From Halopelagius longus (GTDB lineage Archaea > Halobacteriota > Halobacteria > Halobacteriales > Haloferacaceae), in assembly GCF_900100875.1 (NCBI RefSeq), contig NZ_FNKQ01000003.1, positions 124,001 through 188,000 on the forward strand: DNA of 64,000 nucleotides, given 5' to 3'. Shown piece after piece: positions 1 to 64,000 of the stretch (its first letter is position 1; the number at the start of each line of letters is the position of its first letter). The translations under genes were made by a program, and so were the position numbers. Below the pieces are notes generated by a model. That model did no database searches and was not told the DNA's origin. It saw only the letters and a list, made by a program, of their open reading frames with translations.

Positions 1-110
1 GAGTCGGGCGCGAGGACGGCGTGGATTTCGGACTCTTCGCGGTTGGCTATCATGTCCGCGACGGTGCGTTCCTGCCGCGCGGTCGTCTTTACGGCGAAGA
101 TTGGCGGCAC
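1..110 (-). CDS. nusG: Transcription elongation factor NusG/Spt5, N-terminal part (cut by window edge)
   Basis: Only the first 36 or so codons lie in the window; the gene continues past position 1. The visible N-terminus (IFAVKTTARQERTVADMI) is the start of the archaeal NusG/Spt5 NGN domain, which binds the RNA polymerase clamp with Spt4 and aids elongation. I chose the GTG at 110 because a strong GGAGGTG Shine-Dalgarno lies 6 nt upstream, inside the end of secE. An in-frame GTG at 119 would add three residues (MSE). The secE-nusG order downstream of ftsZ1 is usual in haloarchaea and suggests co-transcription. Confidence 0.88.
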   Translation of the reverse strand, partial: MPPIFAVKTTARQERTVADMIANREESEIHAVLAPD

Positions 111-111
111 C

Positions 112-285
112 TCAGACACCTCCGGGGAGGAAGCTCATGACCGCGAAGATGACGAAGCCCATGAATCCCACGAGGAAGATGCCGGCTCCGGCGATGAGAC
201 CGATCTGGGAGAACTCCTCCCAAGAGGGGGTGCTCGCCAGTTTCAACACCCGCACGTAACTGTTCAGGTCGTACTTGACGTCCAT
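112..285 (-). CDS. secE: Preprotein translocase subunit SecE (Sec61 gamma)
   Basis: A 57-residue protein starting MDVKYDLNSYVRVLKLASTP. It has a cytoplasmic amphipathic segment (about residues 5-30) followed by one transmembrane helix (about 30-54), the standard archaeal SecE/Sec61-gamma layout. It clamps the two halves of SecY in the protein-conducting channel. The stop codon lies just before the likely GTG start of nusG. Assignment rests on size, topology, sequence pattern and the conserved ftsZ1-secE-nusG order. Confidence 0.88.
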   Translation of the reverse strand: MDVKYDLNSYVRVLKLASTPSWEEFSQIGLIAGAGIFLVGFMGFVIFAVMSFLPGGV

Positions 286-468
286 GTTACCGGGGTTTGT
301 GCGTCGGGGTTTTTCTATCTATTGATGCGAACGGGGGCCTCAGCCGGAAAATCGTCGGATGGCCGACGCTCGCCCGCCCGCGAGAACGAGAGAACGGGAC
401 CCGACGTCCCGAATCGACCCGAGAACGGCGCGCGCGACGGTGCGCGCGGCGACTACCGGTGAGAGCGA

Positions 469-1617
469 TTAATCGACGTAGTCGATGTCCTGACCCGCGT
501 TCGCCGGTTGCGGTTGGGGTTCCTCGTCTTCGTCGCTGCGACCGTAGATCTGCGGCGACTCGACGCCCGTGACGACGATCATCGTCCGCATCTGGCCCTC
601 CAGTTCCTCGTCGACGGAGGTACCCCAGATGATGCGCGCGTCGGGGTCGATGCGGTCGTAAATCTCCTCGACGACGCCCTCCGCCTCCTCGATGCTCATG
701 TCCGACCCGCCGGTGACGTTGACGAGCGCGGAGTTCGCGCCGGAGATGTCCACGTCGAGAAGCGGCGAGCGAAGCGCGCTCTTGACCGAATCTTGGGCCT
801 TCTTCTCGGTGTCGGACTCGCCGAGTCCGATCATGGCGACGCCGCCGCGTTCCATGACCGTCTTCACGTCGGCGAAGTCGAGGTTGACGAGGCCGGGTTT
901 GGTGATGAGTTCCGTGATCCCCTTCACCGAACGCATGAGGACTTCGTCGGAGACTTTGAACGCCTGCCGGACGGGCAGTTTGCCGACGGCGTCGAGCAAG
1001 CGGTCGTTCGGGACGACGATGACCGTATCCGCCACGTCGCGGAGGCGTTCCAGTCCGGCCTCGGCGTTCGTGCGCCGGACCTCGCCCTCCGCGGTGAACG
1101 GCGTCGTCACGATGGCGATGGTGAGCGCACCCGACTCGCGGGCCGCCTTGGCGACGACGGGCGCGGAACCCGTGCCGGTGCCGCCGCCGAGTCCGGCGGT
1201 GACGAACACCATGTCGGACCCGTCGATGGCCTCGTAGATCTCCTCTTGGGACTCGATGGCCGCCTCCTCACCCACCTGCGGAAGCGACCCCGCGCCGCGT
1301 CCCTGCGTCTTCTGTTCCCCCATCAGAATCTTCGTGTCCGCGTCGATCTCGACGAGATGCTGCACGTCGGTGTTCGCCGCGACCAGTTTCGCCCCCTTGA
1401 TTCCTTCCTCGAACATCCGGTTGACCGTGTTCCCGCCCGCGCCGCCGCATCCGACCACGGTGATGTTCGTCTGTAAGTCCTGGAGGACGTCCTTCAGTTC
1501 GTCGTCGGTCATCGTTCCCGTCCGGCGAATCTCTTCACCCTCGGAAGCGCCGACGTCAGGAGTCCCATCCCCCGTCTCTTCGGCCTCGTCAATTGCTTCG
1601 TCGACGATAGAGTCCAT
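469..1617 (-). CDS. ftsZ1: Cell division protein FtsZ1 (tubulin-family GTPase)
   Basis: A 382-residue FtsZ. The GTP-binding signature [10 protein letters not shown] is at residues 144-153 and a glycine-rich loop ([13 protein letters not shown]) at 56-68. The T7 catalytic-loop region ([11 protein letters not shown], acidic residues near 247-250) is intact, so it should polymerise and hydrolyse GTP. The acidic N-terminal extension (1-48) and an acidic C-terminal tail ending DIDYVD are haloarchaeal features. The neighbours secE and nusG are those of haloarchaeal ftsZ1 rather than ftsZ2. FtsZ1 is known to assemble the mid-cell ring and recruit other division proteins. A TATA element lies 30-40 bp upstream. 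Confidence 0.96.
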
Positions 1618-1645
1618 GCTATATGGCCGTTCTTACCGAATGGAG

Positions 1646-1662
1646 CATTATTATCTTTCCCC
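1646..1662 (-). promoter_or_regulatory. Probable BRE/TATA promoter of ftsZ1
   Basis: Read on the minus strand this is GGGGGAAA followed by GATAATAATG, a purine-rich BRE plus TATA-like element in otherwise very GC-rich DNA. It lies about 30-40 bp before the ftsZ1 ATG at 1617, so the transcript would begin within about 10 nt of the start codon. Confidence 0.55.
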
Positions 1663-1719
1663 CTCGCGTCAGACGGTAGTCAGACGGAGAACGCGGCAGA
1701 TTAGTGCGACGTTAAGCGG

Positions 1720-3039
1720 TCAGATTTTGAACACCGTGCGCTGTTCGCTACGTACGTCGTCTGGCTCGACGGTTCTGCCCGCTATCTCGACAGGTCGTCC
1801 GGCGGACAGCTTCCCGAACGCCGGTCCCTCGGGGACGCCGAGTTTCGCCGCCTCGGCGGGGTCGAACGCCTCCCGGCGCGCGACGACTGCCCGGTCCGTC
1901 CGCCGGACGGAGTCGTACTTCTCGCGGAGGACGTCCGCGAGTGCCGCGACGAGTTCGTCGTACGCGTCCTCGTCGGGGAGTGCGGCGCGCCCGCGCGCCT
2001 TCGTCCCGCCGTCGATAGTCTCGTAGGCGACGGACCGGTCGTGAACCGCCGCGAGGGCCGAGTCCGCGTCGACGCCGCCCGCCTCCGAGAGGAGTTCGTC
2101 TGGCAGGGAGACCACCTCGTACTCCGTCGCCTCCCGTCCGCCGAGGCGCAGGCCGTCTTCGACCGGCGAGAGGTCTGATTCGAGGCGGTCGAGTAAATCG
2201 AGGGAGGCGCCCGTCGCCTCGCGCACCCACGACTCGCCGACGACGCGGTAGCCGAGTTCGTCGAGGACGGCTTCGAGTTCGGGGTGGTCGCGGTCCACGA
2301 CGGCGTACTCGGCGTCGGACGCCTCGAAGGCGCGCCGGATCACGTCGCGGTTCTCCTCCGGGTGGCCCATCGCCTCTAGCTGCCAGTCCGCGCCGACGTG
2401 GCCGACGGCCCAGTCCGTCTCGCGGACGATGCGCGTGAAGCGCGGCGCGTAGTGGCCGCCGCCGAAGCCGACGACCTGTCGTTCCCTGTCGACGTCGGCG
2501 TCCGAGAGGTCGAGCACCGCCGCCGCGACGGCGCGCGCGCCCGCAGGGTCCTCCCACTCGGACTCGCCGCTTCCGAGTTCCACGAACATCGACGGCGCGC
2601 CCGCGTCGGTCGGACCGTGGTGGGTGCACTCGATGCCCACGTCGTACTCCTCGGGGGCGTGTTCGGCGAGGGACTCGACGACGCGCTTCTGGGCGTTCGG
2701 GCAGGCGCGGGCGAGTTCGCCGGGTTCGCCGCCGTACTCCGCGGGGCCGAAGTTGCCCGTGAAGTGCGCGGTGAGAAGCGGTCCCGTCTCGCCGGAGTGC
2801 CGGGAGACGAACGCGACGAACTCGGGGTCGTCGGAGAACGCGTCGGCCACTCGGCCGAGTTCGATGTGGAGGCCGTCGAACTCGCGGAGTTCGAACTCGC
2901 CGCGGCGGTAGTACGTTCCGCCGCCCTCGCCGTCCGGGCGCGAGTCGTCGGTCCGTTCGTCCCAGTCGGCCAGTTCCAACAGGCGGTCGCCGATGTGGGC
3001 CGATGCGCTGTCGGCGCGGCTGACGACTACGGCTATCAC
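1720..3039 (-). CDS. dtdA: D-aminoacyl-tRNA deacylase DtdA (DTD2/GEK1 family)
   Basis: A 439-residue protein beginning MIAVVVSRADSASAHIGDRL, the typical start of archaeal DtdA. It hydrolyses D-amino acids from mischarged tRNA in the cytoplasm and so protects translation. The middle holds the family's HFTGNFGPAEYGG segment (about residues 111-123) and a GGGHYAPRFT motif (about 193-202) with candidate metal-binding histidines. Length fits the haloarchaeal family, which carries an extra C-terminal region beyond the minimal domain of about 270 residues. It lies 48 bp downstream of the exchanger gene on the same strand, so co-transcription is possible but not shown. Confidence 0.9.
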   Translation of the reverse strand: MIAVVVSRADSASAHIGDRLLELADWDERTDDSRPDGEGGGTYYRRGEFELREFDGLHIELGRVADAFSDDPEFVAFVSRHSGETGPLLTAHFTGNFGPAEYGGEPGELARACPNAQKRVVESLAEHAPEEYDVGIECTHHGPTDAGAPSMFVELGSGESEWEDPAGARAVAAAVLDLSDADVDRERQVVGFGGGHYAPRFTRIVRETDWAVGHVGADWQLEAMGHPEENRDVIRRAFEASDAEYAVVDRDHPELEAVLDELGYRVVGESWVREATGASLDLLDRLESDLSPVEDGLRLGGREATEYEVVSLPDELLSEAGGVDADSALAAVHDRSVAYETIDGGTKARGRAALPDEDAYDELVAALADVLREKYDSVRRTDRAVVARREAFDPAEAAKLGVPEGPAFGKLSAGRPVEIAGRTVEPDDVRSEQRTVFKI

Positions 3040-3087
3040 GAGAGGAAGTCGCCGCGCCGCGGTGTAAAGCGCGTCGAAGGCGGCCGG

Positions 3088-4410
3088 TCAGTCCGCCTCG
3101 ACGTCCGTCGGCGTGGGTTCGCCGCGGATGGTCGCGGCGGTGATGCGGGTGAGTCGACGGAAGTCGTCGAAGCGCCGCGCGACGAGGGCGACGCCGAGAA
3201 TCATGTAGACGACGGAGTAGCCGACGAGCAGGTAGATGGAGTACGTCTCGGCCAACGGTTCGGCGACGGTTCGGATGATGGCGAACTCGGCGACGACCTG
3301 CGAGACGAACAGGACGAGAAGCGCGACGGCCTCCCGGACGCTGATCTCGAAGTTCATCAGGATGGCCAGAGCGAAGAAGCTCTGGGCGGCGGTGAGCCAG
3401 ATTTCGGCGGCCTGCTTGAAGTCGAACGGGAGCATGCCGTACCGGCCCAGCGCGATGCTGTAGACGACGACGAGCGTCCCGATGAGGAGCGTCCACTGGT
3501 TCAGCTTCGAGGAGATGAGGGCGTTGAACGCCGCGGTGGCTCTGGCCTTGTTGACGAGGTACGCCGTGACGATGAGTTCGGGGCTCTCGCTGGCCAGCGG
3601 TGCGAACCACTGAATCATGAAGAACTCGGGGATGCCGAACTGGAGGCCGATCTCCTCTAAGCCGTGCGCGAACGGCTCGACGGCCGTGAAGATGAGAAAG
3701 CCAGAGTAGGCGAACAGCGTCAGCACCGCGGGGATGCGCACGCCCTTCGGGCGTGCTTGGAAGTAGGCGGGGACGCCGACCTGTTCCTCGTGTTCCTCCG
3801 GGTCGCCGCGGACGATGATGCCGATGTAGGCGAAGTAGAGGCCGACGAGGACGACGGTGTCGAACCAGTCGATGCCGCCGTGGAGGGGAACGAAGAAGGC
3901 GAACACCGTGGCGGCGAACAGGAAGAGAATCTCCGTGGAGATGCTCGGGTCCAACTGGACGGCGTCGCGCAACGTGCCCGGCTTGTCCACCACGTCGTCC
4001 GCCGAGTCGGGGAGTTGCGACGCCTTGTAGATGGAGAACAGCGCGATGCCCGACCAGCCGAGGCCGATGAGGATGCGGTTCGCGCCGGTCATGTTGGCGA
4101 CCGCGAGGTTGGCCGCGTTGGGATCGCTCGCGGCCTGCCACGCGTACAACGCGTCGACGGCGTACTCGGGCGCGACGGCGAGCACCGCGAGCACCGCGAG
4201 CGCGAACGCCCGGGGCACGTCCTTCTCTGCGGTTTCCGCGCCCCACGCGAGGAGGAACGACGCGCCGAGGACGGCGATGCCGCTGATGGCGACTCTGGTA
4301 ATCGTCGAAACGCTCTCTACGGACCCGGTCACCCACAGTCCGACCCACGGGAGAGTCAGGAGGACCGTCGCCGCGAGGGCGACGAGCGGATGGCGAAGGC
4401 GTGAACTCAT
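3088..4410 (-). CDS. Sodium/calcium (CaCA-type) cation exchanger family membrane protein
   Basis: A 440-residue membrane protein with about 11 predicted hydrophobic segments. Two related segments carry exchanger-like motifs: one with APEYAVDA and [13 protein letters not shown] (about residues 82-120), the other with [16 protein letters not shown] (about 252-267). These acidic and small-residue motifs resemble the alpha repeats of Na+/Ca2+ and H+/Ca2+ exchangers. The likely role is exchange of Ca2+ or a similar cation against Na+ or H+ across the cytoplasmic membrane; ion and stoichiometry cannot be read from sequence. A TATA-like element (CATAAAAGATAG, about 4437-4448) lies about 30 bp upstream of the ATG. 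Confidence 0.75.
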
Positions 4411-4632
4411 CGTGAACCGTTCGGTTCCGCGCCCGCCTATCTTTTATGCTTCCGACAGCGGACGGCGGTTTCCGCCGGAGACGCTCCGAGGGGCGCGAGG
4501 ACGCCGATTCCCTCTCGCCGAAGCGACGATTTCGAGCGAACCGCGCGCGAAACTCGCACCACGTCGCGTCCGCGCGTCGCGGGCGAGGCCGTCCCGGGGT
4601 CTTTTAAGCCGCCGCCGGTCCGAGAGGGACGC

Positions 4633-5442
4633 ATGAGCATGCAGGTGTTCGGACTGGTGGGGAACCCCGTCGGTCACTCGCTGTCGCCGCCGATGCACGA
4701 GGCGGCGTACGAGGCGCTCGGGATGGACGCGCGGTACGTCACCTTCGAACCCGACCCCGAGGCGGTGGACGCGGCGGTGACGGGCGCGGACGCCCTCGGA
4801 ATCTCGGGGCTCAACGTCACCATCCCGTTCAAGGAGGACGTGCTCTCCCGCGTCGAACCGGACGGACTCGCCGAGCGAATCGGGGCCGTAAACACCGTCG
4901 ATTTCGGCGTCGAGGGCGCTCCGCGGGGGTACAACACCGACGCGGCGGGCGTCCGTCGCTCGTTCGAACACCACGGCGTCCGCCTCGACGGGCGCGAGGC
5001 GGTGGTCGTCGGCGCAGGCGGGGCGGGACGCGCCGCGTCGTTCGCCCTCGCCGACGCCGGCGCGTCGGTCCACGTCGCAAACCGGACCGTCGAACGCGCG
5101 GAGTCGCTGGCGGCGGACGTGCCGGACGCGACGGCGGGCGGTCTGGACTCGCTCTCCCGCGTCGCCGACGCGGACGTCCTCGTCAACGCGACGAGCGTCG
5201 GGATGGAGTCCGACGAGACGCCCGTCCCCGCCGACTACCTCCACTCCGAGCTCGCCGTGTTGGACGCCGTCTACACCCCTATCGAGACGCGACTGCTCCG
5301 CGACGCCGCCGACGCGGGCGCGACGACGGTGGACGGCGCGTGGATGCTCCTCTATCAGGGCGTCGAGGCCTTCGAACGTTGGACCGGCCGCGACGCCCCG
5401 GTGGAGGCGATGAACGAAGCGCTCCGTTCGCAACTGGAATGA
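4633..5442 (+). CDS. aroE: Shikimate 5-dehydrogenase
   Basis: A 269-residue enzyme that reduces 3-dehydroshikimate to shikimate with NADPH in the aromatic pathway. Shikimate-binding residues are seen in [17 protein letters not shown] (about 8-24) and NVTIPFKED (about 62-70, with the catalytic Lys). The Rossmann nucleotide loop is [17 protein letters not shown] (about 124-140). Length is normal. A TATA box (TTTTAAG at about 4603-4610) lies about 25 bp upstream, giving a nearly leaderless mRNA. Its product leads to chorismate, the substrate of the PabB-PabA enzyme encoded 1 kb downstream. Confidence 0.95.
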
Positions 5443-5502
5443 ACGTCCCGGAACGACGCGGGGTAACGATTTTTAAATAAGCGCAGGACATACTGAGATA
5501 CA

Positions 5503-6246
5503 ATGGGCATATTTGACAGGATTGTGTCGTCGTTCCGGTCGCTTCTCGGCCGCGACACGTCTTCGAATGGCGAATCCGCGTCGCGAGAGACGCGCGTCTC
5601 GGTCGAGCGCGACACCCGGACGAACTCCGGCGACGCCGACGCGTCCGAGACGGACGAACCGGTCGCCTCCGAGACGGACGCGACTGCGTCCACCGGGTCG
5701 GTCGTAGACGAGGAGACGACCGACGAACCCGAGGAGGCCGCAGAACCTTCCGAGGCCGTCGAAGTCGGCGGCGACGAGGAGGGCGAGATAGACTCCGACG
5801 ACGCGGACGAGACGGCCGACGAGAGCGTCGCGGCGGACACCGACGCCGCCGCCTCGACGGGGTCGGTCGTGGACGAGGGAACGACCGACGAACCCGCCGA
5901 GGCCGCGGAACCCTCGGAAGCGGCGGAACCGACCGAGGAGGCAGACTCCATCGAGGGCGAGGCGGCCGGCGCGGACGTCGTCGAGGAGGCCGAACCGGAG
6001 GACGAACCGTTCACGGAGGACGAGGAGACGTCCGGCGAGGGCGGCGGCGAGGCGGGCGGCGGCGAGGCGGTCAAGAACGTGAAGGGCATCGGCCCGGCCT
6101 ACGCGGAGCGACTGTCCGACGCCGGCGTCACCACCGTCGCCGAACTCGCCGACGCCGACGCCGAATCGCTCGCGGAGGACATCGGCGTCTCCGACAAGCG
6201 CATCTCGCGGTGGATAGACCGCGCGAAAGAACGCCTCGACTCCTAA
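5503..6246 (+). CDS. Acidic helix-hairpin-helix protein with internal repeats
   Basis: A 247-residue protein in three parts. An amphipathic N-terminus ([18 protein letters not shown]) could bind a membrane or partner. A long, very acidic, low-complexity region (about 20-185) follows. A C-terminal helix-hairpin-helix domain (about 190-245, with [19 protein letters not shown]) resembles those that contact DNA backbone or act in protein assembly. Two near-identical 30-residue units (58-87 and 113-142, each with TGSVVDE and AAEPSEA) mark an internal duplication. The region before the gene has a clear TATA box (TTTTTAAATAAG, about 5470-5481). Exact function is unknown; haloarchaea have several such HHH-tailed acidic proteins. 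Confidence 0.7.
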
Positions 6247-6338
6247 CTCCGTTTTCTCGCCGTCGTTCGAGTTCACCCGTCGAACCGCCGCCGGAGCCGT
6301 CGCGAAACCGTTTAGCGCTCGCCGCCGAACGTACCCCC

Positions 6339-7919
6339 ATGACCGAATCGGACATCGCCGTCGCGACGCCGCGGGCGGCGTTTCGCTCGACGGCGGCGGA
6401 CGCGCCCCCCGGCGCGCGCGTCCCCGTCGAAGTCCGCGTCGTCGCCGACCCGTTCGACGCCTACCGCCGCGTTCGGAGCGACGACGCCGACGGCTTCTTC
6501 TACGAGACGACCGGCGGACAGCCCGGATGGGGCGCGTTCGGCGTCGAACCCGCCGAGCGACTCCGCGTCGGGTCGGAGGCGGTCTCTCTCGCCGAGGCTG
6601 ACGCGACGCGCGGGCCAACCTCGGCGGGGTCGCCCTCGCTCTCCGCCCTCGACGCGATGCTCGACTCGGAGACGCTCGTCCGCGGCGACACCGGGTGCGA
6701 CGTGCCGTACCCCTGCGGCCTGTTCGGGTGGCTCTCGTACGACGTGGCCCGCGAACTCGAATCGCTGCCGGGCGGGGCGGAAGCCGACAGGGGTATCCCG
6801 CGCCTGCAACTCGGCCTGTTCGACCGCGTGGCCTCGTGGAGCGAACCGCGACCCGACGGGGAGTGCACACTCCGAATCACCGCGTGTCCGCGCGTGCCCG
6901 CTGGGAGCGACGCGGACGACCTGTACGACCGCGCCCTCGCCCGCGCGACGGCCCTCGCGGAGGCGACGCTCTCGGGGGAGGCGGCCCCGTGCGACCCGCC
7001 CGTCGCGGCGGACGAGGCGCAGTTCGAGAGCGACTGCGGCCGCGAGGCGTTCGCCGACCGCGTGCGGACGGTGAAGCGGTACGTCCGCGAGGGCGACACC
7101 TTCCAAGCGAACGTCTCCCAGCGACTCGTCGCGCCCGCGGCGGTCCACCCCGTCGCCGCGTACGACGCGCTTCGGCGGGTCAACCCCGCCCCGTACTCCG
7201 GCCTCGTCGAGTTCCGCGGCACCGACCTCGTCAGCGCCAGCCCCGAACTCCTCTTGGACGTCGATGGCGACAGACTCGTCACCGAACCCATCGCGGGCAC
7301 GCGCCCCCGGGGGGCGACCCCCGCCGAGGACGACGAACTCGAACGCGACCTGACCGGCGACGAGAAGGAACGCGCCGAACACGCGATGCTCGTGGACCTC
7401 GAACGCAACGACCTCGGGAAAGTCTCCGAGTACGGGAGCGTCGAAGTGTCGGAGTACCGGCGCGTCGACCGCTACTCCGAGGTGATGCATCTCGTCTCGG
7501 TGGTCGAAGGCACCAGACGACCGGACGTCTCCGTCGCGGACGCCGTCGCCGCCGTCTTCCCCGGCGGCACCATCACGGGCGCGCCGAAACCCCGGACGAT
7601 GGAGATAATCGACGAGGTGGAGTCCACCCGCCGCGGCCCCTACACCGGGAGCGTGGCCGCGTTCGGCTTCGACGACCGCGCGACGCTCAACATCGTCATC
7701 CGGACGCTGGTCCGCCACGGCGAGGCGTACTACCTCCGAGTGGGCGCGGGAATCGTCCACGACTCGGACCCCGACGCCGAGTACGACGAGACGCTGGCGA
7801 AGGGGCGGGCGCTCGTCACCGCCATCGACGAGGCACTCGCCGCCGAGGGTCGCGGGATGAGCCTCGACGCGGACGCCGCCGAGTCGAACGCCGCCGACGC
7901 GGAGGGTGGCCGGAGGTGA
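6339..7919 (+). CDS. pabB: Aminodeoxychorismate synthase component I
   Basis: A 526-residue chorismate-binding enzyme of the TrpE/PabB family. It keeps the C-terminal catalytic signature: [31 protein letters not shown] and [17 protein letters not shown]. With the glutaminase encoded next it should make 4-amino-4-deoxychorismate from chorismate and glutamine. The PabB reading over TrpE rests on context: amidotransferase and class IV aminotransferase follow directly and no trp genes are present. The start at 6339 is preceded by a TATA-like GTTTAG (about 6309) and leaves the usual N-terminal domain. Its TGA overlaps the pabA start. Confidence 0.88.
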
Positions 7920-8512
7920 CCCGCGTCCTCGTCGTGGACAACTACGACTCGTTCGCCTACAACCTCGTCCAGTACGTCGGCGAGTTCGCCGAGGAGGTGA
8001 TCGTCCGCCGGAACGACGCGGTGGACGTAGACGGCGTCCGCGAGATGGACCCGGACGGAATCGTCGTCTCGCCCGGCCCTGGAACGCCCGCGGAGGCGGG
8101 CGTCTCGATACCCCTCTTCCGCGACCTGCGGTACCCGACGATGGGCGTCTGTCTCGGCCACCAAGCCCTCTGTGCCGCACTCGGCGCGCCCGTCGTCCGT
8201 GCCCCCGAGGTGGTCCACGGGAAGTCGTCGCTCGTCTCCCACGACGGGACGGGCATCTTCCGGGGGATGGCCGACCGCTTCGAGGTGGGTCGCTACCACT
8301 CGCTGGCGGTCGAACGCGACGACTTGCCCGACGGCCTCGCGGAGACGGCGCGGACCGACGACGAACGCGAAGTCGTGATGGGCGTCCGCCGTCGGGACAG
8401 GCCGCACGTCGGCGTGCAGTTCCACCCCGAGAGCATCCTCACCGCCGATGGGAAGCGTCTCGTCGCCAACTTCGTCGCCGCCTGCGAGGACGGGGAGGAC
8501 GCCGATGTCTGA
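7916..8512 (+). CDS. pabA: Aminodeoxychorismate synthase component II (glutamine amidotransferase)
   Basis: A 198-residue class I glutamine amidotransferase. The oxyanion region [11 protein letters not shown], the nucleophile elbow GVCLGHQ (Cys) and the His-Glu pair in [12 protein letters not shown] are all present. It supplies ammonia from glutamine to PabB. The GTG start overlaps the pabB stop (GTGA), which signals translational coupling and sets the start. A role with anthranilate synthase is possible in principle but less likely in this operon. Confidence 0.9.
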
Positions 8513-9413
8513 GGAATCAGACGTCCTGTACCACGTCAACGGCGAGTTGGTGCCCGCCGACGAGGCGACGGTGAGCGTCCGCGACCGGGGATTCACGTAC
8601 GGCGACGCGGCGTTCGAGACGCTCCGAGCCTACGGCGGCGAGGCGTTCCGGTGGGGATCGCACGCCGACCGCCTCCGGGAGACGTGCGACGTTCTCGCGT
8701 TAGACCACGGCCTCTCCGATTCGGACCTGAAGGCTCGGGTGGACGAGACCCTCCGAGCGAACGAACTCGACGACGCATACGTCCGACTGTCCGTCACGCG
8801 GGGCGTCCAGCCGGGGAAACTCACGCCTGACGAGGCGGTGGACCCCACCGTCGTCGTCGTCGTGAAACCCCTGCCGCGGGGCGGGCGCGGAAGCGACCCC
8901 GTGTGGGACGCCCCGGCGTCGTTGCAGACGGTGAAGACGCGGCGCGCCCCCGACCGGTCGATTCCGGCGCGGGCGAAGACGCACAACTATCTCAACGGCA
9001 TCCTCGCCCGTTTGGAACTCCGCGTTACGGACGCCGACGAGGCGGTGATGCTCGACGCCGACGGCCACCTCGCGGAGGGGGCGACGAGTAACCTGTTTTT
9101 CGTCCGCGAGGACGCCCTCTGTACTCCGTCGCTCGACGGTCCCGTACTGCCGGGCGTGACGCGCGCAGAAGTTCTCGACATCGCCGCGGCGGAGGATATC
9201 CCGGTTCGTGAGGGGACGTTCACCCCCGACGACCTACGAAACGCGGCGGAGGCGTTCGTCACGAACACGACGTGGGAGGTGCGACCCGTCGAGTCGGTTG
9301 ACGGCATCGACGTGGGCGGCGGCCCGGTGACGACGCTCATCTCCCGCGTGTTCGACGACCGAGTGGAACGAGAACACTACGCAGACGACGCGACGGAGCC
9401 GAACGGGCAATAA
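8505..9413 (+). CDS. pabC: Class IV aminotransferase, probable aminodeoxychorismate lyase
   Basis: A 302-residue PLP fold-type IV enzyme. Typical features are the N-terminal RDRGFTYGDAAFETLRAYGG, the PLP-lysine region RAKTHNYLNGILA and the later EGATSNLFF phosphate-binding loop. The family includes branched-chain aminotransferases and aminodeoxychorismate lyase. I favour the lyase (releasing pyruvate to give p-aminobenzoate) because the gene overlaps pabA by 8 bp and completes the pabB-pabA-pabC set. The ATG at 8505 gives a standard N-terminus. Confidence 0.85.
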   Translation: MSEESDVLYHVNGELVPADEATVSVRDRGFTYGDAAFETLRAYGGEAFRWGSHADRLRETCDVLALDHGLSDSDLKARVDETLRANELDDAYVRLSVTRGVQPGKLTPDEAVDPTVVVVVKPLPRGGRGSDPVWDAPASLQTVKTRRAPDRSIPARAKTHNYLNGILARLELRVTDADEAVMLDADGHLAEGATSNLFFVREDALCTPSLDGPVLPGVTRAEVLDIAAAEDIPVREGTFTPDDLRNAAEAFVTNTTWEVRPVESVDGIDVGGGPVTTLISRVFDDRVEREHYADDATEPNGQ

Positions 9414-9459
9414 ATTCGAAGACCGTCAGCTTTTGAACACGCCGACTCGGAAGGCGGGT

Positions 9460-9870
9460 ATGGACGACTCGCGCCGAATCGCCGCCGCCGACGAGGTGCC
9501 CGAAGACGGCACGCTTCTCTTCACCGTCTCGGAGGACGGCGACCGGACGGAGGCCATCCTCACGCGCCTCGACGACGGGACCATCGCGGCGTTCTCGAAC
9601 TACTGCCCCCATTGGACGGACGTGCGACTCGACAAGGGGTCGGGTGCGCTGGTCCGGAACGGCGAACTCGTCTGCCAGAAACACGGGGCGACGTTCGAAC
9701 GCGACTCGGGGGTCTGTAACTTCGGCCCCTGCGAGGGCGCGGTGTTGGAGACGATCGACGTGACCGTCGAGGAGGGGTCCGTGCTGTTGACCGACGACGA
9801 CTACGCGTTCGAGAACCTCGGCGCGTCGCAGGAGTACGACCGCTCCTCGGGCAACCAAATCGGGTTTTAG
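9460..9870 (+). CDS. Stand-alone Rieske [2Fe-2S] protein
   Basis: A 136-residue soluble Rieske ferredoxin-like protein. The two cluster motifs are visible: Cys49-Pro-His51 and Cys72-Gln-Lys-His75. Two further cysteines (86 and 91) follow. There is no signal peptide or membrane anchor, so it is likely a cytoplasmic electron carrier or the ferredoxin part of an oxygenase, not part of a bc1 complex. No oxygenase or reductase gene lies nearby. The ATG at 9460 is preferred to an in-frame TTG at 9433. Confidence 0.82.
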   Translation: MDDSRRIAAADEVPEDGTLLFTVSEDGDRTEAILTRLDDGTIAAFSNYCPHWTDVRLDKGSGALVRNGELVCQKHGATFERDSGVCNFGPCEGAVLETIDVTVEEGSVLLTDDDYAFENLGASQEYDRSSGNQIGF

Positions 9871-9898
9871 ACGGCTCTTGTGCGGGATTCGGTCCGAT

Positions 9899-10237
9899 TC
9901 AGCCGCTCGTTTCCGTCACGCCGGGACCGACCGACGCGTAGTTGACGACGACGAACGCGACCAAGAGAACTACCGCGAGTGCCGCGAACGCGAGCGATGC
10001 GGTGCGTCGGCCCGCCGCCGAGAGACCGAGGCGGCCGCCGACCCGTTCGGTCGCGAGTAGCGCCGACAGTAGCAACGAGAGGCCGATAGCCGCAATCCAT
10101 GCGCCCCCGAGCGCAGACCCGGGAACGAGGAGCAGACCATAACCGAACACCGCCATCCCGACGACGACGGCCAACACGACGCCGACGAGGAACAACCCGC
10201 CGGATGAAGCCGACTCGGCCGATTCACTAGTAGTCAA
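9899..10237 (-). CDS. Small hypothetical membrane protein
   Basis: A 112-residue protein with a polar Ser/Thr/Glu-rich N-terminus (1-12) and three or four hydrophobic segments (about 13-38, 43-62 and 80-102). I recognise no family motif. It converges on the Rieske gene with a 28-bp gap. High third-position GC and an uninterrupted membrane pattern support a real gene; function unknown. Confidence 0.6.
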   Translation of the reverse strand: MTTSESAESASSGGLFLVGVVLAVVVGMAVFGYGLLLVPGSALGGAWIAAIGLSLLLSALLATERVGGRLGLSAAGRRTASLAFAALAVVLLVAFVVVNYASVGPGVTETSG

Positions 10238-10328
10238 GCGTAAACGTACGGCGTCTGACAGGATAACCGTTGCGTGACCGCCGAGGCGCGAAACTCGTCG
10301 CTCTGAGGTGTCGTGTTCGGCAAAACCA

Positions 10329-10403
10329 TAGCGGGAGGTAGATTTGAACTACCGATCTCCGGGTTATGAGCCCGGCGGAATCTCCTGGCTATCCCATCCC
10401 GCT
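10329..10403 (-). tRNA. Initiator tRNA-Met (anticodon CAU)
   Basis: Read on the minus strand, a 75-nt cloverleaf begins AGCGGGATGGGATAGCCAGG and ends GTTCAAATCTACCTCCCGCT plus discriminator A. The anticodon is CAU. Initiator features are clear: an A1-U72 pair, and three G-C pairs at the bottom of the anticodon stem (GGG at 29-31, CCC at 39-41). The CCA end is not encoded. No intron is seen. Confidence 0.96.
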
Positions 10404-10473
10404 ACATGTCTCAAACTCCGGCTGACGGTTAAGGGTTATGTTTCGGCCGCCGTATGCGAATTTCCACCGTTCG

Positions 10474-10923
10474 TCACGGCCGAGAGATGCGCCACGTGAA
10501 CGTGCTCTCGGCGACGTAGTTCACAAGCATCGAGGCGGCGATGGCAATCGGAATCGGGATGACCTGCCAGAAGTCGAAGCCGAACACGATGACCGACAGG
10601 TCGAGTTGGCGAAGCGACCGGACGATGAAGAACTGGAGGGCGAGGCCGCCGCTTCTGACGAGGTTGGAGGTGAGAAAGCGCCGAATCGTCGGGAGCGTTC
10701 CGCCCGCGCCCTCGTCGGCGAACGTCCAGTTCTCGTTGATGACGAACATGACGATGATCGCGACTTCCGCGCCGACGAGCTTCGCGTACTCGCCGAGGAC
10801 GCCGAGGAGGACGATGAGCGCCGTCGTCGTCGTCATGTCGAAGACTGCGCCCACCGCACCGACGGAGACGAACTTGCCGAAGCGAACGCCCGAGAAGAGG
10901 GCGTCGAAGGAACGGTTGCTCAT
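10474..10923 (-). CDS. GtrA-like family membrane protein
   Basis: A 149-residue protein with four hydrophobic helices (about residues 15-38, 43-62, 83-105 and 115-140) and the GtrA pattern: FGKFVSVGAVGAVFD near the N-terminus, FVINENWTF in the middle and a final VNYVAESTFTW. GtrA proteins are thought to help move lipid-linked sugars across the membrane. It starts 2 nt after the stop of the GT2 gene, so the two are almost certainly co-transcribed and act together. Confidence 0.85.
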   Translation of the reverse strand: MSNRSFDALFSGVRFGKFVSVGAVGAVFDMTTTTALIVLLGVLGEYAKLVGAEVAIIVMFVINENWTFADEGAGGTLPTIRRFLTSNLVRSGGLALQFFIVRSLRQLDLSVIVFGFDFWQVIPIPIAIAASMLVNYVAESTFTWRISRP

Positions 10924-10925
10924 CT

Positions 10926-11732
10926 TCAATCGGCCTCTGCGGCCTCCACGGAGTCGGTCAGGCGGTTCACGAGGGTCGGCCTGTCCGTCCGCGTCGTCTC
11001 CAACAGTTCGTGGACTCGGTCCTCGCGTATGATGCGGGCGCGGTGCCGCGAGAGGAGGAGGCCGCGGGCGAGTCGGAACGTCGTCTCGACGGGCGAGACG
11101 GTCGATCCCGGGCGGTCCTCCCAGCGGACCGGCACCTCGACGATGCGGTAGTCGAGGGCGTCGGCGACGGCGATGAGTTCGATGTCCCACGCGAACCCGG
11201 GGTCGTACAGGTGGTCGCGGACGTTCGCCCACGCGTCCGAAGCGACGGCTTTCGCGCCGCACTGGTAGTCGTAGAGACCCACGTCGAGCAGTCGCCGCGC
11301 CAACCACGCGAACCCGTCGCCGAGGCGTCGCCGGGCGAGCGTCTGGTGGGAGGCGATGTCCGACCGCGGATGTCGCCGCGACCCGACGGAGAGGGAGGCG
11401 TCGCCGTCGGCGACGGGGGCGACGACGTCCGCAAAGGAGTCGGCGGGCGTGCTCCCGTCCGCGTCGGCGAAAGCGAGGACGTCCACCTCCGACGCGAGCG
11501 ATTCGAATCCCGCGGTGATGGCCGCCCCCTTCCCGCGGCGGGCGGCGACGGCGTTCACGTCTACGAACTGGGGGGCGTCGCGGAGGCGGTCGAGGACCTT
11601 CGGGCGGGGGTCGTCCAGTTCGATGCGGACGACTGCGGGGGTCAACTGGTCGTCGAGGGAACGAACGTACGAGAGGAGGCGCTCCGGGTCGGGCCGGTAC
11701 GCCGGCACCACGACCCCGACGGTACGGTTCAT
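10926..11732 (-). CDS. Family 2 glycosyltransferase (dolichyl-phosphate sugar synthase type)
   Basis: A 268-residue GT-A fold enzyme. The N-terminal nucleotide-sugar region is VVVPAYRPD, followed by RRGKGAAITAGF (about 65-76). The metal-binding DxD is DAD at 90-92. The segment YDYQCGAKAVASDAW is typical of dolichol-phosphate glucose/mannose synthases. It likely charges a dolichol carrier with one sugar on the cytoplasmic face. The paired GtrA protein could flip the product. Sugar specificity cannot be told. Confidence 0.85.
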   Translation of the reverse strand: MNRTVGVVVPAYRPDPERLLSYVRSLDDQLTPAVVRIELDDPRPKVLDRLRDAPQFVDVNAVAARRGKGAAITAGFESLASEVDVLAFADADGSTPADSFADVVAPVADGDASLSVGSRRHPRSDIASHQTLARRRLGDGFAWLARRLLDVGLYDYQCGAKAVASDAWANVRDHLYDPGFAWDIELIAVADALDYRIVEVPVRWEDRPGSTVSPVETTFRLARGLLLSRHRARIIREDRVHELLETTRTDRPTLVNRLTDSVEAAEAD

Positions 11733-11907
11733 TGGAGACCCATACCGCCTTCGGGGTAAAAAACGAACCGCTACTTCCGGATCGCTGCGAAACGGCTAGA
11801 CGAAACGACATATCTCCTCACCCGCTGAATCCGTCGAGCGCGGTCGTTCCCCCCGATCGCATCATAAAACGTATGCCTCGTGGCCGCCCTCTGACCTATA
11901 GAACGCG

Positions 11908-14313
11908 ATGGAGTACGCCCTCGTCATCCGCTGGTTAGTTCTCTACGCCGTACTGCTTGCGGCGGGACTTCCACTCGCCGCCCGCCTCCTCCCCGACGCC
12001 GCGGGGCGAGGGGCCGGACTCGCTCTCCCCGCATCTCTCCTCGTGCTGACAGTGCCCGCCTACTGGGTCGGACAGGTATCGTTCGGTCCGGTGGCCCTCG
12101 CCGCGGGCGTCGTCGCCCTCCTCGTCGCCGCCGCCCTCGCGGCGTTCGACGCCGCCGCACTCCGAGACGGACGCGTCGAACTCGCCGTCGATATCGACGT
12201 CAGGGCGGCCGGAGACGCCTTCGCCGTGTTCACCGCGGCGTTCCTCTTCATCGTCGCCGTCAGGGCGTTCGACCCCGCGGTGTTCCCCGCCGGCGGCGAG
12301 AAGTTCCTCGATTTCGGCCTCCTGAAGACGCTCCAACGCTCCGCGACGCTCCCGCCGGAGGACTTCTGGTTCGCCGGCGAACCGGTGAAGTACTACTACG
12401 GCGGCCACCTGATGACGACGCTCCTCTCGTGGCTCAGCGGGACGGAACCCCGCTTCGCGTACAACCTCGCGCTCGCGGGATTCTACGGCGCCGCCGTCGT
12501 CGCTGCCTTCGAACTCGCCGGGGCAATCGGCGCTGAGCGCGGCGTCCCCCGTCGAATCGCCGGCCTGTTCGCGGCGTTCTTCGTCGGGTTCGCGAGCAAC
12601 CTCGTCACGGCGGGTCGCTTCGTCCTTCTGGCGTTGCCGGAGGGCCTCCGTCGAACCGCCGCCGAGATGGTCGCGGCGCAGACCGAGTACGCGGTGTCCG
12701 ACGTCCTCGCGGGCGCGGAGTCGTTCTCCTACTGGAGCGCGAGTCGCGTCATCCCGGGGACGATAAACGAGTTCCCACTGTTCGCGTGGTTGAACGGCGA
12801 CCTGCACGCGCACATGACCGGAACGCCGTTTCTCCTCCTCGCGGCCGCCGTCGGGTTCGCGTACTACCGGACGCCCGAGGCCAACCGCCGCCGACGCCGA
12901 GCGCTCGTCTTCGGCGCGGTGCCGGTCATCGCGTCGTGGCAGGCCGTCCACAACACGTGGAGTTTCCCGAGCGTCCTCGGTTTGGCGTGGTTGGCCGTCG
13001 CCTTCGCGCCCGCCGCGCCGTGGTCGCTCCTCCCGGGCGTCGGGTCGCTGGGTCGCCGCGCCGCGCCCCGCTCTCGACTCGCCGCCGAGGCGGCGCGCGT
13101 CGCCTCGGCGTTCGCCGCCGTCGGCGTCGTCGCCGTCGTCGCCGTCGCCCTCGCGTCGCCGTTCCTCTTCGGCGCGGCGACGGGCGCGGGCGGACGCTCC
13201 ATCGAACTCCTCGGCCCGGAGACGCGGAGCGGATTCGGCGGGTTGCTGTTCGTCCACGGCGCGTTCGTCGCCGCCTTCGGCGCGTACCTCCTCGCGCGCC
13301 TCCGCGTCGAACGGCCGCTGTACGTCGTCGGCGCACTCGCCGTCGCCGCACTCGTCGCCCTCGAAATCGGCTTTGCGGCCCTCGCGGTGGTCGTCCCACT
13401 CCTGGTCTTCGGATGGGTCGCCCTGCGGACGGACCGACCCGTCGGCTACGAGACGGTCCTGATAGTCGGCGGGGCGGGCATCGTCACGCTGGTCGAACTC
13501 GTCTACGTGAGCGAACAGGCCGGGCCGGGGCGGATGAACACCGTGTTCAAGACGTACATGCAGGTGTGGATGCTCTGGGCGACGGCGATGGGCGTCGTTC
13601 TCCCCGCGTTGGTCCGGGGCGTCCCCGCCGCCGCCACCGACGCCGCGGACGAGACGCGGGCGCGCGCCGGGTCCGTCGCGACGGACGGCGGGCGCGTCCC
13701 GTGGCGACGCTTCGCCGCCGTCGCGTTCGTCGTCGTCCTCGTGGCCTCCACGTCCGTCTACGGCGTGATGGCCCTCGGCAACCACTTCGAGGAGGGACCG
13801 CCCGGCGGGACGACGCTGGACGCGACGCAGTTCGTCGAGTCGTACCACCCCGACCAAGCGGCGGCCATCGACTGGTTGGACGAACGCGAGGGGACGCCCA
13901 CGCTGTTGGAAGCGCCGGGAACGAGACACTACCCCGGCGGGGACGACGGCCGGACGAGGGTGATGTACAACTGGAACGCGAGCGCCGCCTCGTCGCTCAC
14001 CGGCGTCCCCTCCGTCGCGGGGTGGGCCCACGAAGTCGGCTACCGCGGCGACGAGGCGTACTACGACCGCGTGCGCGACGTGGACGCGATGTTCACCGGC
14101 GACGCGGAGACCCGCGCCGACCTGTTCCGGACGTACGACGTGCGGTACGTCTGGGTCGGGCCGAGCGAACGGGCGCGCTACGGCGACGTTTCCTTCGAGA
14201 TGGAGGGCGTGACGGTGGCCCACCAGTCGGGCTCCGTCACGATATACGAGGTTCACCCCGACCGGTTGCCGGGCGCGTCCGGCGGGTCGGCGGCCGAAAA
14301 CGAGTCCGCGTGA
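11908..14313 (+). CDS. DUF2298 family polytopic membrane protein
   Basis: An 801-residue protein with 12 or more transmembrane helices. It has the family's conserved outside-facing segments: EKFLDFG (about 130), EPVKYYYGGHLM (about 157-168), INEFPLFAWLNGDLHAHM near 290-307 and GPGRMNTVFKTYMQVW (about 538-553). The acidic residues and HAHM recall GT-C type lipid-linked sugar transferases, so a role in surface glycan assembly is plausible but unproven. The C-terminal 180 residues form a soluble domain. It is divergent from the GT2-GtrA pair across a 175-bp gap. Confidence 0.8.
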   Translation: MEYALVIRWLVLYAVLLAAGLPLAARLLPDAAGRGAGLALPASLLVLTVPAYWVGQVSFGPVALAAGVVALLVAAALAAFDAAALRDGRVELAVDIDVRAAGDAFAVFTAAFLFIVAVRAFDPAVFPAGGEKFLDFGLLKTLQRSATLPPEDFWFAGEPVKYYYGGHLMTTLLSWLSGTEPRFAYNLALAGFYGAAVVAAFELAGAIGAERGVPRRIAGLFAAFFVGFASNLVTAGRFVLLALPEGLRRTAAEMVAAQTEYAVSDVLAGAESFSYWSASRVIPGTINEFPLFAWLNGDLHAHMTGTPFLLLAAAVGFAYYRTPEANRRRRRALVFGAVPVIASWQAVHNTWSFPSVLGLAWLAVAFAPAAPWSLLPGVGSLGRRAAPRSRLAAEAARVASAFAAVGVVAVVAVALASPFLFGAATGAGGRSIELLGPETRSGFGGLLFVHGAFVAAFGAYLLARLRVERPLYVVGALAVAALVALEIGFAALAVVVPLLVFGWVALRTDRPVGYETVLIVGGAGIVTLVELVYVSEQAGPGRMNTVFKTYMQVWMLWATAMGVVLPALVRGVPAAATDAADETRARAGSVATDGGRVPWRRFAAVAFVVVLVASTSVYGVMALGNHFEEGPPGGTTLDATQFVESYHPDQAAAIDWLDEREGTPTLLEAPGTRHYPGGDDGRTRVMYNWNASAASSLTGVPSVAGWAHEVGYRGDEAYYDRVRDVDAMFTGDAETRADLFRTYDVRYVWVGPSERARYGDVSFEMEGVTVAHQSGSVTIYEVHPDRLPGASGGSAAENESA

Positions 14314-14337
14314 GCGTCGGGGACGAGGCTCCGAAAA

Positions 14338-14595
14338 TCAGGTGCCGCGCTTCGAGATGACGTCGACGGCCTCGGCGTCGACGGATTCGACGTCGAGGAA
14401 GTGCGGGACGTACTCGCGGCGGGCGAACGTCTCTCGTTCCTCTTCCGTGCCGACGGTGCACCACAGTTGGACGCGGTCCGGGCCGTGCCAGTCGCCCTGT
14501 CGGTCGATGGAGAAGCAGACCACTTCCTCACCGTCCACTTCGATGGTCGCGTTGCGCCGGATGCCGGGGTCGCCGCGGATGATGAGCTTCTTCAT
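14338..14595 (-). CDS. Small conserved haloarchaeal protein (resembles HAH_0734 family)
   Basis: An 85-residue protein, MKKLIIRGDPGIRRNATIEV at its start, with a central region rich in Trp, Asp and Arg (GDWHGPDRVQLWC). There are no membrane segments and no catalytic motif I can name. From memory it matches a small family annotated as HAH_0734 beside rpl44e in haloarchaea. The ATG at 14595 is chosen because the family start is MKKL. Function unknown. Confidence 0.68.
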   Translation of the reverse strand: MKKLIIRGDPGIRRNATIEVDGEEVVCFSIDRQGDWHGPDRVQLWCTVGTEEERETFARREYVPHFLDVESVDAEAVDVISKRGT

Positions 14596-14764
14596 ACGGC
14601 GACGTTTCGCCCAGTCGGTGCTTAACGGCTTCGGAGACGTCTCGTCGCCCGCACCGCGGCGGTGGCGTTCCCGTGCCATCCGCCCGCACGGAGCCGTCTG
14701 AACACCGACGCGAACCAAACGGGTTTTAACGGGCCGTGCCGAACTTCGCGTAAGGTCGATATCT

Positions 14765-15046
14765 ATGCAGATGCCACGCCGGTTCAACACGTACTGTCCC
14801 CACTGTAAAGAGCACGAAGAACACGAAGTCGAGAAGGTCCGCTCGGGCCGTCAGACCGGGATGAAGTGGGCCGCTCGTCAGGAGAAGCGCGGCGAGTCCA
14901 CCATCGGCAACGCCGGGAAGTTCTCGAAGGTGCCCGGTGGCGACAAGCCGACGAAGAAGACGCACCTGAAGTACATCTGCTCCGAGTGTGGCAAGGCCCA
15001 CATGCGGAAGGGATGGCGCGCAGGCCGACTGGAGTTCCAGGAGTAA
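14765..15046 (+). CDS. rpl44e: 50S ribosomal protein L44e
   Basis: A 93-residue zinc-ribbon ribosomal protein. Cysteine pairs CPHC (12-15) and CSEC (about 74-77) should bind one zinc ion. The lysine-rich middle ([15 protein letters not shown]) contacts 23S rRNA near the E site. A TATA-like GGGTTTTAACGG at about 14719-14730 lies 35-45 bp upstream. It begins the chain rpl44e-rps27e-aif2a-nop10, with gaps of 3, 24 and 1 bp, typical of an archaeal translation operon. Two ATGs occur (MQM); the first was used. Confidence 0.96.
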
Positions 15047-15049
15047 ACG

Positions 15050-15235
15050 ATGGCTGGAAACTACTACCGCGTCCAGTGCACCGACTGCGACAACGAACAG
15101 GTCGTCTTCGGTAAGGCATCGTCCGTCGTCAACTGCGCCGTCTGCGGCACCACGCTCGCCACCCCGACCGGCGGGAAGGCCGACATCCGCGGCGAAGTTG
15201 TCGACACCGTCGAACGTCGCACGACCGAGGCGTAA
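15050..15235 (+). CDS. rps27e: 30S ribosomal protein S27e
   Basis: A 61-residue zinc-ribbon ribosomal protein of the small subunit. Four cysteines in two CxxC pairs (CTDC at 10-13 and CAVC at 29-32) form the zinc site. Length and pattern (YRVQCTDCDNEQVVFGKASS) match the archaeal family. It starts 3 bp after rpl44e ends. Confidence 0.95.
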   Translation: MAGNYYRVQCTDCDNEQVVFGKASSVVNCAVCGTTLATPTGGKADIRGEVVDTVERRTTEA

Positions 15236-15259
15236 GCTCCCCTCCGGAGGTATTTACAT

Positions 15260-16057
15260 ATGAAGTACAGCGGCTGGCCCGACAAAGGCGAACTCGTCGT
15301 GGGAAAGGTCGACGAAATCGCCGACTTCGGGGTCTTCATCGACCTCGAAGAGTACGAGAACAAGCGCGGCCTCACCCACATAAGCGAGGTCGCCAGCGGC
15401 TGGATAAAGAACGTCCGCGACCACGTTCGCGAGGGACAGACGGTGGTCGCGAAGGTGCTCGACGTCGACACGAGCTCACAGCAGATAGACCTCTCTATCA
15501 AGGACGTCAACGAGCACCAGCGCAAAGAGAAGATACAGGAGTGGAAAAACGAGCAGAAGGCGGACAAGTGGATGAACATCGCCTTCGGCGAGGACGTCTC
15601 CGACGAGCAGTACAGCTCCGTCGCGAACGCCCTGCTCGCGGAGTACGAGAGCCTCTACGACGGCTTCGAGCAGGCGGCCATCCACGGCGCCGAGGCGCTC
15701 GAAGACGTCGACTTAGACGACGAGGAGGTCGAAGCGATCGTCGAGACGGCCCGGCAGAACGTCTCCGTCCCGTACGTCAACGTCACCGGGTACGTGGACC
15801 TCCGCTGTCCCGTCGGCGACGGCGTCGACGACATCAAGGAGGCGCTGAAAGCCGCCGAAGGCGAGGAGATCCCCGAGGAGATAGAGCTCTCCGTCACGTA
15901 CGTCGGGTCCCCCGAGTACCGAATCAAGGTGCGCGCGCCCGACTACAAGACCGCGGAGACCGCGCTCGAAGACGCCGCCGCGCGGGCGGCGGAGTCCATC
16001 GAGGCGTCCGGCGGAACCGCGGAGTTCCACCGCGAACGCAACGAAGACGACGAGTAG
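15260..16057 (+). CDS. eif2a: Translation initiation factor aIF2 subunit alpha
   Basis: A 265-residue alpha subunit of the ternary-complex factor that brings initiator tRNA to the ribosome. Residues about 10-85 form the S1-type beta barrel ([20 protein letters not shown]). A helical domain follows and the C-terminal alpha-beta domain (from about 175) binds aIF2 gamma. A GGAGG lies about 10 nt before the ATG. Its initiator tRNA is also encoded in this window, at 10329-10403. Confidence 0.95.
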
Positions 16058-16058
16058 G

Positions 16059-16238
16059 ATGAAGTCGGACATCCGGGTCTGCGGCGCGTGGCGCACTCGT
16101 CACGACCGCCCGGTGTACACGCTTTCTGCGACCTGTCCCGACTGCGGCGCCGACACCGAAAACAGCGCGCCCGCGCCGTTCAACCCCGAAGACCCCTACG
16201 GAGAGTACCGACGGTCCTTTAAGCGAAGCGACCGGTAA
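16059..16238 (+). CDS. nop10: H/ACA ribonucleoprotein protein Nop10
   Basis: A 59-residue protein, MKSDIRVCGAWRTRHDRPVY at its start, with a second pair CPDCG. Archaeal Nop10 has this small zinc-ribbon-like N-terminus and a conserved tail (PAPFNPEDPYGEYRRSFK) that binds Cbf5. It is part of the box H/ACA pseudouridylation complex. The ATG lies one base after the aif2a TAG, a common archaeal arrangement. Confidence 0.93.
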   Translation: MKSDIRVCGAWRTRHDRPVYTLSATCPDCGADTENSAPAPFNPEDPYGEYRRSFKRSDR

Positions 16239-16245
16239 CACGGCT

Positions 16246-17004
16246 ATGGACGAAATCGAAGTCGAGACGGTCGCGGACCCGGACCTCCGGGACCCCGTAC
16301 TCGTCGAAGGGCTTCCCGGGGTGGGGCACGTCGGCAAGCTCGCCGTCGAGCATCTTCTCGAAGAGATGGACAGCGAGCTCGTCCGCCGGGTGTACGCCGA
16401 CGAGTTCCCGCCGCAGGTGTCTATCGACGACGACGGCGTCGCCGAACTGGCGAGCGCGGAGTTCTACGCCGTCGACGCCGGCGACCGCGACCTTCTCGTT
16501 CTGACGGGCGACCACCAAGCGCAGTCGAACGCGGGACATTACCACCTCACCGACGCGTTCCTCGACGTCGCCGAGGCGTTCGGCGTCGAACGCGGGTTCG
16601 CACTCGGCGGCGTGCCGACGGGCGAACTGGTGGACGACCCCGCCGTCCTCGGAGCCGTCACCCACGAGGACGCCATAGAGCGACTGAAAGAGGCGGGCGT
16701 CGAGTTCCGCGAGGACGAACCCGCCGGCGGAATCGTCGGCGTCAGCGGTCTGCTCCTCGGCCTCGGCGAACGGCGGGGACTCGACGTCGCCTGCCTCATG
16801 GGCGAGACAAGCGGCTACCTCGTCGACCCCACGAGTGCGCAGGCCGTCCTCGAAGTGTTGGAGGAGGCCGTCGGCTTCGACGTCGAGTACGAGTCGCTGG
16901 AGGAACGCGCAGAGGAGATGAAGGAAGTCGTCGGGAAGATTCAGGAGATGCAGAACCAACAGCAGGGGATGCCGACCGACGACGACCTGCGGTACATCGG
17001 CTGA
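16246..17004 (+). CDS. PAC2-family proteasome assembly chaperone-like protein
   Basis: A 252-residue protein of the PAC2/PbaB-like group (LVEGLPGVGHVGKLAVEHLL near the N-terminus; GLLLGLGERRGLDVACLMGETSG region near 165-185). Relatives form chaperones that guide 20S proteasome assembly. The last 35 residues form a likely coiled coil ending in a tail (GMPTDDDLRYIG) that resembles an HbYX-type C-terminus only loosely. It follows nop10 by 7 bp and is probably in the same operon. Confidence 0.82.
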   Translation: MDEIEVETVADPDLRDPVLVEGLPGVGHVGKLAVEHLLEEMDSELVRRVYADEFPPQVSIDDDGVAELASAEFYAVDAGDRDLLVLTGDHQAQSNAGHYHLTDAFLDVAEAFGVERGFALGGVPTGELVDDPAVLGAVTHEDAIERLKEAGVEFREDEPAGGIVGVSGLLLGLGERRGLDVACLMGETSGYLVDPTSAQAVLEVLEEAVGFDVEYESLEERAEEMKEVVGKIQEMQNQQQGMPTDDDLRYIG

Positions 17005-17047
17005 ACCGTCTGTCGACACCCCTCGAACGGGTCCGCGGCGCGAACCG

Positions 17048-17458
17048 TCACTCGGGGGCGACCACTTCGACTTTTATCCCGTCCGGGTCCTCGCAGTAGA
17101 GCGCGTAGTAGCCGCCGGCGAAGGGGTGGCGGTCCTCGTACAGGAGGGTCGCGTCCGCGCGTTCTCTGACGCCCGCCGCGAGCGAATCGACCTGTTCGCG
17201 CGAGGCGGCGTGGAACGCGAGGTGGTTCAGACCGGGAGTTTGACGGTCGAAAGGGCGGTCGGCGTCGTCGGCCTGCACGAACACGACGTACGCGGGCCCG
17301 TTGACCCACGACCGGCCGCCGTCCCACTCGTCCTTCGGTTCGTACCCGAGTTCGCCGAGGAGCCAGCCCCAGAAATCGACCGACCGCTCGAGGTCGGAGG
17401 CGTACAGCTCGACGTGGTGGAGTTGCCCGGCGTACTCGGGGTCGGCGTGGTCGTCCAT
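17048..17458 (-). CDS. VOC superfamily (glyoxalase/dioxygenase fold) protein
   Basis: A 136-residue vicinal-oxygen-chelate protein with two beta-alpha-beta-beta-beta units. Candidate metal ligands are His in LHHVELYASDLERSV, His in GLNHLAFHA and Glu near the C-terminus (DPDGIKVEVV). It could be a lactoylglutathione lyase-like or other metal-dependent isomerase; substrate unknown. It stands alone, converging on the PAC2 gene. Confidence 0.82.
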   Translation of the reverse strand: MDDHADPEYAGQLHHVELYASDLERSVDFWGWLLGELGYEPKDEWDGGRSWVNGPAYVVFVQADDADRPFDRQTPGLNHLAFHAASREQVDSLAAGVRERADATLLYEDRHPFAGGYYALYCEDPDGIKVEVVAPE

Positions 17459-17547
17459 CGGAGGGGTGCAGGGGTGGAACGCAGAAGAACGCTCTGTCGG
17501 CGAACGCGCGGTGACGATACCGTCGGGAGGGGTGCGACGACCCCGGT

Positions 17548-17913
17548 TCAGCCGGCCCGTTCGAACTTCTCGGCGAGTTCGAGGCCGTGTTCGACCACCT
17601 CGGGTTCGACCGCGAGGCGCACCTCGTCGCCGTCGCTCTCGACGAGTCCCGCGCGTTCGAGTCCGGGGATGTGGACGTGAGCGAGTTCTATCTCCGCGTC
17701 CGCGGGGGAGGCGGGTCTCTCGGGCACACCCCCGTCGGCCAACTCTTCCCGTCCGCCGTCGGACGCGAGTTCCTCGGCCAACGTCTCGATGCTCGCCTTC
17801 GACGGGTCGCCCGACTCCGACCGTTCGTAGAGCGTATAGAGGACGATACGTCGCGAGATATCCGCGAACGCGGCGAACCTATCGTCGACGCGGGGGGCAG
17901 AACCGCAGTTCAT
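17548..17913 (-). CDS. Small winged-helix regulator (DUF7344-like)
   Basis: A 121-residue protein. Its first part (FAADISRRIVLYTLYER type pattern, about 12-32) matches the N-terminal helices of haloarchaeal winged-helix domains that follow the form 'disrr-vLy-L'. Polar residues link to a second half with HVHIPGLERAGLVES, the recognition-wing part. An ATG at 17940 would add nine residues, but a TATA-like GATACTTATG lies right at that codon, so transcription probably starts near 17918 and favours the ATG at 17913. Likely a DNA-binding regulator; target unknown. Confidence 0.68.
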   Translation of the reverse strand: MNCGSAPRVDDRFAAFADISRRIVLYTLYERSESGDPSKASIETLAEELASDGGREELADGGVPERPASPADAEIELAHVHIPGLERAGLVESDGDEVRLAVEPEVVEHGLELAEKFERAG

Positions 17914-17986
17914 GTAGGTTCCGTGAACGGTAGACGGCATAAGTATCACCCCGGTAATCAGACGATGCAAACGAGAGGCTGAAAAT

Positions 17987-18886
17987 TCAAGCGACCACGA
18001 TGTCGTCGTCGTCCGACGGCGGGACGGTGAGAGTTCCGTCGAGGGCGGTGACCCCCCGCCCGCCGACGCGAATCCGTTCGCCCGCACGGACGCAGATTCG
18101 GCCCGGCCTATCGACGAAGTGGCCCTGTTCGAAGACCATCTCCTCGGGCGTCTCGTCGAACGCGGAGACGTGCCGGAGGTAAGCCCCGCAGGCACCCGCG
18201 GCGGTGCCGGTGGCCGGGTCCTCGGGGACGCCGATGCCGGGCGCGAACGCGCGGGCGTGAATCGTGGCGTCGCTATCGAGGACGTCGAAGGTGAACGCGT
18301 AGACGCCCGCGGCGTCGTACTCGGCGGCCAGTTCCTCGACGGCGGCGAAGTCCGGGTCGGCGTTGCCGAGGTGTTCGAGGAAGTTCACCGGGACGACGAG
18401 GAAGGGAAGCCCCGTCGAGGCGACGGCGACGGACGCGTCCTGTCCGATGTCGCGCAGGGCCTCGGGGTCGATGCCGAGGGCCGCGCCGAGGCGGTCGTAC
18501 TCGATTTCGACCGGTTCGACGCGGGGGGCGTCCTGCGTCATCCAGACGGTGCCGTCCGACTCGATTTCGATATCGAGGACGCCGACGTTCGTCTCGACGG
18601 TGTGGTCGCCGGCGTCGAGGACCCCCTCCTCGAACAGGTGGGCGTGGGCCGCGATGGTAGCGTGCCCACAGAGGTCCACCTCCTGCGTCGGCGAGAAGTA
18701 ACGGAGGCGGCGGTCCGCCGTCCCCGAGGGGAGGAGAAACGCCGTCTCGCTTACCGCGAGTTCGCGGGCGACGGCGCGCATCTGCGACTCTGTCAGGTCC
18801 GACCCCTCGGGGACGACGCCGGCGGCGTTGCCCGATAGCGGTTCGTCGGCGAAGGCGTCCACGAGGAGGGTTCGACGCGTCTGCAT
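17987..18886 (-). CDS. PhzF-family isomerase/epimerase-like protein
   Basis: A 299-residue protein of the diaminopimelate-epimerase-like PhzF family. Key segments are DAFADEPLSGNAAGVV near the N-terminus, ELAVSETAFLLPS with the conserved catalytic Glu (about 45), YFSPTQEVDLCGHATIA (about 64-80) and DPATGTAAGACGAYL (about 230-244). The fold is well identified. Natural substrates of most archaeal members are unknown. The ATG at 18886 gives the normal family start MQTRR. Confidence 0.88.
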   Translation of the reverse strand: MQTRRTLLVDAFADEPLSGNAAGVVPEGSDLTESQMRAVARELAVSETAFLLPSGTADRRLRYFSPTQEVDLCGHATIAAHAHLFEEGVLDAGDHTVETNVGVLDIEIESDGTVWMTQDAPRVEPVEIEYDRLGAALGIDPEALRDIGQDASVAVASTGLPFLVVPVNFLEHLGNADPDFAAVEELAAEYDAAGVYAFTFDVLDSDATIHARAFAPGIGVPEDPATGTAAGACGAYLRHVSAFDETPEEMVFEQGHFVDRPGRICVRAGERIRVGGRGVTALDGTLTVPPSDDDDIVVA

Positions 18887-18950
18887 GCAGGGTCCAAGGA
18901 ACCTCCCTCTCATCAATCCCGGCGGTCGGACGGCGAGAGGGACGGACGGC

Positions 18951-19118
18951 CTACGGCGAGGGCGGCCCGGCCGAGGGGGCCGGACTGGACGCCGCCCCCG
19001 CGTGCAGGTCGGCGGTGGTCGCACACGAGGGACAACCGAACACGCGCCCGTCCTCGTCGCCGAACACTCTCACGAAGTCGCGGGTCACGAACTCGTCGCA
19101 GTTGTTGCAGGTGTACAT
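18951..19118 (-). CDS. Small zinc-ribbon protein (DUF7563-like)
   Basis: A 55-residue protein with four cysteines: CNNC (4-7) and CPSC (about 29-32), spaced like a zinc ribbon, followed by an Ala/Ser/Pro-rich tail. It resembles small haloarchaeal zinc-finger proteins of the DUF7563 type. The high-GC frame, paired cysteines and AT-rich upstream DNA support a gene. Role unknown; nucleic-acid or protein binding is possible. Confidence 0.65.
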   Translation of the reverse strand: MYTCNNCDEFVTRDFVRVFGDEDGRVFGCPSCATTADLHAGAASSPAPSAGPPSP

Positions 19119-19425
19119 CGTGATTTCCTCGCACTATGTTACCACATACCATACTATCATAAAATTATCGACAGGGTTGCTCGCCGAAGCCGTCCGTGCG
19201 AACGATATCGGTTACGTCGGTGGGCCGAAACGTTCCGATCGGTCTGTGAAGCGGGTGTGACTTCTCACACCGACCATTTCGTCCCGAGAGCCTGCGCCGT
19301 CCAGATTGAGGCCCTCCGAGTCGGCGTCGAACGGCGAATATCCGTGCGTTGGCGTACCGAACGCGCGGCGAGACGAATACGTTAAAGGGGGACACGCGCC
19401 CTGTACGAACTGGTGAACGAAGTCC
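19119..19425. promoter_or_regulatory. Divergent intergenic region with AT-rich promoter core and hairpin
   Basis: This 307-bp gap separates the zinc-ribbon gene (minus) from the phosphoribosyltransferase gene (plus). Positions 19134-19172 are unusually AT-rich and hold TATA-like elements for the minus-strand gene. ATACGTTAAAG at about 19376-19386 is a TATA box for the plus-strand gene. Between them is an inverted repeat, GGTGTGA (19254-19260) and TCACACC (19265-19271), with a 4-nt loop. I see no ORF of its own here. Confidence 0.5.
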
Positions 19426-20130
19426 ATGGGCGACCTCCCCGACGAGTTTAACTGCACTATCACGAACTGGGAGTACATCTACGGCCTCTGTCGGGACGTG
19501 AGCACCGCCGTGAAGGCGTCCGAGTTCGAACCGGACGTCATCGTGGCGTTGGCGCGCGGCGGGTGGTTCGCGGGGCGGTGCATCTGCGACTTCCTCGGGA
19601 TGGACGACCTGACGAGCCTGAAGATGGAACACTACGTCGGGACGGCCCAGAAGTCGGGCGAACCCGAAGTCCGCTACCCGATGCCGGAGGGCAGCGTCGA
19701 GGGCAAAGACGTGCTCATCATCGACGACATCGCCGACACCGGCGGGTCCATCCACCACGCCTACGAGTACGTGACCGACCGCAACGCGGGCGAGGTTCGG
19801 ACCGCGACGCTGCAACTGCTTCAGACCAGCGAGTTCGAACCCGACTTCGTCGGCGAACGCCTCGAAGAGTGGGCGTGGGTCGTCTACCCGTGGAACTTCA
19901 TCGAGGACATGATAGACCTCGTCTCCGGCGTCATGGAGAAGGCCGACGAGGAGACGTTCGAAGTCGACGACGTCCGCCACTACCTCTCGGAGTACCACAA
20001 CGTGGACCGAATCGAGATGGAGATCGCCCAACCGAACCGGATGGGCGAAGTGATGAGCGAGATGGAACGCCGCGGGTACGTCGAGGCGACGAACGGCGGC
20101 GCGTGGCGACTCCTCGAAGACGACTCCTGA
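19426..20130 (+). CDS. Phosphoribosyltransferase domain protein
   Basis: A 234-residue protein with a type I phosphoribosyltransferase domain. The PRPP-binding motif VLIIDDIADTGGS is at residues 96-108, with an upstream ALARGGWFAGR loop (41-51). The C-terminal 60 residues look like an added helical or winged-helix segment (EVMSEMERRGYVEATNGGAW). Haloarchaeal relatives are annotated as purine phosphoribosyltransferases; the exact base is not certain. It precedes the HD-domain gene by 7 bp, so a nucleotide-salvage pair is likely. Confidence 0.85.
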   Translation: MGDLPDEFNCTITNWEYIYGLCRDVSTAVKASEFEPDVIVALARGGWFAGRCICDFLGMDDLTSLKMEHYVGTAQKSGEPEVRYPMPEGSVEGKDVLIIDDIADTGGSIHHAYEYVTDRNAGEVRTATLQLLQTSEFEPDFVGERLEEWAWVVYPWNFIEDMIDLVSGVMEKADEETFEVDDVRHYLSEYHNVDRIEMEIAQPNRMGEVMSEMERRGYVEATNGGAWRLLEDDS

Positions 20131-20137
20131 CCCGCCC

Positions 20138-20758
20138 GTGTCTCCGACGGACCGCGACGTAGACGCCCTCCTCGAAACGTACGACCTGAAGGACGAACGC
20201 CGCACCGGGTGGCAACTCCGCGGCGTCTCCGACCCGGAGTCCGTCGCCGCCCACTCGTGGGGCGTCGCCTACCTCTGTCTCTGCTTCGCCGACCGCGCCG
20301 AGGACGTGGACCCCGACAGAGCGGTGCGTCTGGCCGTCCTCCACGATACGGCGGAGGCCCGCACCGGCGACGAGGCGACGCGCGCGGACCCCGACGCCGA
20401 GACGCCGGACCCCGAGGAGAAGGAACGCCGCGAACGCGCCGCGATAGCGGACCTCCTCGCGCCTTTCTCGGACGACCTCCGCGACGCGTGGGAGGAGTAC
20501 GAGGCGCGGGAGACGGAGACGGCCCGGTTCGTCAAGGACATGGACCTACTGGACATGTGCCTGCAGGCGGTCGTCTACGAGAGGCAGGGGCGGTACGACC
20601 CCGACGCCGACAACCCGAACTTCGAGGCGTACGACCGGTTAGACGAGTTCTTCGCCACCGCGGAACCGCGAGTGCGGACGTCCGTCGGGCGCGAACTGTT
20701 CGAGACGGTCCGCGCGCGGTACGAGGACGCGAAAGCCGACCGGGACGAGCGGTCCTGA
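20138..20758 (+). CDS. HD-domain hydrolase (YfbR/HDDC2-like nucleotidase)
   Basis: A 206-residue HD-domain protein. Metal ligands are seen as His39 (SVAAHSWG), His69-Asp70 (LAVLHDTAEA) and an Asp in FVKDMDLLDM near 130. This pattern matches 5'-deoxynucleotidases of the YfbR/HDDC2 type. It starts with GTG 7 bp after the phosphoribosyltransferase gene. Together they suggest release and salvage of nucleobases, an inference from neighbours. Confidence 0.82.
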   Translation: MSPTDRDVDALLETYDLKDERRTGWQLRGVSDPESVAAHSWGVAYLCLCFADRAEDVDPDRAVRLAVLHDTAEARTGDEATRADPDAETPDPEEKERRERAAIADLLAPFSDDLRDAWEEYEARETETARFVKDMDLLDMCLQAVVYERQGRYDPDADNPNFEAYDRLDEFFATAEPRVRTSVGRELFETVRARYEDAKADRDERS

Positions 20759-20839
20759 CTCCTCTCGCGAGCGTCCGCTGACGCGGTAAGCCGCGCCGTC
20801 TCCGAAGCGTTTGAAGGGGCGGCGAGAGTCCGTTCCGTC

Positions 20840-21793
20840 GTGGCGCTGCTCTCTATCTTCGCGACGGCGATTCTCCCCATCGTCACCGTGGGCGCGGTCG
20901 GATTCGTCCTCGGGCGCGCGACGGGCGTCGAGACGGACTCGCTGAACACCGTCGTCGTCTACGTCCTCGCGCCGGCGCTCGTCTTCCACAGTCTCGCCAC
21001 CACCTCCCTCGCGCGTTCGACGTTGGTCGAAGTCGTCGTCGCGGTGACCGCCTACCACCTCGTGATGATTCTGCTCGCGGAGGGTGCGGGCCGCCTGTTC
21101 GGCGAACGCGACCCGCTTTTGAGCGCACTCGTCCTCGTCGCGGCGTTCCCCAACTCCGGCAACTACGGCATCCCCGTCTCGAACTTCGCGTTCGGGAGCA
21201 CCGGGCGTTCGACGGCGGTGCTGTTTCTCTCGGTACAGAGCGTCCTCATCTACACGCTCGGCGTCTACATCGCCTCCCGCGGCGGCGGCGACTCCGGCCT
21301 CGAAGGCGTCAAGCGGGTGTTCACGATTCCGCTGGTGTACGCCGTCGTCGCCGCCTTGCTGGCGCGGTGGGCGGGCGTCGTCCCCCCGGCGGGGTCGACG
21401 GCGATGGAGACGCTGAAACTCGTCGGCGACTCCTCGATTCCGCTGATGCTTCTCATCCTCGGCGTCCAACTGTCGAAGACGGACGTGGGCTCTACGCTCT
21501 CGGAGGTGGGCGTCGTGACGGTGCTGAAGATGGCCGCCGCCCCGGCGGTGGGCGTCGCAGTCGCCCTCGTCGTCGGGTTCGCCGACCCCGACGTCGGCCG
21601 GACGTTCGTCTTGGAGTGCGCCATGCCCGCCGCCGTGACGCCTCTCATCCTCGTCGGCGAGTTCGCGGAGGGCGACGTCTCCGGCGTCCCCGTCGCGGAG
21701 TTCGTCTCCACCGCCGTCTTCGTGACGACGCTGGTCAGCGTTCCGACGCTGACGCTCACCATCGCGCTCCTCGAATCGGGCATCGTCCTGTAG
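20840..21793 (+). CDS. AEC-family (auxin efflux carrier-like) transporter
   Basis: A 317-residue membrane protein with about ten transmembrane helices in two halves of five. Family motifs include TDSLNTVVVYVLAPALVFHS (about 36-55), AFPNSGNYGIPV (about 100-111) and PAAVTPLILVGEF (about 262-274). AEC carriers export small organic acids or similar solutes; the substrate here is unknown. The start is a GTG 81 bp after the HD gene. Confidence 0.88.
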   Translation: MALLSIFATAILPIVTVGAVGFVLGRATGVETDSLNTVVVYVLAPALVFHSLATTSLARSTLVEVVVAVTAYHLVMILLAEGAGRLFGERDPLLSALVLVAAFPNSGNYGIPVSNFAFGSTGRSTAVLFLSVQSVLIYTLGVYIASRGGGDSGLEGVKRVFTIPLVYAVVAALLARWAGVVPPAGSTAMETLKLVGDSSIPLMLLILGVQLSKTDVGSTLSEVGVVTVLKMAAAPAVGVAVALVVGFADPDVGRTFVLECAMPAAVTPLILVGEFAEGDVSGVPVAEFVSTAVFVTTLVSVPTLTLTIALLESGIVL

Positions 21794-21889
21794 CCCCGCG
21801 GTCCGATTCGCTCCCGGACCACCGTGCGCCGCCTTCCCGAACCCGCCGGAACTCGCCACGGTTTTGTTCCGACCGCACAACCGTCAGGT

Positions 21890-22750
21890 ATGACCATCGG
21901 ATTCATCGGCGGCAGCGGTATCTACGAGGCCCTGCCCCTGCAGGAGACGCGCGAAATCGACGTCGAGACGCCGTACGGCGACCCCTCCGCGCCCGCCGTC
22001 GTCGGCGAGTTCGGCGACACCGGGCGCGAAATCGTCTTCCTCCCGCGGCACGGCCCGGACCACCAGCACTCGCCGACGACGCTCCCGTACCGCGCGAACG
22101 TCTACGCCCTGAAGAAACTGGGCGTGACGCACGTCATCGCGAGCAACGCCGTCGGCAGTCTCCGCGAGGACCTGCCGCCGCAGACCCTCGTGATTCCGGA
22201 CCAGATTTACGACCGGACGAAGCACCGCGACCTGACGTTCTTCGACGAGGGCGTCGTCGTCCACCAACCGTTCGCGGAACCGTACTGCCCCGAACTCGCC
22301 GACGTGATAGCCGACGCCGCCGAGGACGCCGCGGACGCCGACGTGGTGCGCGGCGGGACGTACGTCTGCATCGAGGGGCCGCAGTACTCCACGCGCGCCG
22401 AGAGCGAGTTCTACCGCCAGCAGGGGTGGGACGTCGTCGGCATGACCACCATCCCGGAGGCGAAACTCGCCCGCGAGGCGGAGATGTCCTACGCGACGGT
22501 GACGGGCGTCACCGACTACGACGTCTGGAAGGAAGAGTCGGAGGTCACCCTCGAAGAGGTGTTGGAGAACGCCGCCGAAAACGAGACGGCCATCAAGGAG
22601 ACGGTGGAGGCGGCCATCCGCGCCCTCCCCGAGGACCACGAGTGCGACTGCCACTCCTCGCTCGAAGGGACGATAAACACCCCCGACGACGCCATCCCCG
22701 AGGAGACGAAGGCGGAGTTAGACCCCCTCATCGGCGAGTACGTCGAGTAA
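21890..22750 (+). CDS. mtnP: S-methyl-5'-thioadenosine phosphorylase
   Basis: A 286-residue nucleoside phosphorylase. It starts MTIGFIGGSGIYEALPL with the phosphate-binding GGSGIY. Further motifs are FLPRHGPDHQHSPTTLPYRAN, ASNAVGSLRED, YVCIEGPQYSTRAES and VGMTTIPEAKLAREAEM, all typical of MTAP. It splits methylthioadenosine to adenine and methylthioribose-1-phosphate for methionine and purine salvage. Paired cysteines near residue 245 (DHECDCHSS) are common in archaeal members. Confidence 0.94.
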   Translation: MTIGFIGGSGIYEALPLQETREIDVETPYGDPSAPAVVGEFGDTGREIVFLPRHGPDHQHSPTTLPYRANVYALKKLGVTHVIASNAVGSLREDLPPQTLVIPDQIYDRTKHRDLTFFDEGVVVHQPFAEPYCPELADVIADAAEDAADADVVRGGTYVCIEGPQYSTRAESEFYRQQGWDVVGMTTIPEAKLAREAEMSYATVTGVTDYDVWKEESEVTLEEVLENAAENETAIKETVEAAIRALPEDHECDCHSSLEGTINTPDDAIPEETKAELDPLIGEYVE

Positions 22751-22807
22751 TCGACGCTCGGTGCGGGCGACGAACCGTTGGGGCGAACCAAAAGTACTTT
22801 ACTCTCG

Positions 22808-22823
22808 TTTAGGCTTGCCTAAA
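22808..22823. promoter_or_regulatory. DtxR/IdeR-type (Idr/SirR) metal-regulator operator
   Basis: A perfect 16-bp inverted repeat, TTTAGGCTTGCCTAAA (arms TTTAGGC and GCCTAAA around TT). This matches the known recognition sequence of haloarchaeal DtxR-family iron regulators (Idr/SirR). It ends 5 bp before the ATG of the substrate-binding protein gene. A TATA-like AAAGTACTTTA lies just upstream (about 22791-22801), so a bound regulator would block transcription start: iron-dependent repression. Confidence 0.85.
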
Positions 22824-22828
22824 GCGAT

Positions 22829-24052
22829 ATGACGGACGCGCCTACGCGACGGACGTACCTTCGACGAACCGCCGCACTCGCCGGTGCCGGCCTGGTGGCC
22901 GGGTGTACGGGCGAGGGAACCGGCGATTCGACCGACGCGCCCGAGACGGACGGGGGCGACGCGGCGACGGGGACGAGCGAATCGACCACCGGGAAAGGCG
23001 GAGCGTCGCACTCGGCGTCGATGAAGCCGATGGGGACCGTCGAGTTCGACGGCGTCCCCGAACGCGTCTTCACCGTCTTCCCGCAGTACGCCGACATGGC
23101 GGTCGCTCTCGGACACGGGGAGAAGGTCAACTCGGTGTACGTCCCGGAGATGTCCGGGACGACGATGAACCACTACTACCACCACTTAGACGGCGTCTCC
23201 TTCGAGTGGGAGGGGCTGTCGGACCCCCTGAGCGAGGGCCTCCGCAAGGAACTGCTCTTCGAACTCGACAGCGACGTCCACCTCACGGACCCGGCGTGGG
23301 CGTCGACGCAGGACAACTGGGACTCCGCCGACGTGGAGGAGGTGGCCTCCCAAATCGGCCCGTGGTTCGGTAACTTCTTCAGCGGGACGCACGCGGCCCC
23401 GCCCGAGGGGTACGACTACGAGTACTACACGCTCTGGGACCTGTTCGGCAACGTCGCCGACGTGTTTCAGGAGCGAGAGAGGTACGAGGCGCTGGCGTCC
23501 GTCCACGAGGAACTCGTCTCCACCATCGAGGAGTCGCTTCCCCCGAAGGAGGAGCGTCCGACGGCGGTCCGCGTCACTCTCGCGGCCGAGAGCGACTCGT
23601 TCTACACGTACCACCTCAACAAGCCGGGCTACTGGCTGGCCGACACCCGCCCCCTCGGCGCGAACGACGCGTTCGCGGAGAAAGACTGGGGGAGCCTCTG
23701 GGGGACGGTGGACTACGAGACGATGCTGGAGGCCGACCCCGACGTCATCCTCCACCTGTGGGGGATGACGCCCAACTACAACATGGAGGACACGCTGGCG
23801 TCGCTTCGGGACCACCCCGTCGGCAGCCAACTGACCGCCGTGCAGAACGACCGGGTGTACCCCGCGGGGATGCGCTATCAGGGCCCCATCATGAACCTGT
23901 TCCAGATAGAGATGGGCGCGAAGCAACTGTACCCCGATATCTTCGGCGAGTGGCCGGGCTACACGAACGGCGAACCGTACCCGGACGTGCCCGAAGGCGA
24001 ACGGCTGTTCGACCGACAACGCGTCGCCGACATCGTCAACGGCGACTTCTAA
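22829..24052 (+). CDS. Iron-type ABC transporter substrate-binding lipoprotein (Tat)
   Basis: A 407-residue binding protein of the FepB/BtuF class. The N-terminus has a twin-arginine motif (RRTYLRR, 7-13) and a lipobox ending in Cys26 (GLVAGC), so it is exported folded by Tat and lipid-anchored outside. The mature part has the two-lobed class III pattern (MLEADPDVILHLWG near 300; GAKQLYPDIFGEWPGY near the C-terminus). The operator at 22808-22823 implies de-repression under iron shortage and use of an iron-siderophore or haem ligand. No permease or ATPase gene is adjacent, so its partner is elsewhere. Confidence 0.88.
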   Translation: MTDAPTRRTYLRRTAALAGAGLVAGCTGEGTGDSTDAPETDGGDAATGTSESTTGKGGASHSASMKPMGTVEFDGVPERVFTVFPQYADMAVALGHGEKVNSVYVPEMSGTTMNHYYHHLDGVSFEWEGLSDPLSEGLRKELLFELDSDVHLTDPAWASTQDNWDSADVEEVASQIGPWFGNFFSGTHAAPPEGYDYEYYTLWDLFGNVADVFQERERYEALASVHEELVSTIEESLPPKEERPTAVRVTLAAESDSFYTYHLNKPGYWLADTRPLGANDAFAEKDWGSLWGTVDYETMLEADPDVILHLWGMTPNYNMEDTLASLRDHPVGSQLTAVQNDRVYPAGMRYQGPIMNLFQIEMGAKQLYPDIFGEWPGYTNGEPYPDVPEGERLFDRQRVADIVNGDF

Positions 24053-24073
24053 AAGGGAGTCGGAGCGGAGAAC

Positions 24074-24979
24074 TCAGTCCGCTATCGCTTCGACCGCCTC
24101 GTCTTCGTCCTCGTCGCCGCCGTCCGCGGCGTCTTCGTCCTCGATAGCGTCGGGGTCCTGCACCCACAGGTCGCCGAACAGGTCGTCCTGTTGGAGGCGC
24201 ACGGTTCCGCGGTGCGAGAGGAACAGAAGCGAGAGGTACGTCGTCACGGGCGTCTCCGTGGCCGTCCGAATCTCACGGTAGAGCACCTCCGCGCGTCCGT
24301 TGTCGTACTGCTCTCTGAGCACCGACTCCACCTGCGCTATCGAGGACTCGATGTCCTCGGTGTGGGCGGTGTCCGTGACGTCCGCCGCCGACGGTTCGTC
24401 CTCGTCGCGGAAGTCGTCGGCGCTCCGGTAATCGAGCGTCTGCGTGCCGCGCTGGTATCCCCGGGGGGAGTCGGAGGTGTCGTACTCCCGGCGGCGCTTC
24501 CACCACGACCCGCGTTCCGCGTCGCGGAGTTCGCGGACGAGTTCGTCAAGCGTCTCCGGCGACCCGCGGGCGTGCTTCCGGTCGAGGCGGCGGTCCATCT
24601 CCTCCTCTAAGGCGTCCACCGGGTCGAATCCGGGGGCGTTTCCCTCGTCGCCGCCGGCCATCGCGCCGTCGGGGCCCTCCAAGGCGGCCTCCCACGGTTC
24701 GAGTTCCTCCTCGGGTTCCTCGTCCGGTTCGAGCAAGGCGTCGCTCTTCATCCGCAGGAGGACCGCGGCGTAGAACAACGCCCGCCCGGAGGTGCGGAGG
24801 TCAGTCGAGTCCAGTCGGTCGAGGAACGCGTCCGTCACGTCCACCACGTCAATGTCCCACGGGTCTATCTCGCCCTCTTCCGCGAGTTGGACCAGCAGTT
24901 CGACCGGTTCGACCTCCTCCGCGTCCTCGTCGGGGGCGTCGACGCCCTCCGGCATCACTTCGTCGCGCGGGTCAGTCAT
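24074..24979 (-). CDS. scpA: Segregation and condensation protein ScpA
   Basis: A 301-residue kleisin. The N-terminal part has the ScpA pattern VELLVQLAEEGEIDPWDIDVVDVTD (split here as about 20-45) that binds the SMC head-neck. The C-terminal winged helix (TYLSLLFLSHRGTVRLQQDDLFGDLWV, given as key residues around 240-268) binds the other SMC head. A long acidic linker lies between. Its ATG overlaps the smc stop by 8 bp, so the two are translationally coupled. No scpB is seen in the window. Confidence 0.9.
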   Translation of the reverse strand: MTDPRDEVMPEGVDAPDEDAEEVEPVELLVQLAEEGEIDPWDIDVVDVTDAFLDRLDSTDLRTSGRALFYAAVLLRMKSDALLEPDEEPEEELEPWEAALEGPDGAMAGGDEGNAPGFDPVDALEEEMDRRLDRKHARGSPETLDELVRELRDAERGSWWKRRREYDTSDSPRGYQRGTQTLDYRSADDFRDEDEPSAADVTDTAHTEDIESSIAQVESVLREQYDNGRAEVLYREIRTATETPVTTYLSLLFLSHRGTVRLQQDDLFGDLWVQDPDAIEDEDAADGGDEDEDEAVEAIAD

Positions 24980-27900
24980 CCGCCGGGACCTCCTGTTCGG
25001 CGTCGGGTCCGTCGCCGCCGTCGCCGCCGTCACCGCTGTCGCCCTCACCGCCGTCGCCGTCGTCGTCCGGACCCTCCACGTCGTCGCCGTCTCCGAGTTG
25101 GATGCCGGTGACCGCGCTGACGTTGTCGCCCTGCATCGTCACGCCGATGGCGCGTTCGGAGCGTTCCAACAGCGCAGAGCGGTGCGAGACGACGACGAAC
25201 TGCGCTCGACCGGCCAAGTCGTCGACCATCTGGCCGACTCGTTCGGCGTTTGCGGCGTCGAGGAACGCGTCTACCTCGTCCAGCGCGTAGAACGGCGCGG
25301 GATTGTGCCGCTGGATGGCGAAGATGAAGGCCAAGGCGGTCAGGGACTTCTCGCCGCCGGACATGGCGTTGAGGCGCTGGATGGGCTTGTCGCCCGGTTG
25401 CGCCTTCATCGTCAGGCCGTCCTCGAAGGGGTCCTCGGGGTTTTCGAGGTGGAGTTCGCCCGTCCCGTCGGAGAGCCGTTCGAATATCTCGGTGAAGTTC
25501 TCGTTGATGGCGTCGAACGCCTCCATGAACGTCGCCTTCTTCTGGGACTCGAAGCGGTCGATGCGCTCTGCGATGGCGTCTCGCTCCTCGACCAGCACGT
25601 CGCGGCGTTCCTGCAGGTCTTCGAGGTCCGACTTCACGTCGTCGTACTCGTCGATGGCGAGCATGTTCACCGGTTCCAGCGCCTCCATCTTCTCGGTCAG
25701 ACGCTCGATGTTCGACTCCACCTCGTCGTGGTCGGGAATCTCCTCGGGATCGTACTCGCCGACTTCCGCCGCGAGTTCGTCTATCTCCCACTCCAGACGC
25801 TCGGCGCTCTCGCGCAGGTTCTCGAGGGCGGATTCGACGCGCTCGACCTTCTCCTTCTGCTCGTCGCGTTCGGATTTGGCCTCGCGGAGCTCGCCCTGCA
25901 GTTCGCGGCGGTCCTCCTTCAGTTCGGCCAGTTCCTCTTCGAGTTCTTCGACCGCTTCGCGCTTCTCTTCGAGGATCGACTCCTGTTCGTCGATTTCGGA
26001 CTCCTTCTCCGCGATGACCTCCCGGGCGTCGGCCTTCTTCTCTTGGGCCGCCTCGACCGTCTCGTTGAGGTCCTCGACGGCGTCTTCGGCGTAGTCCTTC
26101 TCCAGTTGGAGCTCGTTCAGGCGGCCGTCCAGCTCGTCCATCCGGTCTTCGAGGTCGGAGATGTCGGCGCGAATCTCGTCGGCCTGCGAGGTGAGCTCCG
26201 GAATCTTCGAGTCGGCGAGTTCGGCTTCGAGGTCGTCTATCTCGGCTTCGACCTCCTCCATCTCCGCCTCGCGTTCGTCTATCTCCTCGTCGAGCTCCCG
26301 CATCTCCTCGTCTACGGACTCGCGTTCCTCGCGGAGCTCTTCGAGCCTCTCTTCGAGGCTCTCGATTTCGGATTCGGCCTCCTCGACTTCGGATTCGGCC
26401 CGTTCGATGTCGGCTTCGACCGAGCGAACCCGGTCGTTCGCGTCGGCCAGCTTCTCGCGGGCGTCGTCGATGTCGTTCTCCACGTCGCGGAGTTCGTCTT
26501 GGAGCGCCTGCCGGTCGTCCTCCAGCGAGGAAATCTCCTCGGCGAGGCGTTCGAGGCGGCCCTTCCCGGACTTCGAGAAGGAGTAGCGCGACCCGCCGCC
26601 GGACCCGCCGGTCATCGCGCCGGACCGCTCGACCAAGTCGCCGTCGAGGGTCACCATGCGGTAATCGCCCATGAACTGCCGCGCCGTCTCCATGTCCTCG
26701 ACGACCAGCGTCGACCCGAGGACGTACGAGAAGACGGGTTCGTACTCCGCGTCGTACTCCACGAGGTTGCGCGCGAAGCCCACGACGCCGGGGTCGTTCG
26801 GCTTGTTCGGGAGGCCCCGGTCGTCCATCTTCGTGATGGGCAGGAACGTCGCGCGACCGGCGTTTCGGGACTTGAGGTAGTCGATACACGAGGACCCGAC
26901 GCCGTCGTCGTCGACGACGACGTGCGCGAGTCGGCCGCCCGCGGCCGTCTCGCAGGCCGTGGCGTACTCCCCGGTGACGGAGCCGAGCTGGCCGACGGTG
27001 CCGTGGACGCCGGAGAGACCGGCGTTCAGTATCGTCGTCACCGACCGCGGCCACGAGTTGTCGCCGTCGCGCCCGGCCTTCGTCTCCAGTTCGGCGTACT
27101 GCGACTGCTTGCGTTGCAGTTCGTCGGCCACCTCGCTGAGTTCGTCTTTGACGTCCGCCCGTTCCTCTTTGAGGTCCTCGACGACGCCGCGAATCTTCTC
27201 GCGGTTCTTCTCGGCCTTGTCGAGCTCCGAGTGGAGGTCCGAGAGCGTCGCCTTCAGGTCCGGCAGCCGCTCTTTGGCCTCCTCGACCTTCTCTTGGGTC
27301 TCGGTTATCTCGTTGGAGCGGCGGCGCGTGTCGTCGAGCAGTCGGTCCTTCTCGCGTTGGAGGTCGTTCTTCGCCGTCTTCAGCTCCTCCAGTCGCTCCT
27401 TGCGGTCTTCGAGTTCCGCCTTGAGTTCGTCGAACTCGGTGTCGACGCTCGCAATCTCGGCTTTCACCTCGGCCAGTTCCGTCTCCTTCGACTGTACGTC
27501 GGATTTGACCGAGGCCTTCTCGACTTTGACCGACCGGATGTCGCCTTCGAGGTCGTCTATCTTCTCCTGTTTGCGGTCGAGTTCGACGAACGCCTTGCGA
27601 CGCTCGTTCTCGGCGTCCTCGATGCGCTCCTCGGCGTTCTCGATTGCCGTTTCGAGGCGAGTTATCTCGCCTTTGACCTCCTCTATCTCGGATTTGATGC
27701 GGAGCTGTTCGTCTTCGCCCTTCCGCTCTATCTCCCGAGTGAGGTCGTCGAGTTCCTCCTCCAGACGGGTGACGCGACCCTGCCGTTGGTCGAGTTCCTC
27801 CCGGAGGTCTTCGAGGTCCGTCTCCTTCTTCTCGGCGCGCTTCTTCGTCCGTTCGAGGTCGGCGCGCTTGTCTTCGAGTTCGGCGGCCTTCAGGTAGCCT

Positions 27901-28643
27901 TCGTACTCCTCTCTCTCGTCGCGGAGCGACTTGTACTCCAACGCCGTCTCGCGTTCGTCTTCGAGTTGGTCGAGGCGCGTCTCCTTCTCCTCGATTCGGA
28001 GGTCGGCCTCGTCGATTCGCTCTTCGACCGCCTCCAACTCCTCGAAGGCGTCCTCCTTCTTCGCGTCGAACTCGGCGACGCCCGCGATTTCGTCGATGAT
28101 GCCCCGCCGCTGGTAGGGGGTCATGTTGATAATCTCGGTCACGTCGCCCTGCATGACGACGTTGTACCCCTCCGGGGTGATGCCCGCCTGCGAGAGGAGG
28201 TCTTGGATGTCCGAGAGGTTACAGGAGCGACCGTTGAGGTAGTAGTACGAGTAGTAGTTGTCGTCCGTCTCCTTGACGCGCCGCTTGACGCGTATCTCGG
28301 AGACGTCGCCGACGTTGTCGCTTCCGGCGGCGTTGACCACCTGCGAGCGGTCGAGTTTGCCGTCGGAGTTGTCGAGGACGACGGTGACGCTCGCCTCTCT
28401 GGGGCCCGACGACTCGCCGTCGCTCTCGTCCGCGTGACCGGGGTTGTAGATGAGGTCGGTCAGTTTTTCGGCCCTGATTCCCCGCGTCCGCGCGAGGCCG
28501 AGGGCGAACAGAACGCCGTCAATGATGTTCGACTTGCCGGAGCCGTTCGGACCGGTGACTACCGTGAAGTCCTCGTAGAACGGGATTCGGGTCTTCCGCC
28601 CGAAACTCTTGAAACCGTCAAGGACGAGCTCTTTGATATGCAT
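24972..28643 (-). CDS. smc: Chromosome segregation protein SMC
   Basis: A 1,223-residue SMC ATPase. The Walker A GPNGSGKSN is at residues 31-39. Two long coiled coils (about 170-520 and 690-1030) flank the hinge (about 530-680, GLSGVHGTVGQLG). The C-terminal head carries the signature LNAMSGGEKSL and Walker B FYALDEVDAFLD. A Gly/Asp-rich tail ends the protein. With ScpA it forms the condensin-like complex that compacts and separates chromosomes. Upstream and in the same direction is the coiled-coil gene at 28673-29161. Confidence 0.96.
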   Translation of the reverse strand: MHIKELVLDGFKSFGRKTRIPFYEDFTVVTGPNGSGKSNIIDGVLFALGLARTRGIRAEKLTDLIYNPGHADESDGESSGPREASVTVVLDNSDGKLDRSQVVNAAGSDNVGDVSEIRVKRRVKETDDNYYSYYYLNGRSCNLSDIQDLLSQAGITPEGYNVVMQGDVTEIINMTPYQRRGIIDEIAGVAEFDAKKEDAFEELEAVEERIDEADLRIEEKETRLDQLEDERETALEYKSLRDEREEYEGYLKAAELEDKRADLERTKKRAEKKETDLEDLREELDQRQGRVTRLEEELDDLTREIERKGEDEQLRIKSEIEEVKGEITRLETAIENAEERIEDAENERRKAFVELDRKQEKIDDLEGDIRSVKVEKASVKSDVQSKETELAEVKAEIASVDTEFDELKAELEDRKERLEELKTAKNDLQREKDRLLDDTRRRSNEITETQEKVEEAKERLPDLKATLSDLHSELDKAEKNREKIRGVVEDLKEERADVKDELSEVADELQRKQSQYAELETKAGRDGDNSWPRSVTTILNAGLSGVHGTVGQLGSVTGEYATACETAAGGRLAHVVVDDDGVGSSCIDYLKSRNAGRATFLPITKMDDRGLPNKPNDPGVVGFARNLVEYDAEYEPVFSYVLGSTLVVEDMETARQFMGDYRMVTLDGDLVERSGAMTGGSGGGSRYSFSKSGKGRLERLAEEISSLEDDRQALQDELRDVENDIDDAREKLADANDRVRSVEADIERAESEVEEAESEIESLEERLEELREERESVDEEMRELDEEIDEREAEMEEVEAEIDDLEAELADSKIPELTSQADEIRADISDLEDRMDELDGRLNELQLEKDYAEDAVEDLNETVEAAQEKKADAREVIAEKESEIDEQESILEEKREAVEELEEELAELKEDRRELQGELREAKSERDEQKEKVERVESALENLRESAERLEWEIDELAAEVGEYDPEEIPDHDEVESNIERLTEKMEALEPVNMLAIDEYDDVKSDLEDLQERRDVLVEERDAIAERIDRFESQKKATFMEAFDAINENFTEIFERLSDGTGELHLENPEDPFEDGLTMKAQPGDKPIQRLNAMSGGEKSLTALAFIFAIQRHNPAPFYALDEVDAFLDAANAERVGQMVDDLAGRAQFVVVSHRSALLERSERAIGVTMQGDNVSAVTGIQLGDGDDVEGPDDDGDGGEGDSGDGGDGGDGPDAEQEVPADD

Positions 28644-28672
28644 GGGTTGCTCGCGAGGGACGGAGCACCCAG

Positions 28673-29161
28673 TTACGCGACGATGATGTCCGAATCGTCG
28701 GTGGTGTCCGCCTCGTCTTCACTCTGGCCCTCGTCCGACTTATCCTCGTCGTCTGCGGCGTCGGCGGCGGTGTCAGCGTCGGCGGTGACGCCGAGTTCCT
28801 CGGCGTCCGCGTCGATGAAGTCGGCGTCGGTCCCCGGATTATCCGACGTCTCCGACCGCGATTCCGTCTGGGCGGGCGACTCGCCCGGTTTCGCGTTCGC
28901 CTTCGACTGGGGCTGAGACTGCGACTGCGACTGAGGCTGAGACTGCGACTGCTGACTCGACTCCGCGGGTTCGGGGTCGGCGGACCCTTCGGACGGCGAC
29001 CCGTGGCCGACGGGCCGCGTGCCCGTGCTCAGGTCCACTTCGACTTGGTCCTCGAGCAGTCGAACGCGCTCTTTCGTCTCCACCAACTCCTCCGTCAGGC
29101 CGTTGACGGCGGCCTGTAGTTCCGCAACCTTAGATTCGAGTTCCTCCACCCTGTTACTCAT
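28673..29161 (-). CDS. Coiled-coil protein with Gln/Ser repeats, upstream of smc
   Basis: A 162-residue protein. Residues 1-43 form a clear leucine-heptad coiled coil (VEELESKVAELQAAVNGL). The middle is low complexity, with an (SQ/PQ) repeat run near residues 68-88 made by a repeating gactgc-type hexamer at about 28907-28955. The rest is acidic. Such a short coiled-coil gene just before smc is a recurring haloarchaeal arrangement (DUF7518 type, from memory). It may be an SMC-linked partner, but nothing in sequence proves it. Confidence 0.7.
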   Translation of the reverse strand: MSNRVEELESKVAELQAAVNGLTEELVETKERVRLLEDQVEVDLSTGTRPVGHGSPSEGSADPEPAESSQQSQSQPQSQSQSQPQSKANAKPGESPAQTESRSETSDNPGTDADFIDADAEELGVTADADTAADAADDEDKSDEGQSEDEADTTDDSDIIVA

Positions 29162-29245
29162 GTGTGCATACCCCGTCGGAGGTCACATAAACGTACGTCA
29201 GACACGTAGACGCAACTTGACAGTTCTTGTCTGCGCGGCGACGAA

Positions 29246-30103
29246 TCAGCGAAGGTGACGGTCGAGGAACGCCTCCGTCCACGCCAGCGTCCAGTCGAAC
29301 TGTTCGAGGTGAACGTCGTGGCCCGCACCCTCCGCGACGACGCACTCCGCGGTGCCCGCCGACGCTTCGAGGCCGTCGTAGAACAGTTCCGACGCCATCG
29401 AGGGCGTCACGTCGTCCTCCGCGCCGTGCAGGAGGAGAATCGGCGAGGCGTCGTCCGACCCCGCGTTTCGGAGGTGTGTCGAGGGCGAGGCGAGTTCGTA
29501 CGCCTCGGGCACCTCCGACCGCGACCCGCCGAGGAGCGACCGTATCGACTCCCGTTCGGGGGTGTGCTCGAAGTTGTAGAGTCCGGCGACGCCGACGGTG
29601 GCGGCGAGGGCGTCGGCCGGTCCCTCGCCGTCGAACGACGCCTCACCGACGAGGTGGTCAGGGTCCGGCGCCAGTTCGGGGCGCCCGGGCGTGAGGGCGG
29701 CGAGGACGGCGAGGTGCGCGCCGGCGGCGTGGCCGAACGCGCCGACCCGGTTCGGGTCGAGGCCCGCCCGGTCCGCGTTCGCTCGGAGCCAGCGAATCGC
29801 CGCCTTCACGTCCCGAATCTGCGCGGGGAAGGCGGCCTCGTCGCTGCCGCGGTACTCGACGGCGGCGCAGGCGAACCCCCGTTCGGCGAGGGCGAGACCG
29901 AACCGCGACAGGTCGTCTCTGTCGCCGTCGCGCCACTCGCCGCCGTAGACGAGGACGACCACCGCCCGGCGGGCGTCGGCGGCGTCGCCGCGGGGCGGTA
30001 CCGGCCGGTACAGGTCGAGGTGGAGCGTTCGCTCCGGCGGCGACGCGAACGGCACCGCCCGGAGCACCTCGACTGCGGCACCCGCGCCGAGAGAGTCGCG
30101 CAT
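29246..30103 (-). CDS. Alpha/beta-hydrolase-fold protein lacking the nucleophile serine
   Basis: A 285-residue protein of the BD-FAE/esterase-like alpha/beta-hydrolase group. The expected nucleophile elbow GHSAG is GHAAG here (residues 124-128), with Ala126 encoded by GCC at 29726-29728. The usual oxyanion HGG is YGG (53-55). The acid (Asp230 in HGAEDDVTP) and His262 (GAGHDVH) remain. It is therefore probably not a normal serine hydrolase: a pseudoenzyme, a binding protein, or an enzyme with another mechanism. The frame is intact and codon use normal. The ATG at 30103 is preferred over an upstream one. Confidence 0.8.
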   Translation of the reverse strand: MRDSLGAGAAVEVLRAVPFASPPERTLHLDLYRPVPPRGDAADARRAVVVLVYGGEWRDGDRDDLSRFGLALAERGFACAAVEYRGSDEAAFPAQIRDVKAAIRWLRANADRAGLDPNRVGAFGHAAGAHLAVLAALTPGRPELAPDPDHLVGEASFDGEGPADALAATVGVAGLYNFEHTPERESIRSLLGGSRSEVPEAYELASPSTHLRNAGSDDASPILLLHGAEDDVTPSMASELFYDGLEASAGTAECVVAEGAGHDVHLEQFDWTLAWTEAFLDRHLR

Positions 30104-30245
30104 CGGAACGCGAATCGTCGCCCGCGGGACAACTAGCTTGCGCTTCGACGCAGTTCGGCGCGAGTCTCGGCCGATGCGTACGGAGCGTTGGCCAACCACC
30201 GAGAGCGAGGAGAGGACTCTTCGCCGTGTCGCCCGAAACGTACGT

Positions 30246-30683
30246 ATGCAGACGGCAACCGACGGCGGCCCGATGGCGGCGGCGTACCGGTGGCTGCACG
30301 GATTCTGGAAGTACTACCGGAGGTACACCCACACCGCGATTCACACGGCTTCGGCCGCGGCACTCACCGGGTTCGGACTGCTCATCTTCATCGATCCGCT
30401 CTTCGTGGCGCTGGCTATCGCCGCGTACGTCTGTCCGCCCCTCGTCCTGTACGGTCTCGGCGTCGACGTCGGGGAAGAGTCGGACTCGTCTTCGGAGACC
30501 GCCGTCCGAGCCGAGTCGCGGACGGACGCGGACGGCCACTCGGACGCCGGTTCCGACGGCGATTCGGATACGGACTCGGATAGCGACGGCGGGGACGGCG
30601 ATTCGGACGGACCCGACGCGGACGCCGACGGGGTTGACACCGACACGGACGGGTCGGACACCGACACCGATACGGACGGGTGA
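30246..30683 (+). CDS. Membrane protein with long Asp/Ser/Thr acidic tail
   Basis: A 145-residue protein. The first 75 residues hold a basic-aromatic segment (YRWLHGFWKYYRRYTH) and two hydrophobic helices (about 33-50 and 52-70). Residues 77-145 are almost only Asp, Ser, Thr, Gly and Ala in D-x-D runs (for example TDTDGSDTDTDTDG), a low-complexity tail made by expansion of a gayacngac-type repeat. I do not recognise a family. An earlier in-frame ATG at 30138 exists but overlaps the divergent promoter region, so the ATG at 30246 is favoured. Confidence 0.6.
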   Translation: MQTATDGGPMAAAYRWLHGFWKYYRRYTHTAIHTASAAALTGFGLLIFIDPLFVALAIAAYVCPPLVLYGLGVDVGEESDSSSETAVRAESRTDADGHSDAGSDGDSDTDSDSDGGDGDSDGPDADADGVDTDTDGSDTDTDTDG

Positions 30684-30741
30684 CCGCCGCCCCGCGACGA
30701 GTCCCGTTAGTCTTTAGCCGCGTGCCGTCAAATCCCGCGTA

Positions 30742-32232
30742 ATGACCGCGAAGGCGCTCCAACAGCGCGAACTCGCCACCGTCATCGGGTTGGAGGTCCA
30801 CGTCCAACTCGAAACGGACACCAAGATTTTCTGCGGGTGTTCGACCGACGCGGCGGAGGACGAAGAACCGAACACGCGGACGTGCCCCGTCTGTCTGGGT
30901 CTGCCGGGCGCGCTTCCCGTGCTGAACGAAGGTGCCGTTGAGGCGGCGGTGAAGGTCGGCAAGGCGTTAGACGCCGACATCGCCGAGCACACTCGCTTCC
31001 ACCGGAAGAACTACTACTACCCCGACCTGCCGAAGAACTTCCAGATCACGCAGTACGACGCGCCCATCTGCTCGGACGGCCACCTCGAAGTGTCCGTCGA
31101 GGGGACGCGCCGCGAAATCGGCGTCGAACGCGCCCACCTCGAAGAGGACCCCGGAAGCCTCCAGCACAAGGGCGGCAGCATCGACACGGCGGACTACACG
31201 CTCGTCAACTACAACCGCGCGGGCACGCCCCTGATGGAGATCGTGACGAAGCCCGACTTCCGGAGTCCGAAGGAGGTCCGCGGCTTCCTCGCGAAGTTGG
31301 AGGAGGTCCTCGAGTATCTGGGCGTCTTCGACGCGACGCGCGACGGGTCGCTCCGCATCGACGCGAACATCTCGATGGTGCCCGCCGACGAGATGGGCGA
31401 GGACGGCTCTCTGACCGAGGAGACCCTCGAAGCGGCCAACCGCACCGAGGTGAAGAACATCTCCAGTCACAAGGGCGCGGAGAAGGCCCTCGCCTACGAG
31501 GTAACCCGGCAGAAGAACGCCATCGAACGCGGACGCGCCGTCGAACAGGAGACGCGCCACTGGGACGAGACGCGCGGCATCACCGTCTCCATGCGGTCGA
31601 AGGAAGAGGAGAAGGACTACCGCTACTTCCGCGAGGCGGACCTACCGCCCCTCGAAGTCGCAGACTGGAAACAGAAGATATCGATTCCGGAACTGCCCGA
31701 CGCCCGCCGCGACCGGTTCGAGGAGGAGTACGGCTTAGACGCCGAGTCCGCCTCGAAGCTCACTTCCACGAAGGAAGTCGCGGACTTCTTCGAGGAAGTC
31801 GCCGAGGCGTACGACGCCGACCTAGCCGCGACGTGGGTCGCCGACAACCTACTCGGCGAACTCAACTACCGCGATATGGCTATCACGGACGTCGACGACA
31901 GACTCGACGAGTTCACCCGACTGGTCGAACTCGTGGACGCGGGCGACATCACGACGAAGAACGCCGAGGAGATAGTCCTCCGAAAGATGCTCGACGAGGG
32001 GGCGCACCCCGACGACGTCATCGAGTCCGAGGGCCTCGGGAAGGCCGACGAGGACGAAGTCGAAGTCGCCGTCGGCGAGGCCATAGAGGAAAACCCCGAC
32101 GCGGTGGAAGACTACTACGAGGGCGAGGGCGGCGCGATAAACTTCCTCGTCGGACAGGTCATGCAGAAGACGGGCGGAAGCGCCGACCCCGGCGCGGTGA
32201 ACCAGATGCTCCGCGACCGGTTAGACGAGTGA
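30742..32232 (+). CDS. gatB: Glutamyl/aspartyl-tRNA amidotransferase subunit B
   Basis: A 496-residue GatB. Family segments are clear: VIGLEVHVQLETDTKIFC, CPVCLGLPGALPVLN with zinc-type cysteines, RKNYYYPDLPKNFQIT and YNRAGTPLMEIVT. The C-terminal YqeY-like domain (about 340-496) contacts tRNA. It activates and amidates Glu-tRNA(Gln) and/or Asp-tRNA(Asn) with GatA and GatC. No gatA or gatC lies in the window, but aspS does (38686-39990). Confidence 0.95.
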   Translation: MTAKALQQRELATVIGLEVHVQLETDTKIFCGCSTDAAEDEEPNTRTCPVCLGLPGALPVLNEGAVEAAVKVGKALDADIAEHTRFHRKNYYYPDLPKNFQITQYDAPICSDGHLEVSVEGTRREIGVERAHLEEDPGSLQHKGGSIDTADYTLVNYNRAGTPLMEIVTKPDFRSPKEVRGFLAKLEEVLEYLGVFDATRDGSLRIDANISMVPADEMGEDGSLTEETLEAANRTEVKNISSHKGAEKALAYEVTRQKNAIERGRAVEQETRHWDETRGITVSMRSKEEEKDYRYFREADLPPLEVADWKQKISIPELPDARRDRFEEEYGLDAESASKLTSTKEVADFFEEVAEAYDADLAATWVADNLLGELNYRDMAITDVDDRLDEFTRLVELVDAGDITTKNAEEIVLRKMLDEGAHPDDVIESEGLGKADEDEVEVAVGEAIEENPDAVEDYYEGEGGAINFLVGQVMQKTGGSADPGAVNQMLRDRLDE

Positions 32233-32320
32233 GATAGCCGTCGCTCCGGGGTGTCGCGGTTCGGCGGCGACGCGGGCGCGGACGCGGAAGACGGCGAGAC
32301 TGCGTCCGGTGACGTTGACA

Positions 32321-32367
32321 AGACGCTTTGCGTCTCGTCCGCCAACCAGAACGCGAAGCGTTCTGGT
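32321..32367. terminator. Two adjacent hairpins between convergent genes
   Basis: Two perfect stem-loops lie downstream of gatB, facing the zinc-ribbon gene. The first is AGACGC/GCGTCT with a TTT loop (32321-32335). The second has a 10-bp stem, ACCAGAACGC/GCGTTCTGGT with a GAA loop (32345-32367). Position between convergent genes suggests a bidirectional RNA 3'-end structure. They could also be members of a dispersed palindromic repeat. Confidence 0.45.
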
Positions 32368-32379
32368 GACGCCGACCCC

Positions 32380-32568
32380 TCAGACGCCTTCGTTTCGGTG
32401 GTGGTAGACGAACCGTTCGATGCTGACAAACGCCGTCTCGCCGCAGGCCGAACAGGAGTTCGGCGCGCGAAAGTCCGCCGAGTCCCCCGTTCCCTCCGGC
32501 GTGCCGGCGAAGATTGCGTGGCAGTTCGTGCAGACGAATCGCTCCGGCAGATCTGGACTGTGTGCCAT
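32380..32568 (-). CDS. Small zinc-ribbon protein
   Basis: A 62-residue protein with two CxxC pairs: Cys13/Cys16 (CTNC) and Cys39/Cys42 (CSAC). The spacing fits a zinc ribbon. The C-terminus is rich in aromatic and His residues (RFVYHHRNEGV). It resembles the many small haloarchaeal zinc-finger proteins of unknown role. The gene converges on gatB. Confidence 0.7.
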   Translation of the reverse strand: MAHSPDLPERFVCTNCHAIFAGTPEGTGDSADFRAPNSCSACGETAFVSIERFVYHHRNEGV

Positions 32569-32668
32569 GCGACATCATCCGTCGGAGACGGGTTGACGTT
32601 TTTGTGCGGCCGAGGTTACAGTCCCGCGTCCGGACCGGTTCGACGGAGGACGGCGACGACGAGAAGAG

Positions 32669-34111
32669 TCAGTCGTCGGTGGGCGACTCCGCGACGCCGT
32701 CGTCGTCCGCGTGCGGTGCGTCGTCGCGCACGTCGCCGGGCGCGTCGGTATTGACGACTGCGGTGCGCCACTCGCCGCGGAGGAACCACGCGACGCCGAC
32801 GACGAAGGTGACGACGCCCGAAAGCGAGAGCGCCCACCAGAGTCCGGTGACGCCCCACGAGAGGGCGTACGCGAGGACGAACGCCGCGGGGAACCGAACG
32901 ACCCACCGCGAGACGATAGAGAGGCCCATCGACACGCGAGTCCGGCCCGCCCCGCGGAACGCCCCTTGGACGACCATCAGACCGCCGAGGAACGCCCAGA
33001 AGGGGGCGACTATCCGAAGCATCACGACGCCCGCCTCGACGACGGCGGCGTCGTCGATGAACACCCGCACGAACGTCGCCGGGAACGCCCAGACGACGCC
33101 GCCGACGAGGAACAGGACGGCCATCGTCCCCGCCGTCGCCTTCCACGTCACCTCCGCGGCGCGGTCGGGTTTCTCCGCGCCGAGGTTCTGGCCGACGCCC
33201 GTGGCCGCCGCCTGCCCGACGGCCCCGGAGACGGTCCACGAGACGGACATGAGGCGCAGACCGATGCCGTACGCGGCGGTGGCGACGGCCCCGAACCGCG
33301 CGACGAGTGCGGCGAGAGCGACAGCGGCGAAACTCCGCGCGAGGCCGTCCAGCGTCGCCGGGTAGCCCACGTCCACGAGTTTCCGGAGGAGGGAGGAGTC
33401 GGGTCGTAAGTCGGTGATTCGGAGGCGGACCCCCCACCCGCCGTGGAGGAGGACGGCGACGCCCGTGCCCGCGGCGACGAGGCGGGCGATGAGGGTGGCT
33501 ACGGCCGCCCCGCGCGTCCCCATCGGGTCGACGAACGGACCCCACCCGAGGATGAAAATCGGGTCGACGACGACGTTGAGGCCCGCGCTGACGACGACCA
33601 ACCACATCGCCGTCCGGGTGTCGCCCGCCCCGCGGAGGACCGCCCGGAAGGCGAAAAAGAGGAACGTGAACGGGAGCGTCACGAACAACACCTCGGCGTA
33701 CGCGAGCGCTTCCGCGTAGACGCGCCCCTGCGCGCCGATGAGCGTCAAGAGGGGGTGTCTGCCGAGGTAGCCGACGATTCCGAGGGCGACGCCGACGCCG
33801 ACCGCGAGGAGGACCGTCTGGCCGACGACGCGTTCCGCGGCCCTGTCGTCGCCCGCGCCGACGTGTTGGGAGACGAGGGCGACGGCCGCCGCGGTGACGC
33901 CCATGGCGACGGAGACGAACATCCACGCCGTCGGGAACATCAGAGAGACCGCAGCGACGGCTTCCGGCCCGACGCGCCCCACCCAGAACATATCCGCGAG
34001 GTTGTAAAACGTCTGGAGGAGGTTCCCCGCGACGAGGGGCCACGACAGCGAGAACAGCTTGGGCGTTATCGCGCCCGTCGTCACGTCGATTCGGTTCTCT
34101 CGTCCGGACAC
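32669..34111 (-). CDS. MATE-family multidrug/Na+ antiporter
   Basis: A 480-residue protein with 12 transmembrane helices in two six-helix halves. Typical MATE segments are LSWPLVAGNLLQTFYNLADM (helix 1), GRVGPEAVAAVSLMFP and, in the second half, APFWAFLGGLMVVQGAFRG. It should export cationic drugs or metabolites in exchange for Na+ or H+. The GTG at 34111 gives the normal family start (VSGRENRIDV). Earlier in-frame codons encode an Arg/Ser-rich stretch with no family likeness. Confidence 0.88.
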   Translation of the reverse strand: MSGRENRIDVTTGAITPKLFSLSWPLVAGNLLQTFYNLADMFWVGRVGPEAVAAVSLMFPTAWMFVSVAMGVTAAAVALVSQHVGAGDDRAAERVVGQTVLLAVGVGVALGIVGYLGRHPLLTLIGAQGRVYAEALAYAEVLFVTLPFTFLFFAFRAVLRGAGDTRTAMWLVVVSAGLNVVVDPIFILGWGPFVDPMGTRGAAVATLIARLVAAGTGVAVLLHGGWGVRLRITDLRPDSSLLRKLVDVGYPATLDGLARSFAAVALAALVARFGAVATAAYGIGLRLMSVSWTVSGAVGQAAATGVGQNLGAEKPDRAAEVTWKATAGTMAVLFLVGGVVWAFPATFVRVFIDDAAVVEAGVVMLRIVAPFWAFLGGLMVVQGAFRGAGRTRVSMGLSIVSRWVVRFPAAFVLAYALSWGVTGLWWALSLSGVVTFVVGVAWFLRGEWRTAVVNTDAPGDVRDDAPHADDDGVAESPTDD

Positions 34112-34334
34112 GGGTGTACTCCGTGCCGTCGAGTGGGAGGCGTGAGCACGTAGGAGTTGGGGGTCGCCCGGGGGTTCCGGTACGCGAGTGCGGGAACTAC
34201 CGTCTCGCGTGTGCGCGCGAGGCGCGTCGCGCCCGGCGCGCACGCCCGTTCTCGCGCGCACGCCGTCGCTGTCGGCCGATTCCGTCGGGTTCGGCGCGAA
34301 AGGTTTAGGCCGCCCCCTCACATATCGCCGCCCG

Positions 34335-36836
34335 ATGAGCAACGGCCCGGAACTGATAATCACGGAGAAGGACAACGCCGCTCGGCGTATCGCCGACATC
34401 CTGAGCGGCGAGTCCGCGGAGGCCGAGCGGGTCAACGGGGTGAACGTCTACAAGTGGGGCGGCAAACGCTGCATCGGGTTGTCGGGCCACGTCGTCGGCG
34501 TCGACTTCCCGCCGGAGTACAACGACTGGCGAGACGTAGAGCCGGTCGAACTCATCGACGCACCCGTCGATAAGCACCCGACGCAGGAGAACATCGTCGC
34601 CGCGTTGCGCCGCCTCGCGCGGCGCGCCCGCCGAGTCGTCATCGCGACCGACTACGACCGCGAGGGCGAACTCATCGGCAAGGAGGCGTACGAACTCGTC
34701 CGCGACGTCAACGAGGACGTGCCCGTAGACCGGGTTCGCTTCTCCTCCATCACCGACCGCGAGGTGACGGAGGCGTTCGAGAACCCCGACGAACTGGACT
34801 TCGACCTCGCGGCCGCGGGCGAGGCGCGGCAGATAATCGACTTGGTGTGGGGGGCGGCGCTGACGCGCTTCCTCTCGCTTTCGGCCCGCCAACTCGGCGA
34901 CGACTTCATCTCCGTCGGCCGGGTGCAGGGGCCGACGCTGAAGTTGATCGTAGACCGCGAACGCGAGATAGACGCGTTCGACCCCGAGGACTACTGGGAA
35001 CTGTTCGCCGACTTGGAGAAAGAAGGGCAGGGCTTCGAGTCGCAGTACTTCTATCTGGACGAGGACGGCAACGAGGCCGAACGCGTCTGGGACGGCGACG
35101 ACGCCGAGTCCGCCTACGAGACGCTCGAAGAGGTGTCGGCGGCGACGGTGGAGTCGGTCCGCCGCCGGACGCGGACCGACGACCCGCCCGCGCCGTTCAA
35201 CACCACGCAGTTCATCCGCGCGGCGGGCTCTATCGGCTACTCCGCCCAGCGAGCGATGAGCATCGCGGAGGACCTCTACACCGCCGGGTACATGACGTAC
35301 CCCCGGACGGACAACACCGTCTACCCGGAGGATTTAGACCCCGAGGAACTCCTCTCGGAGTTCAGCGGCCACCGGACGTTCGGCGACGACGCGGACTCGT
35401 TGCTCGAACAGGAGGAGATAGAACCGACCGCCGGCGACAACGAGACGACGGACCACCCGCCGATTCACCCGACGGGCGAACTCCCCTCTCCCTCCGACCT
35501 CTCGGAGGACGAGTGGGAGGTGTACGAACTCGTCGTCCGCCGGTTCTTCGCGACGGTTGCGGAGTCCGCCGAGTGGGAGCATCTCCGCGTCGTCGCGGAC
35601 GCCGGCGGCCTCTCGCTGAAGGCCAACGGCAAGCGTCTCGTGAAAGAGGGCTACCACGCCGTCTACCCGTACTTCAACTCCAGCGAGTCGTTCGTCCCCG
35701 ACGTCGAGGAGGGCGAGGAACTCGCGGTGACGGACACCCGAATCGAGGCCAAACAGACCCAACCGCCGCGGCGATACGGGCAGTCGCGCCTCATCGAGAC
35801 GATGGAGAAGATGGGCATCGGGACGAAGGCGACGCGACACGACGTCATCCAGAAACTGTACGACCGCGGCTACATCGAGAGCGACCCGCCGAAACCGACG
35901 CGACTGGCGCGGTCGGTCGTCGAGGCCGGCGAGGAGTTCGCGGAACTCATCGTGAGCGAGGAGATGACCGCCCAACTGGAACAGGACATGCAGGCCATCG
36001 CGCGGGGCGAAGCCACCTTAGAGGAGGTGACAGACGAGTCCCGCGACATCCTCGAAGACGTCTTCGAGGGGCTGATGTCCTCGGGCGAGGAGGTGGGCAA
36101 ACACCTCCAAGAGTCGCTGAAAGCCGACAAGACGGTCGGAACCTGTCCCGAGTGCGGCGGCGACTTGGTCGTCCGAAAGAGCAGACACGGGTCGTACTTC
36201 ATCGGCTGTGACTCCTATCCGGACTGCACCTACACCCTCCCGCTTCCGTCCACCGGCAAGCCCCTCATCATGGACGAGTCCTGCGACGAACACGAGCTCA
36301 ACCACGTGAAGATGCTCGCCGGTCGGAAGACGTTCGTCCACGGCTGTCCGCTCTGTAAGGCCGAGGAGGCTGACGAACAGGAGGACTTGGTCATCGGCAC
36401 CTGTCCCGAATGTGGGGAGGAACACGGCGGCGAACTCGCCATCAAGCGCCTCCGCTCGGGGTCGCGCCTCGTCGGTTGTACGCGCTACCCCGACTGCGAC
36501 TACTCGCTTCCCCTCCCGCGGCGGGGCGACGTGGAGGTCACGGACGACTCCTGCGAGGAACACGACCTGCCGAAGATACGCATCACCTACGACGGCGACA
36601 GGGAACCGTGGGACCTCGGCTGTCCCATCTGCAACTACCGCGAGTACCAAGCCCAACAGAACGGCTCGGAGCTCGAGGCCGTGAAAGGTATCGGCGAGAA
36701 GACGGCGGAGAAACTCCAAGACGCCGGTATCGGCGACGTGAGCGCGCTGAAGGAAGCCGAACCCGACGCCCTCGCTGACGCGGTGGACGGCGTCGGACCC
36801 GACACGGTTCGGGAGTGGCAGGCGAACGCGGACTGA
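34335..36836 (+). CDS. topA: DNA topoisomerase I (type IA)
   Basis: An 833-residue type IA topoisomerase. The N-terminal Toprim domain begins LIITEKDNAARRIADIL. The active-site Tyr322 lies in GYMTYPRTDN. The C-terminal part (from about 600) has zinc ribbons with repeated pairs CPECGGD, CPLC, CPECGEE and CPIC, then a final helix-hairpin-helix (KGIGEKTAEKLQDAGIGDV, about 780-833) not found in the smallest family members. It relaxes negative supercoils. The ATG at 34335 follows a TATA-like element and is the family start. Confidence 0.95.
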   Translation: MSNGPELIITEKDNAARRIADILSGESAEAERVNGVNVYKWGGKRCIGLSGHVVGVDFPPEYNDWRDVEPVELIDAPVDKHPTQENIVAALRRLARRARRVVIATDYDREGELIGKEAYELVRDVNEDVPVDRVRFSSITDREVTEAFENPDELDFDLAAAGEARQIIDLVWGAALTRFLSLSARQLGDDFISVGRVQGPTLKLIVDREREIDAFDPEDYWELFADLEKEGQGFESQYFYLDEDGNEAERVWDGDDAESAYETLEEVSAATVESVRRRTRTDDPPAPFNTTQFIRAAGSIGYSAQRAMSIAEDLYTAGYMTYPRTDNTVYPEDLDPEELLSEFSGHRTFGDDADSLLEQEEIEPTAGDNETTDHPPIHPTGELPSPSDLSEDEWEVYELVVRRFFATVAESAEWEHLRVVADAGGLSLKANGKRLVKEGYHAVYPYFNSSESFVPDVEEGEELAVTDTRIEAKQTQPPRRYGQSRLIETMEKMGIGTKATRHDVIQKLYDRGYIESDPPKPTRLARSVVEAGEEFAELIVSEEMTAQLEQDMQAIARGEATLEEVTDESRDILEDVFEGLMSSGEEVGKHLQESLKADKTVGTCPECGGDLVVRKSRHGSYFIGCDSYPDCTYTLPLPSTGKPLIMDESCDEHELNHVKMLAGRKTFVHGCPLCKAEEADEQEDLVIGTCPECGEEHGGELAIKRLRSGSRLVGCTRYPDCDYSLPLPRRGDVEVTDDSCEEHDLPKIRITYDGDREPWDLGCPICNYREYQAQQNGSELEAVKGIGEKTAEKLQDAGIGDVSALKEAEPDALADAVDGVGPDTVREWQANAD

Positions 36837-36906
36837 AACCCACCTTTTACGCTGTACGGGCGCGGCGATGCCGCGCCTCACTCGGTGAAAGTAGTTTAGA
36901 GAAGGA

Positions 36907-36929
36907 CGGATGCCATCGCAACGCATCCG
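36907..36929. repeat. Inverted repeat between topA and GGGP synthase gene
   Basis: Seven-base arms, CGGATGC and GCATCCG, flank a 9-nt loop, 70 bp after the topA stop and about 50 bp before the next ATG. It may end the topA transcript or act as an operator; a TATA-like CATTTTTAACG follows at about 36945-36955. Confidence 0.4.
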
Positions 36930-36978
36930 ACTCGCTCATCCGCGCCATTTTTAACGCCTCCGGGGAGAAGTAGGTCCA

Positions 36979-37704
36979 ATGACCGGGCCATGGACGGAAT
37001 GGGACCACGTCTTGAAGGTAGACCCCGACAAGGACCTCGTGGAGGGCGAGACGTTCGAGGACGTCTGCGCCACCGGAACTGACGCCATCGAAATCGGCGG
37101 CACGTTGGACATCACGACGGAGAAGATGCAACGCGTCGTCGACGCGTGTGCGAAGTACGACGTGCCCTTGTATCAGGAACCGTCGAACCCCGGCGTCGTC
37201 ATCGAGTCGGATCACCTCGACGGCTACCTCATCCCGACGGTGTTCAACGCCGACTCGTCGTTTTGGGTCACCGGCGCGCACAAGGAGTGGGTCCGAATCG
37301 ACGGCCCCCTCGACTGGGAACGCACGACCACCGAGGCGTACATCGTTCTGAACCCCGAAGCGTCCGTCGCGGAGTTGACGGAGGCAGACACCGAACAGAG
37401 CGCAGACGACGTCGCCTCCTTCGCCGCCGTCGCCGAGAAGATGTTCGGACAGGAGATAATCTACGTCGAGTACTCCGGCATGTTCGGCGACACGGAGAAA
37501 GTCGCCGCCGCGCAGGACGCTCTCGACGATTCGACGCTGTTCTACGGCGGCGGCATCCGCGACTACGACGCGGCCTACGAGATGGGCAAGCACGCCGACA
37601 CCATCGTCGTCGGCGACCTCCTCCACGACGAGGGCGTCGACGCCGTCCGCGAGACGGTCGAAGGCGTCAACGACGCCCACGCGGAACAACTCGAAGCCGA
37701 GTGA
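36979..37704 (+). CDS. ggpS: Geranylgeranylglyceryl phosphate synthase
   Basis: A 241-residue TIM-barrel prenyltransferase that joins geranylgeranyl diphosphate to sn-glycerol-1-phosphate, the first committed step of archaeal ether lipids. Motifs include [40 protein letters not shown] and [25 protein letters not shown] (key residues around 180-205). Length and pattern match the haloarchaeal (group I) enzyme. Confidence 0.94.
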
Positions 37705-37748
37705 GCGGTCTCTTTCTCCGCTAACTCCGCGGACCCTCGCGTCCGTAA

Positions 37749-37768
37749 ACGCCGTTTACGAACGGCGT
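37749..37768. terminator. Hairpin between convergent ggpS and DUF4013 genes
   Basis: A perfect 8-bp stem, ACGCCGTT/AACGGCGT with loop TACG, 45 bp after the ggpS stop and touching the stop codon of the opposing gene. An overlapping alternative stem GTAAAC/GTTTAC (37745-37759) shares bases. Probably a bidirectional 3'-end structure. Confidence 0.45.
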
Positions 37769-38532
37769 CAGTCGCGAACGCCGCGGTTCGGTGCGGGGGA
37801 CGCGGAAGACGCAGAAGACGCAGTAGGGGATCGAACGTCGCCGTCCCGTCGGTCGTCGTCGCCTCTCGGGGACAACCGCCCGCCGAGAACCGACGCGCCG
37901 ACGGCGACTGCGAGGAACGAGACGGCCGCACTCGCGGGTCCGCCGAGAATCGGAACGGCGGCGACGACGCCGCCGAGGACGTGTCCGACGGTCCCGACCG
38001 CGACTGCGAGCGAGGACGTTCGAGCGAACGCGCCGTCGCGGGCTATCTCGCTCGTCGTTGCGACGAGACCCGGGCCGAGCGAACCGCGTCGCGCCACGGC
38101 GACGAGGACCGCGAGAGAGAGGTAGCCCGCGGCGATTTCGAGGGCGACGACGGCGAGGAGACCGACGAACAAGTCCAGACCCGGAAGCACGCCGCGTCGG
38201 AGGTCCGAGAAGAGATAGGGCGCGGTCAGACGCGCGCGGTCGAACCCGACGGCGAACCGGAGGACGACCAGTCCGGGGAGGTGAAGCGGAACCGCCGCGA
38301 GGGTCGCCCGGCCGCCGTCGAGGAGGAGGCCGTCCCACCCCTCGAACGTCGGAAGGGCCGTCTCGGACTCGGCCGCGGAGCGAACGGCGCGGACGGCGTA
38401 CCCGACGAGGGGGATCCAGAGTACGGGCGCGATTGCGGACCCGAGCGTGAGCAACGATCCGACGATTACCGTCTCTGTTCGGCGTTCCGCGGTCGATAGC
38501 GACTCCATCGCGACGTCGAGGGTGTGTCTCAT
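37768..38532 (-). CDS. DUF4013 family membrane protein
   Basis: A 254-residue membrane protein with six or so hydrophobic segments. The pattern 'L-T-L-IPLVGYAVRAVRSA' near residues 30-53 followed by PTFEGWDGLLLDGGRA (about 61-76) is that of DUF4013. Function is unknown. The promoter on the minus strand is clear: GGTTTATATGC at about 38560-38570, 30 bp before the ATG. Confidence 0.8.
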   Translation of the reverse strand: MRHTLDVAMESLSTAERRTETVIVGSLLTLGSAIAPVLWIPLVGYAVRAVRSAAESETALPTFEGWDGLLLDGGRATLAAVPLHLPGLVVLRFAVGFDRARLTAPYLFSDLRRGVLPGLDLFVGLLAVVALEIAAGYLSLAVLVAVARRGSLGPGLVATTSEIARDGAFARTSSLAVAVGTVGHVLGGVVAAVPILGGPASAAVSFLAVAVGASVLGGRLSPRGDDDRRDGDVRSPTASSASSASPAPNRGVRD

Positions 38533-38685
38533 CGTGGCCCGGAGTGGTCCCGTCTCCGCATATAAACCTCCGCGCGGCGGGCGGCGACGACCGGCGGCGG
38601 AGGCGGACGCGCCGAAGTGTGCTTAGCACTCTCACTCCGAGGTGAAACGACCGTTTTTAAGACTCGCCGGCGGAAATCCGGACAC

Positions 38686-39990
38686 ATGCAGAACCGAACG
38701 TACACGGCAGACGCCGAACCCGGCGACGCGGTGACCGTCGCGGGGTGGGTCCACGAGGTCCGCGACCTCGGCGGCATCGCATTCCTCATCCTCCGCGACA
38801 AGAGCGGGAAGATTCAGGTCAAGTTCGAGAAAGACGAGATGGACGAGGAACTCGTCGAGACGGGTCTCGGCGTCCACCGCGAGAGCGTCATCTCCGTCAC
38901 GGGCGAGGTGAAAGAGGAACCCCGCGCGCCGACGGACGTGGAAGTCGTTCCCGAGTCTATCGACGTCCTCGCGGAGGCGGACACGGAACTCCCCCTCGAC
39001 CCCTCGGGGAAGGTGGACGCGGAACTCTCTACTCGGCTCGACAACCGAACGCTCGACCTCCGCAAGGAGGAAGTGAAGGCAGTCTTCGAGATTCGCGCGG
39101 AGATTCTGCGGTCGGTCCGGAACGCCTTCCGCGAACTCGGCTGCACCGAGATCAACACGCCGAAGATAGTCGCCACCGGGACGGAGGGCGGCACCGAGCT
39201 GTTCCCCATCACGTACTTCGGCGAGGAGGCGTTCATGAACCAGTCGCCGCAGCTGTTCAAGCAGCTGATGATCGGCTCCGGTCTCGAACGCGTCTTCGAG
39301 GTCGGTCCCATCTTCCGCGCGGAGGAACACAACACGCCGCGGCACCTGAACGAAGCCACCTCCATCGACTTCGAGTCCGCGTTCTTCGACCACACCGAGG
39401 CGATGGACGCCTGCGAGTACGTCGTGAAGGCCGCCTACGAGGGCGTCGCCGAGAACTGCCAACAGCGGCTCGAAGCGCTCGGCATCGCCGACGACTTCGA
39501 GGTGCCCGAGGGCGAGTTCCCCCGCCTCACCTACGAGGAGGCCATCGAGCGAATCAACGCGACAGGCGAACTCGACGAGCAACTCGTCTGGGGCGACGAC
39601 CTGCCGACCGAGGGCGAACGCGCACTCGGCGAGGACGTCGGGGAACACTACTTCATCACCGACTGGCCCTCCGAGATAAAGCCGTTCTACATCAAGGACC
39701 ACGACGACGACGAACAGCTCTCGACGGGGTTCGACATGATGCACCCGCGCATGGAACTCGTCTCCGGCGGGCAGCGTGAACACCGCTACGAACACCTCGT
39801 GGAAGGCTTCGAACAGCAGGGTCTCGACCCCGAGTCGTTCGACTACTACACGAAGATGTTCAAGTACGGGATGCCCCCGCACGCCGGATGGGGCCTCGGC
39901 GGCGAACGCCTCGTCATGACGATGCTCGGTCTGGACAACATCCGAGAAGCCGTGTTGTTCCCGCGAGACCGACAGCGGCTGTCGCCGTAG
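38686..39990 (+). CDS. aspS: Aspartyl-tRNA synthetase
   Basis: A 434-residue class IIb aminoacyl-tRNA synthetase. The N-terminal OB fold ([20 protein letters not shown], about 17-36) binds the anticodon. The catalytic domain holds motif 1 ([19 protein letters not shown]), motif 2 ([20 protein letters not shown]) and motif 3 ([15 protein letters not shown]). The C-terminus is [10 protein letters not shown]. The presence of GatB suggests, but does not prove, a non-discriminating enzyme that also charges tRNA(Asn). A TATA-like GTTTTTAAG lies at about 38652-38661. A partial copy of the 3' end follows downstream. Confidence 0.95.
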
Positions 39991-40023
39991 GCGACGCCGC
40001 GGATACGAGCGTGGGAACAGCGA

Positions 40024-40040
40024 GCAAATCTCCGATTTGC
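40024..40040. repeat. Short palindromic hairpin
   Basis: GCAAATC-TCC-GATTTGC, a perfect 7-bp stem with a 3-nt loop, between the true aspS stop and its 3' remnant. It may be a 3'-end structure or a dispersed repeat. Confidence 0.4.
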
Positions 40041-40046
40041 GAGTGA

Positions 40047-40080
40047 GTTCCCGCGGGACAGACAACGCCAGAGCCCGTAG
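40047..40080 (+). pseudogene. In-frame remnant of a second aspS 3' end
   Basis: This 34-bp stretch repeats the last 34 bp of aspS (39957-39990) at 26 of 34 positions. It would encode FPRDRQRQSP and a TAG stop, against [10 protein letters not shown] and TAG in the real gene. The two copies are 90 bp apart in the same direction. It is too short to be a gene. It reads as a fossil of recombination or integration at the aspS 3' end, or an old gene replacement. Confidence 0.7.
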
Positions 40081-40113
40081 GCGAAGGCGTCGGGAGCCGT
40101 CGAACGCTCATCT

Positions 40114-40626
40114 TCAGTCGAGCGACTTCCGGTAGAAGAGAATCTCGAACGACTCGTCCGCCACTCGAACGCGGTCCCGCAGGACTTCCTCGAACGAGTT
40201 GCGTTCGTAGAGATGCCGGGCGCCGACCTGTTTCGGCGTCGTATCGAGAACGATGTCGGAGAAGCCTCGTTGCCGCGCGCGGCGTTCGAGTTCCTCGTAC
40301 ACCCGTTGTCCGTACCCGCGACGCTGGTGGTCGGGGGCGACGCGCATCCGCTTGAGTTCCGCCGTCGTCTCGGGCAGGTCGTCGAGGAAATCGGTGACGT
40401 ACCCCTCCGCCGAGCGGAACGCACCCATCGCGACGATTCGGCCGTCCGCCTCGCCGACGAGGAACTCACCGCCTCCGTCGAGGTACGCCCCCCGGACGTC
40501 TTCGAGGTCCAGGTCGGGGACACCTTCGACGAAGGATCCGACGTCGCGCATCGCCTCCTCGTGGAGTTCGAGAACGCGGTCGTGGTCTTCGGGTCGGTAG
40601 CGTCTGAGGCGCAGCGGCGGGGACAT
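40114..40626 (-). CDS. GNAT-family N-acetyltransferase
   Basis: A 170-residue acetyltransferase. The acetyl-CoA pyrophosphate loop is RVAPDHQRRGYGQRVYEEL (about 93-111), the Q/RxxGxG/A motif A. The C-terminal motif (LYERNSFEEVLRDR) is also typical. The acceptor substrate (small molecule or protein N-terminus) cannot be told. It converges on aspS. Confidence 0.87.
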   Translation of the reverse strand: MSPPLRLRRYRPEDHDRVLELHEEAMRDVGSFVEGVPDLDLEDVRGAYLDGGGEFLVGEADGRIVAMGAFRSAEGYVTDFLDDLPETTAELKRMRVAPDHQRRGYGQRVYEELERRARQRGFSDIVLDTTPKQVGARHLYERNSFEEVLRDRVRVADESFEILFYRKSLD

Positions 40627-40734
40627 ATCGGGAGGTGACCCGCCCGCGTAATCGGTTTTTCGCGCACATCGTCGCGTCCCGCGGCACTCCGCGGCCGTGT
40701 CACTCTTGCACGCAGCGGCCCTCGTTCCGGTACA

Positions 40735-41349
40735 ATGAGCGACGCACCTCCGCCGTCGAATCCGGACCTCTCGGAGACGGTTCTCGACGAAGTGGCGGGA
40801 CACAGAGAGACGGTTCTCGTGGGCGATATCGTCGTCCTCGTGGAACAGTACGACGAGGCGTACGCCGACGAGAGAGGCGTCCCCGTGGACCGCCTCGTCG
40901 CGTACGTCGAGAACCTCGCTCGCAACGGCTACGACTTCGACCCCGACGGCGTGCGCGAGGGACTGGACGGGAAGGCGGTCGATTCCGACACCTTCGCCGG
41001 GACCGACGCGGTGTACTGGGTCGGCGAGGACCGCGTCAGCGCGTTCCCGCCGCGGTGGCACGACGAACTCGACGGAGAGACCGACGTCGTCCGGTACGTC
41101 GAGGTGATGCTCGCCGACATAGACGACTCCGAGTCCGCGTTCGACCACGGCGGCGCGGGAAGCGGCATCCCCGTACCGGACTTGGTGAACGCCGTCAACG
41201 CCATGAGCGACATGACGCGAGAGCAGGTGTCGAGCGAGATAAATCGCCTCCACGACGAGGGCGTCTTCGAGGAGGACACAGAGCAGCATCCGGAGGCGCG
41301 GGTTCGGTTGGTCGGGCAGGGCGACCGAGAAGACGTGAGCGGGCGGTAA
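40735..41349 (+). CDS. Hypothetical protein with possible DNA-binding helices
   Basis: A 204-residue soluble, acidic protein I do not recognise. The N-terminal half has a helical pattern (DLSETVLDEVAGHRETVLVG) and the C-terminal part ends with LVNAVNAMSDMTREQVSSEI and RLHDEGVFEE, which resembles a winged-helix layout (helix, recognition helix, wing). A regulatory role is possible. It shares a divergent promoter region with the GNAT gene. Confidence that it is a real gene is good. Confidence 0.6.
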   Translation: MSDAPPPSNPDLSETVLDEVAGHRETVLVGDIVVLVEQYDEAYADERGVPVDRLVAYVENLARNGYDFDPDGVREGLDGKAVDSDTFAGTDAVYWVGEDRVSAFPPRWHDELDGETDVVRYVEVMLADIDDSESAFDHGGAGSGIPVPDLVNAVNAMSDMTREQVSSEINRLHDEGVFEEDTEQHPEARVRLVGQGDREDVSGR

Positions 41350-41464
41350 GAGAACGAAACGGCGCGAGGGGCGATGCGCGGAGGCGAGACGCCGCCGAAC
41401 CGCCGTTGCTCGCGCCGACTTCGAAGCGTACCAGACATAACGTTCGGGGGGTCAATAGCAGACG

Positions 41465-42376
41465 ATGACCGACGAGGCGACGGCGTTCGTCCCCGGACAC
41501 GTGACGGGGTTCTTCAGCGCGCACCCGGACGAGGACCCGGCTGTCGCGGGGTCCCGCGGCGCGGGCGTGACGCTCACCGACGGGGTTCGCGTGACGGTTC
41601 GGCGGGACGAACGCGGAGGCGACGACGGCAGGACGGAAACCGACCCGGAGGCGGGCGCGGCGACGCGGCAGGTGCGCTCCGCCGCCGTGACGTTGAACGG
41701 CGAACGCGTCGGGGTGGCCCCCGTCGGAGGCGTCCTCGACGCACTCGGCGTGGACGAGGGCCGGGTGAGCGTCGCGGCGGAGACGCCGCTTCCCGTCGGC
41801 GCGGGGTTCGGCGTCAGCGGTGCCGTCGCGTTGGGCGTCGCGTTCGGGGCGAACGTCCTGTTCGGGCGCGGGCGCTCGGAGAACGAACTCGTGACCGTCG
41901 CCCACCGCGCGGAGGTGGAGGCCGGGACGGGCCTCGGCGACGTGGTGGCGCAGGCCCGCGGCGGCCTCCCCATCCGCCTCGACCCCGGCGCGCCGGGGCA
42001 CGGCGCGTTGGACGGCATCCCCGAACGCCCGCGCGTCGAGTACGTCACCTTCGGCGAACTCTCGACGGCGGCGGTGCTCTCCGGCGACACGACTGCGCTC
42101 ACCGCCGCGGGGGAGTCGGCGCTCGAAGACCTGCGCGAGGAACCCACCGCCTCGCGGATGGTCGCCCTCTCGCGGCGGTTCGCCCGCGAGGCCGGACTGC
42201 TCACCGACCGGGTGGCCGACGCCATCGACGACGTGCGGGCGGCGGGCGGCGACGCGTCGATGGCGATGCTCGGCGAGACGGTGTTCGCGTTCGGCACCGG
42301 CCTCTCGGACGCCGGGTACGACCCCGAGGTGTGCGACGTTCACACCGCGGGCGCGGGACTCCTGCCGGGGGAGTGA
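41465..42376 (+). CDS. Pantoate kinase (archaeal CoA pathway)
   Basis: A 303-residue GHMP-superfamily kinase. The ATP-binding glycine-rich segment is PLPVGAGFGVSGAVALG (about 108-124), preceded by the FVPGHVTGFFSAHPDEDP start typical of pantoate kinases. It phosphorylates pantoate to 4-phosphopantoate, the archaeal variation on bacterial CoA biosynthesis. The next gene, 83 bp downstream, is the enzyme for the following step. Confidence 0.92.
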   Translation: MTDEATAFVPGHVTGFFSAHPDEDPAVAGSRGAGVTLTDGVRVTVRRDERGGDDGRTETDPEAGAATRQVRSAAVTLNGERVGVAPVGGVLDALGVDEGRVSVAAETPLPVGAGFGVSGAVALGVAFGANVLFGRGRSENELVTVAHRAEVEAGTGLGDVVAQARGGLPIRLDPGAPGHGALDGIPERPRVEYVTFGELSTAAVLSGDTTALTAAGESALEDLREEPTASRMVALSRRFAREAGLLTDRVADAIDDVRAAGGDASMAMLGETVFAFGTGLSDAGYDPEVCDVHTAGAGLLPGE

Positions 42377-42459
42377 GCCGTCTCGCCGCCGAGTGGCGAC
42401 GACCCGACCGCCGAGGACGCATCGCCTCGTTTTTCACCGCTTCGAACCAATCACCGGCA

Positions 42460-43296
42460 ATGAGCGACATCGAGATTCCCGAGAGCCACCCGCGGTATCA
42501 GTCGCTCCTGACGCGACACCGCATCGAGGAAGGGGTGGAGAAGGGCATCACGAGCAAGCAGGGCCTCATCGCGGAGGGGCGCGGCGAGGCGTTCGACTAC
42601 CTCCTCGGGGAGCGAACGCATCCGGCGGCCGACGAGGCGGAACGCGCGGCGGCGGCGCATCTCCTCCTCGCAGAGCACCCGGTCCTCTCTGTGAACGGCA
42701 ACGTCGCCGCACTCGTCCCCGGCGAGATGGTCGAACTCGCGGCGGCGGTTGACGCCGACGTGGAGGTGAACCTGTTCAATCGGACGGAGGAGCGACTCGA
42801 AGCCATCGCGGACCACCTCCGCGACCACGGCGCGACGGAGGTGAAGGGACTCGCCGCGGACGGTCGGATTCCGGGACTCGACCACGAACGCGCGAAGGTG
42901 GACGCCGACGGCATCGGCGCGGCGGACGTGGTGTTGGTGCCCCTGGAGGACGGCGACAGGGCGGAGGCACTCGGCGCGATGGGGAAGACGGAGATAGTGA
43001 TAGACCTCAACCCCCTCTCGCGGTCCGCACAGACCGCGGCGGTGCCCGTCGTGGACAACATCATGCGGGCGATTCCGAACATCACCGCGCACGCGCGAGA
43101 CTTGCGCGACGCCCCCCGCGAGGAGTTGGAGCGAATCGTCGCCGAGTTCGACGCCGACGGCGCCCTCGCGGCGGCGGAGGAGGCGATTCGGAGCGGTTCG
43201 CTGGACGACGCGAAGACGGAGACGGAGATGGACGCGGAGTCGGACGCCGAGACGAAGGCGGACGCGGACGCAGAGGCGGCGCGGACGGACAACTGA
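42460..43296 (+). CDS. 4-phosphopantoate-beta-alanine ligase (phosphopantothenate synthetase)
   Basis: A 278-residue enzyme, starting MSDIEIPESHPRYQSLLTRH, that joins 4-phosphopantoate and beta-alanine using ATP. Conserved parts include GITSKQGLIAEGRGEAFDYL, VNGNVAALVPGEMVELA, NLFNRTEERLEAI and IDLNPLSRSAQTA. The last 35 residues are an acidic Ala/Asp/Lys/Glu tail outside the family core. Together with the upstream kinase it forms the archaeal CoA pair. Confidence 0.92.
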   Translation: MSDIEIPESHPRYQSLLTRHRIEEGVEKGITSKQGLIAEGRGEAFDYLLGERTHPAADEAERAAAAHLLLAEHPVLSVNGNVAALVPGEMVELAAAVDADVEVNLFNRTEERLEAIADHLRDHGATEVKGLAADGRIPGLDHERAKVDADGIGAADVVLVPLEDGDRAEALGAMGKTEIVIDLNPLSRSAQTAAVPVVDNIMRAIPNITAHARDLRDAPREELERIVAEFDADGALAAAEEAIRSGSLDDAKTETEMDAESDAETKADADAEAARTDN

Positions 43297-43314
43297 GGCC
43301 GACGCGGACGTTCG

Positions 43315-44427
43315 CTACCGGAATCCGCTCAAGAGTACCGCCGTCCACTGCGCGGCGTCGCGGCGACGCCGCACCTCTATCGCTTCGACCCACTTTATCC
43401 ACTGGAAGCCCCGGCGGTCCGGCGCGACCAGACGGAGCGGAAAGCCGTGGCCGTGGGTGAGTCGTTCGCCGCCGACGTGCGTCGCCAGTAGCATCTCGCG
43501 GGCCTCCGCTATCGGGAAGGACCACCGATAGCCCGTCACCGAGTGGACCGTCACCCACCGGGCGTCGTCGTCGGGGGCCGCCGCGTCGAGAACCGACCCG
43601 AGGCGGACGCCACGCCAGTCGCGTTCGGCGTACCATCCGCTGGTGCAGTCGAGGAGGACGCGCCGTTCGGCGTCGGGCGCGAGTTCGTCGGCCGACAGTT
43701 CCAGCGTCGAATCGGTCAGACCGCCGACGCGCAGACGCCACGACGCCTCGTCCACCGGGTCGGGGTCGTCGGCGACCCAACTGGTCACCGGGAACGAGGC
43801 GTTGCCGTCGCCCGTTTCCCCCTCGGGTTCGAGGCCGTCGCCCTCGACGGGTTTCGACCCGGTGAAGCGCCGCCGTCGTCCCGGCGTCTCCAACGCGACG
43901 GCGAGGAGTTCCTGAACGCGAAACAGGAGCGCACCCCCGACGAGAAGCGCGCCGTACCGGAGGGCGGTCCTGCGCCCCTCGAAGTCCGCCCGTCGGGGCG
44001 GCCGGTATCGGGTGACGAGGTGCGCGACGACGAGGGGCAGGAGGAGGAGTCCGAGTCCCACGTGGAGGTTCAGCAGGTTCCAGTACGCGAGGACGCGGGC
44101 GTTACCGCCGAGGACCCACCAGACACCGGTGGCGAGTGCGGCGACGGCTACCGTCGCGGTGAGAACCGAGAGTACCGTCGCCCGGTCCCACAGGCGGGCG
44201 TCGGTGACGCGATTTCTCACCCGGCGGAGTTTGAAGAACAACAGGAAGACGAACGCGACGCCCACGACGGAGTGGACGTAGAACACCGGCCAGTGGTCGG
44301 GGCGTCCGGCCCCGAGGCTGAGGACGCCGCTTCCGAACTCGACGAGGACGCACGCCAGTAGCGACCAGTCCACCAGTCGCGGCGGCGGTTCCGCGTCGGC
44401 GAGCGCCGACCGGAGTCGTGAGAGCAC
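43315..44427 (-). CDS. Membrane-anchored sulfite-oxidase-like molybdopterin protein
   Basis: A 370-residue fusion. Residues 1-175 form four or five transmembrane helices with histidines at 45, 52, 122 and 136 that could bind b-type haem, as in cytochrome b561-like subunits. Residues 210-370 form an oxidoreductase Moco domain, with the molybdenum-ligand Cys261 in LLDCTSGWYAERDW and VTGYRWSF further on. Electrons could pass between the cofactor and the quinone pool. Substrate unknown. The orientation of the Moco domain (inside or outside) is not decided by sequence; no Tat signal precedes it. Confidence 0.82.
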   Translation of the reverse strand: MLSRLRSALADAEPPPRLVDWSLLACVLVEFGSGVLSLGAGRPDHWPVFYVHSVVGVAFVFLLFFKLRRVRNRVTDARLWDRATVLSVLTATVAVAALATGVWWVLGGNARVLAYWNLLNLHVGLGLLLLPLVVAHLVTRYRPPRRADFEGRRTALRYGALLVGGALLFRVQELLAVALETPGRRRRFTGSKPVEGDGLEPEGETGDGNASFPVTSWVADDPDPVDEASWRLRVGGLTDSTLELSADELAPDAERRVLLDCTSGWYAERDWRGVRLGSVLDAAAPDDDARWVTVHSVTGYRWSFPIAEAREMLLATHVGGERLTHGHGFPLRLVAPDRRGFQWIKWVEAIEVRRRRDAAQWTAVLLSGFR

Positions 44428-44503
44428 GTCTCGAAGATGGGGGCCGGAGCGGAATCAACTCGTCGGCGAGGAAGGTTCGCGGCGGCCGACACCGGCGCTT
44501 CGG

Positions 44504-45499
44504 TCAGTCGTCCGCGCGCGCGGCGTCGCCCGTCAGGTCCGCGGGAAGGTTCGTCTCCAGTCGGTCCCTGTCGTGCGGCGCGCCGAAGTCGATATCCGGG
44601 CCGACGGGGACGAGTCGCTTCGGGTTCAGGTCGCCGTGACTGCGGTAGTAGTGCCGGACGATGTGGTCGAAGTTGACCGTCTCCTCGATACCGGGGAGTT
44701 GGTACAGTTCCTTCGCGTAGTTCCAGAGGTTCGGGTACTCGTGGATGGGCCGGCGATTGCACTTGAAGTGCGTGTGGTAGACGTGGTCGAAGCGGACGAG
44801 GGTGGCGAACATCGCGACGTCGGCCTCCGTCAACACGTCGCCGACGAGGTATCGCTGTTCGTCTAAGACCGTCTCCCACCGGTCGAGGGCGTCGAACAGG
44901 TCGGAGACGGCCCGGTCGTACGCCTCTTGGGTCTCGGCGAACCCGGCGCGGTAGACGCCGTTGTTGATGGGTTCGTAGATTGCGTCCAAGGCGGTGTCCA
45001 CCTCGTCGCGGTAGCCCTCGGGCCAGAGGTCCACGTCCCGCGTCGCGTGCGCCTCGAACTGCGTGTCGAGCATGCGCATGATCTCCCGGGACTCGTTGTT
45101 GACGATGGTCTCCGTCTCTTTGTCCCAGAGGACGGGCACGGTGACGCGTCCGGTGAACTCGGGGTCCGCGCGGGTGTAGATGTCGCGGAGGTACGGTTCG
45201 CCGTAGAGGGGGTCGGGGTACTCCTCGGAGAACTCCCACCCGTCGTCGATGCGGACGGGTTCGACGACGGACAAAGATATCGCCTCTTCCAGCCCTTTCA
45301 GGCGGCGCGTCATCGCCGCGCGGTGCGCCCACGGGCACGCCCGCGAGATGTACAGGTGGTAGCGCCCCGACTCCGCCGGGAACTCGGCGTCCGAGTCCGC
45401 CCGAACTCGGTCGCGGAACGACGTCTCCTGCCGGTCGAACTCGCCCTCCTCGTTCGTGGACTCGTAGGCGTCGATTCGCCACTCGCCGTCGACGAGCAT
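44504..45499 (-). CDS. Glutathione S-transferase-like protein (glutathionyl-hydroquinone reductase type)
   Basis: A 331-residue protein of the Xi-class GST (ECM4/YqjG) group. The catalytic Cys55 lies in YISRACPWAHRAAMTRR. The thioredoxin-like domain (to about 150, VPVLWDKETETIVNNESREI) is followed by an all-helical domain. Xi-class enzymes reduce glutathionyl-hydroquinones. Haloarchaea are known to use gamma-glutamylcysteine rather than glutathione, so the true thiol partner here may be that. The ATG at 45499 is preferred over a GTG two codons upstream. Confidence 0.88.
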   Translation of the reverse strand: MLVDGEWRIDAYESTNEEGEFDRQETSFRDRVRADSDAEFPAESGRYHLYISRACPWAHRAAMTRRLKGLEEAISLSVVEPVRIDDGWEFSEEYPDPLYGEPYLRDIYTRADPEFTGRVTVPVLWDKETETIVNNESREIMRMLDTQFEAHATRDVDLWPEGYRDEVDTALDAIYEPINNGVYRAGFAETQEAYDRAVSDLFDALDRWETVLDEQRYLVGDVLTEADVAMFATLVRFDHVYHTHFKCNRRPIHEYPNLWNYAKELYQLPGIEETVNFDHIVRHYYRSHGDLNPKRLVPVGPDIDFGAPHDRDRLETNLPADLTGDAARADD

Positions 45500-45691
45500 G
45501 TTCACCGACGGCCACCTCCGCGGGTCGTACGTGTCGTCATGGCGCGACGTACGAACTCGACGGGGTAAACCGTTCGGCGGTCTGGCGACGGCCGCACAGG
45601 ACGGAGCGAAAAGTCAGCGGAGAGCACAGTCGCGGAAATCCATCGGTTCAGTGACGTTTATGACCGATAATGAAGAATACGCCCATGTATC

Positions 45692-46789
45692 ATGGTATCA
45701 ATAGACATGGATACGGAAGACGGGCAACGGGAGGTACTCCGGCGCATGCTCACCATCCGGGCGTTCGACGACAAGGTGGGCGAACTGTTCGAGGACGGCG
45801 AACTGCCCGGGTTCGTCCACCTCTACATCGGCGAGGAGGCGGTCGGCGTGGGCGCGGCGGCGGCGTTGGAGGACGAGGACCTCATCGCCTCGACGCACCG
45901 GGGTCACGGCCACTGCATCGCCAAGGGACTCGACCCCGAGGGGATGATGGCCGAGGTGCACGGCAAACAGAAGGGCTACTGCAACGGCAAGGGCGGGTCG
46001 ATGCACATCGCCGACGTGGACGCCGGGATGCTCGGCGCGAACGGCATCGTCGGCGCTGGCCCGCCGTTGGCGACGGGCGCGGCCCTCTCGGCGCAGATGC
46101 GCGACTCCGAGCAAGTGGCGCTTGCGTTCTTCGGCGACGGGGCCGTCGCGCAGGGGCAGGTCCACGAGGCCATCAACCTCGCGGCGACGTGGGACCTCCC
46201 GGCCGTCTTCCTCGTCGAGAACAACAAGTTCGGCGAGGGGACGCCCGTCGAGAAACAGCACAACATCGAACACCTCAGCGAGACGGCGGAGGCGTACGAC
46301 ATTCCGGGGTTCACCGTGGACGGGATGGACGTCGTCGCGGTGAACGAAGCGGTCAGGGAGGCCCGCGAACGCGCCGCGAACGGCGAGGGGCCGACGTTCA
46401 TCGAGGCCGACACCTACCGCTTCCGCGGCCACTTCGAGGGCGACCACCAACCGTACCGCGACGAGGAGGACATCGGCGAGTGGCGCGAGGGCCGCGACCC
46501 GATACAGAACTTCAAGAACCGCCTGTTGGAGGCGGGCACCATCGACCAAGACGAGTTCGAGTCGATGCGCGAGGAGGCCAGAGAGCGGATAGACGAAGCC
46601 GTCGAGGCCGCACAGGCGGCCGACGACCCGGCCCCCCACGAGGCGTACGAGGACATGTTCTCGATGCACGTCCCGGACATCGACCGATTCGCGCGGTCCG
46701 CCGCGACGGACGGCGGGCGGAACCACGGAGGTGCCGACGACGAGTCGGCAGCACGTCAGACGCAGTCTGACGGAGGTGAGAGCCGATGA
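45692..46789 (+). CDS. Acetoin/2-oxoacid dehydrogenase E1 subunit alpha
   Basis: A 365-residue thiamine-diphosphate subunit. The ThDP motif runs from GDG (148-150) to NN (177-178), with QGQVHEAINLAATWDLPAVF between. Segments GKQKGYCNGKGGSMHIAD and GLDPEGMMAEVHG resemble AcoA of acetoin dehydrogenase and pyruvate dehydrogenase E1 alpha. It decarboxylates or cleaves its substrate and passes an acyl group to lipoyl-E2. A TATA-like CGTTTATGA lies at about 45653-45661. Its stop overlaps the E1 beta start (ATGA). Confidence 0.9.
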   Translation: MVSIDMDTEDGQREVLRRMLTIRAFDDKVGELFEDGELPGFVHLYIGEEAVGVGAAAALEDEDLIASTHRGHGHCIAKGLDPEGMMAEVHGKQKGYCNGKGGSMHIADVDAGMLGANGIVGAGPPLATGAALSAQMRDSEQVALAFFGDGAVAQGQVHEAINLAATWDLPAVFLVENNKFGEGTPVEKQHNIEHLSETAEAYDIPGFTVDGMDVVAVNEAVREARERAANGEGPTFIEADTYRFRGHFEGDHQPYRDEEDIGEWREGRDPIQNFKNRLLEAGTIDQDEFESMREEARERIDEAVEAAQAADDPAPHEAYEDMFSMHVPDIDRFARSAATDGGRNHGGADDESAARQTQSDGGESR

Positions 46790-47796
46790 GCACCGAATCA
46801 CGACCCGGCGACGGCGTAGACCAGACCGAGACGATGACGATGCGGGAGGCCATCAGGGCGGCCCTCCGCGAGGAGATGCAGGACGACGAAAACGTGTTCA
46901 TCATGGGCGAGGACGTCGGCGAGTTCGGCGGCGTCTTCAGCGTGACGGACGGCCTCGTCGACGAGTTCGGCGAGGACCGCGTCCGCGACACGCCCATCAG
47001 CGAGGCCGGATTCACGGGCGCGGGCGTCGGCGCCGCCGCCACGGGGACGCGCCCCGTCGTCGAGATAATGTTCTCGGACTTCCTCGGCGTCGCCTCCGAG
47101 CAGATAATCAACCAGATGGCGAAGATGCGCTACATGTTCGGCGGGAAGACGGAGATGCCCATCACCGTCCGCACCACCGAGGGCGGCGGGATGGGCGCGG
47201 CCAGTCAACACTCCGGCACCCTCCACACGTGGTTCGCGCACTTCCCCGGACTCCTCGCCGTCGCGCCGGGCACGCCGCGGGCCGCCAAGGGCCTGCTCAA
47301 GTCGGCCATTCGCTCGGACGACCCGGTGTTCTTCTTCGAGAACAAGATGATATACGAACGGGAGGGCGAGGTGCCGGTGGATCCCAACTACACCGTTCCA
47401 CTCGGGCAGGCGAGCGTCGAACGAGAGGGCGAGGACGTCACCGTCGTCGCCACCCAGCGCATGGTCGGCGAATCGCTGGACCTCGCCGAGGAGATGGCGG
47501 GACAGGCGAGCGTCGAGGTCATCGACCTCCAGTCGCTGTACCCCCTCGATACGGACACCTTGGTCGAGAGCGTCGAGAAGACCGGTCGCCTCGTCGTCGC
47601 CGACGAGAGCCCCCTCTCGTACGGCACGCACGCCGAATTGATGGCCCGCGTGATGGAGGACGGCTTCTACAGTCTCGACGCGCCGCCGATGCGCGTCGGC
47701 GTGGCCGACACCCACATCCCGTTCAGTCCGACCTTAGAGCAAGAGGTCGTCCCGTCCGCAGAGGACGTGCGAAGCGCGGTGGAGAAACTGGTGTAG
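46786..47796 (+). CDS. Acetoin/2-oxoacid dehydrogenase E1 subunit beta
   Basis: A 336-residue transketolase-like subunit with TMREAIRAALREEMQDDENV, FIMGEDVGEFGGVFSVTDGL, TPISEAGFTGAGVGAAATG and EVIDLQSLYPLDTDTLVES. It forms the alpha2-beta2 E1 with the previous gene. The ATG overlaps the E1 alpha TGA by four bases, so translation is coupled. It is followed 1 bp later by an AcoX-like gene, which favours an acetoin-type substrate over pyruvate, an inference from context. Confidence 0.92.
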   Translation: MSTESRPGDGVDQTETMTMREAIRAALREEMQDDENVFIMGEDVGEFGGVFSVTDGLVDEFGEDRVRDTPISEAGFTGAGVGAAATGTRPVVEIMFSDFLGVASEQIINQMAKMRYMFGGKTEMPITVRTTEGGGMGAASQHSGTLHTWFAHFPGLLAVAPGTPRAAKGLLKSAIRSDDPVFFFENKMIYEREGEVPVDPNYTVPLGQASVEREGEDVTVVATQRMVGESLDLAEEMAGQASVEVIDLQSLYPLDTDTLVESVEKTGRLVVADESPLSYGTHAELMARVMEDGFYSLDAPPMRVGVADTHIPFSPTLEQEVVPSAEDVRSAVEKLV

Positions 47797-47797
47797 C

Positions 47798-48796
47798 GTG
47801 ACCGCCCGCGTCGGACTGGTCGTCAACCCCGCGGCGGGGCGCGACATCCGCCGCCTCACCGGCGGGGCGAGCGTCAGCAACAACTACGCCAAGCGCCGCA
47901 CCGCCGAGTGCGTCCTCGCCGGCGTCGGCGTCGTCGAGGGCGCGGAGGTACTCGCGATGCCCGACGCCTCCGGCATCGCGGAGCGAATCCTCGATTCGGC
48001 CCCCGACGGCGTCGAGACGGGACTCCTCGACTTCGCACCGGCGGGCGGTCCCCGGGACACGCGCCGCGCGGCCGAACGCTTCCGAGAGGCGGCCGACGCG
48101 GTGGTCGTCCTCGGCGGCGACGGGACGAACCGCGACGCGGGGACGAGCGTCGGCGACGTGCCCCTCGTCTCCGTCTCGACGGGGACGAACAACGTCGTCC
48201 CGACGGCGGTGGACGGCACCGTCGCGGGGATGGCCGCCGCAGTCGTCGCCGACGGCGCGGCGGACGCGAAAGCGGTCAGTTACCGACACGGAACCGCAGT
48301 CGCCGAGGTGGACGGACGCACCGGCCGCGAGACGGTCACGGGCCTCGCCACCGTCGGCGTCGTGGACGAGGCGTTCGTCGGGACGCGCGCCCTATTGGAC
48401 TCCGAGAGCCTCCTCGGGGGCGTCGCCTCCCGCGCCGCCCCCGGCGAGATAGGCGTCTCCGGCGCGGCGGGGGCCGTCCACCGCGTCGAACCCGACGAGT
48501 CCGGCGGCGTCGGAATCCGATTCGCGCCCGCGGGGGAGGCGTCGCGCCGCGTCCGCGCCGTCACCGTCCCCGGCGTCGTCTCCGAACTCGGCGTCGCGGA
48601 GTGCCGCCGACTCGACGCCGAGGAGTCGTTCGCCTTCGAGGTTGAGACGGCCGTCGTCAGCGCCGACGGCGAACGCGAACTGGAGGTCCGCGACGCCGAA
48701 ATCGCGGTTCGTCCGGCGGACGACGGCCCGCGCATCGTGGACGTGGACGCCGCACTCGCCGCCGCCGCGGAGGAGGGGTTCTTCGTCGGAGAGTAG
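47798..48796 (+). CDS. AcoX-like ATP-NAD-kinase-fold protein
   Basis: A 332-residue protein. The N-terminal half has the ATP-NAD kinase fold with VGLVVNPAAGRDIRRL and the GGDGT motif at 106-110, then STGTNNVVPTAVDGT (about 128-142). Bacterial acoX, of unsettled function, sits in acetoin operons with acoA and acoB. The same order is seen here, starting with GTG one base after the E1 beta stop. It may help thiamine- or NAD-linked cofactor supply or act on a side-product; whether it has NAD kinase activity is unknown. Confidence 0.8.
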   Translation: MTARVGLVVNPAAGRDIRRLTGGASVSNNYAKRRTAECVLAGVGVVEGAEVLAMPDASGIAERILDSAPDGVETGLLDFAPAGGPRDTRRAAERFREAADAVVVLGGDGTNRDAGTSVGDVPLVSVSTGTNNVVPTAVDGTVAGMAAAVVADGAADAKAVSYRHGTAVAEVDGRTGRETVTGLATVGVVDEAFVGTRALLDSESLLGGVASRAAPGEIGVSGAAGAVHRVEPDESGGVGIRFAPAGEASRRVRAVTVPGVVSELGVAECRRLDAEESFAFEVETAVVSADGERELEVRDAEIAVRPADDGPRIVDVDAALAAAAEEGFFVGE

Positions 48797-48811
48797 GCGG
48801 TCGGTTCCGCG

Positions 48812-49696
48812 TCAGGACGGCGTCGAAGCGTTCCGCACCTCGACGTCGCGTCGGGCGGCGACGTGACCGCGAATCGTCAGCCTCACCGGTCCGTCCTCGT
48901 AGGCAGTGTACGAGGTGTCGATGTCCACCGACGCCGTCGTCTCCTCGCCCGCGGCCACCTCGCGTTCGACGACGCGCGACTCGTCGTCGTCGGCTATCGC
49001 GTTCGTCGGCCAGTAGAGGGCCGCGAGGAACCGGCCGTCCGTCTCGGAGACGTTCCGCGCCGTCAGCGAGACGGAGAGGGTCTCCCCCTGCGACACCGAC
49101 TCGGGAACCTCCAGAGAGACGAGTTCGAATCGCGGGGACGGCGCTTCGAGGCGGTCGGCCATCCGAGTCGGAAGCGGCCACTCCGAGTCGTCCGGGTCGT
49201 ACCGAATCCGCGGATTCGACGCTGAGAGGGGAGAGGGCACCTCGAAAGCGAGGTACGACCGGTCGCTACCGCCGAAGTTCTTCCCCACCGGGCTACCTTC
49301 GTGACCCGCCACGGCGCGATTTATCGCCCCGACGGTGTCCGAGAGGCCCGGGTTCCACGAGTCCGAGTCGGTGCGGAAGGTGAAATCGGACTGCGAGAGG
49401 CCGTCGGGCGGTCGGACCGACGCGACGACGTACTGTCGCCCCTCGACGGCGAGGACGCCGCCGGACCCCATCATCGACTCGTACCTGACGGCTTTCCTGA
49501 CGACGGCGTCATCGACGACGACGCCCGAGACGGGCGTCGAATCCGTCCCGTCGGGCGTTCCGTCCGTCGATTCGTCGGTCCCTCCGTCCGTCGATTGGTC
49601 GGTTCCGCCTCTAGACTGCAACGACGCGCGCGAGAGACACCCCGCGCTCCCGGAGGCGCAGAGTCCGCAGAGTGCGAGCATCCGTCGGCGGTTCAT
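48812..49696 (-). CDS. Exported lipoprotein of unknown function
   Basis: A 294-residue protein with MNRRRMLALCGLCASGSAGC at its start: an Arg-rich n-region, a hydrophobic segment and a lipobox ending in Cys20. A Ser/Thr/Asp/Gly linker follows with repeated STDG units (about 30-55). The rest is a likely beta-rich domain with FELVSLEVPESVSQGETLSV near 190-210, typical of haloarchaeal surface or CARDB-like folds. The ATG at 49696 was chosen because it starts the signal; earlier in-frame codons add residues before it. Function unknown. Confidence 0.72.
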   Translation of the reverse strand: MNRRRMLALCGLCASGSAGCLSRASLQSRGGTDQSTDGGTDESTDGTPDGTDSTPVSGVVVDDAVVRKAVRYESMMGSGGVLAVEGRQYVVASVRPPDGLSQSDFTFRTDSDSWNPGLSDTVGAINRAVAGHEGSPVGKNFGGSDRSYLAFEVPSPLSASNPRIRYDPDDSEWPLPTRMADRLEAPSPRFELVSLEVPESVSQGETLSVSLTARNVSETDGRFLAALYWPTNAIADDDESRVVEREVAAGEETTASVDIDTSYTAYEDGPVRLTIRGHVAARRDVEVRNASTPS

Positions 49697-49819
49697 GCTC
49701 GTTCGTTTCACCGACCGGGTCAAGTACTTTCAGGAGACTCAAAGCGGCGTTTTTCCCTTCCGGCCGGCGCGCCGTCTCCGGGACGTGCGTTTTTGTCGCC
49801 GCCGTCCGTATCTCGGCGT

Positions 49820-50179
49820 ATGCCCTCCACGTCCCTCGTCGAGTCGGTGTCGCGGGTCAAGGTCGTATCGAGTGCCGCAATCGGCCTCCTCGCGGCGGTG
49901 GCAATCGGCCTCGGTTACTTCCGTCCGTCCGCGCCCGTCGCCGTCGCACTCGCCTTCCTCTTGGCCGTCGCTGCCGTCGGCGGCCTGCGGCCGTTCGCCG
50001 ATACGGTCGCGTACCAACTGCTTCTGACCGCCGCGTTCGCGGCCTTCGGACTGAGCGTCATCGTCACGGAGGGGAAGACTGTCCTTTCCGTCTTCTTCGC
50101 CATTCTCGGAGCCGTCGGCGTCCTCCACTACGGCCGTCGCGCGCTACGGTCCGGTCTCTGGACGCCCGTCTCCGGGTGA
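49820..50179 (+). CDS. Small hypothetical membrane protein
   Basis: A 119-residue protein with four hydrophobic helices (about 14-32, 36-55, 62-80 and 84-105) and basic ends. I recognise no family. Start chosen at the ATG after a short leader. It faces E2 convergently across a 23-bp gap. Confidence 0.6.
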   Translation: MPSTSLVESVSRVKVVSSAAIGLLAAVAIGLGYFRPSAPVAVALAFLLAVAAVGGLRPFADTVAYQLLLTAAFAAFGLSVIVTEGKTVLSVFFAILGAVGVLHYGRRALRSGLWTPVSG

Positions 50180-50202
50180 CTCCGATTTCGCCTCCGTGCC
50201 GA

Positions 50203-52032
50203 TCACGCCCGCCGCCAGTCTAGGGAGACCGGCAGGTCCTCGCGGAGGAGTTCGTTGACGTGGCAGGTTCGCTCACCGTTACGGACGATGCGTTCCACCC
50301 TCTCCTCGTCGGCGTCGGTGTCGAGCACCGCGGTTAGCGAGATGGACTCGACGGACCCCTCCGGCGGCGTCGCTTCCGCCTCGACGGTGACGTTCCGCAC
50401 GTCCGCGTCGCGGATGTCCGCTTGGACGCCGATGCTCGCGGAGAGGCAGGCCGCCAGCGAACTGACGAACAGGTCCACGGGCGTCGGCGCGGTGCCGCCG
50501 CCGAACTCCTCGGTCACGTCGAAGTCGTACTCGAACGACCCCGCTTCGACGGTGCCCTTCAGGTCGGGGCCGACGGACGCCGTCGCCGTCGCTTCGGGGA
50601 GTTCTACGGATTCGGGTTCGGTCGCCTCCACCCCCTCTAAGAGGGGCCACGGGTCGTCGAGGTGGTCGGAGAGAGTGGCCATGAACCGCGCCGCGTCCGC
50701 CCCGTCCACGACGCGGTGGTCGAACGACAGGTCGAGGGGGAGCATCCGACGGACGGTGAAGTCGCTCCCCGACTCGTCCGGAACGACCCGTTCTTCGACG
50801 GCGTTGACGCCGAGGATGGCCACCTGCGGCGGGTTGATGACCGGGTCGAACGACTCCACCCCGAGGACGCCGAGATTCGAGACGGTGAACGTCCCCCCCG
50901 AGAGGTCGTCCATCGAGTAGTCGCCGTCGAGGACGCGTCGGGTCACCTCCCGGCGCGTCTCGGCGAGTTCCGAAAGCGAGAGCGAATCGACGCCGCGGAC
51001 GACGGGTGCGAGCAACCCCTCCTCGACGTCGACGGCGACGCAGACGTTCTGCTCCTCGTGGAGGCGGTGGGTGTCGTCCCGGAAGGTGGCGTTGAACTCC
51101 GGATGCTCAGCGAGCGTCGCCGACAGCGCCTTCAGGAGGATATCCGTCAGCGACACGTCCGTCCCGAGTTGCTCTCCTGCGGCGTCCGCCGCCGCGAGGG
51201 CCGCCTCCGCGTTCGTCGTTCGGTGGACGGTGACGTGGACGGACTCGCGGTAGCTCTTCCCGAGTCTGTCGGCGATGGTGCGGCGCATCCCCGACAGTGT
51301 TCGCTCCTCGCTGACAGCCGGTTCGGCGGATTCGCCGGCCGCCGCCTCACCACCGGACTCCGCGGCCGCCTCGACGTCGTTCTCCGTGATTGCGCCGCCC
51401 GGACCGGACCCCTCGACGCGTCCGATATCGACGCCGAGTTCGTCGGCGCGCTTTCTCGCCCGGGGGCTGGCCTTCACGTCCTCCTCGTCGCCGGTGCCGC
51501 CGGATTCCGCCGCCGCCTTGACGTCCGCTTCCGTAATCGCGCCGTCGGGACCCGACCCCTCGACGCTCCCGACATCGACGCCGAGTTCGTCGGCGCGTCG
51601 CTTCGCCCGCGGACTGGCTTTCACGTCCGCCGCGGAACCCGAACCGGTGCCGCCGCCGGAGTCCGCGGCCGTCGCTCCCCTATCTCCGCCCGTCTCTGCG
51701 CCCGAATCCGCCGTCTCCGCCTCCTCCCCCGCGTCGGGTGCGCCCTCGACGGCCCCCGCCTCGAAGTCGGCCATCAGCGAGGAGATGTCCTCGTCGGCGC
51801 CGCCGACGATGCCGAGTGCGGCCCCCGGCGGGACGGACTCGCCCGCCTCGACGCCGACGTGCCTGAGGACGCCCGACTCCCGCGCGTCTATCTCCGCCGT
51901 CGTCTTCTCGGACTCTATCTCCGCGACGGGTTCGTCCGCCGTCACCTCCTCGCCCTCCTCCGCGAACCACTCCACGACCGTTCCGGAATCCATCTCCAGC
52001 CCTAACTTGGGCATCTTGACGACGTACGACAT
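50203..52032 (-). CDS. 2-oxoacid dehydrogenase E2 fused to a C-terminal OsmC domain
   Basis: A 609-residue protein with five parts. Residues 1-78: lipoyl domain, with lipoyl-Lys43 in IESEKTTAEID. Residues 137-176 and 186-225: two tandem peripheral-subunit-binding domains, each VKASPRA, RADELGVD, VEGSGP, GAIT. Residues 240-462: acyltransferase with the catalytic FDHRVVDG (His439, Asp443). Residues about 480-609: an OsmC-type domain with PVDLFVSSLAACLSAS (Cys529) and ERTCHVNELL (Cys590), spaced 61 residues like the peroxidatic/resolving pair of Ohr/OsmC proteins. A usual E2 ends soon after HRVVDG. It is opposite in strand to the E1 operon with two genes between. No E3 is seen. Start chosen at MSYVVKMPKLGLEMDSG. 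Confidence 0.9.
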   Translation of the reverse strand: MSYVVKMPKLGLEMDSGTVVEWFAEEGEEVTADEPVAEIESEKTTAEIDARESGVLRHVGVEAGESVPPGAALGIVGGADEDISSLMADFEAGAVEGAPDAGEEAETADSGAETGGDRGATAADSGGGTGSGSAADVKASPRAKRRADELGVDVGSVEGSGPDGAITEADVKAAAESGGTGDEEDVKASPRARKRADELGVDIGRVEGSGPGGAITENDVEAAAESGGEAAAGESAEPAVSEERTLSGMRRTIADRLGKSYRESVHVTVHRTTNAEAALAAADAAGEQLGTDVSLTDILLKALSATLAEHPEFNATFRDDTHRLHEEQNVCVAVDVEEGLLAPVVRGVDSLSLSELAETRREVTRRVLDGDYSMDDLSGGTFTVSNLGVLGVESFDPVINPPQVAILGVNAVEERVVPDESGSDFTVRRMLPLDLSFDHRVVDGADAARFMATLSDHLDDPWPLLEGVEATEPESVELPEATATASVGPDLKGTVEAGSFEYDFDVTEEFGGGTAPTPVDLFVSSLAACLSASIGVQADIRDADVRNVTVEAEATPPEGSVESISLTAVLDTDADEERVERIVRNGERTCHVNELLREDLPVSLDWRRA

Positions 52033-52053
52033 GGCGCGAACTACATCACGTCC

Positions 52054-52064
52054 AATGTTAAACA
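52054..52064 (-). promoter_or_regulatory. Probable TATA box of the E2-OsmC gene
   Basis: TGTTTAACATT on the minus strand lies 22-32 bp before the E2 ATG at 52032, so the mRNA would be nearly leaderless. The divergent thi4 promoter starts about 50 bp away. Confidence 0.5.
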
Positions 52065-52116
52065 GTAGCACGCGACGTAAATCCTGAGAGTCGCAGCGAG
52101 CGACGAACCCCTACAG

Positions 52117-52138
52117 TTATAGTAGTGGGTAATACTAC
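52117..52138 (+). promoter_or_regulatory. TATA box and possible ThiR operator of thi4
   Basis: TTATAG at 52117-52122 is a TATA box about 27 bp before the thi4 ATG, giving a leaderless mRNA. An imperfect inverted repeat, GTAGT (52122-52126) and ACTAC (52134-52138) around GGGTAAT, overlaps its end and the start region. That is where a repressor would act. The ThiR gene nearby makes it a candidate ThiR operator; I cannot match it to a published motif. Confidence 0.4.
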
Positions 52139-52146
52139 CTAGTGAT

Positions 52147-53088
52147 ATGTCCGGCAAGATGGCAGACTTCGACGGATTCGCGGACGTCAGCGAGGCACAG
52201 GTCACACGAGCGATAGCGACCGACTGGACCGAGGAGTTCCTCGACAGGATAGACACGGAGGTAATCGTCGTCGGCGGCGGGCCGTCGGGCCTCGTCGCGG
52301 CGAAGGAACTGGCCGAACGCGACGTGGACGTCACCATCGTCGAGAAGAACAACTACCTCGGCGGCGGGTTCTGGCTCGGCGGGTTCCTGATGAACAAGGT
52401 GACCGTCCGCGACCCGGCCCAAGAGGTACTCGACGAACTGGGCGTCCCCTACACCGAGAGCGAGGAGGCCGAGGGACTGTACGTCGCCGACGGGCCCCAC
52501 GCCTGTTCCGGCCTCATCAAGGCCGCCTGCGACGCGGGCGCGACGGTCCAGAACATGACGGAGTTCACGGACATCGTCGTCCGCGACGGCCACCGCGTCG
52601 GCGGCGTCGTCCTCAACTGGACGCCCGTCCACGCCCTGCCGCGCGAACTGACGTGCGTGGACCCCGTCGCCGTCGAGTCGGACCTCGTTCTCGACGCGAC
52701 GGGCCACGACGCCGTCGTCATCTCGAAACTCGCCGAACGCGGCGCACTCGACGCGCCGGGCATCGAACACGCCCAAGAGCACAACACCGGCATGGACCAG
52801 ACCGACGAGGGCGAGTACGGCGCGCCCGGCCACGACTCGCCCGGCCACGACTCCATGTGGGTCGGAAAGAGCGAGGACCAAGTGGTCGAACACACCGGCG
52901 TCGTCCACCCGGGCGTCGTCGCCTCCGGGATGGCCGTCGCCACCGCCCACGGCCTCCCGCGGATGGGACCGACGTTCGGCGCGATGCTCCTCTCGGGCAA
53001 GCGCGCGGCGCAGTCCTGCCTCGACGAACTCGGCCGCGACGCCCCGGCCGTGGAGTACGGCGCGACGCCCTCGCCCGCCGACGACTGA
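52147..53088 (+). CDS. thi4: Thiazole synthase Thi4 (ADP-thiazole synthase)
   Basis: A 313-residue enzyme that makes the thiamin thiazole precursor from NAD+ and glycine. The dinucleotide-binding [17 protein letters not shown] begins near residue 41. A Cys at 170, in [14 protein letters not shown], matches the sacrificial sulfur-donor Cys of yeast and haloarchaeal Thi4. Methanogen enzymes with His there use free sulfide. So this copy probably uses its own Cys as sulfur source. A second near-N-terminal ATG (codon 5) is possible. The promoter carries a possible ThiR site. Confidence 0.92.
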
Positions 53089-53157
53089 ACGTCGCGCCCG
53101 CCGCCGAGCGAGAACCGTCCCGCTGACGAACGTGCCGGCCCTCTTCTCGCTTTTCGG

Positions 53158-53856
53158 TTACCCGCTCCCGTCGCCGACGGCGTCCGCCCGAACCGTCCCG
53201 CCGCGAACCCGCGCGAATCCGAGTGCGCGAACGTCGCGCCGGACGCCGGTACAGAGGCGTTCGAGTTCCGAGTGGGCGGCGACGAGTCGTTCGTCTAAGA
53301 GCGCCGCGGGCGACTCCGTCCACCGACCCCCGCCGGGCGGCGTGGTGGCGCGGACGAGACCCGCGAAGACGGCGTTCAGCGGTCGTCCGAGGGGGGACGT
53401 GCTCCGGCCCAAATCGCCCAGTGCGAGTCGCCCGCCGGGACCGACGACGTCCGCCCACGTCCGCACGGCGGCGGCGGGGTCCGCGAGCATCCCGGAGACG
53501 AACGTCGCGAGAACCGCGTCCGCCTCGCGGAGGGGCGGGCGCGTCGCGTCGCCGCGGACGGCGTGGACGTTCTCCCACCCCTCGCGTTCGATTCTGTCGC
53601 GGGCGACGTCGAGGACGCCCGGCGTGAAGTCCACGCCGACGACGGTACCCGACGGGGCGACGCGTTCGCGGAGGTGCGGGAAGTTCGCGCCGGTGCCGCA
53701 CCCCATCTCGACGACCGTATCGCCCGGTTGCGGGTCGAGGGCGGCGACGACGCTCTCGCGGAGGTCGGTGACGCCCGGCGTCCGTCGGGCGACGAGGTCG
53801 TACACCGTCGCGTACCGCGAGTAGAACGCCTGCGTCGCGGCGGTTCCGTCGGTCAT
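53158..53856 (-). CDS. Class I SAM-dependent methyltransferase
   Basis: A 232-residue Rossmann-fold methyltransferase. Motif I is VVEMGCGTGANFPHL (about 46-60), followed by GVDFTPGVLDVARDRIE (about 74-90) with the acidic ribose-binding residue. The pattern resembles UbiE/COQ5-like quinone or small-molecule methyltransferases. The acceptor is unknown. It lies 28 bp downstream of thiR on the same strand. Confidence 0.87.
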   Translation of the reverse strand: MTDGTAATQAFYSRYATVYDLVARRTPGVTDLRESVVAALDPQPGDTVVEMGCGTGANFPHLRERVAPSGTVVGVDFTPGVLDVARDRIEREGWENVHAVRGDATRPPLREADAVLATFVSGMLADPAAAVRTWADVVGPGGRLALGDLGRSTSPLGRPLNAVFAGLVRATTPPGGGRWTESPAALLDERLVAAHSELERLCTGVRRDVRALGFARVRGGTVRADAVGDGSG

Positions 53857-53884
53857 GGGAGAAGGGTTCGGAGGGACCGGCCGG

Positions 53885-54793
53885 TCAGTTCAAGAGCGTG
53901 TCGCGGACGGTCCGTGCGACCGTGTGTGCGTCCGGGCCGAGGATGTACGTTATGGCCTCGATGCCGTAGCCGCCGGTCTGATAGAGGACGAACGTCTCCG
54001 TCAGGTCGTCGCGGCCCGCCACCTCGTCGGCGATGGGGTTCGAGTCCGCGTCGGGGTCGAACTCGATTGCGGTGTGGCCGGCGTCGGCCAACGCCGAGAC
54101 GATGTCGTCGTCGTAGCGGACGTTCAAGGCGGCGTTGGCGTCCGCGCCGCCGCGGCGGGCGTCGAGGAGGACCGACGCGACGTACTCGCTGACGCCGAAT
54201 TCGGGGTCGCCCGGAACCGTGGCGCGGCCCTTCACGTCGAAGATCCGGCCCGGAACGGCGGCGACGTCTTCGATGCCCGCCGCGTCGGGGAGACACTCCG
54301 CGAGGTTCGACCCGACGTTGGGGATGAGTCCGGCGAATCCGCTCGCGTTCGTCAGGGTGCGCAGGCCGCGGCGGACCGACGACCGGACGCGTTCGGCGTT
54401 TCGGAGGCCGCTGTCGGGGTCGTGGACGCTCAGGTCGCCGTCGTACTCGGCGAGGCCCGGCATCTCCGCTTCGTGCATCGACGCCAGCAGGTCGCCCTGT
54501 TCGAGGCGGCGGATGAGCACCTCCGCCTCGACGAGGGCCTGCACCGGCGTCATATCGCCCGTCGCGAGTCCCTCGCCGATTCGGTCCACGAGTTCGACGA
54601 CCCGTTCGTCCTCGAGGAACGCCTCGCGGCGACTCACCTCGCCGTGGGCGTACTTCGAGACGGCGCTTTGGCTGATTCCGAGGGCGTCGGCCACCTCCCG
54701 TTGGGTGAGTCCGCGTTCGCGGAGGTCCTCCGCGAGCATCGACCGGAACGTCGGGAGGAACTCCTCGACGACTATCTCCTCGACGAACCTCAT
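53885..54793 (-). CDS. thiR: Thiamin-responsive regulator ThiR (HTH plus ThiN domain)
   Basis: A 302-residue protein. An N-terminal helix-turn-helix (about 22-60, [20 protein letters not shown]) is followed by a ThiN domain (about 125-302), as in thiamin-phosphate synthase fused to ThiD. This HTH-ThiN layout defines ThiR, a known archaeal repressor of thiamin synthesis and transport genes that senses thiamin phosphate. It lies 0.8 kb from thi4. Its ATG overlaps the dcd stop (ATGA), so it is co-translated with dcd. Confidence 0.88.
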
Positions 54794-55401
54794 CGGTCCT
54801 CCTCCGCGTCGCGTTCGCGCGCGTCGACGAACTCGGGGTCGTCGCCGATTCGGGAGGCCTGCGGTCCCGCCTGGTTCTGGTACTTCGAGCCGCGTTCGGA
54901 CCCGTACGGCCGGTCTGCCGGCCGTTTCAGTTCCGTAAAGACGAGTTGGGAGACGCGCATCCCCGGCGTCAGGGCGACGGGCGCAGTGCCGAGATTCGAC
55001 AGTTCGAGCGTTATCTGTCCCTCGTAACCGGGGTCGACGATGCCCGCGGTTGCGTGGATGACGATGGCCAGACGGCCGAGCGACGACCGGCCCTCGACGG
55101 TCGCGAGCAGGTCGTCCGGAATCTCGACTCGCTCTTTGGTCGTCCCGAGGACGAAGTCGCCGGGGTGGAGGATGAACTCCTCGCCCTCCTCGACGTACGT
55201 CTCGGTGACGTACTTGCTCACCTCGTCCTCCCGGTTGGGGTGGATACAGGAGATGTTCGTCCGCTGGAACTCCAGGAACTCCGAGCCGAGGCGCAGGTCG
55301 ATGCTCGCGGGTTGGACCTGCATGTCGATGTCGTCTATGGGGTCCACCACGAGGTCGCCCGCCCCCAACCGTTCGAGGATGTCCGCGTCGGAGAGTATCA
55401 T
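54790..55401 (-). CDS. dcd: dCTP deaminase
   Basis: A 203-residue enzyme that converts dCTP to dUTP for dTTP supply. Family motifs are [59 protein letters not shown] and [14 protein letters not shown]. Length is normal. It heads a possible dcd-thiR-methyltransferase operon. A TATA-like ATTTTACC lies about 25 bp upstream on the minus strand. Confidence 0.94.
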
Positions 55402-55484
55402 ACGGAGTACGCGCGTCGGTGGGGGGTAAAATCTCTCGATTCCGCCCGTTACTGCGCTCGCCTTCGGCTCCCTGGTGAAGGCCG

Positions 55485-55690
55485 GATCAAAAACACTCCT
55501 CCCTCGCTTCGTGCGACGAAGCCGCCTTCCGTTCGGTCGTCAGCCAGCGCGCTTGAACGGGCGACCTACCGAGTCCTTCTGACCACTCGGTCGCCGGACG
55601 TTACGAGTCGGTACGCCGCGAGTGCTGTTCCCGTGCGGGCACCTGCACACTCCTTCGCGTCCATATCTCCCCCAATATCTGTCGTGGGAC
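55485..55690 (-). ncRNA. Candidate structured RNA (uncertain)
   Basis: On the minus strand, the stretch folds into several nested stems: GTGC...GCAC enclosing CCCG/CGGG (about 55620-55650), GGCGACC...GGTCGCC with inner GAGT/ACTC (about 55555-55595), and GCTTCGT/ACGAAGC (55506-55522) followed by GAGGGAGGAGTG and TTTTT, a terminator-like end. This reads as a possible transcript of about 200 nt. It overlaps the tiny ORF; the two readings compete. No known RNA family is recognised. Confidence 0.28.
55566..55664 (-). CDS. Possible 32-residue small protein
   Basis: A tiny frame starting MDAKECAGARTGTALAAYRL and ending in VRRTR. It is basic and has one Cys. G-rich GGGGGAG precedes the ATG, but only 2 nt away, which is too close for a good Shine-Dalgarno. 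About 65 percent of codons end in G or C, lower than neighbours. It may be a real mini-protein, part of a dispersed element, or chance. Confidence 0.25.
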   Translation of the reverse strand: MDAKECAGARTGTALAAYRLVTSGDRVVRRTR

Positions 55691-55827
55691 AATCACGCGA
55701 GCGAACGGAGTGAGCGAGCGGCTTTTTTGGTCCAGCTTTTTTGCCCGAGCGGTGAGCGAAGCGAACCCGAGGGCGAAAAAAGGTGGGAGGGGAAGCACCT
55801 TTAGTCGGCGGCCGCCGATTCGGGAGT

Positions 55828-56166
55828 ATGAAACAGGCCATCGTCGCCCGCGCGGACCTCGGCATGGGCCGCGGGAAACTCGCCGCCCAAGTCGCGCACG
55901 CGTCGCTTTCGGCGTACGAGGACACCGACGACCGGACGCGCTCTCAGTGGAAGGGAAGCGGTCAGAAGAAGATAGTCCTGAAGGCCAACGGCGAGTCGAA
56001 ACTCTTCGAACTCGCGGACGCCGCCGAACGGGAGGGTCTCCCCCACGCGATAATTCGCGACGCCGGACACACGCAACTGGACTCCGGAACGGTCACCGCA
56101 CTCGCCGTCGGACCGGGCCCGGAGGACGCGGTGAACCGCGTGACGGGCGACCTCTCCCTGTACTGA
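55828..56166 (+). CDS. pth2: Peptidyl-tRNA hydrolase, Pth2 family
   Basis: A 112-residue enzyme, starting [20 protein letters not shown], that frees tRNA from drop-off peptidyl-tRNA. Conserved parts are [53 protein letters not shown] and [13 protein letters not shown]. Length is normal. It reads away from the structured gap. Confidence 0.94.
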
Positions 56167-56229
56167 TATCGTCGCTTTCACATCGAGTCGGCCACATTGC
56201 TTACCCGACAGAAGATTCCATACCGAACG

Positions 56230-57600
56230 ATGAAAGAGTTCGCCGCGTCTAACCCGGACGAGACGCTTCTCGACGTGCTGGAGAACGTCAACGACGTCAT
56301 CACCGTTCGGGACGCCGAGACCGGCGAGACTCTCGCCGTCGGCGGGGGCGTCGAGGAGATGTACGGCTACACCCCCGAGGAGTTCAAATCCCGTCGCATC
56401 GAGGAGTACAGCGCCGACAGCGACACGTACGGCCGCGACGAAGTCGAACGTCGATTCGACGAGGCGCGACGGGAGGGGGAGGCCACGTTCGAGTGGAAGG
56501 CGAAGGCGAGAGACGGGACCGAGTTCTGGACGGAGGTGAACCTCTCGCGGACGGAGATAGGCGACCGCGACTGCCTCCTGAGCGTCATCCGCGACATCGA
56601 CGATCGAAAGGAGAAGGAAAACGAGTTAGAGCGGTACAAGCGACTCGTCTCCCTCGTCTCCGACCCGGTGTTCACCATCGACGCCGACGACCGCATCGAC
56701 TTCGTCAACGACGCCGCCGTCTCGTTCAGCGGGTACTCCCGCGAGGAACTGCAGGGGGCGGATCCGAGTCGCCTCGTCGAGTCGGAGGACGAAGACGGGT
56801 TCGAGAAGATTCACCGACTGGTGGACGGCCCCGAGGACTCCGTCAGACTCGAAGGGACCGTCGAACGCCCGGACGGGAGCACCCGGATCATCGAGTCGAA
56901 CATCGCGCCCCTCCCGAGCGACGACGGGGAGTACAGCGGCGCCGTCGGCGTCGCGCGCGACATCACGGCGCGGAAGGAACGGGAGGAACACCTCGAACGG
57001 TTCGCGAGCGTCCTCTCGCACGACCTCAGAAACCCGCTGAACGCCGCGCAGGCGCAGGCGACGCTCCTCCGGGAGGCCGAGGGAGTCGAGAGCGACTACC
57101 TCGACACGCTCGATAGGCTCCACGACCGGATGGCCGACATCGTAGACGACGTGTTGACGCTGGCCCGCGAGGGGACGACGGTCGATGACCCCGAACCGGT
57201 CGAACTGCGGCGGGCCGTCGAGAAGGCGTGGGAGTCGACGCCGTCCGACGAGGGAACCGTTCTCGTCGACGACGACCTCGGCACCGTCCGAGGCGACCCC
57301 CGGCGCGTCCGCCGCCTCTTCGAGAACCTCCTCGACAACGCCGTCACCCACGCCGGGCCCGACGTGACCGTCCGCGTGGAACCCCTCCCGGACGGGTTCG
57401 CCGTCGCCGACGACGGACCGGGCATCCCGCCGGAGGAACGGGACAACGTCTTCGAGTACGGCTACTCGACCGCCGAACGCGGGACCGGATTCGGGCTGAA
57501 CATCGTCGCCGAGATAGCGAAGGCCCACGGGTGGACGGTCTCACTCGGCGACGGCGACGCCGAGGGCGCGCGGTTCGAGGTGACCGGCGTTTCCGGGTGA
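56230..57600 (+). CDS. PAS-PAS sensor histidine kinase
   Basis: A 456-residue soluble kinase. Two PAS domains (about 12-125, with VGGGVEEMYGYTPEEF; and 138-247, FTIDADDRIDFVNDAAV) sit before the dimerisation domain. The phospho-accepting His264 lies in VLSHDLRNPLNAAQ. The HATPase_c part has NLLDNAVTHA, DDGPGIPPEERDNVF and GTGFGLNIVAEIAK. There is no membrane segment, so it senses a cytoplasmic signal. The ligand is unknown. A receiver protein gene follows after 59 bp. Confidence 0.92.
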   Translation: MKEFAASNPDETLLDVLENVNDVITVRDAETGETLAVGGGVEEMYGYTPEEFKSRRIEEYSADSDTYGRDEVERRFDEARREGEATFEWKAKARDGTEFWTEVNLSRTEIGDRDCLLSVIRDIDDRKEKENELERYKRLVSLVSDPVFTIDADDRIDFVNDAAVSFSGYSREELQGADPSRLVESEDEDGFEKIHRLVDGPEDSVRLEGTVERPDGSTRIIESNIAPLPSDDGEYSGAVGVARDITARKEREEHLERFASVLSHDLRNPLNAAQAQATLLREAEGVESDYLDTLDRLHDRMADIVDDVLTLAREGTTVDDPEPVELRRAVEKAWESTPSDEGTVLVDDDLGTVRGDPRRVRRLFENLLDNAVTHAGPDVTVRVEPLPDGFAVADDGPGIPPEERDNVFEYGYSTAERGTGFGLNIVAEIAKAHGWTVSLGDGDAEGARFEVTGVSG

Positions 57601-57659
57601 CGGCGCGGCAGGGACGCCACGGTTATGTATCGGCCGCGGCGAACGTCTACGACAGTACG

Positions 57660-58037
57660 ATGACCGAGGACCGACCGACCGTCCTCGTCGTCGAGGACGA
57701 GGAGACGGTCGTCGAAGCGTACGCGCTGTGGCTCTCCGAGACCGCGAACGTCCGAACCGCGACCGGCGGCAAGGAGGCCCTCGAACTCGTCGACGACGAC
57801 GTGGACGCGGTGCTCTTAGACCGGCGGATGCCGGACCTCTCGGGCGACGAGACGCTGGCTGAGATGCGCGAACGCGGCCACGACTGCCGCGTCGCGATGG
57901 TCACGGCGGTGGACCCCGACGTGGAGGCGACGGAGGAGTCGTTCGACACCTACCTGACGAAACCCGTGACAAGAGAGGAGATAGTAGACACCGTCGAGGA
58001 ACTCCTCGAACTGGCGCGCGAGGACGCCGAGGGGTAG
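57660..58037 (+). CDS. Stand-alone response-regulator receiver domain
   Basis: A 125-residue receiver. The phospho-acceptor Asp54 is in AVLLDRRMPDLSGDE, the acidic pocket in VLVVEDEET, and the conserved Lys in FDTYLTKPVTREE. There is no output domain; many haloarchaeal regulators of this type have a C-terminal HalX domain, absent here. Likely paired with the histidine kinase just upstream. It may act through protein binding or pass phosphate on. Confidence 0.92.
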   Translation: MTEDRPTVLVVEDEETVVEAYALWLSETANVRTATGGKEALELVDDDVDAVLLDRRMPDLSGDETLAEMRERGHDCRVAMVTAVDPDVEATEESFDTYLTKPVTREEIVDTVEELLELAREDAEG

Positions 58038-58160
58038 GCCGTTCACTTTTTCGAGGGCTCACTTCTTCGAGGGCTCGTTTCGCTCACCCTCGCACGAACC
58101 GGAGGGGCCTTGTCGGTCCGGGCGGAAGGTGCCACGACCGGACCTGCCGGGGAGACACAG

Positions 58161-59585
58161 ATGCGAGAGGCACACCCACTCGAACGGCGCGTCGGTATCG
58201 AACGGTACGTGAGCGACGCCGCGGGGACGGGCGGCCGTCTCCGGGCGTCGCCCGAGGATTTCAGGGTCCGCGAACTGGAAGGGATGGACCCCGAACCCGC
58301 GGATTCTGACCCCGGCGACTACCCCCACCTCCTCCTTCGGGTCACCCTGCGCGGGTGGGACACGAACGACTACGCGCGCCGCCTCTCGGACGCCCTCGGC
58401 GTCAGCAGGGAACGCGTCGCGTGGGCCGGAACGAAGGACAAACACGCGGTCACGACGCAGTTGTTCACCGTCCGCGACGTGGCCCCGGACGAGATTCCCG
58501 AGGTGCGAGACGCCGACGCGGAGGTGCTCGGACGGGTCGGGCGCGACCTCGGATTCGGCGACTTGGCGGGCAACGCCTTCGAGATTCGCGTGACGGACGT
58601 CGACCGCCCGGAGAACGCGGCGGCCGTCACCGCCGAACTCGCGTCGTTCCTCGCCGACGCGGGCGGCGACGCGGAGGCCGACGAGGGCGGCGACGCGGAG
58701 GCCGACGCGGGCGAGAACGACGATCCCTCGTCGTACCCCGCCGAGGTGGCCGTCCCCAACTACTTCGGCCACCAGCGATTCGGCAGTCGTCGCCCCGTGA
58801 CGCACGAAGTCGGCCTGCGCGTCGTCCGCGGCGAGTGGCGCGAGGCCGTGCTGACGTACGCCGGCAACCCGTTCGACGCGGAACCGGAGGGAACGCAGGC
58901 GGCGCGGCGGTTCGTGGACGAGCAGGCCGACTCGGCCGACCCCGACTGGGCCGCCGCCGTAGAGCGGATGCCGAACCGCCTGCGGTACGAACGGTCGATG
59001 CTCCACCGCCTCGCCCAAGACGGCGCGGAGACGGACGACGACTGGCGGCACGCCCTCGAAGCCGTCCCGCGGAACCTCCAGCGACTGTTCGTCAACGCCG
59101 CCCAGTCGTACGCGTTCAACAGGATACTGAGCGAACGCCTCGAACGCGGGATGCCCCTCACCCGCCCCGTCGAGGGCGACGTGGTGTGTTTCTCCGACCG
59201 CGACGCGCCGGAGGGCCTCTACCGACCGGACACCGACCGCACGCAGGTCGCCACCGGTCGCCGGGTGGACGTGATGGCGCGGCACTGCGAACGCGGGCGG
59301 GCGTTCGTCACCGCACCCCTCGTCGGCACCGAAACGGAGTTCGCCGAGGGCGAACCGGGGGAGGTCGAACGCGGCGTGATGGACGAGTTGGGCCTCGAAC
59401 CCGCGGACTTCGACCTGCCCGGCGAGTTCGACTCCTCGGGAACGCGGCGGGCCGTCCTCCTCCGGACCGAGGTAGACGTCGAAACGGAGTCCGACGCGTA
59501 CACCCTCTCCTTTTCGCTCCCCTCGGGGTCGTACGCGACGGTGCTCCTGCGGGAGTACCTGAAGACGAGTCCGCGAGAGCAGTGA
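58161..59585 (+). CDS. truD: tRNA pseudouridine(13) synthase TruD
   Basis: A 474-residue enzyme that converts U13 of tRNA to pseudouridine. The catalytic Asp93 lies in [15 protein letters not shown]. Other conserved parts are [45 protein letters not shown] (key residues around 207-226) and [21 protein letters not shown] low-complexity Asp/Glu/Ala insert (about 170-200) holds duplicated [17 protein letters not shown] units. The ATG at 58161 was used; a GTG at 58110 would add 17 residues. Confidence 0.93.
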
Positions 59586-59591
59586 GACCCC

Positions 59592-60926
59592 TCACCGCCC
59601 GCCGGCGGCCGCCCCGACGAGGGCGAACGGGACGGCGGCGAGGGAAGCGACGGCGGCGGCGACGAGAGCCGACAGGATAGCCAGTCCGGGCGACCCGCTC
59701 GCCTCGGTCATCGGAACCCACGCGACCACCGCCGCGGCGAAGGCGAGAGTCGCGGCGGCGGCGACGCGGCGGACGGGCCACCCACTCGTCGCCGCGACGC
59801 CGAGGGGGTAGCCCAGAATCGGAAGCGTCGCGGCGAAGAGGCTCGCGGCGGCGAGCGACCCCGAAACGACGCCCGCGGCGACGACGCCCGCCGCGGTCAG
59901 GGCGGCGACGGCACCCCCGACGGCGACGGGGAGCAAGGAGCCTCGGAACGACGGCGGCGCGCCCCGCGAGTGGAGTCCGACGAGGAGTGCGCCGGCGGCG
60001 ACGCCCGCCGCGACGGGGAGAAACGGCGAGTCCGCGGCGAGTCCGAACAGGAGGCCCGCGGGGACGCCGCCGACGAGGAGGAGTGCGAGGACGCCGAGTC
60101 CGACTTCGCGGGCGGTGACTCCCCGGGAGGCGTCGCGGCCGAGGAGAGCGCCGAGGAGTCGGTGGTAGCCGACGAGCGAACCCGCGAGCGTCGCGCCCGG
60201 GAGGCAGACGAACCACAGGAGGTTCGACGCGACGGCGCCGGAGACGCCCAGACCGAGTGCGACTCGCGAGAGCGCGGACCGAACCGGCGACGGGAGCGCC
60301 GTCGGCGCGAACACGAGGAAGAAGTCGTCGCCGTCCCCGCCCGGGGCGGTGAGTACCGTCCGGTTCCCGTCTGCGCGGACGTCCGCGCCCGCCGGGTCGT
60401 TCGCGAGGGAGTACCCCGAGGGCGCGACGACGGTCAGGGTGTCGCAGTCGAACGTCCGGTACTCGGGCCCGCGGATGCGGAAGTGGTCCACGCGGTAGAG
60501 GCCGCCCGGCGTCCGCGCGGCGAACGCCTCCGTCGCGTGGCGCACGACCAGCGAGTGCGAGTCCGCGCCCTCGGCGGCGACGGTGACGGCCGACGCCTCG
60601 GCCGCCCCCGATATCTCGTCGAGGACGCTTCGGCGGAGCGAATCGTCGGCGAGGAGTCTGGTCGCCGTCGCGGGGTCCGCGAACGTGACCGTCGTTTCCC
60701 ACCGGGCGCTTCCGTCCTCGCGGACGACTGCGCGTGCCGAACTCGATTCGACCGTCGCGTTCAGACCGGCCCGGTTCAGCGCAGACGCGACGGTCTGCCC
60801 GCAGAAGGGGTCCGCCGGTTCCCCCTGCGGACTCCCGGCGGCGGCAACGGGTGCGGGGGCGACGGCGACGACGAGGAGGAGACAGACGAGGGCGAGGGCG
60901 GCGGAAGCGAGCGGGCGGTCCGTCAT
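59592..60926 (-). CDS. Exported membrane protein of unknown function
   Basis: A 444-residue protein with an N-terminal signal (about 1-30, ASAALALVCLLLVVAVAP). An outside domain of about 190 residues follows, with two cysteines (FCGQTV; FDCDTL) that could form a disulfide. About eight transmembrane helices make up the rest (from about 210). I recognise no family. Start chosen as MTDRPL, directly at the signal. It converges on truD by 6 bp. Confidence 0.65.
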   Translation of the reverse strand: MTDRPLASAALALVCLLLVVAVAPAPVAAAGSPQGEPADPFCGQTVASALNRAGLNATVESSSARAVVREDGSARWETTVTFADPATATRLLADDSLRRSVLDEISGAAEASAVTVAAEGADSHSLVVRHATEAFAARTPGGLYRVDHFRIRGPEYRTFDCDTLTVVAPSGYSLANDPAGADVRADGNRTVLTAPGGDGDDFFLVFAPTALPSPVRSALSRVALGLGVSGAVASNLLWFVCLPGATLAGSLVGYHRLLGALLGRDASRGVTAREVGLGVLALLLVGGVPAGLLFGLAADSPFLPVAAGVAAGALLVGLHSRGAPPSFRGSLLPVAVGGAVAALTAAGVVAAGVVSGSLAAASLFAATLPILGYPLGVAATSGWPVRRVAAAATLAFAAAVVAWVPMTEASGSPGLAILSALVAAAVASLAAVPFALVGAAAGGR

Positions 60927-61057
60927 CGTCGGTGAGATTCGTTCCGCCCGATAAATGTCTTCCCGCATCGACGCGGCGCGAGGGCGTCCGACGCCGCCGT
61001 CGAGGGCGCGGTTCGGATGACGCGGCGCTTTTATGCGGCCGTCGCTTTCCGTCGAAC

Positions 61058-61786
61058 ATGGACTGTGGGCGGTGTGGGACGCCGTTAGAGAAACCGGGAG
61101 ACTACTGTCTCACCTGTAACACCGCCAACTGCGACACCGTCGTCGTCGTCTTCGAACGGGCGCGCGCCGAACTGACGATGCTCGACGAGGAAGAGGTGAT
61201 AGGGAAGACGACGGTGACGACCATCCCCGAAGACGGCGACGAGAGTCGCGTCGTCGAACTGCGGAACTTCGCCGGACTCGTCGCCGACGAGGTGCGTCGG
61301 AAGCGCCCCGAGGAGGTGTACGCCGCGGGCGACAGGGACGTCCTGCGCGAGACGCGCGCGCAACTGCACCACGAGTTCTTCCGCGTCGCCGGCGAGAACC
61401 CCGTCGAACGCGTCCTCGAACGGCGGGGCGAACGCGCCCTCGAAGTCGTGGAGACGCCGCCCCGAGAGAAAGTCGGCGGCACGCACTCGACGCTCATCGG
61501 CGGGCGGAAGGGCCGCCGGGCCATCGGCGTCGTCGCGGGCCACCCGCACGTCAAGAAGATAATTCCCGGCCCGATAGACGCAAGCGGGAAGGGTTCCCGC
61601 ACGAGTCTCCGCGCGAAGGTGACCCGCGCCGACGGCAACGGCAACGTCCGACTCCTCCTCCGCGACGGGTCGAGCGTGCAGGAGAACCGCGTCGTCACGA
61701 CGGCGATGGACACCGAAACCGGTGAGTTCGTCCGCGACGACCTGAACGACGCCCTGCGCGAGGCGGAACTCCAAGACGGCGAGTGA
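61058..61786 (+). CDS. DUF2103 predicted metal-binding protein
   Basis: A 242-residue protein. The N-terminus has a zinc ribbon, Cys3/Cys6 (CGRC) and Cys17/Cys20 (CLTC). The body contains [38 protein letters not shown] and [13 protein letters not shown], conserved in the archaeal DUF2103 family. Role unknown; position just before ribosomal and RNA polymerase genes suggests an RNA-linked function, by inference only. Confidence 0.85.
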
Positions 61787-61892
61787 GGGGCGTCGCCGGC
61801 GCCGACGCGCCGGAGACGGCGTGCCACCCCGACGCACGCGGCGAGGACGACTCGTAGGCTTTATCCGCCCGCCCCGGGTATCAGGCGATACT

Positions 61893-62165
61893 ATGGCCGA
61901 AAAGAAGGCACGAAAGACCGGCAGCGCCGGTCGCTTCGGCGCTCGCTACGGGCGCGTCGCCCGACGCCGGGTCAAGGAGATAGAAGCCGAGATGCGCTCC
62001 GCGAAAGTCGACGGCGACGACGTGACGCGCGTCGGCACGGGCATCTGGAAGAACGAGGAGACGGGCGAACTGTTCACCGGCGGCACGTACCGCCCGCAGA
62101 CGCCCGGCGGAAAGCAGGTCCGTCGCTCCATCCGCGCGGCGCTCTCGTCGGACGACGACGAGTAA
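61893..62165 (+). CDS. rpl37ae: 50S ribosomal protein L37Ae, zinc-finger cysteines missing
   Basis: A 90-residue L37Ae ([20 protein letters not shown]; later [20 protein letters not shown]). In most archaea residues about 38-60 form a zinc ribbon with four cysteines. Here that stretch ([20 protein letters not shown]) has no cysteine at all, and the whole protein has none. The fold around it is kept, so it probably remains ribosomal but without zinc. It starts the cluster rpl37ae-rpoP-pcc1. Confidence 0.93.
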
Positions 62166-62204
62166 CGCGGAAGATACAACACGCTTCACAACTCACGATA
62201 CACA

Positions 62205-62339
62205 ATGAGCTACAAGTGCTCTCGCTGTAAGCGCGACGTCGAACTGGACGAGTACGGCGGCGTGCGCTGTCCGTACTGCGGGCACCGCGTCCTCCTGAAG
62301 GAGCGCGCGCCCGACGTGAAGGAAGTCCCGGTCGAGTAA
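62205..62339 (+). CDS. rpoP: DNA-directed RNA polymerase subunit P (Rpb12-like)
   Basis: A 44-residue protein, starting [20 protein letters not shown], with two cysteine pairs (CSRC at 5-8, CPYC at 22-25) that form the zinc ribbon of archaeal RpoP/Rpb12. The tail RVLLKERAP is typical. It links the large polymerase subunits. Found 39 bp after rpl37ae. Confidence 0.94.
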
Positions 62340-62363
62340 CTCCTGTCTTTCTCTCTCGACTCG

Positions 62364-62621
62364 ATGGACGGCGCGCACGACGCGACGCTCGAATTTTCCT
62401 ACGCCGACGAGCGACGCGCCCGCACCGTCGCCGAGAGCGTTCGCGTCGAAGTCGGCGAGATAGACGACGCGCGGTCGGCCGCGGGCGTCGAACGCGAGGG
62501 GAACGTCGTCCGCGTCCGCGTGGACGCCGCGGACCTCGTCGCCCTCCGGGCGGGGACGAACTCGTGGCTCCGCCTCGTCTCCGTCGCGGAGACGGTGGCG
62601 GCGGACGCACGAGAACGCTGA
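62364..62621 (+). CDS. pcc1: KEOPS complex subunit Pcc1
   Basis: An 85-residue protein of the Pcc1 family (ATLEFSYADERRARTVAESV; LVALRAGTNSWLRLVSVAETV). Pcc1 dimerises in the KEOPS complex that makes the t6A tRNA base. The position after rpoP is usual in archaea. Length is normal. Confidence 0.85.
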   Translation: MDGAHDATLEFSYADERRARTVAESVRVEVGEIDDARSAAGVEREGNVVRVRVDAADLVALRAGTNSWLRLVSVAETVAADARER

Positions 62622-62705
62622 CTCGGAGGCGCAGGAGGCGTCCCGGCGTCCCACTCGGCGGGCGGAATACGGGCCTTTTTCAGTCAGCATCCCGTCGGCC
62701 CGAGT

Positions 62706-63095
62706 ATGCAGGGTAATCTGCCGCCGGAAGCACAGGAGAAGCTCGAGGAACTGCAGGACCTCCAGGAGACCGCACAGCAGGTCGCCGCGCAGAAACAGCA
62801 GGCCGAGTCCACGCTCACCGAGTCCAAGACGGCGCTCGAAACGCTCGAAGACGTCGACGAGGACACCGTCATGTACCGAGAGATCGGCGAACTGCTCGTC
62901 GAGACGGAGTACGACGAGGCGTACGACGACCTCGAAGAGAAGGTCGACACCCTCGAGATTCGCGTCGAGCAGCTTCAGAAGCAGGAAGAGCGCGTCCAAG
63001 AGCAGTTCGAGGACCTCCAGAGCGAACTCCAGCAGATGCTGCAGGGCGGCGCGGGCGGCGGCCCGATGGGCCCCGGCGGCGCAGGCGGCGCGTAA
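62706..63095 (+). CDS. pfdB: Prefoldin subunit beta
   Basis: A 129-residue protein with two coiled coils (about 5-50 and 70-115) around a short hairpin ([20 protein letters not shown]), the prefoldin beta layout. The C-terminus is Gly-rich ([15 protein letters not shown]). Prefoldin alpha/beta hexamers hand unfolded proteins to the thermosome. Confidence 0.92.
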
Positions 63096-63101
63096 GCGAC
63101 G

Positions 63102-63359
63102 ATGCCGTCCGACGAAGAGGTCGTGGAGACGGCCGCCGAGGCCGCGGAGGGCGTCATCTTCGCGCGCTACAAGCAGTCCGAGGTCACCGACTTCGACGTG
63201 ACGGTGACGTTCGAGGACGGCGTTCTCGACGTGGACGTGTACGTCAACGCCCCCGAGGACGCCGACGCCGACGCCGACGAGGTGGCCGACGAAGCCGCAC
63301 TCGCGGCGCAGGACGCCGTGGACGAACTGTTCGGCGAAACCGACGCGGCCGAGTCGTAG
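63102..63359 (+). CDS. DUF3194 family protein
   Basis: An 85-residue acidic protein, 6 bp after prefoldin beta. The pattern (AEGVIFARYKQSEVTDFDVT, VDVYVNAPED) fits DUF3194, which often follows prefoldin beta in archaea. No catalytic motif. Function unknown. Confidence 0.85.
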   Translation: MPSDEEVVETAAEAAEGVIFARYKQSEVTDFDVTVTFEDGVLDVDVYVNAPEDADADADEVADEAALAAQDAVDELFGETDAAES

Positions 63360-63427
63360 CGGTCAGCGCGAAACGCACTTTTTGACGACACCCGCTCGTT
63401 CGTGAGAAATCGTTATATTCCTGTGTG

Positions 63428-63445
63428 CTATATGGTGCCATATGG
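63428..63445. promoter_or_regulatory. Inverted repeat over the start codon of the zinc-finger gene
   Basis: Arms CTATATGG and CCATATGG (7 of 8 positions match) flank TG. The second arm contains the ATG. With the TATA-like GTTATATTCC 15-25 bp upstream it could be an operator, for example autoregulation. The case is suggestive only. Confidence 0.3.
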
Positions 63446-63642
63446 CAACCAGAAACCGAGGCGGTGGGACGCCGCTGGAGCGGCTTCGAACGCACTACGA
63501 ACGGACGCGGTCGCGGTGTACGGCCTGCGGATACGTGGACGAAGACTGCGAGTGGACGGCGACGACGACGGGCCGCCGGGTGACCTACGAGCACGTCTGC
63601 CCGAGTTGCGGAACCGTCGATACCGCGGAGATACGCCTGTAA
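63442..63642 (+). CDS. Small zinc-finger protein (HVO_0649-like)
   Basis: A 66-residue protein with CTAC (26-29) and CPSC (about 53-56) pairs, forming a TFIIS-like zinc ribbon, after a basic N-terminus (RNRGGGTPLERLRTHYERTR). From memory it matches the HVO_0649 group of haloarchaeal zinc-finger proteins. The upstream TATA-like GTTATATTCC and an inverted repeat at the start codon suggest its own regulated promoter. Confidence 0.78.
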   Translation: MATRNRGGGTPLERLRTHYERTRSRCTACGYVDEDCEWTATTTGRRVTYEHVCPSCGTVDTAEIRL

Positions 63643-63685
63643 GGCGGAGTTGAAAGCGGCGTTCGAAGGAGTTCGAGGGAAGCCG

Positions 63686-63985
63686 CTACGCGAACAGGAA
63701 GATGAGGACGCTGACGGCCATCGCCGCGAGGATGACCGAGGCGGCGAACGCGCCGCCCATCGAGACGACGGCGTTCGCGTGACTGGCGAGCGTCTCCGTG
63801 CGGTCGTTCCCGAAGACGGTCACCTCGGCGAGTTCGACCGCAACCCCGGCCTCGACGGGTTCGCAGTCCGCCTCGGCCTCCTCTACGAGGTCCGCGACGA
63901 GCGTCCGGAGTTCGTCCCAGTCTATCGCCGCACCGACCTGATTGTCGGCTTTGACGGTGTTGACGATGTGGGTGTCAGTCGTCAT
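63686..63985 (-). CDS. Small protein with C-terminal membrane helix
   Basis: A 99-residue protein. The first 70 residues are soluble and acidic (DWDELRTLVADLVEEAEADC). The last 28 (AAMAVSVLIFLFA-type) form a single membrane helix, so it is tail-anchored with the soluble part inside. I recognise no family with certainty. An in-frame GTG at 63997 exists; the true start could also lie past the window end. Confidence 0.6.
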   Translation of the reverse strand: MTTDTHIVNTVKADNQVGAAIDWDELRTLVADLVEEAEADCEPVEAGVAVELAEVTVFGNDRTETLASHANAVVSMGGAFAASVILAAMAVSVLIFLFA

Positions 63986-64000
63986 CACCTCCGCCACGTC

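What the first reader, a model, noticed from the sequence alone, without database searches (positions are those of the whole stretch)
50203..52032. E2 acyltransferase fused to an OsmC-type peroxidase domain
The 609-residue E2 carries, after a complete catalytic domain (His439, Asp443), an extra 130-residue OsmC domain with both characteristic cysteines (529 and 590). Bacterial Ohr/OsmC peroxidases are known to take electrons from lipoylated proteins and lipoamide dehydrogenase. In this protein the lipoyl arm (Lys43) and the peroxidase sit in one chain, so reduced lipoyl groups could directly feed hydroperoxide removal. That would be a self-protecting, or redox-gated, 2-oxoacid dehydrogenase complex. 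I know of no described system of this kind; novelty itself needs a search.
Basis: partly seen in the sequence, partly recalled or inferred. Interest (0 to 1): 0.88.

Follow-up and report, generated by a model that had tools for sequence, protein, structure and literature searches.

The report
Haloarchaeal dehydrogenase E2 fused to OsmC
In many salt-loving archaea, the core protein of a 2-oxoacid (or acetoin) dehydrogenase complex carries an extra two-cysteine OsmC domain at its end, so the protein's own lipoyl arm could feed electrons to peroxide removal or a redox switch, though no activity has been measured.

Summary
It encodes a 609-residue E2: lipoyl domain (Lys43), two E3-binding domains, catalytic domain with His439/Asp443, and a C-terminal OsmC domain with Cys529 and Cys590. 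It is not a frameshift. I found the same fusion in 32 of 292 sampled Halobacteria genomes (20 genera, 4 families). Both OsmC cysteines are invariant in all 32; they are 2 of only 4 invariant columns in the domain. The fused OsmC domains form one clade, and the E2 tree fits one fusion followed by several losses. One genome carries the same OsmC as a separate gene beside E1-alpha.

Known lipoyl-dependent peroxidases (Ohr, OsmC) make the electron path plausible. But the domain lacks the Glu (Val in 31 of 32) and the Arg of Ohr and resembles the uncharacterised YhfA class. The only OsmC-fused enzyme found tested (an OsmC esterase) showed no peroxidase activity. One genome has lost the lipoyl lysine yet keeps both cysteines. 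Two genomes keep the fusion without the cognate E1.

Best reading: a lipoyl-linked thiol oxidoreductase module, probably a hydroperoxidase, about 50%. I found no description of the fusion in the papers searched.

The parts
50203..52032 (-). E2-OsmC fusion gene, 609 aa, ATG at 52032; an upstream in-frame GTG would give 622 aa
51814..52020 (-). lipoyl domain, residues 5-73; lipoyl Lys43 at 51904-51906 (motif ESEKTTA)
51514..51624 (-). first E3-binding (peripheral subunit-binding) domain, residues about 137-173
   Evidence: Pfam E3_binding, 2 stretches; repeat of the VKASPRA motif
51370..51477 (-). second E3-binding domain, residues 186-221
50638..51309 (-). E2 acyltransferase catalytic domain, residues 242-465, His439 and Asp443 in SFDHRVVDGAD
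   Evidence: Pfam 2-oxoacid_dh E 4e-65; E2 core structures as Foldseek top hits
50206..50592 (-). OsmC domain, residues 481-609 (Pfam core 511-604); Cys529 at 50446-50448, Cys590 at 50263-50265
45692..46789 (+). E1 alpha subunit, 365 aa
   Evidence: Pfam E1_dh E 1e-96; syntenic with E2 in most relatives
46786..47796 (+). E1 beta subunit, 336 aa
47798..48796 (+). AcoX-like protein with an NAD-kinase N-terminal domain, 332 aa; third gene of the E1 operon. The name AcoX is from operon position and fold, not from a dedicated model
   Evidence: Pfam NAD_kinase E 1.8e-9; no NCBIfam hit; conserved order E1a-E1b-AcoX
52147..53088 (+). Thi4-family thiazole synthase, divergent neighbour (thiamine supply for E1); same neighbour in unfused g7 loci

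Best explanation
This is a genuine, selected E2 subunit of a haloarchaeal 2-oxoacid (or acetoin) dehydrogenase complex with a C-terminal OsmC module. Most likely the OsmC module is a two-cysteine thiol oxidoreductase served by the lipoyl arms of the same complex. Cys529 reacts with a hydroperoxide (or another sulfur-oxidising substrate), forms a disulfide with Cys590, and the disulfide is reduced by dihydrolipoyl-Lys43, which is re-reduced by E1 plus substrate or by E3 plus NADH. Shown here: the fusion, its conservation, the two invariant cysteines, the OsmC fold (as a model), and the presence of E3 and lipoylation genes in the genome. Inferred: disulfide formation, lipoyl-dependent reduction, and the identity of the oxidant (organic hydroperoxide is the leading guess).
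For: 32 fused proteins in 20 genera keep both Cys while the domain falls to 29-59% identity outside the closest orthologue; only P52, C63, P90 and C124 of the domain are invariant. The fused OsmC domains plus the detached L098 copy form one clade apart from free OsmC proteins. High-confidence OsmC model, best structural matches YhfA 1ml8 (Z 15.5, rmsd 1.9) and Ohr/OsmC structures, including dihydrolipoamide-bound Ohr 6ebg/6ebd. Lipoyl Lys kept in 31 of 32 and catalytic His in 32 of 32. Own genome has E3 (TIGR01350 E 1.6e-163), LipA and LplA/LipB-family genes. Two genomes keep the fusion although the cognate E1 is gone (best E1-beta 48-50% identity versus 57-80% in the other genomes tested); G213 of these keeps the lipoyl Lys, which fits an E1-independent E3/NADH route. 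Known precedent: Ohr and OsmC take electrons from lipoylated E2/E3 (PMC4486171, PMC8945050).
Against: The Ohr Glu is Val in 31 of 32 and the Ohr Arg is not conserved, so the domain is not a canonical Ohr/OsmC; NCBIfam places it nearest OsmC_like_Se but below the cut-off. OsmC-fused esterases, whose family appears to hold the second-best profile match in the PDB (9wo1, 400 aa), showed no peroxidase activity (PMC5113044). G029 (L071) lost the lipoyl Lys and still keeps both Cys. Unfused orthologues with the same E1-AcoX operon do without the domain.
Confidence: 0.5

Rival explanations
1. Redox gate: the OsmC cysteines form a regulatory disulfide that senses oxidants or the lipoyl redox state and switches E2 catalysis or core assembly, with little peroxidase turnover.
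For: The module sits directly after the catalytic domain. The Ohr-type catalytic Glu and Arg are absent while both Cys are invariant. [quoted passage not shown]
Against: The linker between catalytic and OsmC domains varies in length and sequence and is modelled with lower confidence than the domains, which is unlike a tight allosteric joint. In L098 (G192) the same OsmC is a separate gene and the adjacent E2 lacks the catalytic His motif.
Confidence: 0.2
2. OsmC module with another chemistry or role not dependent on the lipoyl arm, for example small-molecule or acyl-hydroperoxide binding, or dimerisation; the cysteines serve a non-peroxidase reaction, as appears to be the case in OsmC esterases.
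For: L071 (G029) keeps OsmC with both Cys and the E2 catalytic motif after losing the lipoyl Lys and the cognate E1. No peroxidase activity in EstRM (PMC5113044). YhfA-class proteins have no known activity (PMC8945050).
Against: 31 of 32 fused proteins keep the lipoyl Lys. Two invariant Cys in the Ohr positions are hard to explain for a purely structural role. L071 is a single genome and may be a decaying gene.
Confidence: 0.25
3. Chance fusion or passive passenger: one ancestral joining event carried along with no special function.
For: Several lineages have lost the domain with the rest of the complex intact.
Against: dN is far below dS in the OsmC part in all six pairs tested. Both Cys are invariant over deep divergence. 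The domain survives detached in L098 next to E1-alpha.
Confidence: 0.05

Closest known systems
Ohr/OsmC lipoyl-dependent peroxidases reduced by SucB/PDHB/LpdA (X. fastidiosa, C. glutamicum; PMC4486171, PMC8945050, PMC5962072)
   Same: OsmC fold, two cysteines at the same places, lipoylated E2/E3 as the presumed electron source.
   Different: There the peroxidase is a free small protein with a catalytic Arg and Glu; here it is part of the E2 chain and lacks both.
YhfA-class OsmC proteins (E. coli YhfA, PDB 1ml8)
   Same: Two cysteines without the Ohr Arg and Glu; joint best structural match (Z 15.5, rmsd 1.9). That 1ml8 is YhfA is from my own knowledge (the entry says 'crp region').
   Different: Free protein of unknown activity; only 17% identity; sequence profile match weak (E 1e-4).
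OsmC-domain carboxyl esterases (EstRM family; PMC5113044; probably PDB 9wo1)
   Same: C-terminal OsmC domain with both cysteines on a metabolic enzyme; 9wo1 is the second-best PDB profile match (E 1.4e-11).
   Different: Partner is an alpha/beta hydrolase without a lipoyl group; no peroxidase activity was found.
Mycobacterial AhpC-AhpD-lipoyl E2-Lpd peroxidase (summarised in PMC8945050)
   Same: E2 lipoyl groups and E3 drive peroxide reduction.
   Different: Separate proteins, AhpD as adaptor, peroxiredoxin instead of OsmC.
Acetoin/2-oxoacid dehydrogenase complexes of haloarchaea (Haloferax OADHC1-3; PMC8305020)
   Same: E1 alpha, E1 beta, E2; HVO_0669/0668 are 54/47% identical to B. subtilis acetoin dehydrogenase E1 subunits; no substrate identified directly (isoleucine indirectly for one).
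   Different: No OsmC domain described there.

Membership tests
2-oxoacid dehydrogenase E2 (dihydrolipoamide acyltransferase) | Lipoyl domain with lysine, E3-binding domain, catalytic domain with His and Asp | tested here: met
   all present, E3-binding domain twice.
2-oxoacid dehydrogenase E2 (dihydrolipoamide acyltransferase) | Genetic link to E1 alpha and beta | tested here: met
   E1a-E1b-AcoX at 45692-48796, conserved synteny in most fused loci.
2-oxoacid dehydrogenase E2 (dihydrolipoamide acyltransferase) | Acyltransferase activity; lipoylation of Lys43 | not testable with these tools
   LipA and LplA/LipB-family genes are in the genome; modification not shown.
OsmC superfamily (Pfam PF02566) | OsmC fold and Pfam score above cut-off | tested here: met
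   55.6 bits versus cut-off 27.5; model pLDDT 92.5, Z 15.5 to 1ml8.
Ohr/OsmC peroxidase (canonical) | Two conserved cysteines | tested here: met
   32 of 32 fused proteins.
Ohr/OsmC peroxidase (canonical) | Catalytic Glu (Cys-10) and Arg | tested here: not met
   Val in 31 of 32 at the Glu position; Arg position variable. An acid at Cys-9 is conserved in 32 of 32.
Ohr/OsmC peroxidase (canonical) | NCBIfam Ohr or OsmC model above its cut-off | tested here: not met
   TIGR03561 25 bits versus 88.85; TIGR03562 17 versus 85.8.
YhfA-class OsmC protein | Two Cys present, Ohr Arg and Glu absent | tested here: met
   class definition from PMC8945050. Phylogenetic membership in the class was not tested.
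Lipoyl-dependent peroxidase | Hydroperoxide reduction driven by dihydrolipoyl groups | not testable with these tools
   Needs an enzyme assay.
Acetoin dehydrogenase (Aco) system | E1 homologous to AcoAB with AcoX in the operon; acetoin as substrate | tested here: inconclusive
   AcoX-like NAD-kinase-fold gene follows E1 beta; NCBIfam calls E1 and E2 PDH-like, mostly below cut-off; substrate unknown.

The most novel reading that the evidence does not exclude
A dehydrogenase complex with a built-in lipoyl-driven hydroperoxidase of the YhfA type: the swinging arm delivers electrons either to E3/NAD or to the OsmC centre, making the E2 core a self-protecting NADH (or 2-oxoacid):hydroperoxide oxidoreductase, and in some lineages (G213) one that works without E1.
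Probability: 0.35. Interest if true: 0.82.

Novelty: new variant of a known kind. Interest (0 to 1): 0.63.

Why it matters
Lipoyl groups of E2 are known to support peroxidases only as separate, diffusing partners. A covalent fusion kept over 20 genera would be strong genomic evidence that this electron route is physiological, and it gives a tractable test of what YhfA-class OsmC domains do, which is unknown. It may also point to a redox function of haloarchaeal 2-oxoacid dehydrogenase complexes, whose substrates are largely unidentified.

Tried and rejected
Frameshift or assembly artefact: rejected (32 single open frames). Canonical Ohr: rejected on the missing Glu and Arg and on low model scores. 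Free OsmC in the unfused genus g7 as the detached partner: rejected, it branches outside the fused clade. Two dN/dS scripts failed on a bad motif and were repeated.

Full report
Check of the observation. The interval 50203-52032 read on the minus strand is one open frame of 609 residues; the plus strand is not. Pfam finds a lipoyl domain (5-73), two E3-binding domains, the 2-oxoacid dehydrogenase acyltransferase domain (242-465) and OsmC (511-604), all above gathering scores.

Surroundings. Convergent with the E2 gene lies an operon E1 alpha - E1 beta - AcoX-like (45692-48796, plus strand); about 1.4 kb with at least one unrelated ORF separates them here. Divergent from E2 lies a Thi4-type thiazole synthase (52147-53088). 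The same E1a-E1b-AcoX order next to E2 is found in most relatives. The operon looks like an acetoin-dehydrogenase-type system, but NCBIfam gives only pyruvate-dehydrogenase-like names, mostly below cut-off, so the substrate is unknown. Haloferax OADHC substrates are also mostly unknown (PMC8305020). The genome holds another E1-E2-E3 cluster with a genuine lipoamide dehydrogenase, LipA and two LplA/LipB-family genes, so lipoylation and an E3 are available.

How widespread. I searched 292 Halobacteria genomes with the whole protein and fetched 60 loci: 58 from other genomes and two further stretches of the own genome. Counting the window, 32 proteins carry catalytic plus OsmC domains in one frame; all 32 match both Pfam models. 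They fall in 20 genera of 4 families by the tool's codes. In 197 genomes spread over the phylum none outside Halobacteria spans both domains.

Evolution. In a tree of OsmC domains, the 32 fused ones and one free protein (L098, genome G192) form a clade (SH-aLRT 91) and the other free OsmC proteins lie outside; L098 is nested inside, next to a fused relative. In L098 the OsmC is a 192-aa gene directly upstream of E1 alpha, so it is best read as a detached copy. In the E2 catalytic tree, fused and unfused proteins need 6 changes (bootstrap range 5-7). With the single OsmC clade, one fusion and several losses (or transfers) is the simplest reading; losses include a whole genus (g7). The direction at the deepest unfused clade (f8) is not resolved, and several fused rows are long branches whose place is unsure.

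Constraint. Among 32 domains only four columns are invariant: Pro, Cys, Pro, Cys; both Cys correspond to Cys529 and Cys590. The third cysteine of the window protein occurs in 10 of 32. dN is far below dS in the OsmC part in six pairs.

Which OsmC. The model of the domain has mean pLDDT 92.5, with Cys63 (=529) inside the long first helix and Cys124 (=590) at the break of the second. Best structural matches are 6d9n and 1ml8 (E. coli YhfA; Z 15.5, rmsd 1.9 for 1ml8), then other Ohr/OsmC entries, including Ohr bound to dihydrolipoamide. In alignments with Ohr the catalytic Glu at Cys-10 is Val in 31 of 32; the Arg position is variable; instead an Asp/Glu at Cys-9 is in 32 of 32 and an Arg two residues before the second Cys in 31 of 32. 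Two cysteines without Arg and Glu is how PMC8945050 describes the YhfA class, whose activity is not known.

Mechanism. Ohr and OsmC disulfides are reduced by lipoylated SucB/PDHB and LpdA (PMC8945050; kinetics in PMC4486171). A fusion of exactly these parts makes intramolecular or intra-complex electron transfer the leading hypothesis. Natural variants bear on it both ways. In G213 (L050) the cognate E1 is absent from the genome (best E1-beta 48% identity) but the lipoyl Lys and OsmC remain, which fits an E3/NADH-driven role. In G029 (L071) the cognate E1 is absent too (best 50%), and the lipoyl domain has decayed (ESEK aligned to ESGE) while His, Asp and both Cys stay, which argues that the OsmC part can be kept without the arm, unless this single gene is decaying. 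An OsmC-fused esterase had no peroxidase activity (PMC5113044), a caution against assuming function from two cysteines.

Verdict. Real, conserved and apparently undescribed in the searched literature; a new variant of a known kind. Mechanism: lipoyl-linked thiol oxidoreductase about 50%, of which a true hydroperoxidase about 35%; redox gate 20%; other role 25%; passive passenger 5%.

Noticed in passing
L091, L092, L094, L096, L097, L100 (family f9) and L098 (G192): E2-like proteins beside the same E1-AcoX operon keep the lipoyl and E3-binding domains but have lost the catalytic DHRxxDG motif (for example YDTRVLGD): apparently pseudo-E2s; in L098 this goes with a detached OsmC gene.
   Followed up: partly
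L096:13917-15530 (-): 537-aa protein with lipoyl domain, E3-binding domain and what reads as an alpha/beta hydrolase domain, next to the E1 operon and to a pseudo-E2; resembles the AcoC (PRK14875) architecture.
   Followed up: no
L071 (G029) 9188-10618 (-): Fused E2-OsmC whose lipoyl domain has decayed (lipoyl Lys lost) in a genome without the cognate E1, while the E2 and OsmC active-site residues are intact.
   Followed up: partly
L050:8201-8851 (-): A second OsmC-family gene (216 aa, lacking the resolving cysteine) lies directly downstream of the E2-OsmC fusion in a genome without the cognate E1; a similar gene is at L060:18161.
   Followed up: partly
window 51370-51624: The E3-binding domain is duplicated (residues 137-173 and 186-221, VKASPRA...), also in several relatives (apparently three copies in L084).
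   Followed up: partly
window 52147-53088 and L072-L076, L087: A Thi4 thiazole synthase gene is divergent from E2 in the window's genus and in unfused genus g7, a possible link between thiamine supply and the ThDP-dependent E1.
   Followed up: no
L069, L070, L101, L102: OsmC is also fused to E2s of a second, AcoX-less type of 2-oxoacid dehydrogenase complex.
   Followed up: partly
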